From Bacillus sp. 123MFChir2 (GTDB taxonomy: Bacteria > Bacillota > Bacilli > Bacillales > Bacillaceae_G): DNA of 53,506 nt. This document shows, piece by piece, positions 1 through 53,506 of this stretch. The notes below the pieces were generated by a model. The model ran no database searches. It saw only the letters and a program-made list of their open reading frames with translations, and had not been told where the DNA came from. The stretch is from contig NZ_KB910953.1 in assembly GCF_000383235.1 (NCBI RefSeq), forward strand, positions 1-53,506, in the 5' to 3' direction. Numbering within the stretch: position 1 is the stretch's first letter; each line of letters opens with the position of its first letter. The position numbers were made by a program, and so were the translations under genes.

Positions 1-184
1 AGAAAAAGGGAAAGAGCGTTACAAAATCGAAGCGAAAAATAGTGAACTGAAGCACAGACACGGGTATGATGTAGCATCTTCCTCGGGTCTCATTGGTATG
101 CGAATGCAAGGTGCGATGGCTATATTTGCCGTCAATTTAAAACGAATTATGACCTTAATGAAGGAAAAAAAGGAAGAAAAGTAA
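1..184 (+). CDS. Transposase, C-terminal 60 residues (gene starts before the window)
   Basis: The reading frame is open from base 2 to a TAA at 182-184. It encodes the end of a DDE-type transposase: residues KNSELKHRHGYDVASSSG followed by a hydrophobic GAMAIFAVNLKRI segment and a Lys/Glu-rich tail. This is the usual C-terminus of IS1182-like transposases, where the Glu in the KNSELK segment would be part of the catalytic region. Family assignment is from memory of the motif. A strong terminator follows 13 bases after the stop. The rest of the element lies outside the window, so I cannot say whether it is intact. Confidence 0.75.
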   Translation, partial: EKGKERYKIEAKNSELKHRHGYDVASSSGLIGMRMQGAMAIFAVNLKRIMTLMKEKKEEK

Positions 185-197
185 AAAAAGAATAGAA

Positions 198-243
198 AGA
201 AAGGCGACTTTTCGTTCCATTTTGAACGAAAAGTCGCCTTTCT
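198..243 (+). terminator. Strong hairpin terminator after the transposase
   Basis: A perfect 20-bp stem (198-217 pairing with 224-243) closes a 6-base loop. The arms carry GGCGAC/GTCGCC cores with A/T-rich flanks, so it can act in both directions. It lies just after the transposase stop codon. Confidence 0.85.
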
Positions 244-288
244 AATTTCACATCCGGTTTTTGAGCTGAAAAAACGTGAGTTTTTCAG

Positions 289-417
289 TGGCCTCTCGCT
301 ACTTGCTGTCTATTTTTGTTTTAAACTTTGCACGTGGCAGGAAAAGGAACTGACCGCCTCTATGCATGGCCAGTTTCTCGCCCACCGAAAAAGAAAAGGG
401 TTTTTATGTTAGTTTCT
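289..417 (+). repeat. Dispersed repeat family R1, copy a
   Basis: The segment around GCACGTGGCAGGAAAAGG, CTGACCGCCTCTATGCATGG and CTCGCCCACC recurs at about 23060-23180, 36700-36800 (same strand), 28310-28420 and 34230-34332 (opposite strand), with a short piece near 27570-27625. Copies are about 100-130 bp, non-coding and always intergenic. This is one of the B. cereus group 'bcr'-style interspersed repeats by character; I cannot assign the number. Confidence 0.8.
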
Positions 418-693
418 CAATTTGCATTTATATGTAGAACATTTAAAATGAATATAGTTCGCTAATTTGGTGTAAAAGTGTCTTTATTTATGGAAAATCG
501 ATTAAAGGTATATTTATTGATTGAATATTCGGTTAATTAATTGACATCGCGAAGATGAAATGGTAATTTATAACTTATAATAGTTCTACTTATGGAAGAT
601 AAAACAACTATATTAAAAAGCCAGCTATCAGTAGTTACATGTTTATTTTTATAAATATGTATGTTCTTAATAAAGAATACATGTGTACTGTCT
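418..693. other. AT-rich upstream region of the lasso operon
   Basis: No coding frame is visible in this stretch. Apart from one promoter-like sequence (541-569) it is AT-rich and featureless. It separates repeat R1a from repeat R2a, which itself abuts the lasso cyclase gene. Confidence 0.5.
541..569 (+). promoter_or_regulatory. Candidate sigma-A promoter for the lasso operon
   Basis: A perfect -35 box TTGACA (541-546) is followed after 17 bases by TAATTT (564-569), a weak -10. A better -10 match, TATAAT at 576-581, is too far away (29 bases). The site lies about 245 bases before the cyclase start, giving a long untranslated leader that would contain repeat R2a. Inference only. Confidence 0.35.
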
Positions 694-783
694 GTAAAAG
701 CCCAATTCGTGAGAGGTAATGATTAGTAAGGGATGAATAAAATCTTACTGATAAAAGCTTTACTTTATCCGATTGGGCTTTTG
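694..783 (+). repeat. Dispersed repeat family R2, copy a (in the lasso leader)
   Basis: The ends AAAAGCCCAATT and ATTGGGCTTTT are inverted repeats about 60 bases apart, and inside them AGTAAG pairs with CTTACT. The order GCCCAAT / hairpin / CTGATAAAAGCTTTACTTTAT matches copy d at 27951-28033, where it reads CCCACTGATTAAAG then TTTCACTTTAT. Shorter copies lie at 8840-8881 and 17195-17250. The repeat ends about 30 bases before the cyclase start and carries an open frame that would wrongly extend that gene. Confidence 0.7.
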
Positions 784-813
784 TTTACTTTCTGCGTAAT
801 GGGAGAGGAAAAA

Positions 814-2751
814 ATGAGTGCGATAACAGGTATATTTTATTTTAATGACGAGCCTATATCAACTGAATACAGTAAGGGGCTAATGGAGTGTTTACAAAAA
901 TATCCTGCTGATAATGTTCAAATATGGCATAAAGAGAATGTATTTCTTGGCTGTCATGCACAATGGATAACACCAGAGTCCATTAGTGAACAATTGCCTT
1001 TTTATGATTCTGAAAGGCAATTGGCAATTACAGCAGATGCTATCATCGATAATCGTGATGAATTATTTGAGAGATTGCAAGTGGATTATGCAGATAGAAA
1101 AAGCATGACAGACAGCAAATTGATTTTACTCTCTTACCAGAAGTGGGGGGAAGAAGCCCCTAAATATTTAGTAGGTGATTTTGCTTTTATAATTTGGGAT
1201 AAGAAAAATAGAAAGTTGTTTGGAGCGAGAGATTTTTCTGGGAGTCGGACTCTTTATTTTTACCGCGACCAGCGCCGATTTGCTTTTTGTACGCTTATAA
1301 AGCCGTTATTTACTTTGCCCTATATCGAGAAGAAGTTGAACGAGCAATGGCTTGCTGAATTTCTAGCTATACCAGTAAATTTTGAATCGGTAGACCCTTC
1401 TCTTACTGTTTATAAACATATAGAACAGATTCCTCCTTCTCATACGATCTTGGTGACGGAGGAAAGAGTAAAACTTTCTAGATATTGTACATTAGTTGCT
1501 GGAGATAAGCTCCAGCTCAAGTCAAATGAAGAATATGAAGAAGCATTTCGGGAGGTATATCAAAGAGCGATAAGGGCGCGTTTGCGCACTCACCATCAAG
1601 TAGGAGCCCATTTGAGTGGAGGATTGGATTCGGGTTCTGTTGTTAGCTTTGCGGCAAGAGATTTATGTGCGGGAAAAAAACAATTACATACATTTAGTTA
1701 CGTTCCAGTAGAAGGATTTGTAGATTGGACACATAAGGGCAGGGTAGCTGATGAAAGACCTTTTATTCAATCGACTGTACAGCATGTAGGAAATATAAAG
1801 GATCACTATTTAGATTTTGCAGGAAGAAGTCCCTTATCAGAAGTTGATGATTGGCTGGAAACGTTAGAGATGCCATATAAATTTTTTGAGAATACATTTT
1901 GGTTAAAAGGGGTTTATGAGCAGGCATATCAGCAAGGAATCGGTGTACTCTTAAGTGGCCAAAGAGGGAATTGGACAGTATCTTGGGGCCCTGTTTTAGA
2001 CTATCAAGCGATGCTTTTAAAAAAGCTACATTGGTTTCGTTTTTTCCGTGAACTGCATTTATATAGTAGAAACTTAGGAGTGAAGAAATCGAGAGTTTTT
2101 GAAGTGGTTAGAAAAAAGGCGTTTCCGTCTTTAAATCGGCTATTTTCACTGGGAGAGGAAAGTCTTTTTCCTATAATAATCAATCCCGAATTTGCAAAGA
2201 AAATGAACGTTGTAGAGAAGCTAAAAGAGCATGGTATCGATATGACTGGTTCTTCGACTTCGAATGCGTACGAGATGAAAAAACAACAATTTGAACACTT
2301 GTATTACTGGAGTATAAATGGGACGTATGAAACGAAATTATCTTTACGTTACTCTTTATGGAATCGTGATCCAACGAATGATTTACGAATGATCCAATTT
2401 TGTTTATCAGTCCCGGAAGAACAATATGTTCAAAATGGTTTAGACCGTTCGCTTATACGGAGGGCAACAAAAAATTATCTCCCTGATAAGGTAAGGTTAA
2501 ATCAGCGCGTCCGAGGTGTTCAAGGAGCAGATGGGGTGTGTCGTATGGCACCTTCTTGGAATCAATTTATCGAGGAACTTCAACAGCTTAGCTTGGATCC
2601 TATAATCTCTGAATTTCTAGATATCGGAGTAATTAAGGCAGCAATTTTAAAAATTCAAAAGGAACCAAGGCCAGAATACGCATTTGATTTAGATTTTAGA
2701 ATTTTAATGCGTAGTTTAATTGTGTATCGGTTTATAAAAAAATTTAATTGA
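814..2751 (+). CDS. Lasso-peptide cyclase (asparagine-synthetase-like, protein C)
   Basis: The 645-residue product is an asparagine synthetase B homologue of the kind that activates an Asp/Glu side chain with ATP and closes the macrolactam ring of lasso peptides. The N-terminal half resembles a class II glutaminase fold (SAITGIFYF), but there is no Cys at position 2, so it should not hydrolyse glutamine. That is normal for lasso cyclases. The ATP-pyrophosphatase loop SGGLDS is at residues 268-273. I chose ATG 814, preceded by GGGAGAGG; the frame stays open back to 733, but that part is translated from repeat R2a. The precursor gene follows 14 bases later. Confidence 0.93.
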   Translation: MSAITGIFYFNDEPISTEYSKGLMECLQKYPADNVQIWHKENVFLGCHAQWITPESISEQLPFYDSERQLAITADAIIDNRDELFERLQVDYADRKSMTDSKLILLSYQKWGEEAPKYLVGDFAFIIWDKKNRKLFGARDFSGSRTLYFYRDQRRFAFCTLIKPLFTLPYIEKKLNEQWLAEFLAIPVNFESVDPSLTVYKHIEQIPPSHTILVTEERVKLSRYCTLVAGDKLQLKSNEEYEEAFREVYQRAIRARLRTHHQVGAHLSGGLDSGSVVSFAARDLCAGKKQLHTFSYVPVEGFVDWTHKGRVADERPFIQSTVQHVGNIKDHYLDFAGRSPLSEVDDWLETLEMPYKFFENTFWLKGVYEQAYQQGIGVLLSGQRGNWTVSWGPVLDYQAMLLKKLHWFRFFRELHLYSRNLGVKKSRVFEVVRKKAFPSLNRLFSLGEESLFPIIINPEFAKKMNVVEKLKEHGIDMTGSSTSNAYEMKKQQFEHLYYWSINGTYETKLSLRYSLWNRDPTNDLRMIQFCLSVPEEQYVQNGLDRSLIRRATKNYLPDKVRLNQRVRGVQGADGVCRMAPSWNQFIEELQQLSLDPIISEFLDIGVIKAAILKIQKEPRPEYAFDLDFRILMRSLIVYRFIKKFN

Positions 2752-2765
2752 AAGGGGGTGAGATG

Positions 2766-2891
2766 ATGAAAAAAGAATGGAAGAAACCAGTACTAGAAGT
2801 GCTTGATATTAATATGACAATGGCTGGACCAGGACATAAAATTCCGGATGCAGTTCAGCCCGATCCAGATGATCCTGTAAAGTACAGCTAA
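2766..2891 (+). CDS. Lasso-peptide precursor (protein A), paeninodin/pseudomycoidin type
   Basis: A 41-residue peptide. The leader MKKEWKKPVLEVLDINMTM has the Trp/Tyr-x-x-Pro-x-Leu element bound by the B1 protein, and Thr at position -2 before the cut. The predicted core is AGPGHKIPD (ring, Ala1 to Asp9 isopeptide bond) plus AVQPDPDDPVKYS (tail). From memory, paeninodin also starts AGPG, has Pro8-Asp9, a QPDPD tail and a terminal Ser. Ser22 is the expected phosphorylation site of the downstream kinase. ATG 2766 sits 7 bases after AAAGGGGG; ATG 2763 is an alternative adding one Met. The gene was identified from its position between cyclase and kinase. Confidence 0.93.
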   Translation: MKKEWKKPVLEVLDINMTMAGPGHKIPDAVQPDPDDPVKYS

Positions 2892-2910
2892 ACAATAAGG
2901 ATTGTATGTG

Positions 2911-2953
2911 TTTAAAGCTCTTATATAGTATGAATTTATATAAGAGCTTTAAA
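2911..2953 (+). other. 17-bp hairpin between precursor and kinase genes
   Basis: Bases 2911-2927 pair perfectly with 2937-2953 across a 9-base loop. There is no run of T after the stem, so it is more likely an RNA-stabilising or processing element, or a leaky attenuator, than a full terminator. It would raise precursor mRNA relative to the enzymes. Confidence 0.6.
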
Positions 2954-2984
2954 AATAAATTGTTATTAGTGTGGAGTGAGGAAG

Positions 2985-3917
2985 ATGTTGGCTACTGGGA
3001 GAAATGTAATATACAAAGCTTTCGGATTAAGAATAGAAAGTGAGATTCCTTTACCAGAATTGCCGCAAATGAATGAACCAACAGAGAGGACAGATATTAT
3101 CATTGAAATTGCTGATTTATCGGAGCAATGGTGTAAATATAGTGATAAATATGAGCAAAGATTTGTAGTGGAGAAAAATATAGTCATGTTTCAAGTCCCT
3201 CAAACTGCTATATTTTCTATACAAGAAGGTAGGAAGATTACTTTTTCACCTCTACCAGGAGCGGAAAAAGATAAAATACGGCTTTATCTTCTTGGAACTT
3301 GTATGGGAGCGTTATTAATACAGAAGAAAATACTTCCGTTACATGGAAGTGCGCTCGCCATTAATGGGAAAGCTTATGCTTTAATTGGTGATTCGGGGGC
3401 TGGAAAATCAACGCTTTCTTCTGCATTTTTACGTAAAGGGTATCAACTTTTAAGTGATGATGTAATTGCTGTGTCTCTTTCTTGTGAAGGTACTCCATTT
3501 GTTATGCCATCTTATCCACAACAAAAACTGTGGCAGGAAAGCTTAAATGAATTTGGAATGGAAACCAGACATTATCGTCCGTTGTTTGAAAGAGAAACGA
3601 AGTATGCTGTTCCTGTATCTTCGCAATTTTTTGCGGATCCATTACCTCTTGTAGGTGTGATTGAATTAGTGAAAACAGAGGATGAGAGCATTGAAATGAT
3701 TCAAATTGAAGGACTTGAGCGTCTTCGAACATTATTTCATCATACATTTCGCAATTTTCTAGTCCCGCGATTAGGATTGATGGAATGGCATTTTACAGTT
3801 TCTACAAATATGGTAAACAAAATTAATATGTTTCAATTACGTCGTCCAACCTCAAGATTTACTGCGCACGAACTTGTATCCCTTATATTAAGTTCTATAC
3901 ATGAAGGAGGAATATAA
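2985..3917 (+). CDS. Lasso-precursor serine kinase (HPr kinase-like, protein K)
   Basis: The 310-residue protein has a Walker A loop GDSGAGKST near residues 135-143, preceded by LPLHGSALAINGKAY, and a downstream LLSDD motif typical of HPr kinase/phosphorylase relatives. Homologues in paeninodin-type clusters phosphorylate the hydroxyl of the C-terminal Ser of the precursor, and the precursor here ends in Ser. ATG 2985 is preferred: GGAG lies 8 bases upstream. The GTG at 2976 is an alternative that adds three residues. The stop is directly followed by the next gene's ATG. Confidence 0.88.
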   Translation: MLATGRNVIYKAFGLRIESEIPLPELPQMNEPTERTDIIIEIADLSEQWCKYSDKYEQRFVVEKNIVMFQVPQTAIFSIQEGRKITFSPLPGAEKDKIRLYLLGTCMGALLIQKKILPLHGSALAINGKAYALIGDSGAGKSTLSSAFLRKGYQLLSDDVIAVSLSCEGTPFVMPSYPQQKLWQESLNEFGMETRHYRPLFERETKYAVPVSSQFFADPLPLVGVIELVKTEDESIEMIQIEGLERLRTLFHHTFRNFLVPRLGLMEWHFTVSTNMVNKINMFQLRRPTSRFTAHELVSLILSSIHEGGI

Positions 3918-4208
3918 ATGATTTCACTAGATTTCCAGATTGTGCAAAACAAAGGAAACATTGTAAGCGATATGGATGGAGAAAAAGTAATGCTGAATGT
4001 CCGAAAAGGAAAATATTACAACTTGGGGGGGATGGGAGGAGAAATATGGGATTGTATTGAAAAACCAATTACGGTTTCTCAATTGGTTACGATACTATTA
4101 TCAAATTATGATGTAGAAGAAACAGATTGTGAAAAACAGGTTCTTTCCTTTTTAGAATGTTTATTACAAGAAAATTTGATTCATATTGAGAATCAATCCA
4201 ATACGTAG
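3918..4208 (+). CDS. Lasso leader-recognition protein (PqqD-like RRE, protein B1)
   Basis: A 96-residue PqqD-family protein. In lasso systems this RiPP recognition element binds the leader and delivers the precursor to the B2 protease. The PqqD signature is visible: a beta strand segment GEKVMLNVRKGKYYNLGG, then GGEIWDCIEKP and a C-terminal helix pair. It begins at the ATG directly after the kinase stop, with GGAGGAATATAA in front, so the two are translationally coupled. Small size and position between K and B2 support the call. Confidence 0.9.
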   Translation: MISLDFQIVQNKGNIVSDMDGEKVMLNVRKGKYYNLGGMGGEIWDCIEKPITVSQLVTILLSNYDVEETDCEKQVLSFLECLLQENLIHIENQSNT

Positions 4209-4245
4209 TTTCATATCTTTTACTAGAATTATTAGAAAGGGACTC

Positions 4246-4728
4246 ATGAATATTGTGAAAAGGTTAAGAATATTTTTAGCGCTAAATACGAAAACAAAAC
4301 TGTTGTTTTTAGAGGCCTTTATTCTTTTAGGTTGGGCTCGTATATTAAAAAGTGTACCTTTTTCTAAAGTAGCACCTTCTTTAGGCGACCATATGAATGA
4401 AACATCTTTTACTCATGGTGAGTTACAGAAGGAGACATTAGAGAGTGTATCTCAAGCTATACATATTATGAGTCGCTATACTTTTTGGGAAAGTCAGTGT
4501 CTTGTGAAAGCCATAGCAGGGATGAAAATGCTTAAAAAACGTCAGATTGAAAGTACTCTTTATTTAGGAACTGCTAAAGATGATAGCGGAAAATTGATTG
4601 CACATGCATGGTTACGCAGTGGTCCTATTTATGTCACCGGGTCAGAAGGAATGGAGAAATTCACTGTCGTTGGAACATTTGCAAAGAGGGTAAGTGAACA
4701 AGCGACTAAAGGAGGAGGCAATGAATAA
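4246..4728 (+). CDS. Lasso leader peptidase (transglutaminase-like, protein B2)
   Basis: The 160-residue protein belongs to the cysteine protease family (transglutaminase fold) that removes lasso leaders. The candidate nucleophile is Cys85 (FWESQCLVKA) and the His is 120 (IAHAWLRSG). The third residue of the triad, usually Asp a little after the His, is not obvious here. ATG 4246 is chosen because AGAAAGGGA lies just upstream; an ATG at 4186 inside B1 would add 20 residues but has no ribosome site. The 3' end overlaps the nucleotidyltransferase start by 8 bases. Confidence 0.88.
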   Translation: MNIVKRLRIFLALNTKTKLLFLEAFILLGWARILKSVPFSKVAPSLGDHMNETSFTHGELQKETLESVSQAIHIMSRYTFWESQCLVKAIAGMKMLKKRQIESTLYLGTAKDDSGKLIAHAWLRSGPIYVTGSEGMEKFTVVGTFAKRVSEQATKGGGNE

Positions 4729-5911
4729 TAATGATTTTAGCCTACATGTAGAATATATCCCTAAGGAACTACAACTCCTGCTTGAAATGTTAAAAATACA
4801 GGAGGGTAATACCGTATTATCAAATAGTAATGAATGGTTTACAAATATCGACTGGGGTGCGTTTCTTAAACTTGCAATGCATCACCGCGTTTATCCATTA
4901 ATTTATTTGAAGGTGAAAGAGATAGATGAGAAGTCGATTCCTCCATATGTCATTCAAACTTTGTATCTACAATTCAAAAAAAATACTTTTCAAATGCTTC
5001 ATTTGAGCGCTGAAATGGAACAAGTAAGTAAATTATTTACTGAAAATGAGATTCGTACTCTTTTTTTGAAAGGACCGATACTTGCTCATGACCTTTACGG
5101 AGATATCTCCTTAAGGACATCTTGTGATCTAGATATTCTTATTCCGATTCATCAACTAGAAAAAGCGGAAACCCTTCTTTTAGAGAAAGGTTATGTGAAA
5201 GATGATTATATTCAAACGATATTAAACGACTGGAAATGGAGACATCATCATATAACATTTTTCCATCCTCAAAAACAGATCAAAGTTGAAATTCATTGGA
5301 GATTAAATCCTGGTCCTGGGAAGGAACCAAGCTTTGAGCAACTATGGGAACGAAAACGCAAAAGCACACTAACAAGTTACCCTATATACTTGCTGGGAAG
5401 TGAGGACTTGTTTTTATTTCTTGTTACCCATGGGGCGCGGCACGGATGGTCTAGATTGCGTTGGCTTGTAGATATAAACCAAATTGTAAGGAAAAATCTT
5501 GATTGGGCGCAGATTAATAGGCTGTTGAAGAAGTATCATTACCTTCCTATAGGAGGACAAGCGTTAATTCTGGCTTCTCAGTTATTAAATACTACAATTA
5601 TAAAAGAAATGATGGGACTGACAAATCAGAAACAATCTAAACGGTTAGCAAAAGATACATTATTTTATTTCAAAGAAATGGTGAATTTACATGCAGATTC
5701 TGTTCCTGAAGAAGTAATGATATATCACACTCGTTACTTATTTTCGTTAATGTCTAACCAGCAAAAGTTTTTATTTATTATGAGTTACCTTTATCCTTAT
5801 CCTATTGACGCTAAAACGTTACCGCTACCTAAACCCCTTCATTTTTTGTATTTTCCTTTACGTCCTTTTTTATGCTTCTGGAGGAAAACAAGGAAACACG
5901 TTTTAACATAG
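4721..5911 (+). CDS. Nucleotidyltransferase of the lasso cluster (protein N)
   Basis: A 396-residue protein of the uncharacterised nucleotidyltransferase family found in firmicute RiPP clusters. The metal-binding signature is DISLRTSCDLDILIP near residue 130, with the paired Asp residues D-x-D. A Lys/His-rich HHHITFFHPQKQ segment follows. ATG 4721 directly follows GGAGGAGGCA. I recall that the homologue of the pseudomycoidin cluster acts on the phosphorylated C-terminal Ser and adds hexose units; here that is inference. It sits inside the operon between leader peptidase and exporter, which fits a tailoring role. Confidence 0.82.
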   Translation: MNNNDFSLHVEYIPKELQLLLEMLKIQEGNTVLSNSNEWFTNIDWGAFLKLAMHHRVYPLIYLKVKEIDEKSIPPYVIQTLYLQFKKNTFQMLHLSAEMEQVSKLFTENEIRTLFLKGPILAHDLYGDISLRTSCDLDILIPIHQLEKAETLLLEKGYVKDDYIQTILNDWKWRHHHITFFHPQKQIKVEIHWRLNPGPGKEPSFEQLWERKRKSTLTSYPIYLLGSEDLFLFLVTHGARHGWSRLRWLVDINQIVRKNLDWAQINRLLKKYHYLPIGGQALILASQLLNTTIIKEMMGLTNQKQSKRLAKDTLFYFKEMVNLHADSVPEEVMIYHTRYLFSLMSNQQKFLFIMSYLYPYPIDAKTLPLPKPLHFLYFPLRPFLCFWRKTRKHVLT

Positions 5912-5921
5912 GGGGATAAAG

Positions 5922-7724
5922 ATGAAGCATATTCTATATTTTATAAAACAATTGCATTCTTTTGCAGGGAGAATTCTTTATGTGAATCTGATTGGAATGG
6001 TTTTGGTTAGTTTACTTGAAGGGATAGGACTTCTATTATTAATTCCAATGATCAGTATGAGTGGAATCTTTAATATGGGGGGAGGGGGGGTTCCTCTTTC
6101 GTCTATTTTTAATCTTTTGCAGGAAACTTCTAAAGCAACTAGTTTATCTTTCGTTCTAGGTATATATATCCTAGTGGTTGTTAGTCAAAATATTTTACAA
6201 AGAAATTTGACCATGCGAGATGTGAAAATTCAACAAGGTTTCACTCAGCAGTTAAGATGGGACATTTATAGTGTTATTTTACGAGTAAAGTGGAGTTTTT
6301 TTATCAAAAAAAGGAAGACTGATCTTATCAATGCATTAACTTCAGAATTGGCACGTGTTAGCTATGGGATTAACCTTGTTTTACAGTTATTAGCTTCTAT
6401 CGTTTTTACCTTTGTACATGTAGGTATTGCTTTCTGGTTATCTTCTAAAATAACTATATTTGTGTTATTTTGTGGTTTGTTCCTTTCGATCGTTTCACAT
6501 ATTTTTATTAAAAGAGCTAGAATGTTAGGGAGCAAAACATCTGAGCTAGCGCAAAATTATCTTGCGGGCATAACAGACCATTTTAATGGGATTAAAGATA
6601 TAAAAAGTAATACTTTAGAAGAGTCACGGTTAACTTGGTTTCGTTCTGTAACGCAAAAAATGGCTTGTGAACAAATTGAATACATGGAAATGAGATCTGC
6701 TTCCCAACTTTTTTATAAAATATCTTTGGCTGTTCTCATTGCATTTTTTATTTTTTTATCTGTAACGTTTTTTCATGCGCAATCAGAGCAATTATTATTA
6801 ATTATTCTCATTTTTTCAAGATTATGGCCTCGATTTACAAGTATTCAATCTAACCTAGAGCAACTGGCTGCAAGTATTTCAGCTTTTAAGTCTTTAATAG
6901 AGTTACAAGAAGAATGCAATAAATTTGCAGAATTACAAGATATAGAACAACAATATAAACATATAAAACCAATATCTCTAGACAAAGGAATTGAATGCCA
7001 GAACGTTTATTTTCGCTACAATCAGAAAGAATCTGTATATGCACTCCAAAATATCAATTTACAAATCCCATCTAATTGTATGACAGCTATTGTCGGACGA
7101 TCAGGTGCCGGGAAAAGTACACTAATCGATATTTTAATGGGACTTATGCAGCCAGACAAAGGAGAAGTACTAATAGATGGTACACCTCTTACAAATGATA
7201 ATTTATTATCCTTAAGAAAGTCTATTAGCTATGTGCCACAGGATCCATTTTTATTTCATGCTAGTATAAGAGAAAACTTGCTAATGATTGAGCCAGATGC
7301 AAGTGAAGAACAAATGTGGGAGTCACTGGAATTTTCAGCAGCTGCTGAATTTGTACGAAGACTACCGCAAGGGCTTGATACTCTCATCGGGGATCGTGGA
7401 GTGAGGCTTTCGGGAGGAGAGCGACAGCGGCTTGTACTAGCACGAGCTATTTTAAGAAAACCTTCGATTTTAGTGCTGGATGAAGCAACAAGTGCGTTAG
7501 ATACGGAAAACGAAGCGAAAATTCAATCTGCTCTAGAAAGATTAAAAGGAAAGATGACAATTATCGTTATTGCTCATCGTTTATCGACGATACGCAATGC
7601 TGATCAGGTGCTTGTACTAGACAATGGGGAAATTGTTCAAAACGGAGCCTTTATCGAATTGGCAAAAGAAAAAAGAGGGATGTTTAGTAAGCTGTTAGGA
7701 AATCAAGTAGAAGTTAGCGTTTAG
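5922..7724 (+). CDS. Lasso-peptide ABC exporter (protein D)
   Basis: The 600-residue half-transporter has about six N-terminal membrane segments and one ATPase domain: Walker A GRSGAGKST, signature LSGGERQR, Walker B ILVLDEATSALD, then the switch histidine in IAHRLST. All catalytic residues are canonical, so it should work as a homodimer. It exports the mature lasso peptide and usually provides immunity. The start ATG has GGGGGA just upstream, 10 bases after the N stop. It is the last gene of the operon; two hairpins follow. Confidence 0.9.
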   Translation: MKHILYFIKQLHSFAGRILYVNLIGMVLVSLLEGIGLLLLIPMISMSGIFNMGGGGVPLSSIFNLLQETSKATSLSFVLGIYILVVVSQNILQRNLTMRDVKIQQGFTQQLRWDIYSVILRVKWSFFIKKRKTDLINALTSELARVSYGINLVLQLLASIVFTFVHVGIAFWLSSKITIFVLFCGLFLSIVSHIFIKRARMLGSKTSELAQNYLAGITDHFNGIKDIKSNTLEESRLTWFRSVTQKMACEQIEYMEMRSASQLFYKISLAVLIAFFIFLSVTFFHAQSEQLLLIILIFSRLWPRFTSIQSNLEQLAASISAFKSLIELQEECNKFAELQDIEQQYKHIKPISLDKGIECQNVYFRYNQKESVYALQNINLQIPSNCMTAIVGRSGAGKSTLIDILMGLMQPDKGEVLIDGTPLTNDNLLSLRKSISYVPQDPFLFHASIRENLLMIEPDASEEQMWESLEFSAAAEFVRRLPQGLDTLIGDRGVRLSGGERQRLVLARAILRKPSILVLDEATSALDTENEAKIQSALERLKGKMTIIVIAHRLSTIRNADQVLVLDNGEIVQNGAFIELAKEKRGMFSKLLGNQVEVSV

Positions 7725-7986
7725 AGGTAGTAGGTATGAGTGGCAGGGCATGACGGAACTCAATAAATAAAATTAAAAAATGACAAAAAATCTTCTCTAT
7801 AAAATGAAAGAGATTGAATGGGGTATATTCCGCATTCAATCTCATCAATGGGAACGCGATCAATATAGGGCTCTTTACTAAGAGTAGAAAACCTTGATAC
7901 TACTGGTATCGGGGATTTTTTTTGAGGGTAAAACACATTTTTAATGTGTTTTACCCTCAAAAATGGATTTACTGTTCAAATAATTG
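7725..7986. terminator. Hairpins ending the lasso operon
   Basis: Two inverted repeats lie in this gap: an 11-bp stem at 7810-7820/7833-7843, and a perfect 21-bp stem at 7919-7939/7943-7963 with a 3-base loop. The second has its T run at the 5' side rather than the 3' side, so it is not a textbook intrinsic terminator. It separates convergent genes and probably acts in both directions. Confidence 0.55.
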
Positions 7987-8286
7987 TTAATTAGTTTGTT
8001 CTTTACGAGCCGCATCCATCATAATGAAGATAGCTGATAAAATATGCATAATCATTCCCACAAATGGAATCCATGCAATACAAGATGTAACAATTCCTAG
8101 AACGTTACCGTTAGCGCTCATACCATTCTTTTTAGCTAATACTAAAGTAATGATATGTAATGCTAACATGAAGAGGAGTGGTAGCCAGAGTAAAGAAACA
8201 ATAATTGTTCCACCTAGCACAGGTATTCCTAATAGAGCTTCCAAACCACCACTCACCCATTTTAATATTTTTACAGTGTCTTTCAA
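7987..8286 (-). CDS. Small membrane protein of unknown function
   Basis: A 99-residue protein with about three hydrophobic segments (GIPVLGGTIIVSLLWLPLL, LALHIITLVLA, and a C-terminal one around IAWIPFVGMIMHIL) and a short charged tail. It starts at TTG with GAGGAGGAC 5 bases upstream. It stands alone, convergent with the lasso operon. I do not recognise the family beyond generic small Bacillus membrane proteins, and nothing links it to lasso immunity except position. Confidence 0.75.
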   Translation of the reverse strand: MKDTVKILKWVSGGLEALLGIPVLGGTIIVSLLWLPLLFMLALHIITLVLAKKNGMSANGNVLGIVTSCIAWIPFVGMIMHILSAIFIMMDAARKEQTN

Positions 8287-8388
8287 AATTTGTCCTCCTC
8301 AAAAAATAACATCAATTCATTCTATTATTAAGTATAGCATATATATTGTTGGATTTTAAGGAATAATTTGTTATTAAAGAATATAATT

Positions 8389-8594
8389 GGTTCATCACCG
8401 TAACATGGGGTTGATTTTTTGAAAATGAGTCATTTTTCATACACGGAATGGAGAGTGGCGACTCCTGCGGGAATAGCGAGGGAAGTGAAACCCCGCAGGC
8501 TTGCCGAGGAGGCTCGCTCTCGCCCGCGGAAAGCGTCCACTCGGAGTGGAGTGTACATCTACCTATATGTCACCCCGTCTTTTGGTGATGAACC
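8389..8594. repeat. 205-bp element with inverted ends (repeat family R3)
   Basis: The left end TGGTTCATCACC (8389-8400) is repeated in inverted orientation as GGTGATGAACCA (8582-8593), and similarity continues inward (GGGG / CCCC). The centre holds the very common Bacillaceae segment GAGAGTGGCGACTCCTGCGG and GCCGAGGAGGCTCGC, GC-rich against its surroundings. The layout resembles a miniature inverted-repeat element. The open frame inside is not a gene. Confidence 0.65.
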
Positions 8595-8876
8595 ATATAA
8601 TTAGTAATTTACCTGCAAAAATATTGACGGTACCAATGATTAACATTACCTTTTATAAAGTAACTAAGTAGCTCGACAATGTTAAATTTCAATGTGTGTA
8701 ATTATTACCGAAAAATCTTTATATTTAAAAACAACTGATTTACCAAAAAAGCACACGCCATCTTATGCTATGTCTGATCAGGAATGAATCATTTGTTCAT
8801 ACCTTTTTGCTTTTTTCTTCGGCTTTTTGTTGCTTGAAGGAGTAGTCTCACATCTGCTACTGATGAAAGTTTTACT
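8595..8876. repeat. Gene gap with a short R2 repeat (copy b)
   Basis: Bases 8840-8881 read CTGCTACTGATGAAAG and TTTTACTTTATA, the tail of repeat family R2, and overlap the 3' end of the deacetylase gene. The rest is AT-rich with no supportable gene. Confidence 0.45.
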
Positions 8877-9707
8877 TTATAGCCTTTGTTTTGAAGTATG
8901 AAACATGTTTGGGAGGGTCACGAACCGTGCTCCATTAGATATAAGGTTAGGAATAAAGTGGTCGAGAGCGTCTACGGACCCTTGTAAATTCCCCCCTGGT
9001 GCAGTGTGTTGCAAGAGGATGCTTCCAGGAAAGGAATTCCCTAATACTTTATTAGTAATTTCCTTGGCATTTAAGCCTTTCCAATCTAATGTATCCACAC
9101 TCCACTGAATAATCATAAAGTTTTGTTCAGTAGCCCATTTCATTTGATTTTCATTTATAATCCCATAAGGAGGACGGAAGAATTTAGGCGCGTATCCGGT
9201 TAGGTTTTGTAAAATTTTTTCTGTTTTTAACATTTGCTCATGATATTGCTTGTCATCTATTTTTATTAAATTAGGATGATTATAAGTATGATTTCCTATG
9301 ATATGTCCTTCGTTAACAATCCGTTTTACAACCTCAGGATATCTTTCGGCATTTTCTCCTAATAAAAAAAATGTCGCTTTTACACCATGTTTTTTCAATT
9401 TATTTAATACTTGAGGAGTATAAATGAGATCTGGACCATCATCGAATGTGAGTGCAACTTCAGCCTTGTTATAAGGTCCTGTAAACGCATATGCGTATTT
9501 TTCTACCCATGAAAAAGGAGTCCATGAGCCTCTAACTGTCGGATTCTTTTGTAATATAGGAACAGTCTCCGCGTAATGTACAGGATAAAATGTATTTTGA
9601 GCAAGTGGACAAGTAATTTTTAAAGAGGAAGTGTAACGTGGAATATTATAATAAGGAATATATTTATAAGGAATTGCTACTTGGGCTGGGTAAAAATCGT
9701 ATATCAT
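8877..9707 (-). CDS. Polysaccharide deacetylase (NodB domain), PgdA-like
   Basis: A 276-residue protein with a NodB homology domain that removes N-acetyl groups from cell-wall sugars such as GlcNAc or MurNAc. Visible motifs are TFDDGPD (residues 87-93, catalytic and metal Asp), HTYNH (metal His 140 and 144), and RPPYG. The first 60 residues are Pro/Tyr-rich and lack a convincing signal peptide, which suggests an intracellular or spore role. The ATG has AAGGAGGT just upstream. Its C-terminus overlaps a short R2 repeat, so the tail may be recently altered. Confidence 0.85.
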   Translation of the reverse strand: MIYDFYPAQVAIPYKYIPYYNIPRYTSSLKITCPLAQNTFYPVHYAETVPILQKNPTVRGSWTPFSWVEKYAYAFTGPYNKAEVALTFDDGPDLIYTPQVLNKLKKHGVKATFFLLGENAERYPEVVKRIVNEGHIIGNHTYNHPNLIKIDDKQYHEQMLKTEKILQNLTGYAPKFFRPPYGIINENQMKWATEQNFMIIQWSVDTLDWKGLNAKEITNKVLGNSFPGSILLQHTAPGGNLQGSVDALDHFIPNLISNGARFVTLPNMFHTSKQRL

Positions 9708-9837
9708 TAAAATACCTCCTTAAAAAAGATAACAATCTCTTTAAAGCTTTTATATGTTAATAATTGTGTTTTTGTTAAGGAGGATGAAGAAGTTTTCGAC
9801 GAGAGGAATTTTGTTTTAATTTGTAAAAATTGGAACA

Positions 9838-9891
9838 GTACCTTGTAATATTCAATACTGAATGATATATTATAATTAATAAGGTACCTTG
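9838..9891 (+). promoter_or_regulatory. Candidate promoter/operator of the padR operon
   Basis: The octamer GTACCTTG occurs at 9838-9845 and again at 9884-9891, the second copy inside the 10-bp palindrome AAGGTACCTT (9881-9890). A -10 like TATAAT lies between them at 9871-9876. This spacing fits autoregulation by the PadR product, but the -35 is unclear. Confidence 0.4.
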
Positions 9892-9926
9892 CATTGGATA
9901 GTACTGAATGGAGAGGAGGATTGCCT

Positions 9927-10238
9927 TTGAATGTTCAATTTAAAAAAGGGGTATTGGAGCTTTGTGTTCTTGCGCTTGTAAGGAAACGAGATTGTTATGG
10001 CTATGAATTAGTTCAGCAAATTTCAAATAAATTTTTAATATCAGAAGGATCAGTGTATCCTTTGCTACGCCGTTTAACGAAAGAAGGGTACTTCCAGACG
10101 TATTTAAAAGAATCATCGGAAGGACCTCCGCGTAAGTATTATCAGTTAACAAATCAAGGTGCAGAGCAGCTTAACACTCTTGTAACAGAATGGCGTGATT
10201 TTGCAAGGGGAGTACAAGAAATTATTGAAGAGGTGTAG
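9927..10238 (+). CDS. PadR-family transcriptional regulator
   Basis: A 103-residue winged-helix repressor. The PadR core is visible: [22 protein letters not shown], then [17 protein letters not shown] and [16 protein letters not shown]. The start is TTG 9927, placed 5 bases after GGAGAGGAGG; an ATG at 9894 would add 11 residues that do not look like the family. It heads a three-gene operon with a DUF1700 membrane protein 3 bases downstream, an arrangement common in Bacillus, where the regulator probably controls its own operon. Confidence 0.9.
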
Positions 10239-10241
10239 AGG

Positions 10242-10787
10242 ATGACCAAAGAACAGTTTCTTCGTGAATTATCAGAACATCTTAAAAAGTTACCAGAAGA
10301 AGAACGCAACGATATTTTATATGACTATGAGGAACATTTCCAATTCGGAATAGAAGAAGGGAAAACAGAAGCAGAAATTATAAAAGCGCTCGGTTCTCCG
10401 AAAGCAATAGCTAAAGAAACGTTAGCGTCTCATCGTTTAGAGCTGGTGAAGCATAATCCAACTCCTTCTAACATAGCGAGAGCAATTATAGCAATTATTG
10501 GACTTAGTTTTTTTAACTTGGTTGTTGTGCTAGGACCGCTCATAGCAATTGGTAGTCTTATTTTATCACTTTGGATGGTGAGTGTTGTATGTATTTTATC
10601 ACCATTACTTTTGTTAATCAAAATTGTTTTCGCTCAAATTTTTATTTTATCTGATGTATTTGTAGCTATTGTACTCTTCGGTATTGGTTTGCTTTTAGGG
10701 ATCGGTGCATATTATTGCACGACTTGGTTTACAAAGCTTTTTGTGAAGTATGCAAGCTGGAATTTAAAGGTGATTAAAGGGGAGTAG
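10242..10787 (+). CDS. DUF1700 membrane protein (HAAS domain)
   Basis: A 181-residue protein. The N-terminal 70 residues form the helical HAAS/DUF1700 domain (FLRELSEHLKKLPEEERNDI, YDYEEHF, ALGSPKAIAKE), followed by three or four membrane segments. Such proteins accompany PadR regulators and DUF4097 proteins and are thought to sense the envelope. The RBS GTGTAGAGG overlaps the padR end. Confidence 0.88.
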   Translation: MTKEQFLRELSEHLKKLPEEERNDILYDYEEHFQFGIEEGKTEAEIIKALGSPKAIAKETLASHRLELVKHNPTPSNIARAIIAIIGLSFFNLVVVLGPLIAIGSLILSLWMVSVVCILSPLLLLIKIVFAQIFILSDVFVAIVLFGIGLLLGIGAYYCTTWFTKLFVKYASWNLKVIKGE

Positions 10788-10792
10788 ATGAG

Positions 10793-11611
10793 ATGAGGAG
10801 AATTGTATTGATTGCGATTGTTTGTATTGCGATTGGGGGAATCGGTTTATTTTTTACAAGATCAGCCTTTTTTATGAAAACTGCGAATGAATCAGCTGAT
10901 ACAAAGAAATTGGAACAGAAACAATTTAAAAATGAGCAAATCAAAAGCATTAATGTTGACACAGATGTTGGAGATGTTGTGATTGAAAAAGGTAAGACTG
11001 ATTTGTTTGAAGTTCGGTATAGCGGTAATCAGGAAAAGCGAAAATTAGACGTAAACGAGAACGGCGAAATGCTACAAGTGGAAGTGAAAACGAAAAAGAA
11101 ACATATATTTGATTTTTCTTTTTTTTCATTTGATTTGAAAGATGAAAGCCTCACAGTTGTTGTGCCTGAACGTGTATATAATAAAATTGAAGCAGAGACA
11201 TCAGCAGGAACGATTCGCGTAGAAAGTATTCAAAGTAGAAATATATCTGCGCATTCAGCAGCCGGTGATGTGGAAATGAAGGAAATGAAAGTGCAGAATG
11301 TAAAAGTGTCATCTAGTGCGGGAGATATTGTTCTTCATAAAGTAGAAGGAAAAGTGCGTGCAGAGTCGGCAGCAGGAAATGTAAAGGTAACGCAGCATAA
11401 TCCAGAGTATAGTATTGAGGCGGATTCGGCAGCAGGAGACGTTAATATTCAGTTGCAGGAAATGCCAAAAGATGCTGTTGTGAAAGGCTCCGCTGCTGCA
11501 GGAGAGGTACAGATTTTCGGAAAAGAAAATAAAGAAATAACTATAGGTAGTGGAAAGGTGCAGATTAAAGGAGAAACAACAGCGGGCTCTGTAAAAATCG
11601 AGGCGAATTAA
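10793..11611 (+). CDS. DUF4097 (LiaG-like) beta-repeat protein
   Basis: A 272-residue protein with one N-terminal membrane anchor (IVLIAIVCIAIGGIGLFF) and a repetitive body in which SAAGDV/SSAGDI/SAAGNV turns recur about every 20 residues, the pattern of a right-handed beta structure as in DUF4097. It is the last gene of the padR operon, 5 bases after the DUF1700 gene, and probably acts in cell-surface stress. A palindromic terminator follows. Confidence 0.88.
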   Translation: MRRIVLIAIVCIAIGGIGLFFTRSAFFMKTANESADTKKLEQKQFKNEQIKSINVDTDVGDVVIEKGKTDLFEVRYSGNQEKRKLDVNENGEMLQVEVKTKKKHIFDFSFFSFDLKDESLTVVVPERVYNKIEAETSAGTIRVESIQSRNISAHSAAGDVEMKEMKVQNVKVSSSAGDIVLHKVEGKVRAESAAGNVKVTQHNPEYSIEADSAAGDVNIQLQEMPKDAVVKGSAAAGEVQIFGKENKEITIGSGKVQIKGETTAGSVKIEAN

Positions 11612-11612
11612 A

Positions 11613-11640
11613 AAACAGACCAAATTTGGTCTGCTTTTTA
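11613..11640. terminator. Bidirectional terminator between the DUF4097 gene and lexA
   Basis: An 18-bp perfect palindrome (11616-11633, centre AAATTT) is flanked by A-run and T-run sequences, ending both convergent genes. Confidence 0.85.
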
Positions 11641-12258
11641 ATGTAAATGACGATATACACCAATTACTTTTCCAATAACAGAAACGTTATCCAAAATAAT
11701 AGGTTCTAAAGAAGAGTTTTCTGGCTGTAAGCGGAAATGATCTTTTTCTTTGTAAAAGCGTTTTACCGTAGCTTCATTGTCTTCTGTTAAAGCGACAACG
11801 ATTTCACCATTGTATGCAGATTGCTGCTGGCGAACAACAACTAAGTCTCCGTCAAAAATTCCTGCTTCAATCATACTGTCTCCAGAAATGCGTAACATAA
11901 ATACTTGATCTGAACCTGAAACGAGGTTCGCTGGAAGCGGAAAATGTTCTTCTACACTTTCAACTGCTGTAATTGGTAAACCAGCTGTAACTTTTCCGAC
12001 AATCGGTACGTGAACGACTGGTTGCGTATTGGCTTGGTTACTGTCGTCTCCTAAAATTTCAATTGCTCTCGGTTTTGTAGGATCGCGGCGAATGTAGCCT
12101 TTTTCCTCTAAGCGAGATAAATGTCCGTGCACAGTAGAGCTAGAAGCAAGGCCGACTGCTTGGCCGATTTCACGTACGGAAGGTGGATAACCTTTTTCTT
12201 GTACTTTTTGTTTAATGAAGTCGAGAATGTCTTGTTGCCGTTTCGTTAACTTCTCCAT
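11638..12258 (-). CDS. lexA: LexA, SOS repressor
   Basis: 206 residues, the usual LexA length. The N-terminal winged helix has [19 protein letters not shown]. The self-cleavage site Ala-Gly is in [10 protein letters not shown], and the catalytic dyad is Ser in [10 protein letters not shown] and Lys in [10 protein letters not shown]. On RecA activation it cuts itself and releases DNA-repair genes. It is divergent from yneB, as in B. subtilis, with an SOS box between them. The ATG is preceded by AGGTGTTAAAAAT. Confidence 0.97.
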
Positions 12259-12323
12259 ATTTTTAACACCTCGTTTTCTACAAGTTTTCTTATTTTTATT
12301 ATAACATGCAAGAAAACATTCTA

Positions 12324-12337
12324 CAAACGTAAGTTCG
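12324..12337 (+). promoter_or_regulatory. SOS box (LexA operator)
   Basis: CAAACGTAAGTTCG fits the Bacillus LexA operator CGAAC-N4-GTTCG with one mismatch (A for the first G). It lies between the divergent lexA and yneB starts, so LexA can control both. Confidence 0.7.
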
Positions 12338-12384
12338 AATAAAAGCTACAAATATGATACACTATGATGTGAAAAGTGAGATAG

Positions 12385-13341
<957 letters not shown>

Positions 13342-13342
13342 A

Positions 13343-13367
13343 AGATGGGCGTAGCCCATCTTTTTTT
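13343..13367 (+). terminator. Terminator after ynzC
   Basis: AAGATGGGC and GCCCATCTT pair across a 3-base loop and are followed by a run of T. Confidence 0.85.
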
Positions 13368-13436
13368 AGTTTGATAGGAAAATGTGTTATTAAACATATA
13401 TGCAATTGCCGCTTTAGAAATTTTTTTCTTTTCATG

Positions 13437-13467
13437 TTGACCCTCACGTAACGTTATACTTTATTGT
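13437..13467 (+). promoter_or_regulatory. MerR/TipA-type promoter with 19-bp spacer
   Basis: TTGACC (13437-13442) and TATTGT (13462-13467) are separated by 19 bases, the stretched spacing used by MerR activators. The spacer holds CTCACGTAACGT, close to the dyad of Mta/TipA-like regulators. It drives the regulator gene starting 24 bases on, so autoactivation is likely. Confidence 0.65.
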
Positions 13468-13490
13468 ATGTACTAAGGGAGGGCAAAACA

Positions 13491-14213
13491 ATGAAAGTGA
13501 AAGAAGTAGCAAATTTAGTCGGTATTAGTGTGCGCACACTACATCATTATGATGAAATAGGGTTATTAACCCCAGAGGAGACGACCGAATCTGGTTATCG
13601 GCTTTATTCTGATGATAATCTGGAGACTTTGCAACAAATTCTATTTTTTAAAGAACTTGGCTTCCCTTTAAAGAAAATTAAAGAAATTATCAATAATCCT
13701 TTATTTGATCGAAAAGAGGCGCTTGTTTTACATCGTAAAATGTTGCTTGAGAAGCGTTCTAGATTAGATAAAGTGATTGCGACAATTGATAAGACGATTC
13801 AACACTCGAAAGGGGAAATTCAATTGACAAACAAAGAAAGATTTGAGGGTTTTGATTTTAGTCAAAATCCGTATGAGCAGGAAGCACGTGAAAGATGGGG
13901 AAATGAAGCGGTGGATAGGGCTAATAAAGTAGATATGACGAAAGAGAAACAAGAAGAATATAATACGATTTATAGAAAGCTTGCAGCACTTCGTCATGAT
14001 TCACCTGAATCAGACCAGGCTCAAGAAGCAATTCAAGAATGGTATAACTATTTACAGAACTTTGGTCATTATTCATTGGATGCTTTTAAAGGTCTAGGAC
14101 AAATGTATGTTGATGATGAACGTTTTACAAAAAATATTGATCAATTTGGCGTAGGGTTAGCGAATTTTATGCATGTTGCAATGGCTGTGTATGCTGATCG
14201 TAATAAGAAGTAA
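13491..14213 (+). CDS. MerR-family regulator with TipAS ligand domain (Mta/TipA-like)
   Basis: 240 residues. The N-terminal 70 form a MerR winged helix ([34 protein letters not shown]), then a coiled-coil dimer helix, then a TipAS antibiotic-recognition domain (about 130-240, with [13 protein letters not shown]). Such proteins bind peptide antibiotics or drugs and activate multidrug genes. ATG 13491 follows GGGAGGG. In B. subtilis tkt follows ynzC; here this gene and the next lie between, so they look like an insertion into the conserved block. Confidence 0.9.
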
Positions 14214-14232
14214 ACTGTACACTTATAAGGTG

Positions 14233-14271
14233 AAAGGTCTTATTCTTCAAATGGAGGATAGGGCCTTTTTT
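14233..14271 (+). terminator. Probable terminator after the merR gene
   Basis: AAAGGTCTTAT and ATAGGGCCTTTTTT form an imperfect stem followed by T residues. Confidence 0.5.
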
Positions 14272-14360
14272 ACGGTTATCAATTGCTAGATAAAATATTG
14301 CGTTCGAAACGATAAGAAAAGAAAGGGGGCGTTATATAATAAGAAGAGAGGGGGGATGTT

Positions 14361-14846
14361 ATGGCAATGCAACATGAATTTGTCTTTGTTTCATATGAAA
14401 AGGGCGAATTAAGTTCTGAAGATCTTGAATGGATTGAAAAAAGTTTTTTTTATAAAAAAAGTGCGTCAGAGGATGATTGTGTTATATTAAGCGATGAAAT
14501 TGTTGTGTATTTGCTAGATTTTTTTAATTGGCTTCCAACACATATACCTCCGAAAAAAGAAACGGGATTTGGTCTTCATTATCATGGCATCACTAAAATT
14601 GAGAAAGAAGGAGCAAATATAGCAGTAAATGTATTTCGTTCATTAATTCATTTGTTTTCATTAGCACCTGAAACGATTGAACTTACAGGGTCATTTCAAT
14701 GGACTTGTGGTACAGATGATACGAACGGTGAATATGAAAAACTCTCTTTCAATCGAGATATTCTTTGCGTGCAATTACAATCTTTAGTCACGTTATTTTA
14801 TAAAGTGAAAAGTGAAGAAGGATATATTTTGCATTTTGGAATTTAA
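14361..14846 (+). CDS. Hypothetical protein, 161 residues
   Basis: A soluble acidic protein with no signal peptide or membrane segment and no motif I recognise. It contains an aromatic-rich segment, FFNWLPTHIPPKKETGFGLH, and a central IKEGAN-like hydrophilic loop. The ATG is preceded by GAGAGGGGGG, a very strong site, so it is real and probably well translated. Monocistronic, with a hairpin downstream. Confidence 0.75.
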   Translation: MAMQHEFVFVSYEKGELSSEDLEWIEKSFFYKKSASEDDCVILSDEIVVYLLDFFNWLPTHIPPKKETGFGLHYHGITKIEKEGANIAVNVFRSLIHLFSLAPETIELTGSFQWTCGTDDTNGEYEKLSFNRDILCVQLQSLVTLFYKVKSEEGYILHFGI

Positions 14847-14847
14847 A

Positions 14848-14878
14848 TTGTCTAAAATATTTGTATCATTTTAGACAA
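14848..14878. terminator. Hairpin after the hypothetical gene
   Basis: An 11-bp stem (TTGTCTAAAAT with ATTTTAGACAA) around a 9-base loop, 2 bases after the stop codon. The remaining 266 bases before tkt hold no gene I can support; a frame open into tkt there is a 5' extension without a start signal. Confidence 0.6.
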
Positions 14879-15144
14879 AATGTTTAAAGATAATGAAGAA
14901 TTGTATGGAATCATTGATTAATGATAAGAAGTGAGGAAGCGCAAGGTATAAGATAGAGTATGGGATAAAAAGGAAAAAGTGTAGCGGATTGAAATCCTAT
15001 ACATTGTGGAAAATAGTACGTTTTTTTGAACAAATACGAAAAAACATCAATATATTTGTCGATACATGTTGTATAATCTTGCAAGGAAAGCTATCATATA
15101 AAGGTGTAAAACGTTTACTTAATATAAGCGAAGGGAAGAATAGC

Positions 15145-17145
15145 ATGACACATTCAATCGAACAACTTTCTATCAACACGATTCGCACATTATCCATTGA
15201 TGCGATTGAAAAATCAAACTCTGGTCACCCAGGAATGCCAATGGGCGCAGCTCCAATGGCGTATACATTATGGACGAAATTTATGAAACACAATCCAAAG
15301 AACCCAACGTGGTTTAACCGTGATCGTTTCGTATTATCTGCAGGTCATGGTTCAATGTTACTATATAGCTTACTGCATTTAGCGGGTTATGACGTAACAA
15401 TCGATGATTTAAAGAACTTCCGTCAATGGGGAAGTAAAACACCAGGTCACCCTGAGTTTGGTCACACACCAGGTGTAGACGCAACAACAGGTCCACTTGG
15501 ACAAGGTATTGCAACAGCTGTAGGTATGGCGATGGCTGAAAGACATTTAGCAGCGAAATACAATCGTGATGAGTATAATCTTGTTGATCACAATACATAC
15601 GCAATTTGCGGTGACGGAGACTTAATGGAAGGCGTTTCTGCTGAAGCATCTTCATTAGCAGCTCATTTAGGATTAGGTCGTCTAGTTGTGCTATATGATT
15701 CTAATGATATTTCATTAGATGGCGATTTGAATCGTTCTTTCTCTGAAAGTGTAGAAGATCGTTATAAAGCATACGGCTGGCAAGTAATCCGTGTTGAAGA
15801 TGGAAACGATATCGAGGCGATTGCGAAAGCGCTTGAAGAAGCAAAAGCTGACGAAAAACGTCCAACATTAATCGAAGTAAGAACAACAATCGGTTTTGGT
15901 TCACCAAACAAATCTGGAAAATCAGCTTCACATGGTTCTCCGCTTGGTGTAGAAGAAACGAAGTTAACAAAAGAAACATATGCTTGGGCATTTGAGCAAG
16001 ACTTCCATGTACCAGAGGAAGTGTATGAAAACTTCCGTAAAACAGTACAAGATGCTGGTGAATCAGCGCAAGCTGAGTGGAATAAAATGCTTGATGATTA
16101 TGCGAAAGCATACCCAGAATTAGCAGCTGAACTGCAAGCAGCAATGAAAGGTCTTCTTCCAGAAGGTTGGGATAAGAACTTACCGACATATGAAATGGGT
16201 TCAAAAACAGCAACTCGTTCATCTTCTGGACAAATTATTAATGCAATTGCTGAAGCTGTACCGTCATTCTTTGGTGGATCTGCAGATCTTGCTGGTTCTA
16301 ACAAAACATACATGAACAAAGAAAAAGACTTCACAAGAGAAGACTATAGCGGTAAAAATATTTGGTACGGTGTGCGTGAATTTGCAATGGGTGCAGCAAT
16401 GAACGGTATCGCACTTCACGGCGGTTTAAAAACTTACGGTGGTACGTTCTTCGTATTCTCTGACTACTTACGTCCAGCAATTCGTCTTGCTGCGTTAATG
16501 CAACTGCCAGTAACATATGTGTTCACGCATGACAGTATCGCAGTTGGAGAAGATGGACCAACGCATGAGCCAATCGAACAGCTTGCAGCGCTTCGTGCAA
16601 TGCCAAATGTAGATGTTCTTCGTCCTGCTGATGGTAACGAATCAGTTGCAGCTTGGAAACTTGCGTTAGAATCGACAAAAACACCGACTGCATTAATCTT
16701 AACTCGTCAAGATCTTCCAACATTAGAAGGTGCAATAGACAATACGTATGAAAAAGTTGCTAAAGGTGCATATGTAATTTCTTCAAGTAAAAAAGACATT
16801 GCTGATGTAATCTTACTTGCAGCTGGATCTGAAGTAAGTTTAGCAGTTGAAGCGCAAGCAGCATTAGCTAAAGATGGTATTGATGCATCTGTTGTTAGCA
16901 TGCCGTCTATGGATCGCTTTGAAGCACAATCAGCTGAATATAAAGAATCTGTATTGCCAAAAGCAGTAACGAAACGTTTCGCAATTGAAATGGGTGCTAG
17001 TTTCGGATGGCATCGTTACGTTGGTCTTGAAGGAGACGTATTAGGTATCGATACATTCGGTGCTTCTGCTCCTGGTGAAAAGATTATGGCAGAATACGGA
17101 TTTACTGTAGAAAACGTTGTTCGCAAAGTAAAAGAAATGCTATAA
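15145..17145 (+). CDS. tkt: Transketolase
   Basis: 666 residues, the standard length. The thiamine diphosphate site [13 protein letters not shown] is followed by [12 protein letters not shown], and the catalytic histidines lie in SNSGHPGMP and SAGHGSM. The enzyme moves two-carbon units in the pentose phosphate pathway. ATG 15145 follows GAAGGGAAG; the frame is open 52 codons further upstream but that part ([14 protein letters not shown]) is not transketolase. Order ynzC, tkt, sirA, yneF matches B. subtilis apart from the inserted genes. Confidence 0.97.
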
Positions 17146-17154
17146 TGATTTTAG

Positions 17155-17183
17155 AAAAATCTCTCCAGCATGGAGGGATTTTT
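17155..17183 (+). terminator. Terminator after tkt
   Basis: A 12-13-bp stem (AAAAATCTCTCCA with TGGAGGGATTTTT) and a 3-base loop, right after the stop. Confidence 0.88.
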
Positions 17184-17194
17184 CTATGTAAATG

Positions 17195-17250
17195 AAATGA
17201 TCCCGTTAGTTTGAGGGAGTAAAATCCCACTGAGGGAAGTTTCGCTTTAT
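17195..17250 (+). repeat. Dispersed repeat family R2, copy c
   Basis: CCCGTTAGTTTGAGGGAG, ATCCCACTGAGGGAAG and TTTCGCTTTAT follow the order of R2 (copy d at 27951-28033). It ends exactly at the Spo0A-box match in the sirA upstream region. Confidence 0.5.
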
Positions 17251-17256
17251 TCGACA
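17250..17256 (-). promoter_or_regulatory. Spo0A box upstream of sirA
   Basis: TTCGACA is a perfect reverse-strand match to the 0A box TGTCGAA. It lies 96 bases before the sirA start and about 53 bases before a -10 like TATAAT (17310-17315). In B. subtilis sirA is directly activated by Spo0A, so the site fits. A 7-base match alone could be chance. Confidence 0.55.
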
Positions 17257-17351
17257 GAAAAAGTTTTTTCTTTCTCCGCAGTCAGACAATCATTGCGTAT
17301 TTATTTCTATATAATGAAAGGAATAAAGTTGTCCAATGCGGGAGGGAAAAT

Positions 17352-17792
17352 ATGAGAACGTATGAACTATACTTAATTCGAGAAGATATTACGAAGGCGT
17401 ATTTCGGTCGTGAGTTTTTATTGTTTGATTTGTTTGCTCGTTTTGCACAGTCTCGTTCCCTTTCAGAAAAGAAAGTGTTGTATAAACAAATGAAGTATAT
17501 AACGTTGCCCTTACAAGTAATGAAACTACATCATAAAATGGAACAAGCGCTGCGAACATATGGGGAATACGAAAGAAATGGGTATATGCATATGGTGTCT
17601 AATAAAAATGCATACGGAGAAGTGCGTATTAAATCACAGTATATCCGGATGCATGCTTCTGAAAATGTTGAGCTCGAAACGGCTATTTTTGAAGTGCTTA
17701 GAAAATGTGAATTGACATTTCTTGCGATGGATTATGAGAGTAAGCAGTATGGATGGTTAAATCCTCTTAAACAAGTGCGTACTTATATATAA
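17352..17792 (+). CDS. sirA: SirA, sporulation inhibitor of replication (YneE)
   Basis: 146 residues, close to B. subtilis SirA (148). It starts MRTYELYLIREDITKAYFGRE, the family's N-terminus, and is rich in basic and aromatic residues without membrane segments. SirA binds domain I of DnaA and blocks new initiation once sporulation starts. The position between tkt and yneF is that of yneE/sirA. GGGAGGG precedes the ATG. Confidence 0.9.
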   Translation: MRTYELYLIREDITKAYFGREFLLFDLFARFAQSRSLSEKKVLYKQMKYITLPLQVMKLHHKMEQALRTYGEYERNGYMHMVSNKNAYGEVRIKSQYIRMHASENVELETAIFEVLRKCELTFLAMDYESKQYGWLNPLKQVRTYI

Positions 17793-17796
17793 AAAA

Positions 17797-17803
17797 TGTC
17801 GAA
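17797..17803 (+). promoter_or_regulatory. Second Spo0A-box match, before yneF
   Basis: TGTCGAA, a perfect 0A box, 4 bases after the sirA stop and 68 bases before the yneF start. Could control yneF or act at the sirA 3' end. Confidence 0.4.
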
Positions 17804-17870
17804 TACAATCTTGTCTTCTTGAAAAGGTTTTAGTACACTGTAAGGTAGACAACATGAAGGAGGAAAATAT

Positions 17871-18092
17871 ATGTCAATTTGGGTAGGCGTTCTAGTGGGC
17901 GTATTAGCACTAGTAGCAGGCATAGCGTTAGGATTTTTTATCGCACGCAAATATATGATGAATTATTTGCAAAAAAATCCACCAATTAATGAGCAAATGT
18001 TAAAAATGATGATGATGCAAATGGGACAAAAACCATCCCAAAAGAAAATCAATCAAATGATGAGCGCAATGAACAAACAACAACTGAAATAA
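17871..18092 (+). CDS. yneF: YneF, UPF0154 small membrane protein
   Basis: 73 residues: one N-terminal membrane helix ([21 protein letters not shown]), then [20 protein letters not shown] and a Met/Gln-rich tail ([14 protein letters not shown]). This is the UPF0154 family, next to sirA in Bacillus. Function unknown. AAGGAGGA precedes the ATG. Confidence 0.95.
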
Positions 18093-18098
18093 GCGCTA

Positions 18099-18136
18099 GA
18101 AAGGGCACTCCTATTGGAGTGCCCTTTCATATTGTC
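18099..18136 (+). terminator. Terminator after yneF
   Basis: A perfect 13-bp stem (GAAAGGGCACTCC, 18099-18111, with 18116-18128) and T-rich 3' flank. Confidence 0.88.
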
Positions 18137-18217
18137 TTTTAAAAAGTTTTAAACTTTAAAAAATTCAGTAATTTTGATAAACTGAAAACATCGCTCATTT
18201 GGGATAGGAGGTATAAA

Positions 18218-19969
18218 ATGAAAGTTTTTTTAGACTTAGCATGGTTTTTTAAACAAGAGAAGAGAGCATACATAATGGGGAGTATTTTATTATTAGGCGT
18301 TGCTCTTCTTGAACTCGTACCACCTAAAATAATTGGGATCATTGTTGATGAAATTAGCAATCATTCTTTAACGACTCAGAAGTTAGTACAATGGGCAGTA
18401 ATTTTAGTTGGTGCTGGGATAATGGTGTATATTTTGCGTTATGCATGGCGCATGATGATCTTTGGATCTTCTATAAAGTTAGCTCGTCAATTACGCCGAA
18501 AACTGTATGAGCACTTTACAAATATGAGTCCATCATTTTACCAAAAACACCGGACAGGTGATTTAATGGCCCGCGCAACGAATGATATTCAAGCTGTACA
18601 GCAAACAGCAGGTTCTGGGGTATTAACACTTGTAGATTCGTTAACAGTTGGTGCATGTGTTCTTTTTGCGATGGGGTTTACAATTAGTTGGAAATTAACA
18701 CTGCTCAGTTTAATTCCAATGCCAATCGTAGCAATCTCGACAAATTATTATGGGACTTTGTTACATCGTCGCTTTCATAAAGCGCAGCAGGCTTTTTCAG
18801 AAATTAATGATAAAGTTCAGGAAAGTATGAGTGGAGTGAAGGTAATTCGTTCACTTGGTCAAGAAAAAGAAGATTTGCAATCATTTCGTAATAAATCAGA
18901 AGAAGTGGTACAGAAAAATATTCTCGTTGCCCGTATTGATTCATTATTTGATCCAACAATTTCTTTAATTGTAGGTTTTTCTTTTTTAATTGCAGTGTGT
19001 TACGGCTCTGTATTGGTTGTTCGTGGAGAGCTTACGATAGGAGAACTTATAACATTTACTACTTATTTAGGTACACTTGTATGGCCGATGTTAGCGTTTG
19101 GTTGGCTATTTAATATTATGGAGCGTGGCCGGGCGTCTTATGATCGTATTCAAAACTTATTTATGCAAGTGTCTGATGTGGCGAATAGGGAAGGGGCAAG
19201 TGAAGAAGTAGCAAGTGGTAACATCGAGTTTGATATTGACACATTTTCGTATAAGAAAAATGAAGTAATAAATCTACAAGACATTCATTTTTCTTTACGA
19301 AAAGGAGAAACTTTAGGAATTGTAGGGCGTACGGGAGCAGGGAAAACGACATTGTTAAAATGTTTAATTCGAGAATATGATCATTTTGACGGGAACATAC
19401 GAGTTGGCGAAAATGATATTCGAGATTTGACACTACACGCTATTCGTTCCTCCATTTCATATGTACCACAAGACCATTTCTTATTTTCTGCAAGTATTGG
19501 TGAAAATATCGCATTTGGAAAACCTAGTGCTACATATAAAAATATTGTCCATGCAGCTTCTATTGCGTGTATTCATGAGGATATTGCGAAATTTCCAGAA
19601 GGATATGAAACTGTCGTTGGTGAACGCGGTGTTTCTTTATCTGGTGGTCAAAAGCAGCGTATTTCGATTGCCCGTGCATTATTAACAAATGCTGAAATTT
19701 TAATTTTAGATGACTGCTTATCGGCGGTAGATGCAAAGACAGAAGAAACGATTTTGACATCATTAAAGCATGAACGTCAAAATAAAACGACTATTATTAC
19801 AGCGCATCGCTTAAGCGCGATTCAACATGCAAATTTAATACTTGTTATTGATGATGGAAAGATTGTGCAGCGTGGTATGCACGAAAGTTTAATGCAACAA
19901 GATGGTTGGTATAAAGACATGTATGAAAGTCAGCAATTAGAAGCACTAGTTGAGAAAGGAGGGGTATGA
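18218..19969 (+). CDS. ABC exporter subunit 1 of a heterodimer (degenerate Walker B)
   Basis: A 583-residue half-transporter: six membrane segments, then an ATPase with Walker A GRTGAGKTT, canonical signature LSGGQKQR, and Walker B ILILDDC, where the catalytic Glu is Asp. It pairs with the next gene, whose motifs are the reverse, giving one active and one degenerate ATP site as in BmrCD and TM287/288 exporters. Likely a drug or lipid exporter of the YheI/YknU type; the substrate is unknown. It begins after ATAGGAGGT and overlaps the next gene. Confidence 0.88.
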   Translation: MKVFLDLAWFFKQEKRAYIMGSILLLGVALLELVPPKIIGIIVDEISNHSLTTQKLVQWAVILVGAGIMVYILRYAWRMMIFGSSIKLARQLRRKLYEHFTNMSPSFYQKHRTGDLMARATNDIQAVQQTAGSGVLTLVDSLTVGACVLFAMGFTISWKLTLLSLIPMPIVAISTNYYGTLLHRRFHKAQQAFSEINDKVQESMSGVKVIRSLGQEKEDLQSFRNKSEEVVQKNILVARIDSLFDPTISLIVGFSFLIAVCYGSVLVVRGELTIGELITFTTYLGTLVWPMLAFGWLFNIMERGRASYDRIQNLFMQVSDVANREGASEEVASGNIEFDIDTFSYKKNEVINLQDIHFSLRKGETLGIVGRTGAGKTTLLKCLIREYDHFDGNIRVGENDIRDLTLHAIRSSISYVPQDHFLFSASIGENIAFGKPSATYKNIVHAASIACIHEDIAKFPEGYETVVGERGVSLSGGQKQRISIARALLTNAEILILDDCLSAVDAKTEETILTSLKHERQNKTTIITAHRLSAIQHANLILVIDDGKIVQRGMHESLMQQDGWYKDMYESQQLEALVEKGGV

Positions 19970-21732
19970 TGCAGGGGAAAAAACAAAATGATTTATGGCG
20001 TCTATTATCATATTTGAAGCCTTATAAAAAACTGCTCGCTTTTGCATTTTTATTTTTAGTTGGTGCAACTGTTGCGGAAATGATGGGGCCTTTTTTAATT
20101 AAGGTATTTATCGATGAACACTTAGTCCCCAAAAATTTTGAACAAAATGTGTTAATAACGTTATTTATTGTTTATATCGTGTTTCATTTATTAAAGGTGT
20201 TGTTTACGTATTTAAATTTATTGTATTTCCAAAATATCGCCTTCAAAATTGTGCAAGATCTGCGCATAGAAGTATACGAACATGTACAAAGTTTATCGCT
20301 TAGCTTCTTCGATCGTACACCGATTGGAACGCTTGTTTCGCGAATAACAAACGATACAGAAGCAATTAAAGATTTCTTTGTAAGTGTACTATCTACCTTT
20401 GTAAAGAATATCGTATTTTTAATCGGTATTTTAATAGCTATGTTTTTATTAGATGTGAAACTTGCGCTGTTTTCATTACTTCTTATTCCAATTATGATTA
20501 CAATCATGTCTCTTTATCGCCGGAAAAGCTCAGTTTTTTATTTAGAACTTCGCAATCAATTAAGTCTTTTAAACGCAAAATTGAATGAATCTATTCAAGG
20601 TATGAACATTATTCAAGTATTCCGACAAGAGAAACGGATGCGTGAAGAATTTGAAGAAGTGAATGAAAAACATTACGGAGCAGGGCGCCGCAATTTGAAA
20701 TTAGACGCTTTGTTATTACGCCCAGCAACCGATCTGGTTCATACTTTGGCAATTGTATTGGTAGTCACGTTGTTTGGGATTGACGCAATGCATAGCCCTG
20801 TTGAAGTAGGGGTATTATATGCCTTTGTAAACTACATTCATCGTTTCTTTGAACCAGTAAATGAAATGATGATGAAATTGTCTTTTTTTCAGCAAGCACT
20901 AGTATCCTCATCACGTGTGTTTCATTTAATAGATGAAAAAGATTTAGCGCCAGTACAACAAGGTAATGCAGCTCCTTTAATGACGGAAGGGGAAATTGAA
21001 TTTAAAGATGTTACCTTTTCTTATGATGGAAAACGTGATGTGCTAAAAAATGTATCTTTCCTTGTGAAACCTGGGCAAAATGTTGCTTTCGTTGGGCATA
21101 CAGGTAGTGGGAAAAGTACAATTATGAACTTATTGATGCGTTTTTATCATATTAATGAAGGAGAAATTGTAATTGATGGAGCGCGGCTAGAGAACTTTCA
21201 AGAGGCGGAGATACGAAAACGTATTGGTCTTGTATTACAAGATGCTTTCTTATTTGCTGGAACAGTGAAGCAAAACATTCGTATGTATGATGAAAGTATT
21301 ACAGATGAAGAAGTGGAAGAGGCTGCAAAATTTGTGCAGGCAAATACATTTATTGAACAGCTGCCAAATCAATACGATACAGAAGTAGTTGAGAGAGGAG
21401 CGGCGTTTTCAAGTGGTCAAAGACAGCTTGTGGCGTTTGCAAGAACTGTTGCAACAAATCCGAAAGTATTAGTGTTAGATGAGGCAACAGCAAATATTGA
21501 TACAGAAACAGAAGAAGCAATTCAAACGGCATTGCAGCACATGCGAAAAGGGCGAACAACTATCGCAATTGCACATCGCTTATCTACAATTCAAGATGCG
21601 GATCAAATCTTTGTGATGCACGACGGCCAAATTGTTGAAAGAGGAACACATCAAGAATTACTGGTGGAACAAGGGTTATACTACAATATGTATTTGTTGC
21701 AGAATAAAGGAAGCCTTCAGCAAGCCCTGTGA
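19969..21732 (+). CDS. ABC exporter subunit 2 of a heterodimer (degenerate signature)
   Basis: A 587-residue half-transporter. Walker A GHTGSGKST and Walker B VLVLDEATANID keep the catalytic Glu, but the signature is FSSGQRQL instead of LSGGQ. It is therefore the complement of subunit 1. The start ATG 19969 is 5-7 bases after AAGGAGGGG; ATG 19966 is too close. The two genes overlap by one base (TGATG), so they are coupled. Confidence 0.88.
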   Translation: MQGKKQNDLWRLLSYLKPYKKLLAFAFLFLVGATVAEMMGPFLIKVFIDEHLVPKNFEQNVLITLFIVYIVFHLLKVLFTYLNLLYFQNIAFKIVQDLRIEVYEHVQSLSLSFFDRTPIGTLVSRITNDTEAIKDFFVSVLSTFVKNIVFLIGILIAMFLLDVKLALFSLLLIPIMITIMSLYRRKSSVFYLELRNQLSLLNAKLNESIQGMNIIQVFRQEKRMREEFEEVNEKHYGAGRRNLKLDALLLRPATDLVHTLAIVLVVTLFGIDAMHSPVEVGVLYAFVNYIHRFFEPVNEMMMKLSFFQQALVSSSRVFHLIDEKDLAPVQQGNAAPLMTEGEIEFKDVTFSYDGKRDVLKNVSFLVKPGQNVAFVGHTGSGKSTIMNLLMRFYHINEGEIVIDGARLENFQEAEIRKRIGLVLQDAFLFAGTVKQNIRMYDESITDEEVEEAAKFVQANTFIEQLPNQYDTEVVERGAAFSSGQRQLVAFARTVATNPKVLVLDEATANIDTETEEAIQTALQHMRKGRTTIAIAHRLSTIQDADQIFVMHDGQIVERGTHQELLVEQGLYYNMYLLQNKGSLQQAL

Positions 21733-21757
21733 GAACAAGATTTAGAAGGCTTTTTCT
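21711..21757 (+). terminator. Terminator at the end of the ABC operon
   Basis: AAGCCTTC (inside the gene end) pairs with GAAGGCTT at 21745-21752, then TTTTCTT. The stem contains the stop codon. Confidence 0.7.
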
Positions 21758-21797
21758 TAAAAAATAGAATAAATAACTTGAATATGGAGGGGAGATT

Positions 21798-21836
21798 AAT
21801 ATATATTACATATTAATTATATATGTAATATATATT
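21798..21836. promoter_or_regulatory. AT-only inverted repeat, 16-bp arms
   Basis: AATATATATTACATAT (21798-21813) repeats inverted at 21821-21836 around 7 bases. A second perfect palindrome, ATTACCGGTAAT, lies at 21894-21905. No gene starts close by on either strand. These look like protein-binding sites or ends of a lost element. Confidence 0.45.
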
Positions 21837-22102
21837 TCCAGTATGAATAACATTAGTATATTATAATAGATGTAATGTTCGAATGTTTGATGTATTACCG
21901 GTAATATCCCTATCCCTTTTCTAAAAATGCGAACTAAACTTCCCTTTTTTCTGGATGATTTGTTGTAGATTATACAGAAAATATTGTTCGATATCCATTA
22001 TGGAACGTACATAATGGAAAGATTCCGATCTCATAGAGGATGCCCCTAATCTTCATGTGATAATGTGTACGGAAAGAAAACGCAATACGATCGGAAAATA
22101 GA
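21837..22102. other. Gene gap, no gene seen
   Basis: AT-rich. It holds the ATTACCGGTAAT palindrome and a small stem CCATTATG/CATAATGG (about 21995-22017). The frames present lack start signals. Confidence 0.5.
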
Positions 22103-22126
22103 AAGCTGACCATTTTGGTCAGCTTT
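22103..22126. terminator. Terminator of the small minus-strand gene
   Basis: AAGCTGACC and GGTCAGCTT pair across ATTTT, with A and T runs outside, so it acts in both directions. It overlaps the stop of the gene at 22119. Confidence 0.75.
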
Positions 22127-22325
22127 TTGTTGCTTCTGCTATAAATTCTTCTTTTACAACTTCTGTCTTTAATAATAATGCTTTCCCAAAACGCCGCTGA
22201 CATTCTTCTGTTATTTTTTGAATTGCTAATGTGTTAGAAGAAGCAGCAATAGTTACAGTTGCTTGTCTTGTTCCTCGATCTTTCTCACAAAATTCACAAT
22301 CCACAACATACTTAGAAATTTTCAC
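22119..22325 (-). CDS. Small hypothetical protein, 68 residues
   Basis: Starts MKISKYVVDCEFCEKDRGTRQ with a single C-x-x-C pair and a predicted beta-alpha layout ending FIAEATKS. The ATG follows AGAAAGGAAGGATTC. It has its own terminator. I do not recognise the family; the Cys pair could bind metal or form a disulfide. Confidence 0.65.
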   Translation of the reverse strand: MKISKYVVDCEFCEKDRGTRQATVTIAASSNTLAIQKITEECQRRFGKALLLKTEVVKEEFIAEATKS

Positions 22326-22463
22326 AGAATCCTTCCTTTCTGTTTTTGGGAATGCGCTATCAATGAAGTTGTTGAAGATATTCGATAGATTATAGGTTTT
22401 TTCCTCTTTTTTCGAGGAAAAGATAAGTGAAATACAGAATAGTATGTATGGGAGGGGAAAATA

Positions 22464-22865
22464 GTGAAACGTTGGATTGGAGCAGCTGCAATTTGTATTA
22501 ATGATAATAATGAAGTATTAATGGTACTACAAGGAAAGCCAGAAGAAGAAAAACTTTGGTCTGTACCTTCAGGTGGATTAGAAAATGGAGAAACGTTAGA
22601 AGAGTGCTGCATTCGTGAAGTATGGGAAGAAACTGGCTATCGCATTGAAATTATTGAAAAGGTACATGAAAAAATAGGTGTTACGTTTAATGTTCCTGTG
22701 CAAGTACACTATTATGTTGTGAAAATAGTAGGGGGGGAACGGAAAATTCAAGATCCAGACGAATTAATTTATAAAATTGAGTGGAAACGACTGGATGAAC
22801 TTCAACACCTTCAGCTCTCATTTCCGGAAGATTATGAGTTGTTGCATAGATGTGTGAATATTTAG
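22464..22865 (+). CDS. Nudix hydrolase
   Basis: 133 residues. The Nudix box G-x5-E-x7-REVWEETGY is complete, with all metal-binding Glu residues (GGLENGETLEECC...). Nudix enzymes split nucleoside diphosphates linked to another group; the substrate cannot be told from sequence. The start is GTG 22464 after GGGAGGGG. It is divergent from the small gene before it. Confidence 0.92.
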   Translation: MKRWIGAAAICINDNNEVLMVLQGKPEEEKLWSVPSGGLENGETLEECCIREVWEETGYRIEIIEKVHEKIGVTFNVPVQVHYYVVKIVGGERKIQDPDELIYKIEWKRLDELQHLQLSFPEDYELLHRCVNI

Positions 22866-22934
22866 TGTTCACTAGGAAATGATTGAGGCAAGAAATGTGA
22901 AAATATACATGGACTAATTGAATAGTGAAAGAAA

Positions 22935-22978
22935 TAAAAGAAAGCGCTCTCTTATATGCGTTTTCTTTTATTTTTATA
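22935..22978 (+). terminator. Terminator after the Nudix gene
   Basis: TAAAAGAAAGCG pairs with CGTTTTCTTTTA (one G-T pair), followed by TTTTT. Confidence 0.7.
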
Positions 22979-23059
22979 AACTCTGAAATACGATAAGTGA
23001 GCTACATAAATTAATTTTTCTACATATAAGTCGATCCTATGTAGAAAACAAAATGACCT

Positions 23060-23180
23060 ACACTTGACGTTCTCCTTTTGTTTTCAATCTGGCATATGGT
23101 ATAAGGCTCTGACCATTTCTATGCGTGTCCAGATGCTCTCGTCCTGCTCAAAATAAAGGGGCTTATGTCAGTTTTTTAAC
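23060..23180 (+). repeat. Dispersed repeat family R1, copy b (diverged)
   Basis: CTGACCATTTCTATGCGTG, CCAGATGCTCTCGTCC and TTATGTCAGTTTTTTAA align with copies a and e at about 70-75 percent by eye. The flanks, 22979-23059 and 23181-23325, hold no other features. Confidence 0.65.
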
Positions 23181-23325
23181 GTATATATAGACTTGCTGTA
23201 ATTGTTAAAACCATCAATAAAATATTTAGGGATAGTACTGTATGATTTCTTTAAAAACATTTGTCTAATATATAATTCTTATGTTATTAATTTATTATAC
23301 ATATTAATAAAAAAGGGTGTTCTAT

Positions 23326-24222
23326 ATGGAATTACGGCATTTACAATATTTTATTGTGGTAGCAGAAGAGCTTCACTTTGGTAGGGCAGCTGCTCGTTTA
23401 CAGATGACACAGCCGCCGCTAAGTCAACAAATTCAACAATTAGAACAAGAGATGGGAGTAACGTTATTTTCAAGAACGAAACGAAGAGTAGAATTAACAG
23501 AAGCAGGGGAATTGTTTTTACAAGAAGTGAAAAAAGCTTTTATACAAATTGATAAGGCAGTCGAAGTTGCCCAGAGAGCGCAAAGGGGGGAAATTGGAGA
23601 GCTGTCTATAGGGTTTGTTGGTTCAGCGATGTATGATATTTTGCCGCCAATTGTTCGGGAATATCGAAAAAAATTTCCGAATGTATCTGTTGTACTGCAT
23701 GAATTGTCTACACCAGAACAAGTAGATGCACTTCATGATAATCGAATTGATGTCGGGATGTTGCGTCCACCTATTACAAGTCAATTATTACAGTTAGAAA
23801 CTGTGCAGCACCTTCCTTGTACACTTTGTTTACCGAAAGCGCATCCACTTGCGAATAAACAAGCAATATACATTGAAGACTTGCAAAACGAATCTTTTGT
23901 TTTCATAACTCGAAATGTATGGCCGACTTTATATGATAATATTCTTTCTTTATGCCGTGATGCAGGGTTTAGCCCGCAAATTGTACAAGAGGCGACAGAA
24001 TATCAAACAGTTATAGGACTTGTTGCTGCTGGGATTGGAATAACGGTAATACCAGTGTCTGCAAATAAATTATATCAATCAGAAGTTGTCTACAAAGAAA
24101 TATGTGATTCTAAAATTGTTGCAGAACTAGCCGTTGCATACGGAAAAGCGAATATTAACCCAGAATTACAAGAGTTTTTGAAAATAGCGAAAGGCAAGGT
24201 AATGAACACATATACAAAATGA
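23326..24222 (+). CDS. LysR-family transcriptional regulator
   Basis: 298 residues. The N-terminal helix-turn-helix is typical: MELRHLQYFIVVAEELHFGRAAARL, TQPPLSQQIQQLE and the T-x-R-x-V-ELTEAGE segment. The rest is the co-inducer binding domain. It resembles aromatic-catabolism and acetoin-type regulators, but the target is not shown by context. ATG 23326 follows AAAAAAGGGTG. A BceB-like permease follows 170 bases downstream. Confidence 0.9.
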   Translation: MELRHLQYFIVVAEELHFGRAAARLQMTQPPLSQQIQQLEQEMGVTLFSRTKRRVELTEAGELFLQEVKKAFIQIDKAVEVAQRAQRGEIGELSIGFVGSAMYDILPPIVREYRKKFPNVSVVLHELSTPEQVDALHDNRIDVGMLRPPITSQLLQLETVQHLPCTLCLPKAHPLANKQAIYIEDLQNESFVFITRNVWPTLYDNILSLCRDAGFSPQIVQEATEYQTVIGLVAAGIGITVIPVSANKLYQSEVVYKEICDSKIVAELAVAYGKANINPELQEFLKIAKGKVMNTYTK

Positions 24223-24391
24223 TAAGAAAAATGACAAAACTGTAAGAATGCACGAATGTATGTAAGAAAGTTCGATGTTTTCCTTTTTCTTTTTTTATTA
24301 TAGTGAAAAAAGAAGAAAGAAGAAGGAGATGTCATACTTATGGTGATACCTATTTTTATGAAAGTACAAAAAACGTGGGAGGGGAATGAAG

Positions 24392-26281
24392 ATGACGTTT
24401 TCTCAACTCGCGTTTAAAAACGTAAGTCGAAACATACGTGCATATGCCGCTTATTTTTTAAGCAGTGCATTTTCAGTTATGATTTTCTTTTTATATGCTT
24501 TATTTATTTATCATCCTGATATAGATGGACAAGGTGCTATTCGGCAAGGAATGCTTGTTGCGGAGTACATTATTTATTTCTTTTCTTTTTTCTTTATTTT
24601 TTACTCCGTTAGTTCATTTTTAAAGGTTAGGAATAAAGAGTTTGGTATTTTTGTTATTCATGGTATTACAAATTGGCAATTGGTACGGATGATTTTCCTT
24701 GAAAATATGATCGTTGGCATAAGTGCTCTTATTAGCGGTATTGCTTTCGGATTTATATTTGGAAAGTTATTTTTTCTGTTAGCAAGTACAGTGATGGGAT
24801 TGGAAAGTTTGCCATTTTATATGCCATGGCAAGCAATGAAATTAACAGCTGTTGTGTTTTTAGCATTGTTTTTCATTGTTGCTTTTACGACAAGTTTATT
24901 TGTGAAAAGTAAAAAAGTAATCGCGTTATTAAAGGGGAATAAGAAGCCAAAGCCTGAACCGAAAGCTTCTATTCTATTGTCGATAATAGCGGCGATTTTA
25001 ATAGCTATTGGATATATGTTATCTTTAACAGCAAAGCCTGGCGCTGTCGCGTTTTTACTGCTTCCCGTTGCAACTATTGTAATGATTGGCACATATTTTT
25101 TATATACGCAGCTTAGTGTATTTATCATAAAGTTTTTAAAGAAATGGAAGCCTATCTATTGGAAGAAAACGAATTTATTCTCATTTTCTATGTTGGCATA
25201 CCGTATGAAGGATAATGCACGTATGTTTTTTATGGTAACGATTGTGTCGACAGTTGCTTTTTGTGCCATTGGAACGTTTGCTGCTTTTATAGAAACGCAA
25301 AAGGGCGAGTCGATGAAGAACATTCCATTTGCATTTAGTTTGATTACATATAATGAACACCAAGGACAGAAAGCTCAATATGAAAAGAAGATTGAAGATA
25401 CCTTTCAAAAGGAAAATATTATATTCCAAAAAGTAAGTGCACAGTTGAAGTTTCAATCTATTCCTAACCATGTGCAACCAGCTGTAATTATGAGTCAGGA
25501 TAATTATAATAAATTTGCAAAGCGGCTCGGATATGAAACGGCGGTATTAGAGGGAAATAAGGCGATTCGCGTTCCTTCTTTTATATTGGAAAGTAGTGTT
25601 GTAGATAATTCTAAAGAATCAGATGTAGCACTGAAAGAAAGTGGAAAACAAATTCATGTTTCTTCTATGTTAAAACAAAATATTTTTTCAGGTGGTGTAT
25701 TTCCTGGAAAGATTTTCGTTGTTTCCAATGAAATGGAACAGCAAATGACAGAAGTAGAGAAAACAGCGAGTTATACAGGATATACAGTAAAGGGTTGGGA
25801 AGGAACGACGAAAGTAGCAGAAAAATTAGAAAAACGACTGAATCAAGAAGGACAGTATGAATTTTCATCACGTGTGATCACTTATAATAAGATTAAAGAA
25901 TTGACAGGCATTATTCTATTTATCGGATTGTTTGTCGGAGCTATTTTTTATTTATCTGCCGTAAGCTTTTTATATTTCCGCTTGTTTACCGATTTAGAAA
26001 CAGATAAACAATATTATCAATCACTATTAAAACTTGGTATGGATGAAGTGGAAATGAAACAAATTGTAACGGTGCAAATGGGCGCGTTATTCTTTATTCC
26101 GATCGTTATAGCTGTTTTGCATACGAGTGTTGCTCTTACAGCATTGCAAACACAATTTACGACACCAATTCTTCGGTCTTCACTAATCGTCATCGGGCTA
26201 TTTTTACTCGTTCATATATGTTACTTTTTATTATTAAGAAGACGCTATTTTAAACAATTGAAAAAGCAAATTATGCGATGA
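24392..26281 (+). CDS. BceB-type ABC permease without an adjacent ATPase
   Basis: 629 residues with about ten membrane segments and a large extracellular domain of roughly 200 residues between segments 7 and 8, the layout of bacitracin/peptide-resistance permeases (BceB, YxdM, VraG; FtsX superfamily). It starts MTFSQLAFKNVSRNIRAYAAY, the usual BceB N-terminus. ATG 24392 is 7 bases after GGGAGGGG; ATG 24386 is too close. These permeases normally follow their ATPase gene and a two-component system. None is present here; only the LysR gene precedes. Confidence 0.85.
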   Translation: MTFSQLAFKNVSRNIRAYAAYFLSSAFSVMIFFLYALFIYHPDIDGQGAIRQGMLVAEYIIYFFSFFFIFYSVSSFLKVRNKEFGIFVIHGITNWQLVRMIFLENMIVGISALISGIAFGFIFGKLFFLLASTVMGLESLPFYMPWQAMKLTAVVFLALFFIVAFTTSLFVKSKKVIALLKGNKKPKPEPKASILLSIIAAILIAIGYMLSLTAKPGAVAFLLLPVATIVMIGTYFLYTQLSVFIIKFLKKWKPIYWKKTNLFSFSMLAYRMKDNARMFFMVTIVSTVAFCAIGTFAAFIETQKGESMKNIPFAFSLITYNEHQGQKAQYEKKIEDTFQKENIIFQKVSAQLKFQSIPNHVQPAVIMSQDNYNKFAKRLGYETAVLEGNKAIRVPSFILESSVVDNSKESDVALKESGKQIHVSSMLKQNIFSGGVFPGKIFVVSNEMEQQMTEVEKTASYTGYTVKGWEGTTKVAEKLEKRLNQEGQYEFSSRVITYNKIKELTGIILFIGLFVGAIFYLSAVSFLYFRLFTDLETDKQYYQSLLKLGMDEVEMKQIVTVQMGALFFIPIVIAVLHTSVALTALQTQFTTPILRSSLIVIGLFLLVHICYFLLLRRRYFKQLKKQIMR

Positions 26282-26283
26282 AA

Positions 26284-26317
26284 ACGGCGATGTTACTGAG
26301 TAACATCGCTGTTTTTA
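26284..26317 (+). terminator. Terminator after the permease gene
   Basis: CGATGTTA and TAACATCG pair across a short loop, followed by CTGTTTTTA. Confidence 0.8.
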
Positions 26318-26485
26318 ACTTTAATATAATATGTGTATAAGACACTGCTATTTTGTTTGTGTTAAAAATTCGTGCAACAGGAATAATTTTCTTATTATGA
26401 TTTTACTAACAATGGGACAATGTTATCGATGCACGGATCAGTTGACTGTTATCGATTTATATAACATGAAAGAGAAAGTATAAAG
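26318..26485. other. Gene gap, nothing recognised
   Basis: AT-rich stretch with a CAGTTGACTG inverted repeat but no gene or clear promoter. Confidence 0.4.
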
Positions 26486-26524
26486 GGGAAGTGGGAGTCT
26501 TATTGCCCGCGAATAGCGGGATAA
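26486..26524 (-). repeat. Dispersed repeat family R5, copy a
   Basis: Read on the minus strand it is TATTTATCCCGCTATTCGCG then GGCAATAAGACTCCC. It contains the stem GCCCGC-GAATA-GCGGG. Copy b at 27625-27665 is inverted relative to this one, on the other side of the EamA gene; copy c is at 33684-33735. Confidence 0.7.
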
Positions 26525-26563
26525 ATAACAAACCGGACTTCTTAGAGAAGTCCGGTTTGTTAT
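26525..26563 (-). terminator. Terminator of the EamA gene
   Basis: A perfect 18-bp stem (26525-26542 with 26546-26563) with loop TAG includes the EamA stop codon. Confidence 0.75.
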
Positions 26564-27468
26564 GCTGCCACTTTTTTATGTGTATGCTGCCTTGTGTATC
26601 GTCCGCGCATTTTATAAGCAATTTGTGGAATGGTAATCCCAATAAGGATAAGAGTAACTCCAAGCCATTGTGAAGTCAGTACGGCTTCTTTTAAAAGAAG
26701 CACTGACATGATTGTTGTAACTGGAAGTTCAGCAGCACCTAAAATTGTTGCTAAACCAGAACCGATCTTAGGAATTCCAATTGTAAAAGTAATAGTTGGA
26801 ATGACAATACTAAATGTTCCTAATGCTAACCCATATTTCCATAGTCCACTAGTAAGTGTGCCGTTAAATATAAATGTGGGTGGGAAAGCAATCATTACTA
26901 ATGTTAATGCACCTGCCATAAGCGTTACACCACGAGGCAATGCCGGGACTTCTACTGCTACTCTTCCGCTCACAAAAATATAAAAAGCAAATGATACCGC
27001 TGATAATAACCCGAAGAAAATGCCTTTCATGTCAATTGCTCCTGCTGATTGTTCAAGCAATCCACTTGAAAGAAACGTTCCAACAAGTAAGAAAAGTACA
27101 GAAATCAATTTTTCTCTAGAAGGTAATGTTTTTGTTGCAACTGCTTCAATGATAATGCCGATCCAAACGAATTGAAATAGTAAAACAATACCGATTGAAG
27201 CAGGTACCGTTTGTAATGAAGCGTAATAAAAAATACCAGTTAAACTAGCTGATGTTCCTGCAATAAATAAAATAATCATTTGTTTAAATGGTACACGATG
27301 TCTCGAAAATAATAATGTAATCGCAAGTAAAATGAGCCATCCGAACAAATATTGACTGCCGATTACTTCTCCAAGCGTAAATCCTTCACTGTATGCAAAT
27401 TTAACAAAGATTGCCAAAATACCGTAACTACATGCTCCTAATAAAACGAGTAATGAATAACGAAGCAT
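26560..27468 (-). CDS. EamA-family (DMT) transporter
   Basis: 302 residues with ten hydrophobic segments in two homologous halves, the EamA layout: YSLLVLLGACSYGILAIFVKFAY at the N-terminus, SVLFLLVGTFLSSG at the end of half one, and SQWLGVTLILIGITIP near the end. Such carriers move small metabolites, amino acids or sugars; substrate unknown. The ATG follows GGAGGG. Inverted copies of repeat R5 flank it. Confidence 0.9.
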   Translation of the reverse strand: MLRYSLLVLLGACSYGILAIFVKFAYSEGFTLGEVIGSQYLFGWLILLAITLLFSRHRVPFKQMIILFIAGTSASLTGIFYYASLQTVPASIGIVLLFQFVWIGIIIEAVATKTLPSREKLISVLFLLVGTFLSSGLLEQSAGAIDMKGIFFGLLSAVSFAFYIFVSGRVAVEVPALPRGVTLMAGALTLVMIAFPPTFIFNGTLTSGLWKYGLALGTFSIVIPTITFTIGIPKIGSGLATILGAAELPVTTIMSVLLLKEAVLTSQWLGVTLILIGITIPQIAYKMRGRYTRQHTHKKVAA

Positions 27469-27569
27469 CTATATCCCTCCGATCATTTCTATATAAATCC
27501 AAATTAAAAACCTGACATGAAACTTTTGTAACTACTCAGTCACTCTATGAAAAAAAAGGCAGAAAACTA

Positions 27570-27625
27570 CTTTCTTTTTAGGGTGGCGAGAGCAACTGGC
27601 CGCGTGTTGGAAAGTTAAGTTGGAT
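27570..27625 (-). repeat. R1 repeat fragment
   Basis: TTTTTAGGGTGGCGAGAGCA followed by ACTGGCCGCG matches the 3' end of R1 on the minus strand; the rest of the copy is lost. It joins directly to R5 copy b. Confidence 0.55.
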
Positions 27626-27665
27626 TTATTTGTCCCGCTATTCGTGGGCAGTAATACTCCCGCCT
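27625..27665 (+). repeat. Dispersed repeat family R5, copy b
   Basis: GGATTTATTTGTCCCGCTAT followed by TCGTGGGCAGTAATACTCCC. Inverted relative to copy a on the other side of the EamA gene. Confidence 0.7.
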
Positions 27666-27683
27666 CAAAATTCAGCGAAAGCA

Positions 27684-27926
27684 TTGTCTAGCTTCAGTGG
27701 CTAGAATGTTCGGTGGCTTCGCTTCTTCCTGTGAGGTAAAAAACACCTCTACGTCAGAAGCTCCATCCCCCTCACATTCTGAACGAGCCACTTCCGCTCT
27801 TCTTTGTTGTCTAGCTCTAGCGGCTAGAATCTCCGGCCGTTTCCCCCCCCTCGGCCGAGGCAAAAAGCGCCTCTCCGCCCTGTGCGTGGGCGTCCTGCGA
27901 TTCTGAGTGAACCGCTTCCGCTTTTC
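27684..27926 (+). repeat. Two tandem copies of a GC-rich repeat (family R4)
   Basis: Unit 1 (27684-27803) and unit 2 (27807-27926) both begin TTGTCTAGCT, continue GTGGCTAGAAT / GCGGCTAGAAT, contain a hairpin (GGTAAAAAACACC in unit 1, CCTCGGCCGAGG in unit 2) and end with GAACGAGCCACTTCCGCT / GTGAACCGCTTCCGCT. The GC content is clearly above the surroundings. This 'TTGTCTAGCTCCAGCGGCTAG' type is frequent in Bacillaceae. Open frames across it on both strands are not genes. Confidence 0.8.
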
Positions 27927-27950
27927 TTAAGAAGTTAGGAGGGAGATAAA

Positions 27951-28033
27951 CTGCCCATAAAAGCCCGATTGGTTAGGGCTAATAGTCAGTGGGGGATGAA
28001 GAAAACTCCCACTGATTAAAGTTTCACTTTATA
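27951..28033 (+). repeat. Dispersed repeat family R2, copy d (best copy)
   Basis: AAAAGCCCGATTGGTTAGGG, a CAGTGGG/CCCACTG hairpin around GGATGAAGAAAACT, then TTAAAGTTTCACTTTAT. It is the fullest R2 copy in the window and resembles what I remember of the B. cereus bcr1 element, but I cannot confirm the name. Confidence 0.65.
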
Positions 28034-28309
28034 TGGTAATTATGTTCAAAAACGAACAAACTTAGCTAGATGGAAGTATACAAAATTAAAAATAGAGGGT
28101 CAACTGAAAGAAAAGTGTGACATTTTATAGAATAATAATAAAATGATGATATTTATGCATAATGATGAAAAAAAGAGAAGAAATTCCTTGAGAATATAAG
28201 GAAAATGTGAATATAACTTTCATAGTAAAAAAATATTTTTTAATAGTAAATGAAGTGAAATATAAATAAAGTAACCATATAAATACAAATTGAAAAAAAC
28301 GATATAAAA
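28034..28309. other. AT-rich gap between repeats
   Basis: Very AT-rich, no reading frame with a start signal, no clear hairpins. Confidence 0.5.
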
Positions 28310-28420
28310 CCCTCTTTTTTTAGGTTGGCGAGAGGGTCTGGCCGTGCGTAGAAGCGGTCAGTTCCTGTTTCTGCCACGTGCAAGGGTTAAAACAAATGGA
28401 TGAAGCGAGTGGAGGTTATG
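28310..28420 (-). repeat. Dispersed repeat family R1, copy c
   Basis: On the plus strand it reads GGTTGGCGAGAGGGTCTGGCC, GTGCGTAGAAGCGGTCAG and CTGCCACGTGCAAGGG, the reverse of copy a. Ends with a GAAGCGAGTGGAGG tail shared with copy d. Confidence 0.8.
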
Positions 28421-28587
28421 TTTTTGTATGACAGTAATTGATATGTTGCAAAATCAAAAAGGACTTATATGTAGATATGCAGAATAAGATTTTGATATAT
28501 TCATAGTGATAATAGTATGTTCACGAATTTTTTATGGTATTCGCTCTAGATTTTGTTACAATAAGTTGAGAAGAAAGGAGGCATAAT

Positions 28588-29295
28588 ATGCAAGATATTA
28601 ATATGTTTTTAGCATTTGGAGCAGGTTTTTTGTCGTTCATTTCTCCATGTTGTTTACCGCTCTATCCAGCATTTTTATCATACATAACAGGCATGTCCAT
28701 TTCTGATTTGAAGGAAGAGAATGCAATGCTTCGGAAACGGAGTATGTTGCATACTGCATTTTTCTTAATTGGATTTTCAATAATTTTTATTGCAATCGGT
28801 TTTGGAACAAGCTATGTCGGGAAGTTTTTTGTAGATTATCAAAATTTAATTCGTCAATTAGGAGCAATTTTTATTGTTGGTTTCGGCCTTGTTATAACAG
28901 GAGTGTTTAAACCGACATTTTTAATGCAAGATCGCAAAATTACATTTAAAAGCAGACCGAGTGGCTATTTGGGCTCTACCTTAATTGGGATTGCATTTGC
29001 TGCCGGATGGACGCCTTGTACAGGGCCGATTTTAGTATCGGTTATTGCGCTTGCTGCAACAAATCCGCAATCGGCGATGTTATATATGATTGCTTACATA
29101 CTTGGTTTTGCAATTCCATTCTTTATTTTATCGTTCTTTATTACAAAGATGACGTGGATTAAAAAACATAGTGCAACGTTCGTTACAATCGGTGGTTATA
29201 TTATGATTGCGATGGGAGTATTACTATATTTTAATGGACTTACAAAAATTACAATCTTCTTTTCAAATTTATTTGGTGGATTTAAAGGATTTTAG
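28588..29295 (+). CDS. ccdA: CcdA, thiol-disulfide membrane transporter for cytochrome c maturation
   Basis: 235 residues, six membrane segments. The redox Cys pair lies in [11 protein letters not shown] near the N-terminus and GWTPCTGP in segment 4, as in CcdA/DsbD. It moves reducing power from thioredoxin across the membrane for cytochrome c maturation and spore formation. In B. subtilis ccdA follows yneF; here two ABC genes, nudix, lysR, the permease, eamA and repeats lie between. AGAAAGGAGG precedes the ATG. Confidence 0.95.
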
Positions 29296-29385
29296 TTTTT
29301 TTTGTTGAAAAGTTTGGAAATACTAAAAGAAATACATATGATGATACCATATTTTTGATATTTCCAAAACAAAGGATGAGTGCGA

Positions 29386-29892
29386 ATGAATTTAGCTCTT
29401 TTATCAAGTATTATGGCAGTTTGTATGGCTGTTGGAGTCATTTTTATTCGTTTGAAAGCAGCAAAGAAACCAGCAACTTTGAAAAAGATTGTTCTGCCAC
29501 CAATCTTTATGAGTACAGGAGCATGTATGTATCTGCTTCCTGAATTTCGCTTAACACCATCAGAAATAGTAGAAGCAATTATAGTAGGATTAATATTTTC
29601 AATCTTTCTTATTAAAACGTCAAAATTTGAAGTACGTGGACAAGAGATTTATTTAATACGCTCTAAAGCGTTTATCTTTATATTAATCGGCTTACTTGTT
29701 GTTCGTATTGTATTTAAATCATATTTAAGTCAGTCAATTGATGTATGGCAATTAAGCGGAATGTTTTTCTTGCTTGCGTTTGCAATGATTGTATCTTGGC
29801 GCATTGCAATGTTTCGTTCCTTTACAAAATTGCAAAAGGAAATGAAAAAACAAGAAGAGTTTTATAATGAGAAAGATATGAAGTTAACATAA
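29386..29892 (+). CDS. ccdC: CcdC family membrane protein (YneJ)
   Basis: 168 residues with about five membrane segments. MNLALLSSIMAVCMAVGVIFIRLK, the motif LKKIVLPPIFMSTGACMYLL and the C-terminal FVMSWRI-like segment are those of CcdC (YneJ). The response-regulator-like gene found between ccdA and ccdC in B. subtilis (yneI) is absent. ATG 29386 lies 9 bases after AAAGGA; GTG 29380 is an alternative. The function in cytochrome c synthesis is indirect. Confidence 0.88.
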   Translation: MNLALLSSIMAVCMAVGVIFIRLKAAKKPATLKKIVLPPIFMSTGACMYLLPEFRLTPSEIVEAIIVGLIFSIFLIKTSKFEVRGQEIYLIRSKAFIFILIGLLVVRIVFKSYLSQSIDVWQLSGMFFLLAFAMIVSWRIAMFRSFTKLQKEMKKQEEFYNEKDMKLT

Positions 29893-29914
29893 AGAGTGAA
29901 AATCTTATATGTAT

Positions 29915-29952
29915 GAAAAACAGCGTCTAATAGGCGTTGTTTTTTTTTTTTA
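29915..29952 (+). terminator. Terminator after ccdC
   Basis: AACAGCGTC and GGCGTTGTT pair (two G-T pairs) and are followed by 12 or more T. Confidence 0.85.
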
Positions 29953-30085
29953 TGGAATTTTATGTTAATATATCGAGATGAATATTTTAAATTTTTTGGT
30001 TATTTTTAAAAAGGGATATTCTTCTATAAAAAATTTAAATATGGTAATTCGTCTAATTTCGTATGTTATGTAAAGGATGGAGAAA

Positions 30086-31831
30086 ATGGGTGCACACAGA
30101 AAAAGAAATATTACTTTCTTTTGGAAATATGTAAAAAAACAAAAACTTGCCGTATCGCTTCTTTTGTTAATATCAGCGGTTAATATTGGACTTTTGCTCA
30201 TAAATCCTCAAATATCAAGATATTTTATTGATGAGGCAACAAAAGGGAATGGAGGCAAAAATTTAATAGTTGCTACTTTGCTGTTTATTTTATGTGCTTT
30301 TCTAGCACAGTTACTTAGTCTTGTAATCGTTTATATAGGAGAGAAGGTTGCTTGGAAAGCTACGAATGATATACGAACTGATTTAATTACGCATTGTATA
30401 AATTTAGATATGTCATTTCACAAAGAAAATAAACCAGGCGAATTATTAGAAAGAGTAGATGGAGATGTATCAAAATTATTTGATTTATTTTCAAAGATAT
30501 TTTTAAATGTACTAAATAATTTCATACTTTTATTAGGAACTTTAATTATTCTCTTTTATGAAAATGTTCTTATTGGTATAAGTCTTACCATTTTTGCCAT
30601 TTTTGCAATAGTTCTTTTATGGAAGGTAAAGTCAAAGACTGAAAATCATTGGGTAAAATCGAGTGAAGTAAATGCAGAGTTAAGTGGATTTATAGGAGAG
30701 AATATCTCCAGTACAGAAGATATTGCTTCTAGTGGTGCGAGAGAGTATGTGATGGATAATTTTTATAAATTAAACAGGAGAATATTCCCTGTATTTCGGA
30801 AGGCTAGATTAACGTGGGCTACTATGTGGTCAGTAACAATCACAATATTTGCTGTTGGAACGATAATCGCTTTTTCAGTATCTACATATTTATGGACAAA
30901 AGGTGTTATAACAATTGGAACAGCTTACTTAATATTTAATTATACACAGATTTTAAGAAGACCAATTGAGCAAATTAGAGTGAATATTCAAGAATTGCAG
31001 GTGGCAGGGGCAAGTTTTGTGAGAGTAAATGATTTATTTATGACAAAATCATCGCTGAAGTATGGAGAAGAAACATTTGATTCTTCAAAGCCATTACATA
31101 TAAAATTCAATAATGTAGATTTTCAATATAAAGAAGGAATAGATGTATTAAAAGATGTTTCTATTCAAGTAGATGGCGGGAGAACTCTTGGTGTATTAGG
31201 TCATACTGGAAGCGGTAAAACGTCGTTAGCTCGACTTATTGTAAGAATGTATGACATAAAAAGCGGAGAAATATTATTAAATAATAAAAATATAACATTA
31301 ATAAGGGAAGAAGAGATTGTAAAAAATATAGCGTATATAACGCAGGACGTTCAAATATTAACAGCTACAGTTAGAGATAATATAACATTGTTTAAGAAGG
31401 CCATTAAAGATGAAGATATTATAAAAACTATATACGAATTAGGGTTTCAAGATTGGTATGAAAGCTTACCCAATGGATTAGATACTTATCTAGAACTAGG
31501 CAGTAAGAGTTTATCATCTGGAGAAGCTCAGTTATTATCATTTATTAGGGTGTTTCATAAGAATCCAACACTTATTATTTTTGATGAGGCTACATCAAGA
31601 ATGGATTCTGCGACTGAGCAGCTTATTGATAGTGCTCTAGATAAACTTGTAAAGAATAGGACATGCATTATAATTGCACACAGACTGTCGACTCTTAATA
31701 GGGCACAAGATATCTTACTTCTTGAGAATGGTAAAGTAGTCGAATTTGGGGAAAGAAAAACACTTTTAGAAGATGAAAGTACGAAATATCATCAGTTGCT
31801 TCAACGTGGTGTAGAAGAGGTGCTTGTATAA
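30086..31831 (+). CDS. ABC exporter, first subunit (canonical Walker B, degenerate signature)
   Basis: 581 residues: six membrane segments, then Walker A GHTGSGKTS, Walker B TLIIFDEATSRMDS with catalytic Glu, but signature LSSGEAQL. It forms a heterodimer with the next gene. The substrate is unknown, though such pairs next to no enzyme genes usually export drugs or peptides. ATG 30086 is preferred: 30077 lies directly on the AAAGG site. The pair interrupts ccdC and yneK, neighbours in B. subtilis, and is markedly AT-rich. Confidence 0.85.
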   Translation: MGAHRKRNITFFWKYVKKQKLAVSLLLLISAVNIGLLLINPQISRYFIDEATKGNGGKNLIVATLLFILCAFLAQLLSLVIVYIGEKVAWKATNDIRTDLITHCINLDMSFHKENKPGELLERVDGDVSKLFDLFSKIFLNVLNNFILLLGTLIILFYENVLIGISLTIFAIFAIVLLWKVKSKTENHWVKSSEVNAELSGFIGENISSTEDIASSGAREYVMDNFYKLNRRIFPVFRKARLTWATMWSVTITIFAVGTIIAFSVSTYLWTKGVITIGTAYLIFNYTQILRRPIEQIRVNIQELQVAGASFVRVNDLFMTKSSLKYGEETFDSSKPLHIKFNNVDFQYKEGIDVLKDVSIQVDGGRTLGVLGHTGSGKTSLARLIVRMYDIKSGEILLNNKNITLIREEEIVKNIAYITQDVQILTATVRDNITLFKKAIKDEDIIKTIYELGFQDWYESLPNGLDTYLELGSKSLSSGEAQLLSFIRVFHKNPTLIIFDEATSRMDSATEQLIDSALDKLVKNRTCIIIAHRLSTLNRAQDILLLENGKVVEFGERKTLLEDESTKYHQLLQRGVEEVLV

Positions 31832-33621
31832 TGGATCAGAACATAAGAGAGAGTCAATTTTTATGGAGCTTGATCAAATATAAACCAATTCTTTACACAG
31901 TAATTATTTTGATGGAGTTTGTAATAGGAAGTATACCAATTATAGAGGGAATACTTATTAAAGAGTTTTTTGATGTTATTGGTGGGAAAAGTACTTCTAT
32001 ATTTGGTATATATGAGCTAATAGGGCTTATGGGAATAGTCGCATGTTTTCATATATTTATTATGTGGGTATATTTTAACAAAACAGCTACACATGGATTT
32101 TATATAAATACATTACTAAAAAGAAATATGTTAAGTTCCATATTAAAAAAACATGGTGGAAAAGCAATCAAAACCCCTGTAGGAGAAGTTTTAAATTCTT
32201 TTAGGGATGATGTGTCGCAAATTGGAACATGTATTTCTTGGTTACCTACAATAATAGGACAAATGATTCGTGCGTTAGGATCTATTGTTATCTTATTTTT
32301 AATTGATGATAAAATCACTGTATTTGTTTTTATACCTCTTGTGATCGTGATTCTATTAGCTCAGAAGTCTGAAAAAAATATCGAAAAAAATAGGGAAGAA
32401 GGTAGAAAAGCAACTGGAACTGTGAATGCAGCTATAGGAGAAATATTTGAATCTATATTGTTAATTAAATCATCGGGTGCTAAAAAGGATATTATGTTGA
32501 ACTTAGATGAATTAAATCAAAGAAGACATAAGGCGATGATTAAAGATTCTATGTTAACCCAATTAATAGATTCAATATATAATAACGTATCCAATATAGG
32601 GACAGGGGTAATTTTACTTTTGTGTGCAAATTCAATTAGTACCGGTCAATTTACTGTTGGTGATTTTAGTATATTTGTTTACTATTTAGTTTTTATTACT
32701 GATAGCATTGAGTCATTAGGGAATTTTATTGTTTATTTTAAGCAGACGAAAGTCGGATACCGTAACATACTGACTCAAGTTAATATAAGAAAAGAGCCGG
32801 AAATTTTAGTTAAACATAAGGAAATCTTCTTAAAGAATGATCAAGAGCATTTTTCTAATGTAAAGGATGAACAACGTCAGATGACGAGATATGATGAAGA
32901 TCTAGAAAAGGATTTAAAAGTTTTAGAGGTAAAGGGATTGACATATCAATATAGTGGATTGGAAAGTGGAATAAAGAACATAAATTTCACTTTAAAAAAA
33001 GGAGAAATTTTAGTGATTTGTGGACGGACAGGATCAGGAAAGAGTACGCTTATTAAATCACTAATTGGACTTTTACCGATGGATTCTGGAGAAGTATATT
33101 GGAATGGAGAGCAAGTTAATGATGTAAAGCATTTCTTTTCCCCACCAATTAGTGCATATAGCGCACAAGTTCCCAATCTTTTTAGTGACACTGTGAAAAA
33201 TAATATCCTTCTAGGAGTACGGGAAGAAGAGGTAGATTTAGAAACTGCCATAAAATCTGCTGTTTTAGAAAAGGATATTGCTAAATTAGAGAATGGATTA
33301 GATACAATGATAGGATCAAAAGGGACTAAACTATCAGGGGGACAAATTCAAAGGGTCGCAGCTGCACGTATGTTTGTAAGAAATCCGCAACTGCTAGTTT
33401 TTGATGATATTTCCAGTGCACTCGATATAAAAACGGAAACATTATTGTGGACAAGGTTAATTGCTAATAATAAAGCGAGTTGTGTCATTGTATCTAATAG
33501 GAGGATGATTCTTGAAAAGGCAGATCAGATCATTGTTTTAAAGGATGGGATTATAGAAGCTCAAGGCATTTTAGATGAAGTACTACACACTTCTAGTGAA
33601 ATAAAATATATTATAGATTAA
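31831..33621 (+). CDS. ABC exporter, second subunit (degenerate Walker B)
   Basis: 596 residues: six membrane segments, Walker A GRTGSGKST, canonical signature LSGGQIQRVAA, Walker B LLVFDDISSALD, where Asp replaces the catalytic Glu. A hydrophilic linker (about residues 330-360, KHKEIFLKNDQEHFSNVKDE) sits before the ATPase domain. The ATG overlaps the previous stop by one base (TAATG), so translation is coupled. With the partner it gives one active and one degenerate ATP site. Confidence 0.86.
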   Translation: MDQNIRESQFLWSLIKYKPILYTVIILMEFVIGSIPIIEGILIKEFFDVIGGKSTSIFGIYELIGLMGIVACFHIFIMWVYFNKTATHGFYINTLLKRNMLSSILKKHGGKAIKTPVGEVLNSFRDDVSQIGTCISWLPTIIGQMIRALGSIVILFLIDDKITVFVFIPLVIVILLAQKSEKNIEKNREEGRKATGTVNAAIGEIFESILLIKSSGAKKDIMLNLDELNQRRHKAMIKDSMLTQLIDSIYNNVSNIGTGVILLLCANSISTGQFTVGDFSIFVYYLVFITDSIESLGNFIVYFKQTKVGYRNILTQVNIRKEPEILVKHKEIFLKNDQEHFSNVKDEQRQMTRYDEDLEKDLKVLEVKGLTYQYSGLESGIKNINFTLKKGEILVICGRTGSGKSTLIKSLIGLLPMDSGEVYWNGEQVNDVKHFFSPPISAYSAQVPNLFSDTVKNNILLGVREEEVDLETAIKSAVLEKDIAKLENGLDTMIGSKGTKLSGGQIQRVAAARMFVRNPQLLVFDDISSALDIKTETLLWTRLIANNKASCVIVSNRRMILEKADQIIVLKDGIIEAQGILDEVLHTSSEIKYIID

Positions 33622-33628
33622 GTAGTTT

Positions 33629-33672
33629 AATGAAAAAGATTGCCTGTAGAATTGGCAATCTTTTTCATTAAT
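33629..33672 (+). terminator. Terminator after the second ABC pair
   Basis: A perfect 16-bp stem, AATGAAAAAGATTGCC (33629-33644) with 33654-33669. Confidence 0.85.
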
Positions 33673-33683
33673 AAAGTAAAGAA

Positions 33684-33735
33684 TAGATTTATCCCGCTAT
33701 TCGTACATCAAGATTGCGAGGGAAGTGAAGAGATT
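33684..33735 (+). repeat. Dispersed repeat family R5, copy c
   Basis: AGATTTATCCCGCTATTCGT, then diverges (ACATCAAGATTGCGAGGG). It lies at the downstream edge of the ABC insertion between ccdC and yneK. Confidence 0.5.
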
Positions 33736-33747
33736 GGCCTAGGTAAC

Positions 33748-34179
33748 CTATTTTGTAAGCAAAGATCTGTAATTAGAGTAATCAATTTGCTTTTCATTTA
33801 ATTTTTTTATTAAAAATTTATGATCACGCTTTGGAGTTGCTATAATATATCCTTTGATAATTAAATCTTCAGTTATTTTCGGTGCTTTTTCTTCTAAAGC
33901 TAACTCGCCGATTTTACCGGCAATTTTCGATTTTGCAACATCGCGGAAAAGTTCAGGAACTGGACTGACAAGTTCCTCTAATAATTGTTTTTGCTCTTCA
34001 TCCCATAAGTGCCGTGTTTCATTAATATAATGCTCTTCCCAATCTAAAATAGACATACCATCTTCTTTTGGTAATCGTTTTAAGAATTTTCGGAACATGA
34101 AATATCCACCAATGGACATAAGTCCTAGTAAAATTACCGTCCAAATGACAATGAACCAACTGAACCACCCTTCGAGCAA
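33748..34179 (-). CDS. yneK: YneK-like DUF2621 protein
   Basis: 143 residues: one N-terminal membrane segment (WFSWFIVIWTVILLGLMSIGGYFMF), then a charged body with DGMSILDWEEHYINETRHLW and VSPVPELFRDVAKSKIAGKIG, the DUF2621 pattern. In B. subtilis yneK follows yneJ (ccdC), which supports orthology. It starts at TTG, 6 bases after AAAGGAGGG. Function unknown. Confidence 0.88.
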   Translation of the reverse strand: MLEGWFSWFIVIWTVILLGLMSIGGYFMFRKFLKRLPKEDGMSILDWEEHYINETRHLWDEEQKQLLEELVSPVPELFRDVAKSKIAGKIGELALEEKAPKITEDLIIKGYIIATPKRDHKFLIKKLNEKQIDYSNYRSLLTK

Positions 34180-34229
34180 GTAGAACCCTCCTTTATGCTA
34201 TAAATAAGTTAAAAACCCGATAGAAAAAA

Positions 34230-34332
34230 CTCCTTCTTTTTTTAGGGAGGACGAGTGCATAGAAGCGGTCAGGTCCTTCTCCTGCCACATGCGAAGTTTC
34301 AAACAAATGGGCAAGCAAGTAACTGTCATGTT
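34230..34332 (-). repeat. Dispersed repeat family R1, copy d
   Basis: CTTTTTTTAGGGAGGACGAG, GCATAGAAGCGGTCAGG and CCTGCCACATGCGAAGTTTC, reverse of copy a, running on into AAACAAATGGGCAAGCAAGT. Confidence 0.75.
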
Positions 34333-34396
34333 GTTTGAAACGTAGCAGTATTCCTTTACTAGTATTATAAGCAGTGAGATTGATAGAAATCAAGAA

Positions 34397-34419
34397 CGCT
34401 TGGTCATTGTGACCAAGCG
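34397..34419 (-). terminator. Terminator of the minus-strand small gene
   Basis: CGCTTGGTCA and TGACCAAGCG pair around TTG; on the minus strand the stem is followed by TTCTTGATTTCT. Confidence 0.75.
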
Positions 34420-34426
34420 CCCTGAG

Positions 34427-34726
34427 TTAAACGAAATATACTTGTTCAACACATAATATCTCATTATCATCTTCTAAATATTCAATGATAAGCGTGCCAA
34501 CTTTGCGATCTTTGTCATCGGTAGTGAAAATAGAGTAAGAGGTAAAGCGTGCTGCTGATAAGCCGCTAATATGTGTAGGAAGGGCAATGTATTCGTTGTC
34601 TTGAAAGAAAGTCATAAGTTCAATGTCTTCAAGTTGTTTGCGATTTTCAACTGCTAATCCAGTATAACGCTTTTGTAATTGTTTCAATGTTTCGTTCCAT
34701 GATTGTATCTTTGTGTCGTATACCAT
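34427..34726 (-). CDS. Hypothetical protein, 99 residues
   Basis: A soluble acidic protein: MVYDTKIQSWNETLKQLQKRY, then FQDNEYIALPTHISGLSAARF and the C-terminal DDNEILCVEQVYFV. The layout looks like a small alpha/beta domain. I do not recognise it. The ATG has AAGGAG upstream and it ends at a terminator, so it is expressed alone. Confidence 0.7.
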   Translation of the reverse strand: MVYDTKIQSWNETLKQLQKRYTGLAVENRKQLEDIELMTFFQDNEYIALPTHISGLSAARFTSYSIFTTDDKDRKVGTLIIEYLEDDNEILCVEQVYFV

Positions 34727-34814
34727 TGTTCAAACTCCTTACTGTATGTAGTGAAAAGAACATATGTTCCTGTATAGTATACTCCTTTTGAAAGAAAAGG
34801 GAAAGCAAAAAATA

Positions 34815-34842
34815 ATGTAAGCTTGGACTTCCAAGCTTACAT
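34815..34842. terminator. Hairpin in the gap before the racemase gene
   Basis: ATGTAAGCTTGG and CCAAGCTTACAT pair around ACTT. No clear T run; may be a terminator for either direction. Confidence 0.45.
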
Positions 34843-34983
34843 AGCGGAAAAATACGTTCAATATAATCTCTGTTTTTTATTATAAGACAGATAGAAAAAG
34901 GAAACAAGGTGGTAAACGTCTTGCTTATTATTCTAAAAATTCCCTATAATTAATAGGGAAGATTTTTTATAGGGAGGAAAATA

Positions 34984-35676
34984 ATGAAAACAATTGGACT
35001 TATTGGTGGAATGAGCTGGGAATCAACTGTACACTATTATCGGGTTATTAACGAAGAAGTAAAAAGAAAATTAGGAGGATTGCACTCAGCAAAATGCCTA
35101 TTATATAGCGTTGACTTTGACGAAATTGAACGTTATCAATCAAAGGGTAACTGGAAACAAGCTGGTGAAGTATTGGGTGAAGCTGCATGTTCATTAGAAA
35201 AGGGAGGGGCGGATTTTATTGTCATATGCACAAATACGATGCACAAAGTTGTAGATGATATAAAAGCAAAAATAGATATTCCTATTTTACATATCGCTGA
35301 TGCTACAGCTAATGAAGTGAAAAAGGAAGGAATTAGCAAAGTAGGTTTACTTGGAACAAAATATACGATGGAGCAAGAATTTTACAAATCTAAATTAGAA
35401 TCGAACGGTATAAACGTGATTGTTCCAAATGAAAATGATAGAGAAATTGTAAATAAAGTGATTTATGAAGAATTATGTTTAGGAAAAGTGTGTCAAAAAT
35501 CAAGGGATTACTACAAAAAAGTAATTGAGCGTTTAGTTTATAACGGAGCTGAAGGAATTATATTAGGTTGCACAGAAATCGGGTTATTGATAACACAAGA
35601 GGATTCTAACGTTCCATTATTTGATACGACTTTCATACATGCTGTTGAAGCTGTTAATAAATCTTTAGAAAATTGA
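34984..35676 (+). CDS. Aspartate/glutamate racemase family protein (RacX-like)
   Basis: 230 residues. The family start MKTIGLIGGMSWESTVHYYR is present, with the two catalytic Cys in CTNTMH (about 80) and LGCTEI (about 192). These enzymes interconvert L- and D-amino acids without cofactor; RacX-like members act on several amino acids. The RBS GGGAGG is upstream. It heads a three-gene cluster with a short frame and a DJ-1 protein. Confidence 0.9.
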   Translation: MKTIGLIGGMSWESTVHYYRVINEEVKRKLGGLHSAKCLLYSVDFDEIERYQSKGNWKQAGEVLGEAACSLEKGGADFIVICTNTMHKVVDDIKAKIDIPILHIADATANEVKKEGISKVGLLGTKYTMEQEFYKSKLESNGINVIVPNENDREIVNKVIYEELCLGKVCQKSRDYYKKVIERLVYNGAEGIILGCTEIGLLITQEDSNVPLFDTTFIHAVEAVNKSLEN

Positions 35677-35925
35677 GTGAATCCATCGAAAACTATGGAA
35701 ATATCGCATACAGGTTATTTTATATTTAATTGTTTCAAAAGAAGTGCTACAAAAAAAGAATTTGATATAAGACAACGAAGCACATTTGAAGAACAAATGA
35801 AATTAATAGAAATAGAGAAAAGCTGGTATGAACAATTTCCGGTTACGTATTTGAATATAGATGTAAAGTCAGTAGAGGAAGTAGAGTATTGTTCTATAAA
35901 ATGTTTAGAGGAGACTAGGATATGA
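35677..35925 (+). pseudogene. Short frame, probably the remnant C-terminal part of a kinase/NTPase
   Basis: Up to 82 residues starting at GTG directly after the racemase stop, or 76 from ATG 35695; neither has a good ribosome site. The sequence GYFIFNCFKRSATKKEFDIR and KLIEIEKSWYEQFPVTYLN look like the last domain of a P-loop kinase whose Walker A part is missing. It overlaps the next gene by 4 bases (ATGA). Either a decayed gene or a small protein translated by coupling. Confidence 0.45.
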
Positions 35926-36491
35926 GGAAAAAAATACTAGTTTTAATTTATCCTACTTTTGCAGAATTTGAAATTACAATTGCTACTGCTGTTTTGAAAG
36001 ATTCTTATATAGTTGAAACAGTTGGATTAACAAAAGAGATTGTTGAAAGTGAAATAGGGTTACAAGTACAACCACATTATGAGTTAAGTGAGATATGTGT
36101 AGATGATTATGAAGGAATTATTATTCCAGGTGGCGATTTAGTACACGTAAAAGATTCCGAAGTATTATTTGAACTCGTACGTCAAATGCATAAAAAAGAG
36201 AAGCTAATTGCTGCGATATGCGGAGGACCATTTGTATTAGCAGTTGCTGGTATTCTACAGTATGTACCGTATACAGTCACATTAGATTATAGAAAGTTAG
36301 ATTGTTTTTCTAAAACTCATTTTGCATACGAAGGTATAGTTCATCATAAAAACATTATTACAGCGCAAGGACACGCATTTGTTGACTTTGGACTTGTCAT
36401 AGCTGAATATTGCGGGGTATATACAGAACATAAATCCAACTTTTATCGCGGGAAAAGAAACGTAATGATGGAAAGTATGTTGAAAGAATAA
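35922..36491 (+). CDS. DJ-1/PfpI family protein
   Basis: 189 residues. The nucleophile elbow AAICGGPFVLA (Cys about 101), the early Glu in FAEFEI, and the domain IIIPGGDLVHV are typical of the DJ-1/PfpI family, which contains proteases, glyoxalases and chaperones. Role unknown. It overlaps the preceding short frame by ATGA. Confidence 0.9.
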   Translation: MRKKILVLIYPTFAEFEITIATAVLKDSYIVETVGLTKEIVESEIGLQVQPHYELSEICVDDYEGIIIPGGDLVHVKDSEVLFELVRQMHKKEKLIAAICGGPFVLAVAGILQYVPYTVTLDYRKLDCFSKTHFAYEGIVHHKNIITAQGHAFVDFGLVIAEYCGVYTEHKSNFYRGKRNVMMESMLKE

Positions 36492-36509
36492 TAGATTGAC
36501 GGAAAAAAG

Positions 36510-36540
36510 AAAGCTGTCTTTTTCTAAAAGAGGCAGCTTT
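36510..36540 (+). terminator. Hairpin after the DJ-1 gene
   Basis: AAAGCTGTC pairs with GGCAGCTTT (one G-T pair), with TTTT and AAAA extending the stem inward. The T run is weak. Confidence 0.55.
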
Positions 36541-36561
36541 GCTAGTGTAGAACAATTTTAA

Positions 36562-36639
36562 TTATTTCTTGCAACGATAAATCGTCACAGCCTTCGGATC
36601 GCGCCATATACCGTTATGATGTAATTTTACTATATAAAT
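36562..36639 (-). pseudogene. Possible gene-end remnant
   Basis: On the minus strand a 25-residue frame, KLHHNGIWRDPKAVTIYRCKK at its end, stops at TAA (36562-36564) and is preceded by a stop at 36640-36642. The composition is protein-like, as if it were the C-terminus of a lost gene. I do not recognise it. Confidence 0.25.
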
Positions 36640-36699
36640 CTATCTTGATTTTTCAATGTGAAGATTGCTGCTATACAGAATAGAAGGAATCTGTACTTG

Positions 36700-36800
36700 T
36701 TTTCTCTCTTTGTTTGAACTCCGCACGTGGCAGAAAAAGGCCCTGACCGCTTCTATGCATGGCCAGGTGCTCTCGTCCACCTAAAAAGAATGATTTTATG
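36700..36800 (+). repeat. Dispersed repeat family R1, copy e
   Basis: CGCACGTGGCAGAAAAAGGC, CTGACCGCTTCTATGCATGG and CCAGGTGCTCTCGTCCACC; close to copy a. Confidence 0.8.
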
Positions 36801-36844
36801 TCGTGTTTTAATTTTGATTTATCTAAATCATTATAATTTAACCA

Positions 36845-36873
36845 TTGACGATTTAAGCGTTTTCATATATTCT
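36845..36873 (+). promoter_or_regulatory. hut promoter with overlapping cre site
   Basis: TTGACG (36845-36850), 17 bases, TATTCT (36868-36873). Inside the spacer, TTTAAGCGTTTTCA (36852-36865) matches the CcpA-binding cre consensus TGNAANCGNTNNCA at all but one defined base. A cre site between -35 and -10 should cause strong catabolite repression, as known for hut in B. subtilis. Confidence 0.6.
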
Positions 36874-36919
36874 TAAATTAAGAAATATTTAAACTATTCA
36901 AAAGAAAAGAGAGAGTCAC

Positions 36920-37360
36920 ATGCTTCTTCATGGAACACAACGAATTGGTCGCATGGCGATGCTACTTGCACTTGCGGAGGAACAAGAGAGTCCAATTTTA
37001 TCTATTCCAAAAGGATGGAAATATTGTACGGGAAAAGTTGGTTCAATGAATTCGCAAAAAGTTGTTGCTGCAATGGAAACAGCTGCACGTAGTAACCATG
37101 TTATTGAAACAGATGTTTACAGAGAAACACATGCGCTTTACCATGCAATTATGGAAGCGTTGTACGGAGTAACGAGAGGTCAAATTCAGTTAGCAGACGT
37201 TCTTCGTACAGTAGGGCTTCGATTTGCGATTGTGCGCGGCACGCCATACGACGGTGAGAAAGAGGGCGAATGGGTTGCTGTTGCATTATATGGTACGATA
37301 GGTGCGCCTGTGAAAGGATCAGAGCATGAGGCGATTGGATTAGGAATTAATCACATATAA
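36920..37360 (+). CDS. hutP: HutP, antiterminator of the hut operon
   Basis: 146 residues, the usual length. The family sequence is plain: [15 protein letters not shown], the Thr/Arg-rich centre, and [22 protein letters not shown] at the end, where the metal-binding His residues lie. With L-histidine and Mg2+, HutP binds UAG-type triplets in the mRNA and prevents termination before hutH. The RBS is GAGAGAG. Confidence 0.97.
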
Positions 37361-37372
37361 AAAAACTGCCCA

Positions 37373-37444
37373 TAGTTTATTAGTTAATAGGGGGCCTTAC
37401 AACTTTTTAGGACATTCGTCTGTCTTAAAAAGGTAAGGCCCCCT
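37373..37444 (+). promoter_or_regulatory. HutP-responsive terminator with UAG triplets
   Basis: Three TAG triplets (37373-37375, 37381-37383, 37388-37390) with 5- and 4-base spacers run into a large hairpin: AGGGGGCCTTAC (37389-37400) pairs with GTAAGGCCCCCT (37433-37444), extended by CTTTTTA/TAAAAAG. This is the arrangement of HutP antitermination in B. subtilis. The third triplet is inside the stem, so bound HutP would open it. Confidence 0.75.
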
Positions 37445-37468
37445 TGTGCTGTTTAAAGGAGGAAAATC

Positions 37469-42895
<5,427 letters not shown>

Positions 42896-42902
42896 GAAAA
42901 AG

Positions 42903-42953
42903 GAGCTAATTCAAAGTTTCGTTTTGACGGAATGGGGAATTAGCTCTTTTTCT
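42903..42953 (+). terminator. Terminator of the hut operon
   Basis: GAGCTAATTC (42903-42912) pairs with GAATTAGCTC (42937-42946), followed by TTTTTCTTT. Confidence 0.85.
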
Positions 42954-43051
42954 TTCTGGCTATTTCATAGTTCTTTTTTATACGGAAATACTAAGGAGCA
43001 TATTTGAAGTGAAGTTGAAGGAGATATTATTAGGGACTACAAAATATTTAG

Positions 43052-43156
43052 AGCGGGCAGCATTATCCATCTGATATTGTAGGAAGCACATTAATTGGAA
43101 GTTTAACTAGTATTACGGTGAACGCTATGTTCTGGTTATGGAATTTCTTGTCCTGA
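43052..43156 (+). pseudogene. PAP2-type phosphatase, C-terminal remnant
   Basis: The frame SGQHYPSDIVGSTLIGSL, then SITVNAMFWLWNFLS and stop, carries the third phosphatase motif (G-x-HYPSD-x-x-G) and last membrane segment of a PAP2 lipid phosphatase. A stop lies directly upstream and the first two motifs are absent. Bases 42954-43051 show no other coding remnant I can place. Confidence 0.5.
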
Positions 43157-43255
43157 AAAACTGGACTTTATTCTTTCCTTGTATTAATGAGTGAAAGGAA
43201 ATTAGTACTAAAATGTAGAATAATACATTACTATCTATGAATAAGGGGGATTATT

Positions 43256-44281
43256 TTGAGCAATCGAGTTTTAAACCTTACTAAAACAATTTATAACATA
43301 ATAGATGAATAATTTTCTGGAGCTATTTACATCAAGGATAACAATAAAGTCTTATTTGAATCAGCATTTGGTTATGCGAACAGGGCGGATAAAAAATTGA
43401 ATACTGTTCATACACGTTTTGGAATTGCATCTGGCTGTAAGTTGTTTACAGCTGTTGCTATTTGCCAACTTGTTGAAAAGGGTTTACTATCATTTGAAAC
43501 ACGTCTTGAAAATTGTTTGAACATAAAATTTCCGCATTTTAACAAAGGCGTAACAATTCATCACCTTTTGACCCACAGTTCTGGAATACCGGACTATTTT
43601 GATGAACAAGTAATGGATGACTTTGAAGACCTTTGGAAACAAATACCTATGTATCTCTTGAATGACGCAAAAGATTTTCTTCCTTTATTTCAAAATGGGG
43701 AGATGATGTTCCAACCTGGAGAAAAATCCCACTACAATAATGCTGGATTTATTGTTTTAGGTTTAATCGTGGAACAACAATCAGGACTTTCTTTTACCGA
43801 CTATATTGATGCAAATCTCTTCCAACGATGTGGAATGAATGACTCAGGATATTTTTCTTTAGATCGACTCCCTAAAAATACTGCCTATGGGTACATAGAT
43901 AATAAAGATGAAACATGGAGAACAAATACCTACTCGACTCCAATAAAAGGTGGAGCTGATGGTGGGGCTTTTATTACACCATCAGATATGATCAAATTTT
44001 GGGAAGTATTGTTAAATCATCAACTTTTAAGTAAAGAATACACAGAAATACTTTTAAATTCGCAAATCCATGTTAAAGATGGGGTAGATTATGGATATGG
44101 ACTTTGGATCACTAAAAGGGAAAATTCTATAATTAAGTATCATGTAATGGGATATGACCCTGGCGTGAGCTTCCATTCTGCTTTTTATCCTAAATCAGGA
44201 ATCAAGATAGCGATACCTTCAAATAAAAGTTCAGGATCCTTTGAAGTAATGAAAGGGATTGAAGAAATTTTTGAGATATGA
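43256..44281 (+). pseudogene. Serine hydrolase (class C beta-lactamase/PBP4* family) with an early stop codon
   Basis: TTG 43256 after AAGGGGG opens a frame of 18 codons, then TAA at 43310-43312, and the same frame continues to 44281. The family motifs downstream are intact: the Ser-x-x-Lys nucleophile in ASGCK, and the Tyr-x-Asn motif in HYNNAGF, with THSSGIPDY between. From internal TTG 43397 a 294-residue protein could be made, but it would lack the first strand of the fold. So either a recent nonsense mutation or a sequencing error. It belongs to the esterase/D-aminopeptidase-like group. Confidence 0.65.
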
Positions 44282-44379
44282 CCAAACTTTTTTATAAGGG
44301 TAGCACCACATTGCCATCAACTTAAGAATTTAACATATTTCCCGAAAAGAAGTCCCCTTCTTCAAGGAGCGTTAAGTGT

Positions 44380-44564
44380 TGGGTAGTTCACGGAAAAGGA
44401 AACCAAGAGCCAATTGTCCAAAGATGGATGCCCGCTGCAAGTGTATACTTTCTGGATTGTGATGGGAATAAATTGAATTTATTTCTATGTTAAATGAGAA
44501 TCCAGATGAATTAGAATATGCACCCTATTTAAGTGAATGGGATACGGAACACCAAGAAAAATGA
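44380..44564 (+). pseudogene. VOC (glyoxalase-fold) gene remnant with a frameshift
   Basis: One frame reads WVVHGKGNQEPIVQRWM and AASVYFLDCDGNKL and then stops; the next frame continues EFISMLNENPDELEYAPYLS up to TGA 44564. The join near 44475 needs one extra base. DCDGN-LEF is the VOC metal-site segment. The 5' half is lost. Confidence 0.55.
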
Positions 44565-44585
44565 ATGAAATTGTATCTATAAAAC

Positions 44586-44640
44586 GAAAAAAACGCCATC
44601 CTTCCTGTATATTTTTACAAAAGGAATAACGTTTTTTTAC
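44586..44640 (+). terminator. Weak hairpin after the VOC remnant
   Basis: AAAAAACG and CGTTTTTT with CCTTCC/GGAATA-like inner pairing; imperfect but followed by T residues. Confidence 0.35.
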
Positions 44641-44733
44641 AGCTTGGGATAGTTAATGCTCTTAAGTTTATGGGCATGTATAGTGAACCCTAATATGTCG
44701 AAATGAGTTTAATCTTTTAAAGAATGCTTGTAA

Positions 44734-44829
44734 TTATATAAATTTCTCTTTATTTCCAAGTGTTATAAAAATTTCTTGTTCTTGTTGAAAAACAGCAATC
44801 GCAGGTAACGTTTTAAAAAGCGCAAATAC
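44734..44829 (-). pseudogene. Possible gene-end remnant downstream of the kinase
   Basis: The minus-strand frame FALFKTLPAIAVFQQEQ then EIFITLGNKEKFI ends at TAA (44734-44736). It has no start and a stop closely upstream. Its composition looks like a real C-terminus. Not recognised. A Spo0A-box match TGTCGAA at 44696-44702 has no promoter context. Confidence 0.25.
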
Positions 44830-44866
44830 ATGCTAAAATGTAAATTCTGTTTGCTCTTCTTTTTTA

Positions 44867-46423
44867 TTAAACTTTTGGGAATATAGGTAACCGAATATAT
44901 ACAGTTGTCCCTTTATTTAATTCACTTGTAATTTGTAACTTCCCATTATGCTCTTCAATGATTTTATAGCACATCATTAAGCCTAATCCAGTTCCTTTTT
45001 CCTTCAAACTATAGAAAGGTTCACCTAAACGTGAAATGCGATCTTGTGGAATTCCACACCCTTCATCGGTGATACTGATTACTATAGACTGATTTTCTAT
45101 CTGCATTGTTCGAATGGAAATAGTCCCTCCGTGAGACATGGCTTCTATTGCGTTTTTTAATATGTTAATGAATACTTGTTTGAGCTGATTTCCATTACAT
45201 TGAATTGCTGGTAAAGAGGATGTGTGATTCATGGTGATATGTGTATTATGCATCATGGCTGTTGGTGAAATGAATGTTACCACTTCCTCAATTAATGTTT
45301 GAATCTGATAGGATTTTATAGACATGGCTTGTGGTTTAGACATTGCCATAAATTGATTAGTAATCGATTCCATTTGAGCGATTTCGCTTAACATGATATC
45401 AATATACCGTTTGTTATTTTTATTCATATCAGGTTCTAGTAATTTTAAAAATCCTTTTAAAGAAGTTAAGGGGTTTCGTATTTCATGGGCAATACCAGCA
45501 GTTAGCTGTCCAACAACTGCGAGCTTTTCGGATTTTTTTAATAATTCTTCTGTTTTCTTTAAATTTGTAATATCTTGTCCCATAATGACAATCCCTTTTC
45601 GCGATCCATCAGGATGAAAAAGAGGAACTTTTATAATGTTAAGTATGATAGGTGTAGAGTCAGCGTGAATAATAATTTCCTCACGACACATGCTTTCTTT
45701 GGTTTGCCATGTATATTGATCGGATTTTTCACAGTATAAGAAGGAATTACGATAAGACTCATTATATTGGATGAGTTCACTATCTTTTTTACCGCGATAC
45801 GGTACATTTTCAAAATTTAAACTAGAAATTGCATAATCGTTAACTTCAAGCCATCTTCCTTCTTCATCTTTCAAAAGAATAAACGCTGGCATTGCATTTA
45901 TAAGAGTTCGTAAGCGTTTTTCACTTTCTTTTAATGCAAGTTCCATTTTTTTTCGTTCTGTAATATCTCTTAAACTACTTACAAACGCTACTACTTCTCC
46001 ATGTGTGTTTACAATAGGGGAGATAAAATTAGTGACATGTATTAAACTTCTATTTTTTTGTTGTCTAATTGTTTCTTTCGATGTAAACAGTTTATTATGC
46101 GCAAGATCTTGATATAGCTTGTTGTATTTATCTTTTGAGAAATCTGGGATAGTAGGTATTATTTCTCCAAGTATTTCTTGTTCGGTCCAGCCGAAAAGAG
46201 TTTCAAAGGCCTTGTTTATTTTCATTACACGAAGCTCTAAATCAAGAACGACAATAGCGTCTACAGTGTCTTTAAGAAGCGACTCTAATTGTTGTTTTGT
46301 TAATGTGGAATTTTCATTGCAGTGTGTCGTGTTTACTGTCTTTTTTATTCTATTTTTTGTAAAAGCAGCGCGTCTTTTTAGATATATGCTTTTTTTTACA
46401 GACGTAATTCTTTTCCTTCGCAT
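44867..46423 (-). CDS. PAS-domain sensor histidine kinase (sporulation-kinase-like)
   Basis: 518 residues, soluble. The N-terminus is basic, then two PAS domains (about 45-155 and 170-290), then HisKA with the phosphorylated His313 in TAGIAHEIRNPLTSLKG, and a full ATP domain (ILKNAIEAM N-box, ITDEGCGIP G1, GTGLGL G2). There is no linked response regulator, and the layout matches orphan sporulation kinases (KinA/KinE type) that feed Spo0F. The input signal is unknown. ATG 46423 follows GGGGG. Confidence 0.88.
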   Translation of the reverse strand: MRRKRITSVKKSIYLKRRAAFTKNRIKKTVNTTHCNENSTLTKQQLESLLKDTVDAIVVLDLELRVMKINKAFETLFGWTEQEILGEIIPTIPDFSKDKYNKLYQDLAHNKLFTSKETIRQQKNRSLIHVTNFISPIVNTHGEVVAFVSSLRDITERKKMELALKESEKRLRTLINAMPAFILLKDEEGRWLEVNDYAISSLNFENVPYRGKKDSELIQYNESYRNSFLYCEKSDQYTWQTKESMCREEIIIHADSTPIILNIIKVPLFHPDGSRKGIVIMGQDITNLKKTEELLKKSEKLAVVGQLTAGIAHEIRNPLTSLKGFLKLLEPDMNKNNKRYIDIMLSEIAQMESITNQFMAMSKPQAMSIKSYQIQTLIEEVVTFISPTAMMHNTHITMNHTSSLPAIQCNGNQLKQVFINILKNAIEAMSHGGTISIRTMQIENQSIVISITDEGCGIPQDRISRLGEPFYSLKEKGTGLGLMMCYKIIEEHNGKLQITSELNKGTTVYIRLPIFPKV

Positions 46424-46725
46424 TCATAATTCCCCCGGGTATATATTCATATATGTATAAAGATTTTTAAATAGATTATATAGTATATACTTTATATTTT
46501 GGTTTAATTATATAACACTGCAAATGTTATGTCCTTTAAGAGTATAGACATGATAAGGATAAATAGTCAATTTCTCATTGGATATTTTTGAATTGTAAGT
46601 TTTATTCCTTAATTGAAAATACGAGAGATTCTTTCATTTTTCTTATATATCTTCATAATAATTATGGAAGTTATTGTTAAAATGATCTCTGATATAACAA
46701 TGATACTAAAGAGAAGGAGATTGTT
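46424..46725. other. Upstream region of the kinase gene and the VOC pseudogene
   Basis: AT-rich, divergent promoters expected. No clear operator, hairpin or gene seen. Confidence 0.45.
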
Positions 46726-47087
46726 ATGACGTTTAAAATTTACGTACAGTTAGCGGCACCAGAGGGATGTGAAGAAAAAACGCGTACGTTTTATGGGAAT
46801 ATACTCGGATTAGAAGAAATGCCAAAGCCTGCAGAACTAAGGAAGCGAGGCAGCTGTTGGTTTCTTTGTGGGAGTCAAGAGATTTACATTGAGTAGAGCA
46901 AAATTTTTCTCCTGTAAAAAAAGCTTATCCAGCATTTTATGTTCAATATATTGAATGTTTTCAAGAGGATTTAATATAAAAAGGAGTTTCTATTATAGTC
47001 GATACAGCACGTCCTGATGTTACAAGATTTTATGCGTTAGATCCATTTTGGAATCGAAATGAATTTATGGAACGGAAAAATGGGTAA
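46726..47087 (+). pseudogene. VOC-family (glyoxalase/bleomycin-resistance) gene, two lesions
   Basis: ATG 46726, with GAAGGAGA upstream, starts MTFKIYVQLAAPEGCEEKTR, the VOC N-terminus. It hits a TAG near 46894 caused by one missing base after YIE. The next frame goes on (VEQNFSPVKKAYPAFYVQY) to an in-frame TAA near 46978, and then ITIVDTARPDV-like sequence to TAA 47087. The fold is recognisable throughout, so decay is recent. Confidence 0.75.
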
Positions 47088-47125
47088 AAAAATGAGGTGG
47101 ATGCGATGCCACCTCGTTTTTTACC
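47081..47125. terminator. Bidirectional terminator between the VOC pseudogene and yitT
   Basis: GAGGTGG (47094-47100) and CCACCTC (47109-47115) inside GGGTAAAAAA and TTTTTTACCC arms. Confidence 0.85.
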
Positions 47126-47930
47126 CTCTTCTAAATAATCCTAATACTTCCACTGTTTCTGTGATGTTTACAAACGCTTGTGGATCAACTTCAGAAATGA
47201 TAGCTTTCATTCCAGCGAGCTCTTCTCGAGAAATTACGGTCATTAATACATGTTTTTTTTCATTTGAGTATGCACCTTCTCCGTCGAGTAAGGTAATTCC
47301 GCGCACAAGACTTGAAAGGAGCTTTTCTTTCATTTTTTCTGCTTGGTTTGTCACAATCATTAGAGTAATTTTTCGATGTTTTGTGTGAATCGCATCGATT
47401 ACTTTTCCTGTAACGAAAATAGATAATAAGCTGTTTAAAGCAGTATCCCAATCGAAGAAAAATCCAGAAATAATGATTACAATAGTATTAAGTGCGATTA
47501 AGAGTCCACCGAGTTGAATATCTTTTTTACGTGAAAGTAACATTCCAATAACATCAAATCCACCTGTTGAACCATAGCAATTGAAAACAAGTCCAATACC
47601 TGCTCCGGCAATTACACCACCAAATAAAGAAGAAAGTAGTGCATCTGTTGCCACCGCATGTACAGGAATTGCATATAATGCTGCCGAAAGTGTAATAACA
47701 GATACGATTGTATAACTAATAAATCGCTTTCCAAGTCCAATATACCCTAAAATAAGAATAGGTAAGTTTAGTAAAAAGTTTATTAAGCCAGTATTTAAGG
47801 GAGTCAAGATTCCAATGATAATTGCGATTCCACTAATCCCACTACTTAAAATCTTGTGGGGGATAAGGAAAAGATTAAAAGAAAGTGCTACAACTAAAGA
47901 CCCTAAAATCACTCCGAGTAATCGATACAT
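47121..47930 (-). CDS. YitT-family membrane protein (DUF161 and DUF2179 domains)
   Basis: 269 residues: five or six membrane segments (MYRLLGVILGSLVVALSFNL, GISGIAIIIGILTPLNTGLI, GSTGGFDVIGMLLSRK), then the cytosolic DUF2179 domain (about 190-269, with GEGAYSNEKKHVLMTVISREE). Several paralogues occur in Bacillus; the function is unknown, probably transport. I chose ATG 47930, after AAGGACGGG; the frame is open to a TTG at 47978 without a ribosome site. Confidence 0.9.
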   Translation of the reverse strand: MYRLLGVILGSLVVALSFNLFLIPHKILSSGISGIAIIIGILTPLNTGLINFLLNLPILILGYIGLGKRFISYTIVSVITLSAALYAIPVHAVATDALLSSLFGGVIAGAGIGLVFNCYGSTGGFDVIGMLLSRKKDIQLGGLLIALNTIVIIISGFFFDWDTALNSLLSIFVTGKVIDAIHTKHRKITLMIVTNQAEKMKEKLLSSLVRGITLLDGEGAYSNEKKHVLMTVISREELAGMKAIISEVDPQAFVNITETVEVLGLFRRG

Positions 47931-48077
47931 ATCTTTCCCGTCCTTCACTAAAGATGCTATATACAAATAATAATTCAAAATTATATATGAGATTGTAAGG
48001 TTTGCGGAAAAACAGTTTATTTTGGTAAATTAGATTAGTTTGAAAAATGAAAGCGGTTTTAAAAAGGGGAGAGGGAT

Positions 48078-48881
48078 ATGAAGATTCGAGTTTTTCAACA
48101 AAAAAGTCCAATTAAACATGAATGCGAAGATACATTGATTTGTAATGAAACTTTACAGCTATATGGTGTGTGTGATGGAGCGACGCCGCTAATTAATTTT
48201 CAAGATGAGAATGGGCATAACGGAGCATACTTGGCTTCTCACCTGTTTCAGCGACACTTTGAATCGATTTCCAGTGTGGATTCATTACAAACTGAAGTTG
48301 CTACAGCTAATCAGTTACTGCAAGAAAAAATGCAACTCTATCATATTGATACGACAAAAAAGGAGCAACTATGGTGTACGTGCATTGCTGCTATTCATAT
48401 TACAGATAAAACAATAGAATATTCACAGCTTGGAGATTGTATGATTGTTGCTAAATTTGTTGACGAATCTGTAAAAGTACTTACAGAAGACACAGTGAGA
48501 GGCATTAGTAAACGGGCAAAACAACAACGGGAAGAAGACCGTAAAAAGGGACTTTCTGTTCCAGATGAAGTAATATTTAATGATAAAAAAGAACAACTAC
48601 GCTACAATCGTTACATGGCAAATACTTTAAACGGATATTCTGTTGCAAACGGGATGAATGAAGCAATATCTTTTATTCAGCAAGGAAAACTGTTACGACA
48701 AGAAATTACCAATCTATTTATTTGTTCAGATGGCTTGTTTCAGCATAATTGGTCGTTAGAAACAAGTGCACAATTTGTGTGGGAACATGGTATTGAAGAA
48801 TACATAAAAATAATAGAAGAATTAGAAGCAAAACAGCTTATTCATCCAGATGATAAAACCGCAATTACCATTCATTTGTAA
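48078..48881 (+). CDS. PP2C-family Ser/Thr phosphatase
   Basis: 267 residues. The PP2C metal-binding motifs occur in order: CEDTLI, YGVCDGAT, LGDCMIV, ICSDGLF and HPDDKTAIT. A KRAKQQREEDRKKGLSVPDE insert of about 30 residues separates the third and fourth. There is no signal or membrane segment. The ATG follows GGGGAGAGGG. It heads a tight operon with an amidase and DUF2164 gene (gap 11 bases, then 1 base), which suggests a linked wall-related role. Confidence 0.88.
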   Translation: MKIRVFQQKSPIKHECEDTLICNETLQLYGVCDGATPLINFQDENGHNGAYLASHLFQRHFESISSVDSLQTEVATANQLLQEKMQLYHIDTTKKEQLWCTCIAAIHITDKTIEYSQLGDCMIVAKFVDESVKVLTEDTVRGISKRAKQQREEDRKKGLSVPDEVIFNDKKEQLRYNRYMANTLNGYSVANGMNEAISFIQQGKLLRQEITNLFICSDGLFQHNWSLETSAQFVWEHGIEEYIKIIEELEAKQLIHPDDKTAITIHL

Positions 48882-48892
48882 AGGATGAGACT

Positions 48893-49366
48893 ATGCACAT
48901 TCAGAAAGCACATGTATCCTTTCGAGATCCGCTTTTGCCATTACAAGATGTTACAAAAATTATCATTCATCATACAGCCGAAGATGGCTGGGACGTATAT
49001 AAGGCACATGAATTTCATCGAAATAGTCGAGGGTGGAGTGGAATAGGATATAATTACTTTATTGAAGAAAATAGCACCGTTTACGAAGGAAGAGGGCTTC
49101 ATATAGGAGCTCATGCGAAAGGTTATAATACGAATAGTATTGGAATTTGTGTAGCTGGAAATTTTGACGTCTATGATCCAACGCCAGTACAAATGATTTC
49201 CTTACATTGGCTATGTAAACAGTTCATGCATCAATTTTCTTTAAATAGTGAGCATGTTCTCGGTCATCGCGAATTAAATGGCGTAACAAAAACGTGCCCT
49301 GGAACACGTTTTTCAATGGAAACACTACGCCATATTTTATCAAATAATGAAAAAGGAGCTTTGTAA
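48893..49366 (+). CDS. N-acetylmuramoyl-L-alanine amidase (PGRP/Amidase_2)
   Basis: 157 residues, a bare Amidase_2 domain. Zinc ligands are seen in KIIIHHTAEDGWD (His), LGHRELNG (His) and TCPGTRF (Cys), as in T7 lysozyme. YNYFIEENSTVYEGRGL and YNTNSIGICVAGNFD are typical. No signal peptide, so it works inside the cell or is released in lysis, or is phage-derived. 11 bases after the phosphatase. Confidence 0.92.
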   Translation: MHIQKAHVSFRDPLLPLQDVTKIIIHHTAEDGWDVYKAHEFHRNSRGWSGIGYNYFIEENSTVYEGRGLHIGAHAKGYNTNSIGICVAGNFDVYDPTPVQMISLHWLCKQFMHQFSLNSEHVLGHRELNGVTKTCPGTRFSMETLRHILSNNEKGAL

Positions 49367-49367
49367 T

Positions 49368-49613
49368 ATGATGTTTATGAAATTACCAAATGATAAAAAA
49401 GAAAAAATTGTAGAAAATATTCAACAATTTTTTGAAGAAGAAGATCTAGGAGAAATTGGCCGTTTTCAAGCGGAGCGCTTAATTGAAGAAATGATAAAAG
49501 AACTTGGGCCACATATATATAATCAAGCAATAGGTGACGCTACAAAACTTGTTGCAGATAAACTTACAAATTTAGAAGAAGACTTATATGTGCTGGAAAA
49601 GCCAATTAAATAG
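49368..49613 (+). CDS. DUF2164 protein, 81 residues
   Basis: A small acidic helical protein: MKLPNDKKEKIVENIQQFFEE, DLGEIGRFQAERLIEEM and GPHIYNQAIGDATKLVADKL match the DUF2164 family. I start it at ATG 49368, 10 bases after AAGGAG and one base after the amidase stop; ATG 49347 lacks a site. Function unknown. Confidence 0.85.
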   Translation: MMFMKLPNDKKEKIVENIQQFFEEEDLGEIGRFQAERLIEEMIKELGPHIYNQAIGDATKLVADKLTNLEEDLYVLEKPIK

Positions 49614-49616
49614 AAG

Positions 49617-49660
49617 AAACTGCTCCTCGTTCTAGTCAATTCACGAGGAGTAGTTTTTGT
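49617..49660 (+). terminator. Terminator of the phosphatase operon
   Basis: AAACTGCTCCTCGT pairs with ACGAGGAGTAGTTT around a 12-base loop, followed by TTTTGTTT. Confidence 0.85.
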
Positions 49661-49708
49661 TTAGGGTTTGTTTATGACCAGGTTTCTTTGTGGGAACTTA
49701 ATAAATGC

Positions 49709-50473
49709 TCAAATAAAAAGTATATCATTTGAACAATTTATAACATAGTCTTTTTTTGCTGACCAGCTCAATAAACCATTCCAAAAGTTTTCACAAACAT
49801 GAATAATTTGTTTAGGATCAGAAAGATTTCCTGACATCGCCATTTCACAAAGTGCGTCAAATCCTTCTGGTTTATCTGTAAAAGCTATAGCCTCAGGCAA
49901 TACTTGAGTTGATGTCGTAAAATATCGTTTGTTGTGTAATCCTAAAATCATCGCACCTGAAGTTGCTATTTTTATAGCCAAAGTAGGTAAAAATGTTTCA
50001 GGGCCTTGAATTTCTATATTTCTTAATTTCCCAATGTATTCGTACATTTCTTCAACTAATGTTTTACAAATCGTTTTTTCAAAAATAGTCTTGTCTATAG
50101 AACTGGCTTTTTGTCTTAACTCTTTGAAAAAATCTTCGGGATCATATATTGGTAGCATTGTGAAGAATTGTCCATGAGTAAGTGGCCAATTTTCTTCTAC
50201 TGTAGTGGCTTCTTCTACAATATCTTCTTCGCTATCGAAGTTTACTTCTGCCTTCCAATTACCTGATGTCCATTCATAGCTATAGCTATCTTTTAAAGAA
50301 TACAAAATACATTTCATTTCAATATCTGAAAATGGACCATCTGTTTTTCTAGCTAAAGAACCGTAGATACCGATTGCTTTAACCTTTGAACCATACTTTT
50401 CTAATATTTTATCTGCAATCGTATAAGCAATTTTCATTCTTTCTTCTCTCGTAACTTTTTCCGGACCAATCAT
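49709..50473 (-). CDS. Aminoglycoside 4'-nucleotidyltransferase homologue (kanamycin nucleotidyltransferase type)
   Basis: 254 residues, 253 in the plasmid enzyme ANT(4')-Ia. Aligned from memory, the first 150 residues match it without gaps: TREERMK, KAIGIYGSLARKTDGPFSD, EVNFDSEE, WPLTHGQFF and LPIYD are shared. The metal ligands Asp50 and Glu52 and the catalytic base Glu145 (VEEMYEY) are kept. It should transfer AMP to the 4'-hydroxyl of aminoglycosides. ATG 50473 follows AAAGGAG; a longer start is unsupported. Not flanked by mobile genes except a transposase relic upstream, so it appears chromosomal. Confidence 0.9.
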   Translation of the reverse strand: MIGPEKVTREERMKIAYTIADKILEKYGSKVKAIGIYGSLARKTDGPFSDIEMKCILYSLKDSYSYEWTSGNWKAEVNFDSEEDIVEEATTVEENWPLTHGQFFTMLPIYDPEDFFKELRQKASSIDKTIFEKTICKTLVEEMYEYIGKLRNIEIQGPETFLPTLAIKIATSGAMILGLHNKRYFTTSTQVLPEAIAFTDKPEGFDALCEMAMSGNLSDPKQIIHVCENFWNGLLSWSAKKDYVINCSNDILFI

Positions 50474-50807
50474 ATACAGTTCTCCTTTTTTTATAAAAAT
50501 ATTGAATGAGATCATATATAAATGGCCAAGGAGGACCACGGGTTTAACGAGGGATTTTATATGGTTTCATTTACATACACCACCTTTCTAAATAATAAAA
50601 CAGGGATGTAATAAAATCCATTTTATAAATTTTATTATAAACAGAATGGGATATTTTGTGAAATGTAAGTATGGCGTTCTGTTGTTAAAGGCCCGACACG
50701 AAAAAAAGAAAATTGTACGTTAAAGAAATATTTCACATAAAAAAGCGATTCTCATATATCTAAAGAATCATTTTTTATTTGTATTCAGTTCTCTTAACTT
50801 TCGATAA
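50474..50807. other. Upstream region of the ANT gene
   Basis: AT-rich. One weak hairpin (about 50739-50780, GATTCT/AGAATC) followed by T. No gene seen. Confidence 0.45.
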
Positions 50808-51074
50808 AAAGCCGCTATTCCTTTATTAAAAGGTATACAAGAACGACTTTTTTCGTTGATCATTCAGTATGGCGTATTAGACGCAGGTTATGATTACGAA
50901 GCGATTTACACATAACTTCGCCGCATGAAAACGAAAGCAATCATTGCTTATAACAAACGAAATGAAGGAAAACTCCTTGGTTTTGATGAACATTTCGCTC
51001 CTACTTGTGCGCGTGAACATTCTTATCGCTACGACAGTTTTGATGAGAAATATCAAAAAAGGAAATCGAAATGA
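50808..51074 (+). pseudogene. Transposase remnant with an in-frame stop
   Basis: A single frame reads KAAIPLLKGIQERLFSLIIQ, GVLDAGYDYEAIYT, then TAA (50913-50915), then RRMKTKAIIAYNKRN, GKLLGFDEHFAPTCAREHSY and a stop at 51072. The segment GFDEHFAPTC-REHSYRYDSFDEKY is a middle part of an IS4/IS1182-like transposase; both ends are missing. It reaches the next gene's terminator. Confidence 0.7.
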
Positions 51075-51083
51075 TTTCCTTTT

Positions 51084-51812
51084 TCACTTTGTAAGCTGTA
51101 AAGCTTTCATATAATCACTCCTTTTCTCAAGGGCCTTTTCTGCTTCTTCAGCCGTTACTACATAATCTACTACAATATTTTGTAATAAACTCTTATTAGC
51201 ATTTGGCAGCTGAATCGTTATGTCGTCCACACTAACCTTATTATTTTCAATTGTTTTATTAAATTCCTGAATACTTCTTGCAACTTCCGCTAATTTTTCC
51301 ATATGTGCAGGATTATTTACATCTAAAAAGATATTACTTCTAAAAACTGCCGTAACATAATGCTTCAAATTTTTCTTTGCTATTTCTTTCTCGGTCTTCT
51401 TATCGAAAAAAGTACCCCCTGTCTGCATTTGATCGAACGTAAATATAGTGTCATTCCCTTTTTTTTTATAATATGTATTGAATTTTTCTTGTAAATCATA
51501 CGCTTCTTTTATTATTTTATAGTTATCATTATCTACTTTTGGAGAGAATCGTTTATCGAAAAATAGTTGGAATTGCAAATGTGGTTCATCTACTTGCTGC
51601 ACATAAGCTGTTCGCTCTTTTGGACCAGGTAAAGATAAAATTTTTCCGGTCTCATGTGTTTCAACTTGATTTAGTTTAACAGAAATACCATACTCCGATT
51701 TTGTATAGTTTTGTGCTTTTTGTTCAATTTCTTTGTTCGATATATCACATGATGTTAATAGTAATAAACTAAACAGTATGCTATATGTTATTTTTGTTCT
51801 TTTCATATTCAT
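51084..51812 (-). CDS. Putative lipoprotein
   Basis: 242 residues from ATG 51812 (AGGAG 6 bases upstream; two more ATG codons are nearby). The signal is KRTKITYSILFSLLLLTSC, with the lipidated Cys22. The mature part is hydrophilic and Lys/Asp-rich (QKAQNYTKSEYGISVKLNQ, FDKRFSPKVDNDN). It resembles DUF1672-like Bacillus lipoproteins, but I am not certain. Its 5' end overlaps the helix-turn-helix relic. Confidence 0.8.
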   Translation of the reverse strand: MNMKRTKITYSILFSLLLLTSCDISNKEIEQKAQNYTKSEYGISVKLNQVETHETGKILSLPGPKERTAYVQQVDEPHLQFQLFFDKRFSPKVDNDNYKIIKEAYDLQEKFNTYYKKKGNDTIFTFDQMQTGGTFFDKKTEKEIAKKNLKHYVTAVFRSNIFLDVNNPAHMEKLAEVARSIQEFNKTIENNKVSVDDITIQLPNANKSLLQNIVVDYVVTAEEAEKALEKRSDYMKALQLTK

Positions 51813-51975
51813 ATTCATCTCCTTCTATTTCCACTTCATTTTCAACTTGAACCAATGTCTTTTTCGAAATTCCTGAAACAGTAGCTATTTTTTCTTGAGA
51901 ATATCCTTTTTCAAGATGAATCAGACGAACATGTTTAGAAATGAAATGAATTACAGTTTCTTTATTCGAATAACA
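51781..51975 (-). pseudogene. XRE-type helix-turn-helix relic overlapping the lipoprotein start
   Basis: The minus-strand frame HVRLIHLEKGYSQEKIATVS, GISKKTLVQVENEV, then EIEGDEYEYEKNKNNI and TAG is a Cro/C1-type HTH. There is a stop at 51976-51978 and no ATG, GTG or TTG before the HTH, so the N-terminus is gone or an unusual start (CTG, ATT) is used. Confidence 0.5.
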
Positions 51976-52002
51976 TCACTTCTATAAATCAGTATTTAAT
52001 TC

Positions 52003-52032
52003 AACTTATAGTGTAATATTACACTATAAGTT
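52003..52032. promoter_or_regulatory. Perfect 30-bp palindrome
   Basis: AACTTATAGTGTAAT is followed directly by its exact reverse complement. It lies between the minus-strand HTH/lipoprotein unit and the LD-carboxypeptidase gene on the plus strand. It is a likely dimeric repressor site, and the nearest candidate protein is the HTH relic. Confidence 0.6.
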
Positions 52033-52153
52033 ATCTTTATGTAAATAGGGAGCATATTGGAGGAAGATTTACAAACGGTAACTGAATGAAGGATTTTGAT
52101 AGTAGTTTAACGAATATAAGTCTAGATATATAGGAAAGAAGGGGAAAATACAT

Positions 52154-53167
52154 ATGATACAATATCCATTTTTACGAAAAGGAGCAACGATTGGAGTAAC
52201 GGCACCTTCTTCTGGTGTAGGTGCAGCACTACATAATATGTTTAAACAGTCTTGTGAAAGTATGGAAAGAAAAGGTTATACAGTCGTTTGCGGAGAAACA
52301 GTTTGGACACAAGAGAAAGTTAGGTCTGCTAGTGCGAAAAAGAGAGCAATTGAATTTATGGAAATGATGCAAGATAAAAACATTGATATCATCATTCCTC
52401 CTTGGGGTGGTCAGCTATTAATTGAAATACTAGAAGATATTGATTTTGGAAAGATAAATAAGAAATGGGTATTGGGATACTCGGATATGAGTGTTTTATT
52501 ATTAGCGATTACGTTAAAAACAGGAATAGCGACTGCTCATGGAACGAATTTTGTAGATGTAAGAGGCGAATATTCTGATCAAACAACAGCAATGTGGCAA
52601 AGTGTGTTATCAACGCCAGCAGGAGATTCAATCACTCAGTATTCTTCAGAGAAATATCAAGAAAAATGGCAACATAATAATCCATCTCCTTGTGTGTTTC
52701 ACTTAACAGAAGAAACGAATTGGAAAACACTTTCGAATGGTAGTGTGAACATAACCGGCCGATTGCTTGGCGGATGTATTGATGTGATTAGACACCTAAT
52801 TGGCACACCATTTGGTAACCTACAAGATTTTCAGAAAAAATATTGTAATGACGATCCGTTCATTTGGTATTTTGAAAATTGTGAGTTGACCACTACTGAT
52901 TTACGACGCACATTAGTTCAAATGAAATTGGCTGGTTGGTTTGATAATTGTTCCGGTATTTTATTCGGACGCAGTGCTGCCAATCATCCAGTGAATGAAT
53001 ATACTGCTGAAGATGTATATGCAGAACTTGCTGATGAGCTGCAAATTCCAATTATTTATGACGTAGACTGTGGTCATACGCCCCCGCAAATTACATTTAT
53101 AAACGGGGCACTTGCAGAAGTTGAGGTGGAAGAGGGTAAAGGAGTCATTATACAGCATTTCAAGTAG
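52154..53167 (+). CDS. LD-carboxypeptidase (peptidase family S66, MccF/LdcA-like)
   Basis: 337 residues. The nucleophile Ser110 is in GYSDMS, the Glu in IWYFENCE (about 240) and the His in DCGHTPPQ (about 306), the S66 triad. The start is ATG 52154, with GAAAGAAGGGG upstream. LdcA cuts the terminal D-Ala from wall tetrapeptides, and the MccF branch cleaves microcin C-like nucleotide antibiotics. The 335-345 residue length and GRLLGGCIDVIRHLIGT motif are closer to MccF than to short LdcA. Standing alone downstream of a large palindrome. Confidence 0.88.
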   Translation: MIQYPFLRKGATIGVTAPSSGVGAALHNMFKQSCESMERKGYTVVCGETVWTQEKVRSASAKKRAIEFMEMMQDKNIDIIIPPWGGQLLIEILEDIDFGKINKKWVLGYSDMSVLLLAITLKTGIATAHGTNFVDVRGEYSDQTTAMWQSVLSTPAGDSITQYSSEKYQEKWQHNNPSPCVFHLTEETNWKTLSNGSVNITGRLLGGCIDVIRHLIGTPFGNLQDFQKKYCNDDPFIWYFENCELTTTDLRRTLVQMKLAGWFDNCSGILFGRSAANHPVNEYTAEDVYAELADELQIPIIYDVDCGHTPPQITFINGALAEVEVEEGKGVIIQHFK

Positions 53168-53191
53168 AAATGTAGAAAGGAAATGACATGA

Positions 53192-53265
53192 ATGGACTAT
53201 AAAACTATCTCAAAAAAATATCCAACACTCATTACAGAGCGATTATATTTACAGCCCTTTCCGAA
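53192..53265 (+). pseudogene. GNAT acetyltransferase, N-terminus only
   Basis: MDYKTISKKYPTLITERLYL then QPF is the usual start of a RimJ-like GNAT protein (TERLYLxPF). The frame then runs into the left end of an IS element and stops at 53286-53288. The gene is interrupted. Confidence 0.65.
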
Positions 53266-53429
53266 CGGGAAAGCCCATCGCCTTTAGGCATGGGATGAAA
53301 GTGAGGTTGGATACGGAGTACCACTGAAAATTGCAAGGTTTGTGGTACTTTAAGTATCCAAAATGTTGGTATCTTTTATTTTTTATCTTTCGCGTTGTAG
53401 TTTAACAACCGAACTGATACAATGTGAAT
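53266..53429 (+). mobile_element. IS200/IS605-type element, left end
   Basis: The hairpin CCCATCGCCTTTAGGCATGGG (53274-53294, central TT loop) is the imperfect stem that these elements use at their ends. A second stem, GGATAC...TACCAC with GTGGTA...TATCC, spans about 53309-53376. The element's exact border in the GNAT gene is about 53260-53270. Confidence 0.6.
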
Positions 53430-53506
53430 ATGATAAATGATTATAGAAGAACCAAAACAACTGTGTCATTAATTAACTACCATTTTGTGTTTTGCCCGCG
53501 ATACAG
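53430..53506 (+). CDS. tnpA: IS200/IS605 transposase TnpA, N-terminus (runs off the window)
   Basis: MINDYRRTKTTVSLINYHFV then FCPRY is the N-terminus of the Y1 single-strand transposase; NYHFVFCPRYR is typical. The His-hydrophobic-His metal motif and the tyrosine lie beyond the window. This enzyme inserts at specific short targets without target duplication. Confidence 0.75.
   Translation, partial: MINDYRRTKTTVSLINYHFVFCPRY

Follow-up and report, generated by a model that had tools for sequence, protein, structure and literature searches.

The window, by which we mean the whole 53,506-nucleotide stretch of contig NZ_KB910953.1 from Bacillus sp. 123MFChir2, contains at positions 814–7724 a seven-gene operon with the order C-A-K-B1-B2-N-D, all genes of which are open and run in the same direction. 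The genes and the two RNA features associated with them are the following:

695–785 (ends approximate), + strand: long hairpin in the presumed 5′ UTR of C, from an RNA fold of 690–800
814–2751, + strand: C, lasso peptide isopeptide-forming cyclase, asparagine-synthetase-like, 645 aa (NF033535, PF00733, PF13537)
2763–2891, + strand: A, precursor peptide of 42 aa (NF033524), with the leader at 2763–2822 and the core at 2823–2888
2911–2953, + strand: hairpin of 18 consecutive pairs in the A-K gap (RNA fold; model R1)
2985–3917, + strand: K, HPr-kinase-like kinase (weak Hpr_kinase_C and HprK-related matches)
3918–4208, + strand: B1, RiPP recognition element (RRE), PqqD-like, of the paeninodin type (NF033536, 135.2 bits; PDB 9x90)
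4246–4728, + strand: B2, leader peptidase, a transglutaminase-like Cys protease (NF033537, 112.6 bits)
4721–5911, + strand: N, NTP_transf_5 nucleotidyltransferase-like protein, counterpart of PsmN (PF14907, 216.9 bits, cut-off 31.2)
5922–7724, + strand: D, ABC exporter with permease and ATPase (PF00005 and PF00664)

Profile and structure-database matches confirm the seven gene assignments of the preliminary description, and its proposal of a complete lasso operon of the paeninodin/pseudomycoidin type is borne out by the family matches of the precursor, B1, B2, and N. Gene content, gene order, and family membership are directly established. The description of the operon as tight holds for C-A (11 nt), K-B1 (0 nt), B2-N (an 8-nt overlap), and N-D (10 nt), whereas it fails for B1-B2 (37 nt) and for A-K (93 nt), the latter being no simple short gap, since it is occupied by a strong hairpin that has counterparts in relatives. 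When the best-scoring ORFs of 79 loci are compared, 76 have C, K, B1, and B2 in that order, and 54 continue with N and then D, an arrangement far beyond chance. We read the locus as a lasso-peptide operon of the paeninodin family, complete and with the gene set of pseudomycoidin, with a probability of roughly 93%.

A profile search placed A in the NCBI family NF033524 (“paeninodin family lasso peptide”) with 71.7 bits against a cut-off of 27. The 22-residue core, AGPGHKIPDAVQPDPDDPVKYS, starts with Ala1, carries Asp9, and ends in Ser22; Ala1 and Asp9 are, as we presume from paeninodin, the ring-closing pair. A C-terminal Ser is found in 92 of 94 ORFs retrieved by a regex search, the exceptions being a Cys-ending precursor (L045) and a spurious ORF (L069). 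The identical core occurs in a predicted cluster of Bacillus sp. AFS055030 (L001), so that the core sequence is not unique to this strain. The 20-residue leader, EWKKPVLEVLDINMTM, has a WxxP motif (WKKP) and Thr at position −2, the Trp being near-invariant across paeninodin leaders (PMC13381572).

The lasso topology, the expression, and each chemical step in Bacillus sp. 123MFChir2 are predictions from these assignments. In the proposed pathway, B1 would bind the WKKP leader, K would place a phosphate on the C-terminal residue of the precursor, Ser22, and N probably adds hexose to the Ser22 phosphate, as reported for PsmN; B2 would then cut the leader after Thr-Met, C would join Ala1 to the Asp9 side chain around the threaded tail, and D would export the mature peptide. 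The computed [M+H]+ is 2285.12 for the unmodified lasso peptide, 2365.09 for the form with phosphate, and 2527.14 for the predicted product with phosphate and one hexose.

The cyclase scores 416.8 bits with NF033535, under the model cut-off of 525, but aligns over its full length with its relatives, and PF00733 and PF13537 are both above cut-off. It combines a degenerate glutaminase start (MSAI) with an intact LSGGLDS loop that is invariant in 80 aligned sequences. The cyclase frame contains another ATG farther upstream, at 733; the start at 814 (MSAITG) has a Shine-Dalgarno-like GGAGAGGA before it and agrees with the beginning typical of the family, S2, A3, and I4 being present in 99–100% of 80 cyclase sequences. 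Such clusters are common: of 299 genomes sampled from one order, 63 have a cyclase match of E 1e-60 or better.

The kinase K has Hpr_kinase_C and HprK-related matches that are weak and all under cut-off; its residues H120, K141, D158, and D159 are nevertheless present in 78 of 78 aligned K proteins, and a His-Lys-Asp-Asp set is reported for lasso kinases (PMC9266682). B1 and B2 both score above the cut-offs of their models and represent a split B protein. The KYYNLG stretch and F78 of B1 correspond to residues named for PbaB1 (PMC13381572), if the apparent numbering offset is correct. In N, D136 and D138 are invariant among 70 aligned proteins, and D has HepA/MsbA-like NCBIfam matches, under their cut-offs.

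The catalytic triad of McjB includes an Asp. The preliminary description had noted that all catalytic motifs were present save an obvious third triad residue in B2, which is correct, and the absence is common to the family: in an alignment of 77 B2 proteins, which does not include PadeB2, C85 is found in 77 and H120 in 76, whereas an acid 12 residues past the catalytic His is found in none (Gly in 76, a gap in one). Acidic residues are retained elsewhere, at E134 (Glu/Asp in 74 of 77) and D112 (Asp/Glu in 76 of 77). Because the missing residue is a family trait, it is no sign of inactivation, and a damaged B2 is ruled out by the same absence in all 77 proteins. One could still envisage a degenerate or silent operon, with open frames, a B2 short of its third catalytic residue, and no product, a view to which the lack of an acid at the McjB Asp position would lend itself, as would the promoter search, in which none stood out (23 promoter-like sites in 1–9000 against 32.2 expected). 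We consider this very improbable, given the family-wide absence of that acid, the seven open frames, and the reported in vitro activity of the paeninodin peptidase PadeB2, which cleaves its precursor once PadeB1 is supplied (PMC5067487). Judging by its intact frames and directly observed catalytic residues, the operon appears functional.

Upstream of the cyclase, the region 690–800 folds at −30.8 kcal/mol (z −4.3, with 0 of 200 shuffles as low), and the resulting 695–785 hairpin bears GGGCTTTTGTTT on its 3′ side, approximately 28 nt ahead of the C start codon. It is a possible attenuator, a candidate known here from one locus; a loose scan of unaligned relatives gave a 5′ terminator-like hairpin of some kind in 49 of 79.

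The operon probably lies in the chromosome of a member of the Bacillus cereus group. A near-identity search of 700–7800 against plasmids gave one match, to a Priestia aryabhattai plasmid with 5% covered, whose own cyclase is 60.1% identical to C, and when 1–25000 was compared with phages, nothing but the lexA stretch matched, in two records of Listeria phages; on these searches, a location on a known plasmid or phage was rejected. The best PDB match of the downstream transketolase is 3hyl (1398 bits over 666 aa), which we take to be the Bacillus anthracis enzyme and which points to the B. cereus group. In a class-wide sample of 398 genomes, the segment 11600–13100 found one match, 68% identical.

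The hairpin at 2911–2953 begins 20 nt past the precursor stop and forms 18 pairs, one of them G-U; the fold of 2889–2984 reaches −25.2 kcal/mol (z −5.5), a value that none of 200 shuffles attained. Its recurrence is directly established. Relatives usually have a hairpin a short way past the precursor stop, and its stem is often GCCCTTATAC..GTATAAGGGC; the best-scoring one begins a median of 29 nt past the stop (87 precursors of named loci). In 15 of these 87 cases a further cyclase, rather than K, is the next operon gene to be recognised, and CTTATA is present in 8 of the 15. Of 93 precursor stops, 53 have CCTTATA no more than 150 nt away, compared with 410 of 20,000 random windows; among further precursors, the motif is present in only 12 of 29. 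Loci of both Bacillaceae and Paenibacillaceae share the stem sequence, with loop lengths between 3 and 22 nt, and both sides have changed in 9 of 10 pairs. The 97.2% of paired cells in the hairpin rows is partly the result of selection, since the rows were picked for good hairpins. Model R1, trained on 66 rows that include this operon's hairpin, matches 28 of 53 regions outside its training and misses 25 at E 0.01. No Rfam family exceeded its gathering score in the window, the best match at 600–3000 (nos_TCE, 23.1 bits against a gathering score of 60) being taken as chance. The words hairpin and terminator do not appear in the main text of PMC13381572; the original paeninodin and pseudomycoidin papers could describe the hairpin.

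We suggest, at about even odds, that the hairpin is a 3′ element that would protect the precursor message or partly uncouple precursor from enzyme genes, and hence provide an excess of precursor. Somewhat less probable is a plain intrinsic terminator that is partly read through, its sequence conserved by descent only: at least five T in the eight following bases are seen after 39 of 93 hairpins, as opposed to 296 of 1860 random positions, and R1 also finds terminator-like sites in other contexts, with matches in 7 of 8 cyclase-free genomes at E 1 or better (best 3.0e-4), many of which resemble ordinary terminators. The remaining 54 of 93 hairpins have no such T tract, however, and the stem in this operon ends in AGCTTTAAA, followed by AATAAATT; the recurrence of the stem across two families, with its variable loops and its two-sided changes, also argues against a plain terminator. 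That the element is a DNA palindrome bound by a regulator seems improbable: R1 scores are near-equal on the two strands, as for a palindrome (+ strand 35.6 bits, − strand 36.2 bits), but arm spacing is highly variable, the site is 3′ of a gene, and the wobble pairs favour the sense strand, the G.T excess over A.C cells (56 against 16, and 18 against 6 in further regions, under strand-symmetric scoring) being as expected of sense-strand RNA. A 3′ element that sets precursor abundance would be worth keeping in refactored clusters, and the hairpin offers a short DNA signature for precursor-gene discovery.

The hairpin also helped to expose, outside the window, extra precursors with the same leader next to a GNAT/FeeM-like acyltransferase, an arrangement seen for all 15 strong homologues; the terms GNAT, acetyltransferase, and acyltransferase are absent from the main text of PMC13381572. 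These pairs invite a broader joint reading, which we regard as doubtful, in which a dedicated, sequence-specific RNA element, the hairpin, would accompany paeninodin-type leaders, set the ratio of precursor to enzymes, and mark precursor genes also when these lie away from their cyclase, and in which the extra precursors and their dedicated acyltransferase yield a second, linear, lysine-1-acylated, possibly Ser-phosphorylated peptide by using the RRE, peptidase, and kinase of the same genome's lasso operon. It is weakened by two counts: 5 of 19 extra precursors adjoin other genes of lasso operons, and only 6 of the 19 are matched by R1. If the pairs are real, one operon would serve two different peptide products.

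Among known systems, paeninodin of Paenibacillus dendritiformis C454 has the same C-A-K-B1-B2-D order, which as quoted from PMC5067487 lacks the N gene found here. The two precursors have in common the NF033524 family, the AGPG start, Asp9, the PDPD tail, and the C-terminal Ser, and their cores are identical in 15 of 23 aligned columns; ring positions 5–7 are HKI here for TST, and the tail is DDPVKYS for DEDVHYDS. Pseudomycoidin of Bacillus pseudomycoides DSM 12442 has K and N beside its lasso genes, as here, with K phosphorylating Ser and N adding hexoses (PMC9266682). Its gene set is thus shared, yet the locus is not filed as pseudomycoidin because the published core, AGPGKRLVDQVFEDEDEQGALHHS (PMC12427821), matches in only 9 of 24 columns; pseudomycoidin itself is thereby ruled out. 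L001, with its identical core, also has the same gene order; its cyclase is 73% and its other enzymes and exporter 58–66% identical, and the leader stretch that the two share has a single substitution (Glu for Val). The precursor predicted for Bacillus cereus KPR-7A has an AGPG.K.PDAVQPD core with 16 of 22 residues identical and six different, its first Ala being counted as leader in PMC7533575. The clusters for linear polyphosphorylated peptides (LPP) likewise have a separate RRE, an HprK-like kinase, an NTP transferase, and an MsbA-like exporter, and for that reason an LPP cluster was weighed as an alternative identity; they are, however, described with a SipW-like peptidase, a YxxP leader, and no cyclase of their own (PMC13381572), whereas C, B2, and a WxxP leader are present here, B1 is nearest to PbaB1 (PDB 9x90, E 1.2e-32, against E 0.06 for the LppB entry 9x8z), and profile searches of the seven operon genes found no SipW-like peptidase or second RRE. 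An LPP cluster is accordingly ruled out, its residual probability being negligible. The paeninodin-type family is described as widespread, with a biological role still unknown (PMC13381572). The predicted product is paeninodin-like by its core and pseudomycoidin-like by its gene set, and the cluster adds one further peptide to this known, widespread family.

Seven open, co-directional genes lie at positions 814-7724 in the order C-A-K-B1-B2-N-D (cyclase, precursor, HPr-like kinase, RRE, leader peptidase, nucleotidyltransferase, and exporter), which, together with their family matches, confirms the presence of the lasso-peptide operon named in the preliminary description. Its interpretation is supported by the families of five of the products: NCBIfam places the precursor among paeninodin-family lasso peptides (71.7 bits against a cut-off of 27), B1 among lasso PqqD-family chaperones (135.2 against 80), and B2 among lasso B2 proteins (112.6 against 33); C reaches 416.8 bits with the NCBIfam lasso cyclase model, below the cut-off of 525, and exceeds the cut-offs of Pfam Asn_synthase and GATase_7; and N is a Pfam NTP_transf_5 protein (216.9 bits). 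D is an ABC exporter, and K has a weak similarity to HPr kinases that falls under every cut-off. The operon had also been called tight; it is less so between A and K, where a gap with a hairpin intervenes. The features concerned are as follows.

2-184: C terminus of an IS1182-family transposase against the left edge, some 630 nt before the cyclase; its NF033551 score, 43.2 bits, stays under the cut-off set for the full-length protein
2763-2891: precursor A, leader MMKKEWKKPVLEVLDINMTM then core AGPGHKIPDAVQPDPDDPVKYS
2911-2953: hairpin of 18 consecutive pairs inside the 93-nt A-K gap (fold z -5.5)

Several other elements were seen around the operon. A strong hairpin stands at 198-243, just behind the transposase end, and a large one at 695-785, just before the cyclase start, has a terminator-like 3' side (z -4.3) and could be an attenuator. 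Positions 8425-8570 form a repeat-like element: plasmids of Peribacillus, Bacillus badius, Niallia (four places in one record), and Priestia carry segments that match 52-62% of its length at 75-82% similarity, and it is possibly a dispersed Bacillaceae repeat. Further on, at 30077-33621, two ABC exporter-like genes adjoin (30077-31831 and 31831-33621); among ORFs of at least 120 aa, none stood out as a gene for their substrate.

Catalytic residues were compared with the best 79 of 184 confirmed stretches (distinct loci) from one scan of genome contigs, the counts including the window itself. The LSGGLDS motif of C (n = 80 sequences), residues H120, K141, D158, and D159 of K (n = 78), D136 and D138 of N (n = 70), and C85 of B2 (n = 77) are all invariant. 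In McjB, the third member of the triad is an Asp 12 residues after the His. The corresponding position of B2 is Gly in 76 of the 77 aligned B2 proteins and a gap in the other, so that the lack of an obvious third triad residue, remarked on earlier, is borne out and is a trait shared by the family; acidic residues are the rule at E134 (Glu or Asp, 74 of the 77) and at D112 (Asp or Glu, 76). PadeB2 of paeninodin, whose sequence lies outside this alignment, is active in vitro with PadeB1 present, according to PMC5067487.

By homology, B2 would cleave the precursor after Thr-Met, C would link Ala1 to Asp9 to form the ring, K would phosphorylate the terminal Ser, and N would attach a hexose to the Ser phosphate, the last two steps as for PsmK, which phosphorylates Ser, and PsmN, which puts a hexose on that phosphate (PMC9266682). 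The computed [M+H]+ values are 2285.12 for the lasso peptide, 2365.09 for its phosphorylated form, and 2527.14 with phosphate and one hexose. The solved structure nearest to B1 is PbaB1 (9x90, E 1.2e-32, against E 0.06 for 9x8z, the LppB entry), with which it shares a KYYNLG stretch in the alignment; from an inferred numbering offset, Gly37 of B1 probably corresponds to PbaB1 Gly42, which PMC13381572 associates with the exclusion of YxxP leaders.

By itself the operon is an ordinary one, and the recurrence of its hairpin adds a little interest. Hairpins were sought downstream of 93 precursors from 78 of 81 sources (79 loci, one plasmid record, and the window), a spurious ORF in locus L069 being left out; the precursor-search pattern found none in L048, L054, and L064, of which L048 has one by another pattern. 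Mononucleotide-shuffled controls gave a 95th percentile that the best hairpin within 150 nt exceeded in 89/93 cases, and many share the stem GCCCTTATAC..GTATAAGGGC. In a test independent of hairpin picking, CCTTATA occurred within 150 nt of the stop for 53 of the 93, against 410 of 20,000 random 150-nt windows from the same loci. In 87 precursors of named loci, the median start of the best-scoring hairpin is 29 nt past the stop; 15 of them are followed by another cyclase rather than K as the next recognised operon gene, and CTTATA is found in 8 of these. This, and the closeness to the stop, indicate that the hairpin belongs to the precursor and not to K. Two-precursor tandem lasso clusters were observed at L004, L013, L015, L016, L018, L034, L039, L061, L067, L074, L078, and L079, with NGPGNANxDCFDxSE/D.. 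as the longer, two-Cys core of the second precursor. The literature searched, seen in part and not including the original paeninodin and pseudomycoidin papers, gave no description of this hairpin.

A model, R1, was built from an alignment of 66 of the 93 hairpins; selection went by score, position, and loop length, took no account of sequence, and removed identical copies. Changes on both sides occur in 9 of its 10 pairs, and 97.2% of cells in the 66-row alignment pair, a figure that is partly built in by the selection of good hairpins as rows. The test set comprised regions downstream of cyclases at 60 of 81 cyclase sites from a sample of 299 genomes; the 20 best sites, already among the loci, were left out, as was a fragment of one split match. 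Seven regions were the same DNA as training loci, and among the remaining 53 a match reaching E 0.01 was present in 28 and absent from 25. Across whole genomes, R1 matched the post-cyclase site in 14/14 lasso genomes tried, as the top-scoring match in 13, a run that is no independent test, with several training genomes and 150 candidates scored per genome; 7 of 8 genomes lacking a cyclase also gave a match at E 1 or better (best 3.0e-4). Among 13 off-operon matches examined, two follow extra precursors, and about 7 of the remaining 11 resemble plain terminators, with an A tract in front and a T tract behind.

As to role, a T tract follows 39/93 hairpins, against 296/1860 random positions, so some may be terminators, and most, that of the window included, are not canonical ones. 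Without correction for relatedness, strand-symmetric scoring gives more G.T than A.C cells, 56:16 in the 91 of 93 hairpins passing the score limit and 18:6 in 27 of 29 from a further set (CCTTATA in 12/29), as expected if the sense RNA folds. Comparable stem-loops are known 3' of lantibiotic precursor genes. For the hairpin, the most likely role that we infer is to protect the message or to uncouple it in part, so that more precursor is made than enzyme.

The two extra precursors followed by R1 matches have the same leader and no adjoining cyclase. From a list in 299 genomes, 19 regions were picked in which a paeninodin-family precursor does not adjoin a cyclase; six match R1 at E < 0.001, and five (L215, L219, L223, L224, and L225) are still beside K, N, or D genes, so not all lie far from a lasso operon. 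Beside 15 of the 19 (L207-L214, L217-L220, L222, L224, and L225; also seen at L105 and L110) lies a GNAT/FeeM-related acyltransferase gene whose Pfam scores barely pass the cut-off or fall short of it. One acyltransferase, used as query against the 299 genomes, had 15 strong homologues (E at most 2e-54) and 10 weak ones (E at least 6e-19). Each of the 15 strong ones is no more than 400 nt from such a precursor, and two of them contain stop codons inside the matched region. In the 14 of 15 where the precursor could be read (all but L210), the adjoining core has Lys first after the presumed cut site (K[FG]...) and Ser last; L224 has a second precursor whose core begins with Phe. A lasso cyclase is also present in 14/15 acyltransferase genomes, and genome G006 gave no cyclase at E 1e-60 and no B1 or B2 match. 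Of the neighbours tested, all five proved to be Wzz-like polysaccharide chain-length proteins, and four of these stand next to acyltransferase-linked precursors. In nostolysamides, Lys1 is known to be acylated by a GNAT enzyme (PMC13060382). The extra precursors may yield Lys1-acylated linear peptides, and the module is a lead for separate work.

Operons of this kind are widespread. By ORF-level comparison of the 79 loci, K is present in 79, B1 and B2 in 76 each, D in 73, and N in 70, with C-K-B1-B2 in order in 76 and N then D following in 54. One plasmid-borne paeninodin cluster, L101 (NZ_CP064100.1, Priestia aryabhattai plasmid pB2.3), has a kinase-position gene annotated as aldolase and no N gene listed from B2 to the transporter. 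Among 299 sampled genomes of one order, a cyclase reaching E 1e-60 occurs in 63, and a slightly different set of 63 has a paeninodin-family precursor; of the 9173 complete Bacilli genomes counted in PMC13381572, 344 have paeninodins. Examples from the B. cereus group are the published precursor of B. cereus KPR-7A (PMC7533575), BaceB2 of B. cereus VD115 (PMC10368454), and the paeninodin-like clusters of B. silvicola and relatives (PMC13365238). Exact matching of the core sequence found no occurrence in the papers searched. The core itself is not new, since the same 22 residues occur in Bacillus sp. AFS055030 (L001), whose cyclase is just 73% identical, and the operon adds a member to a known family.
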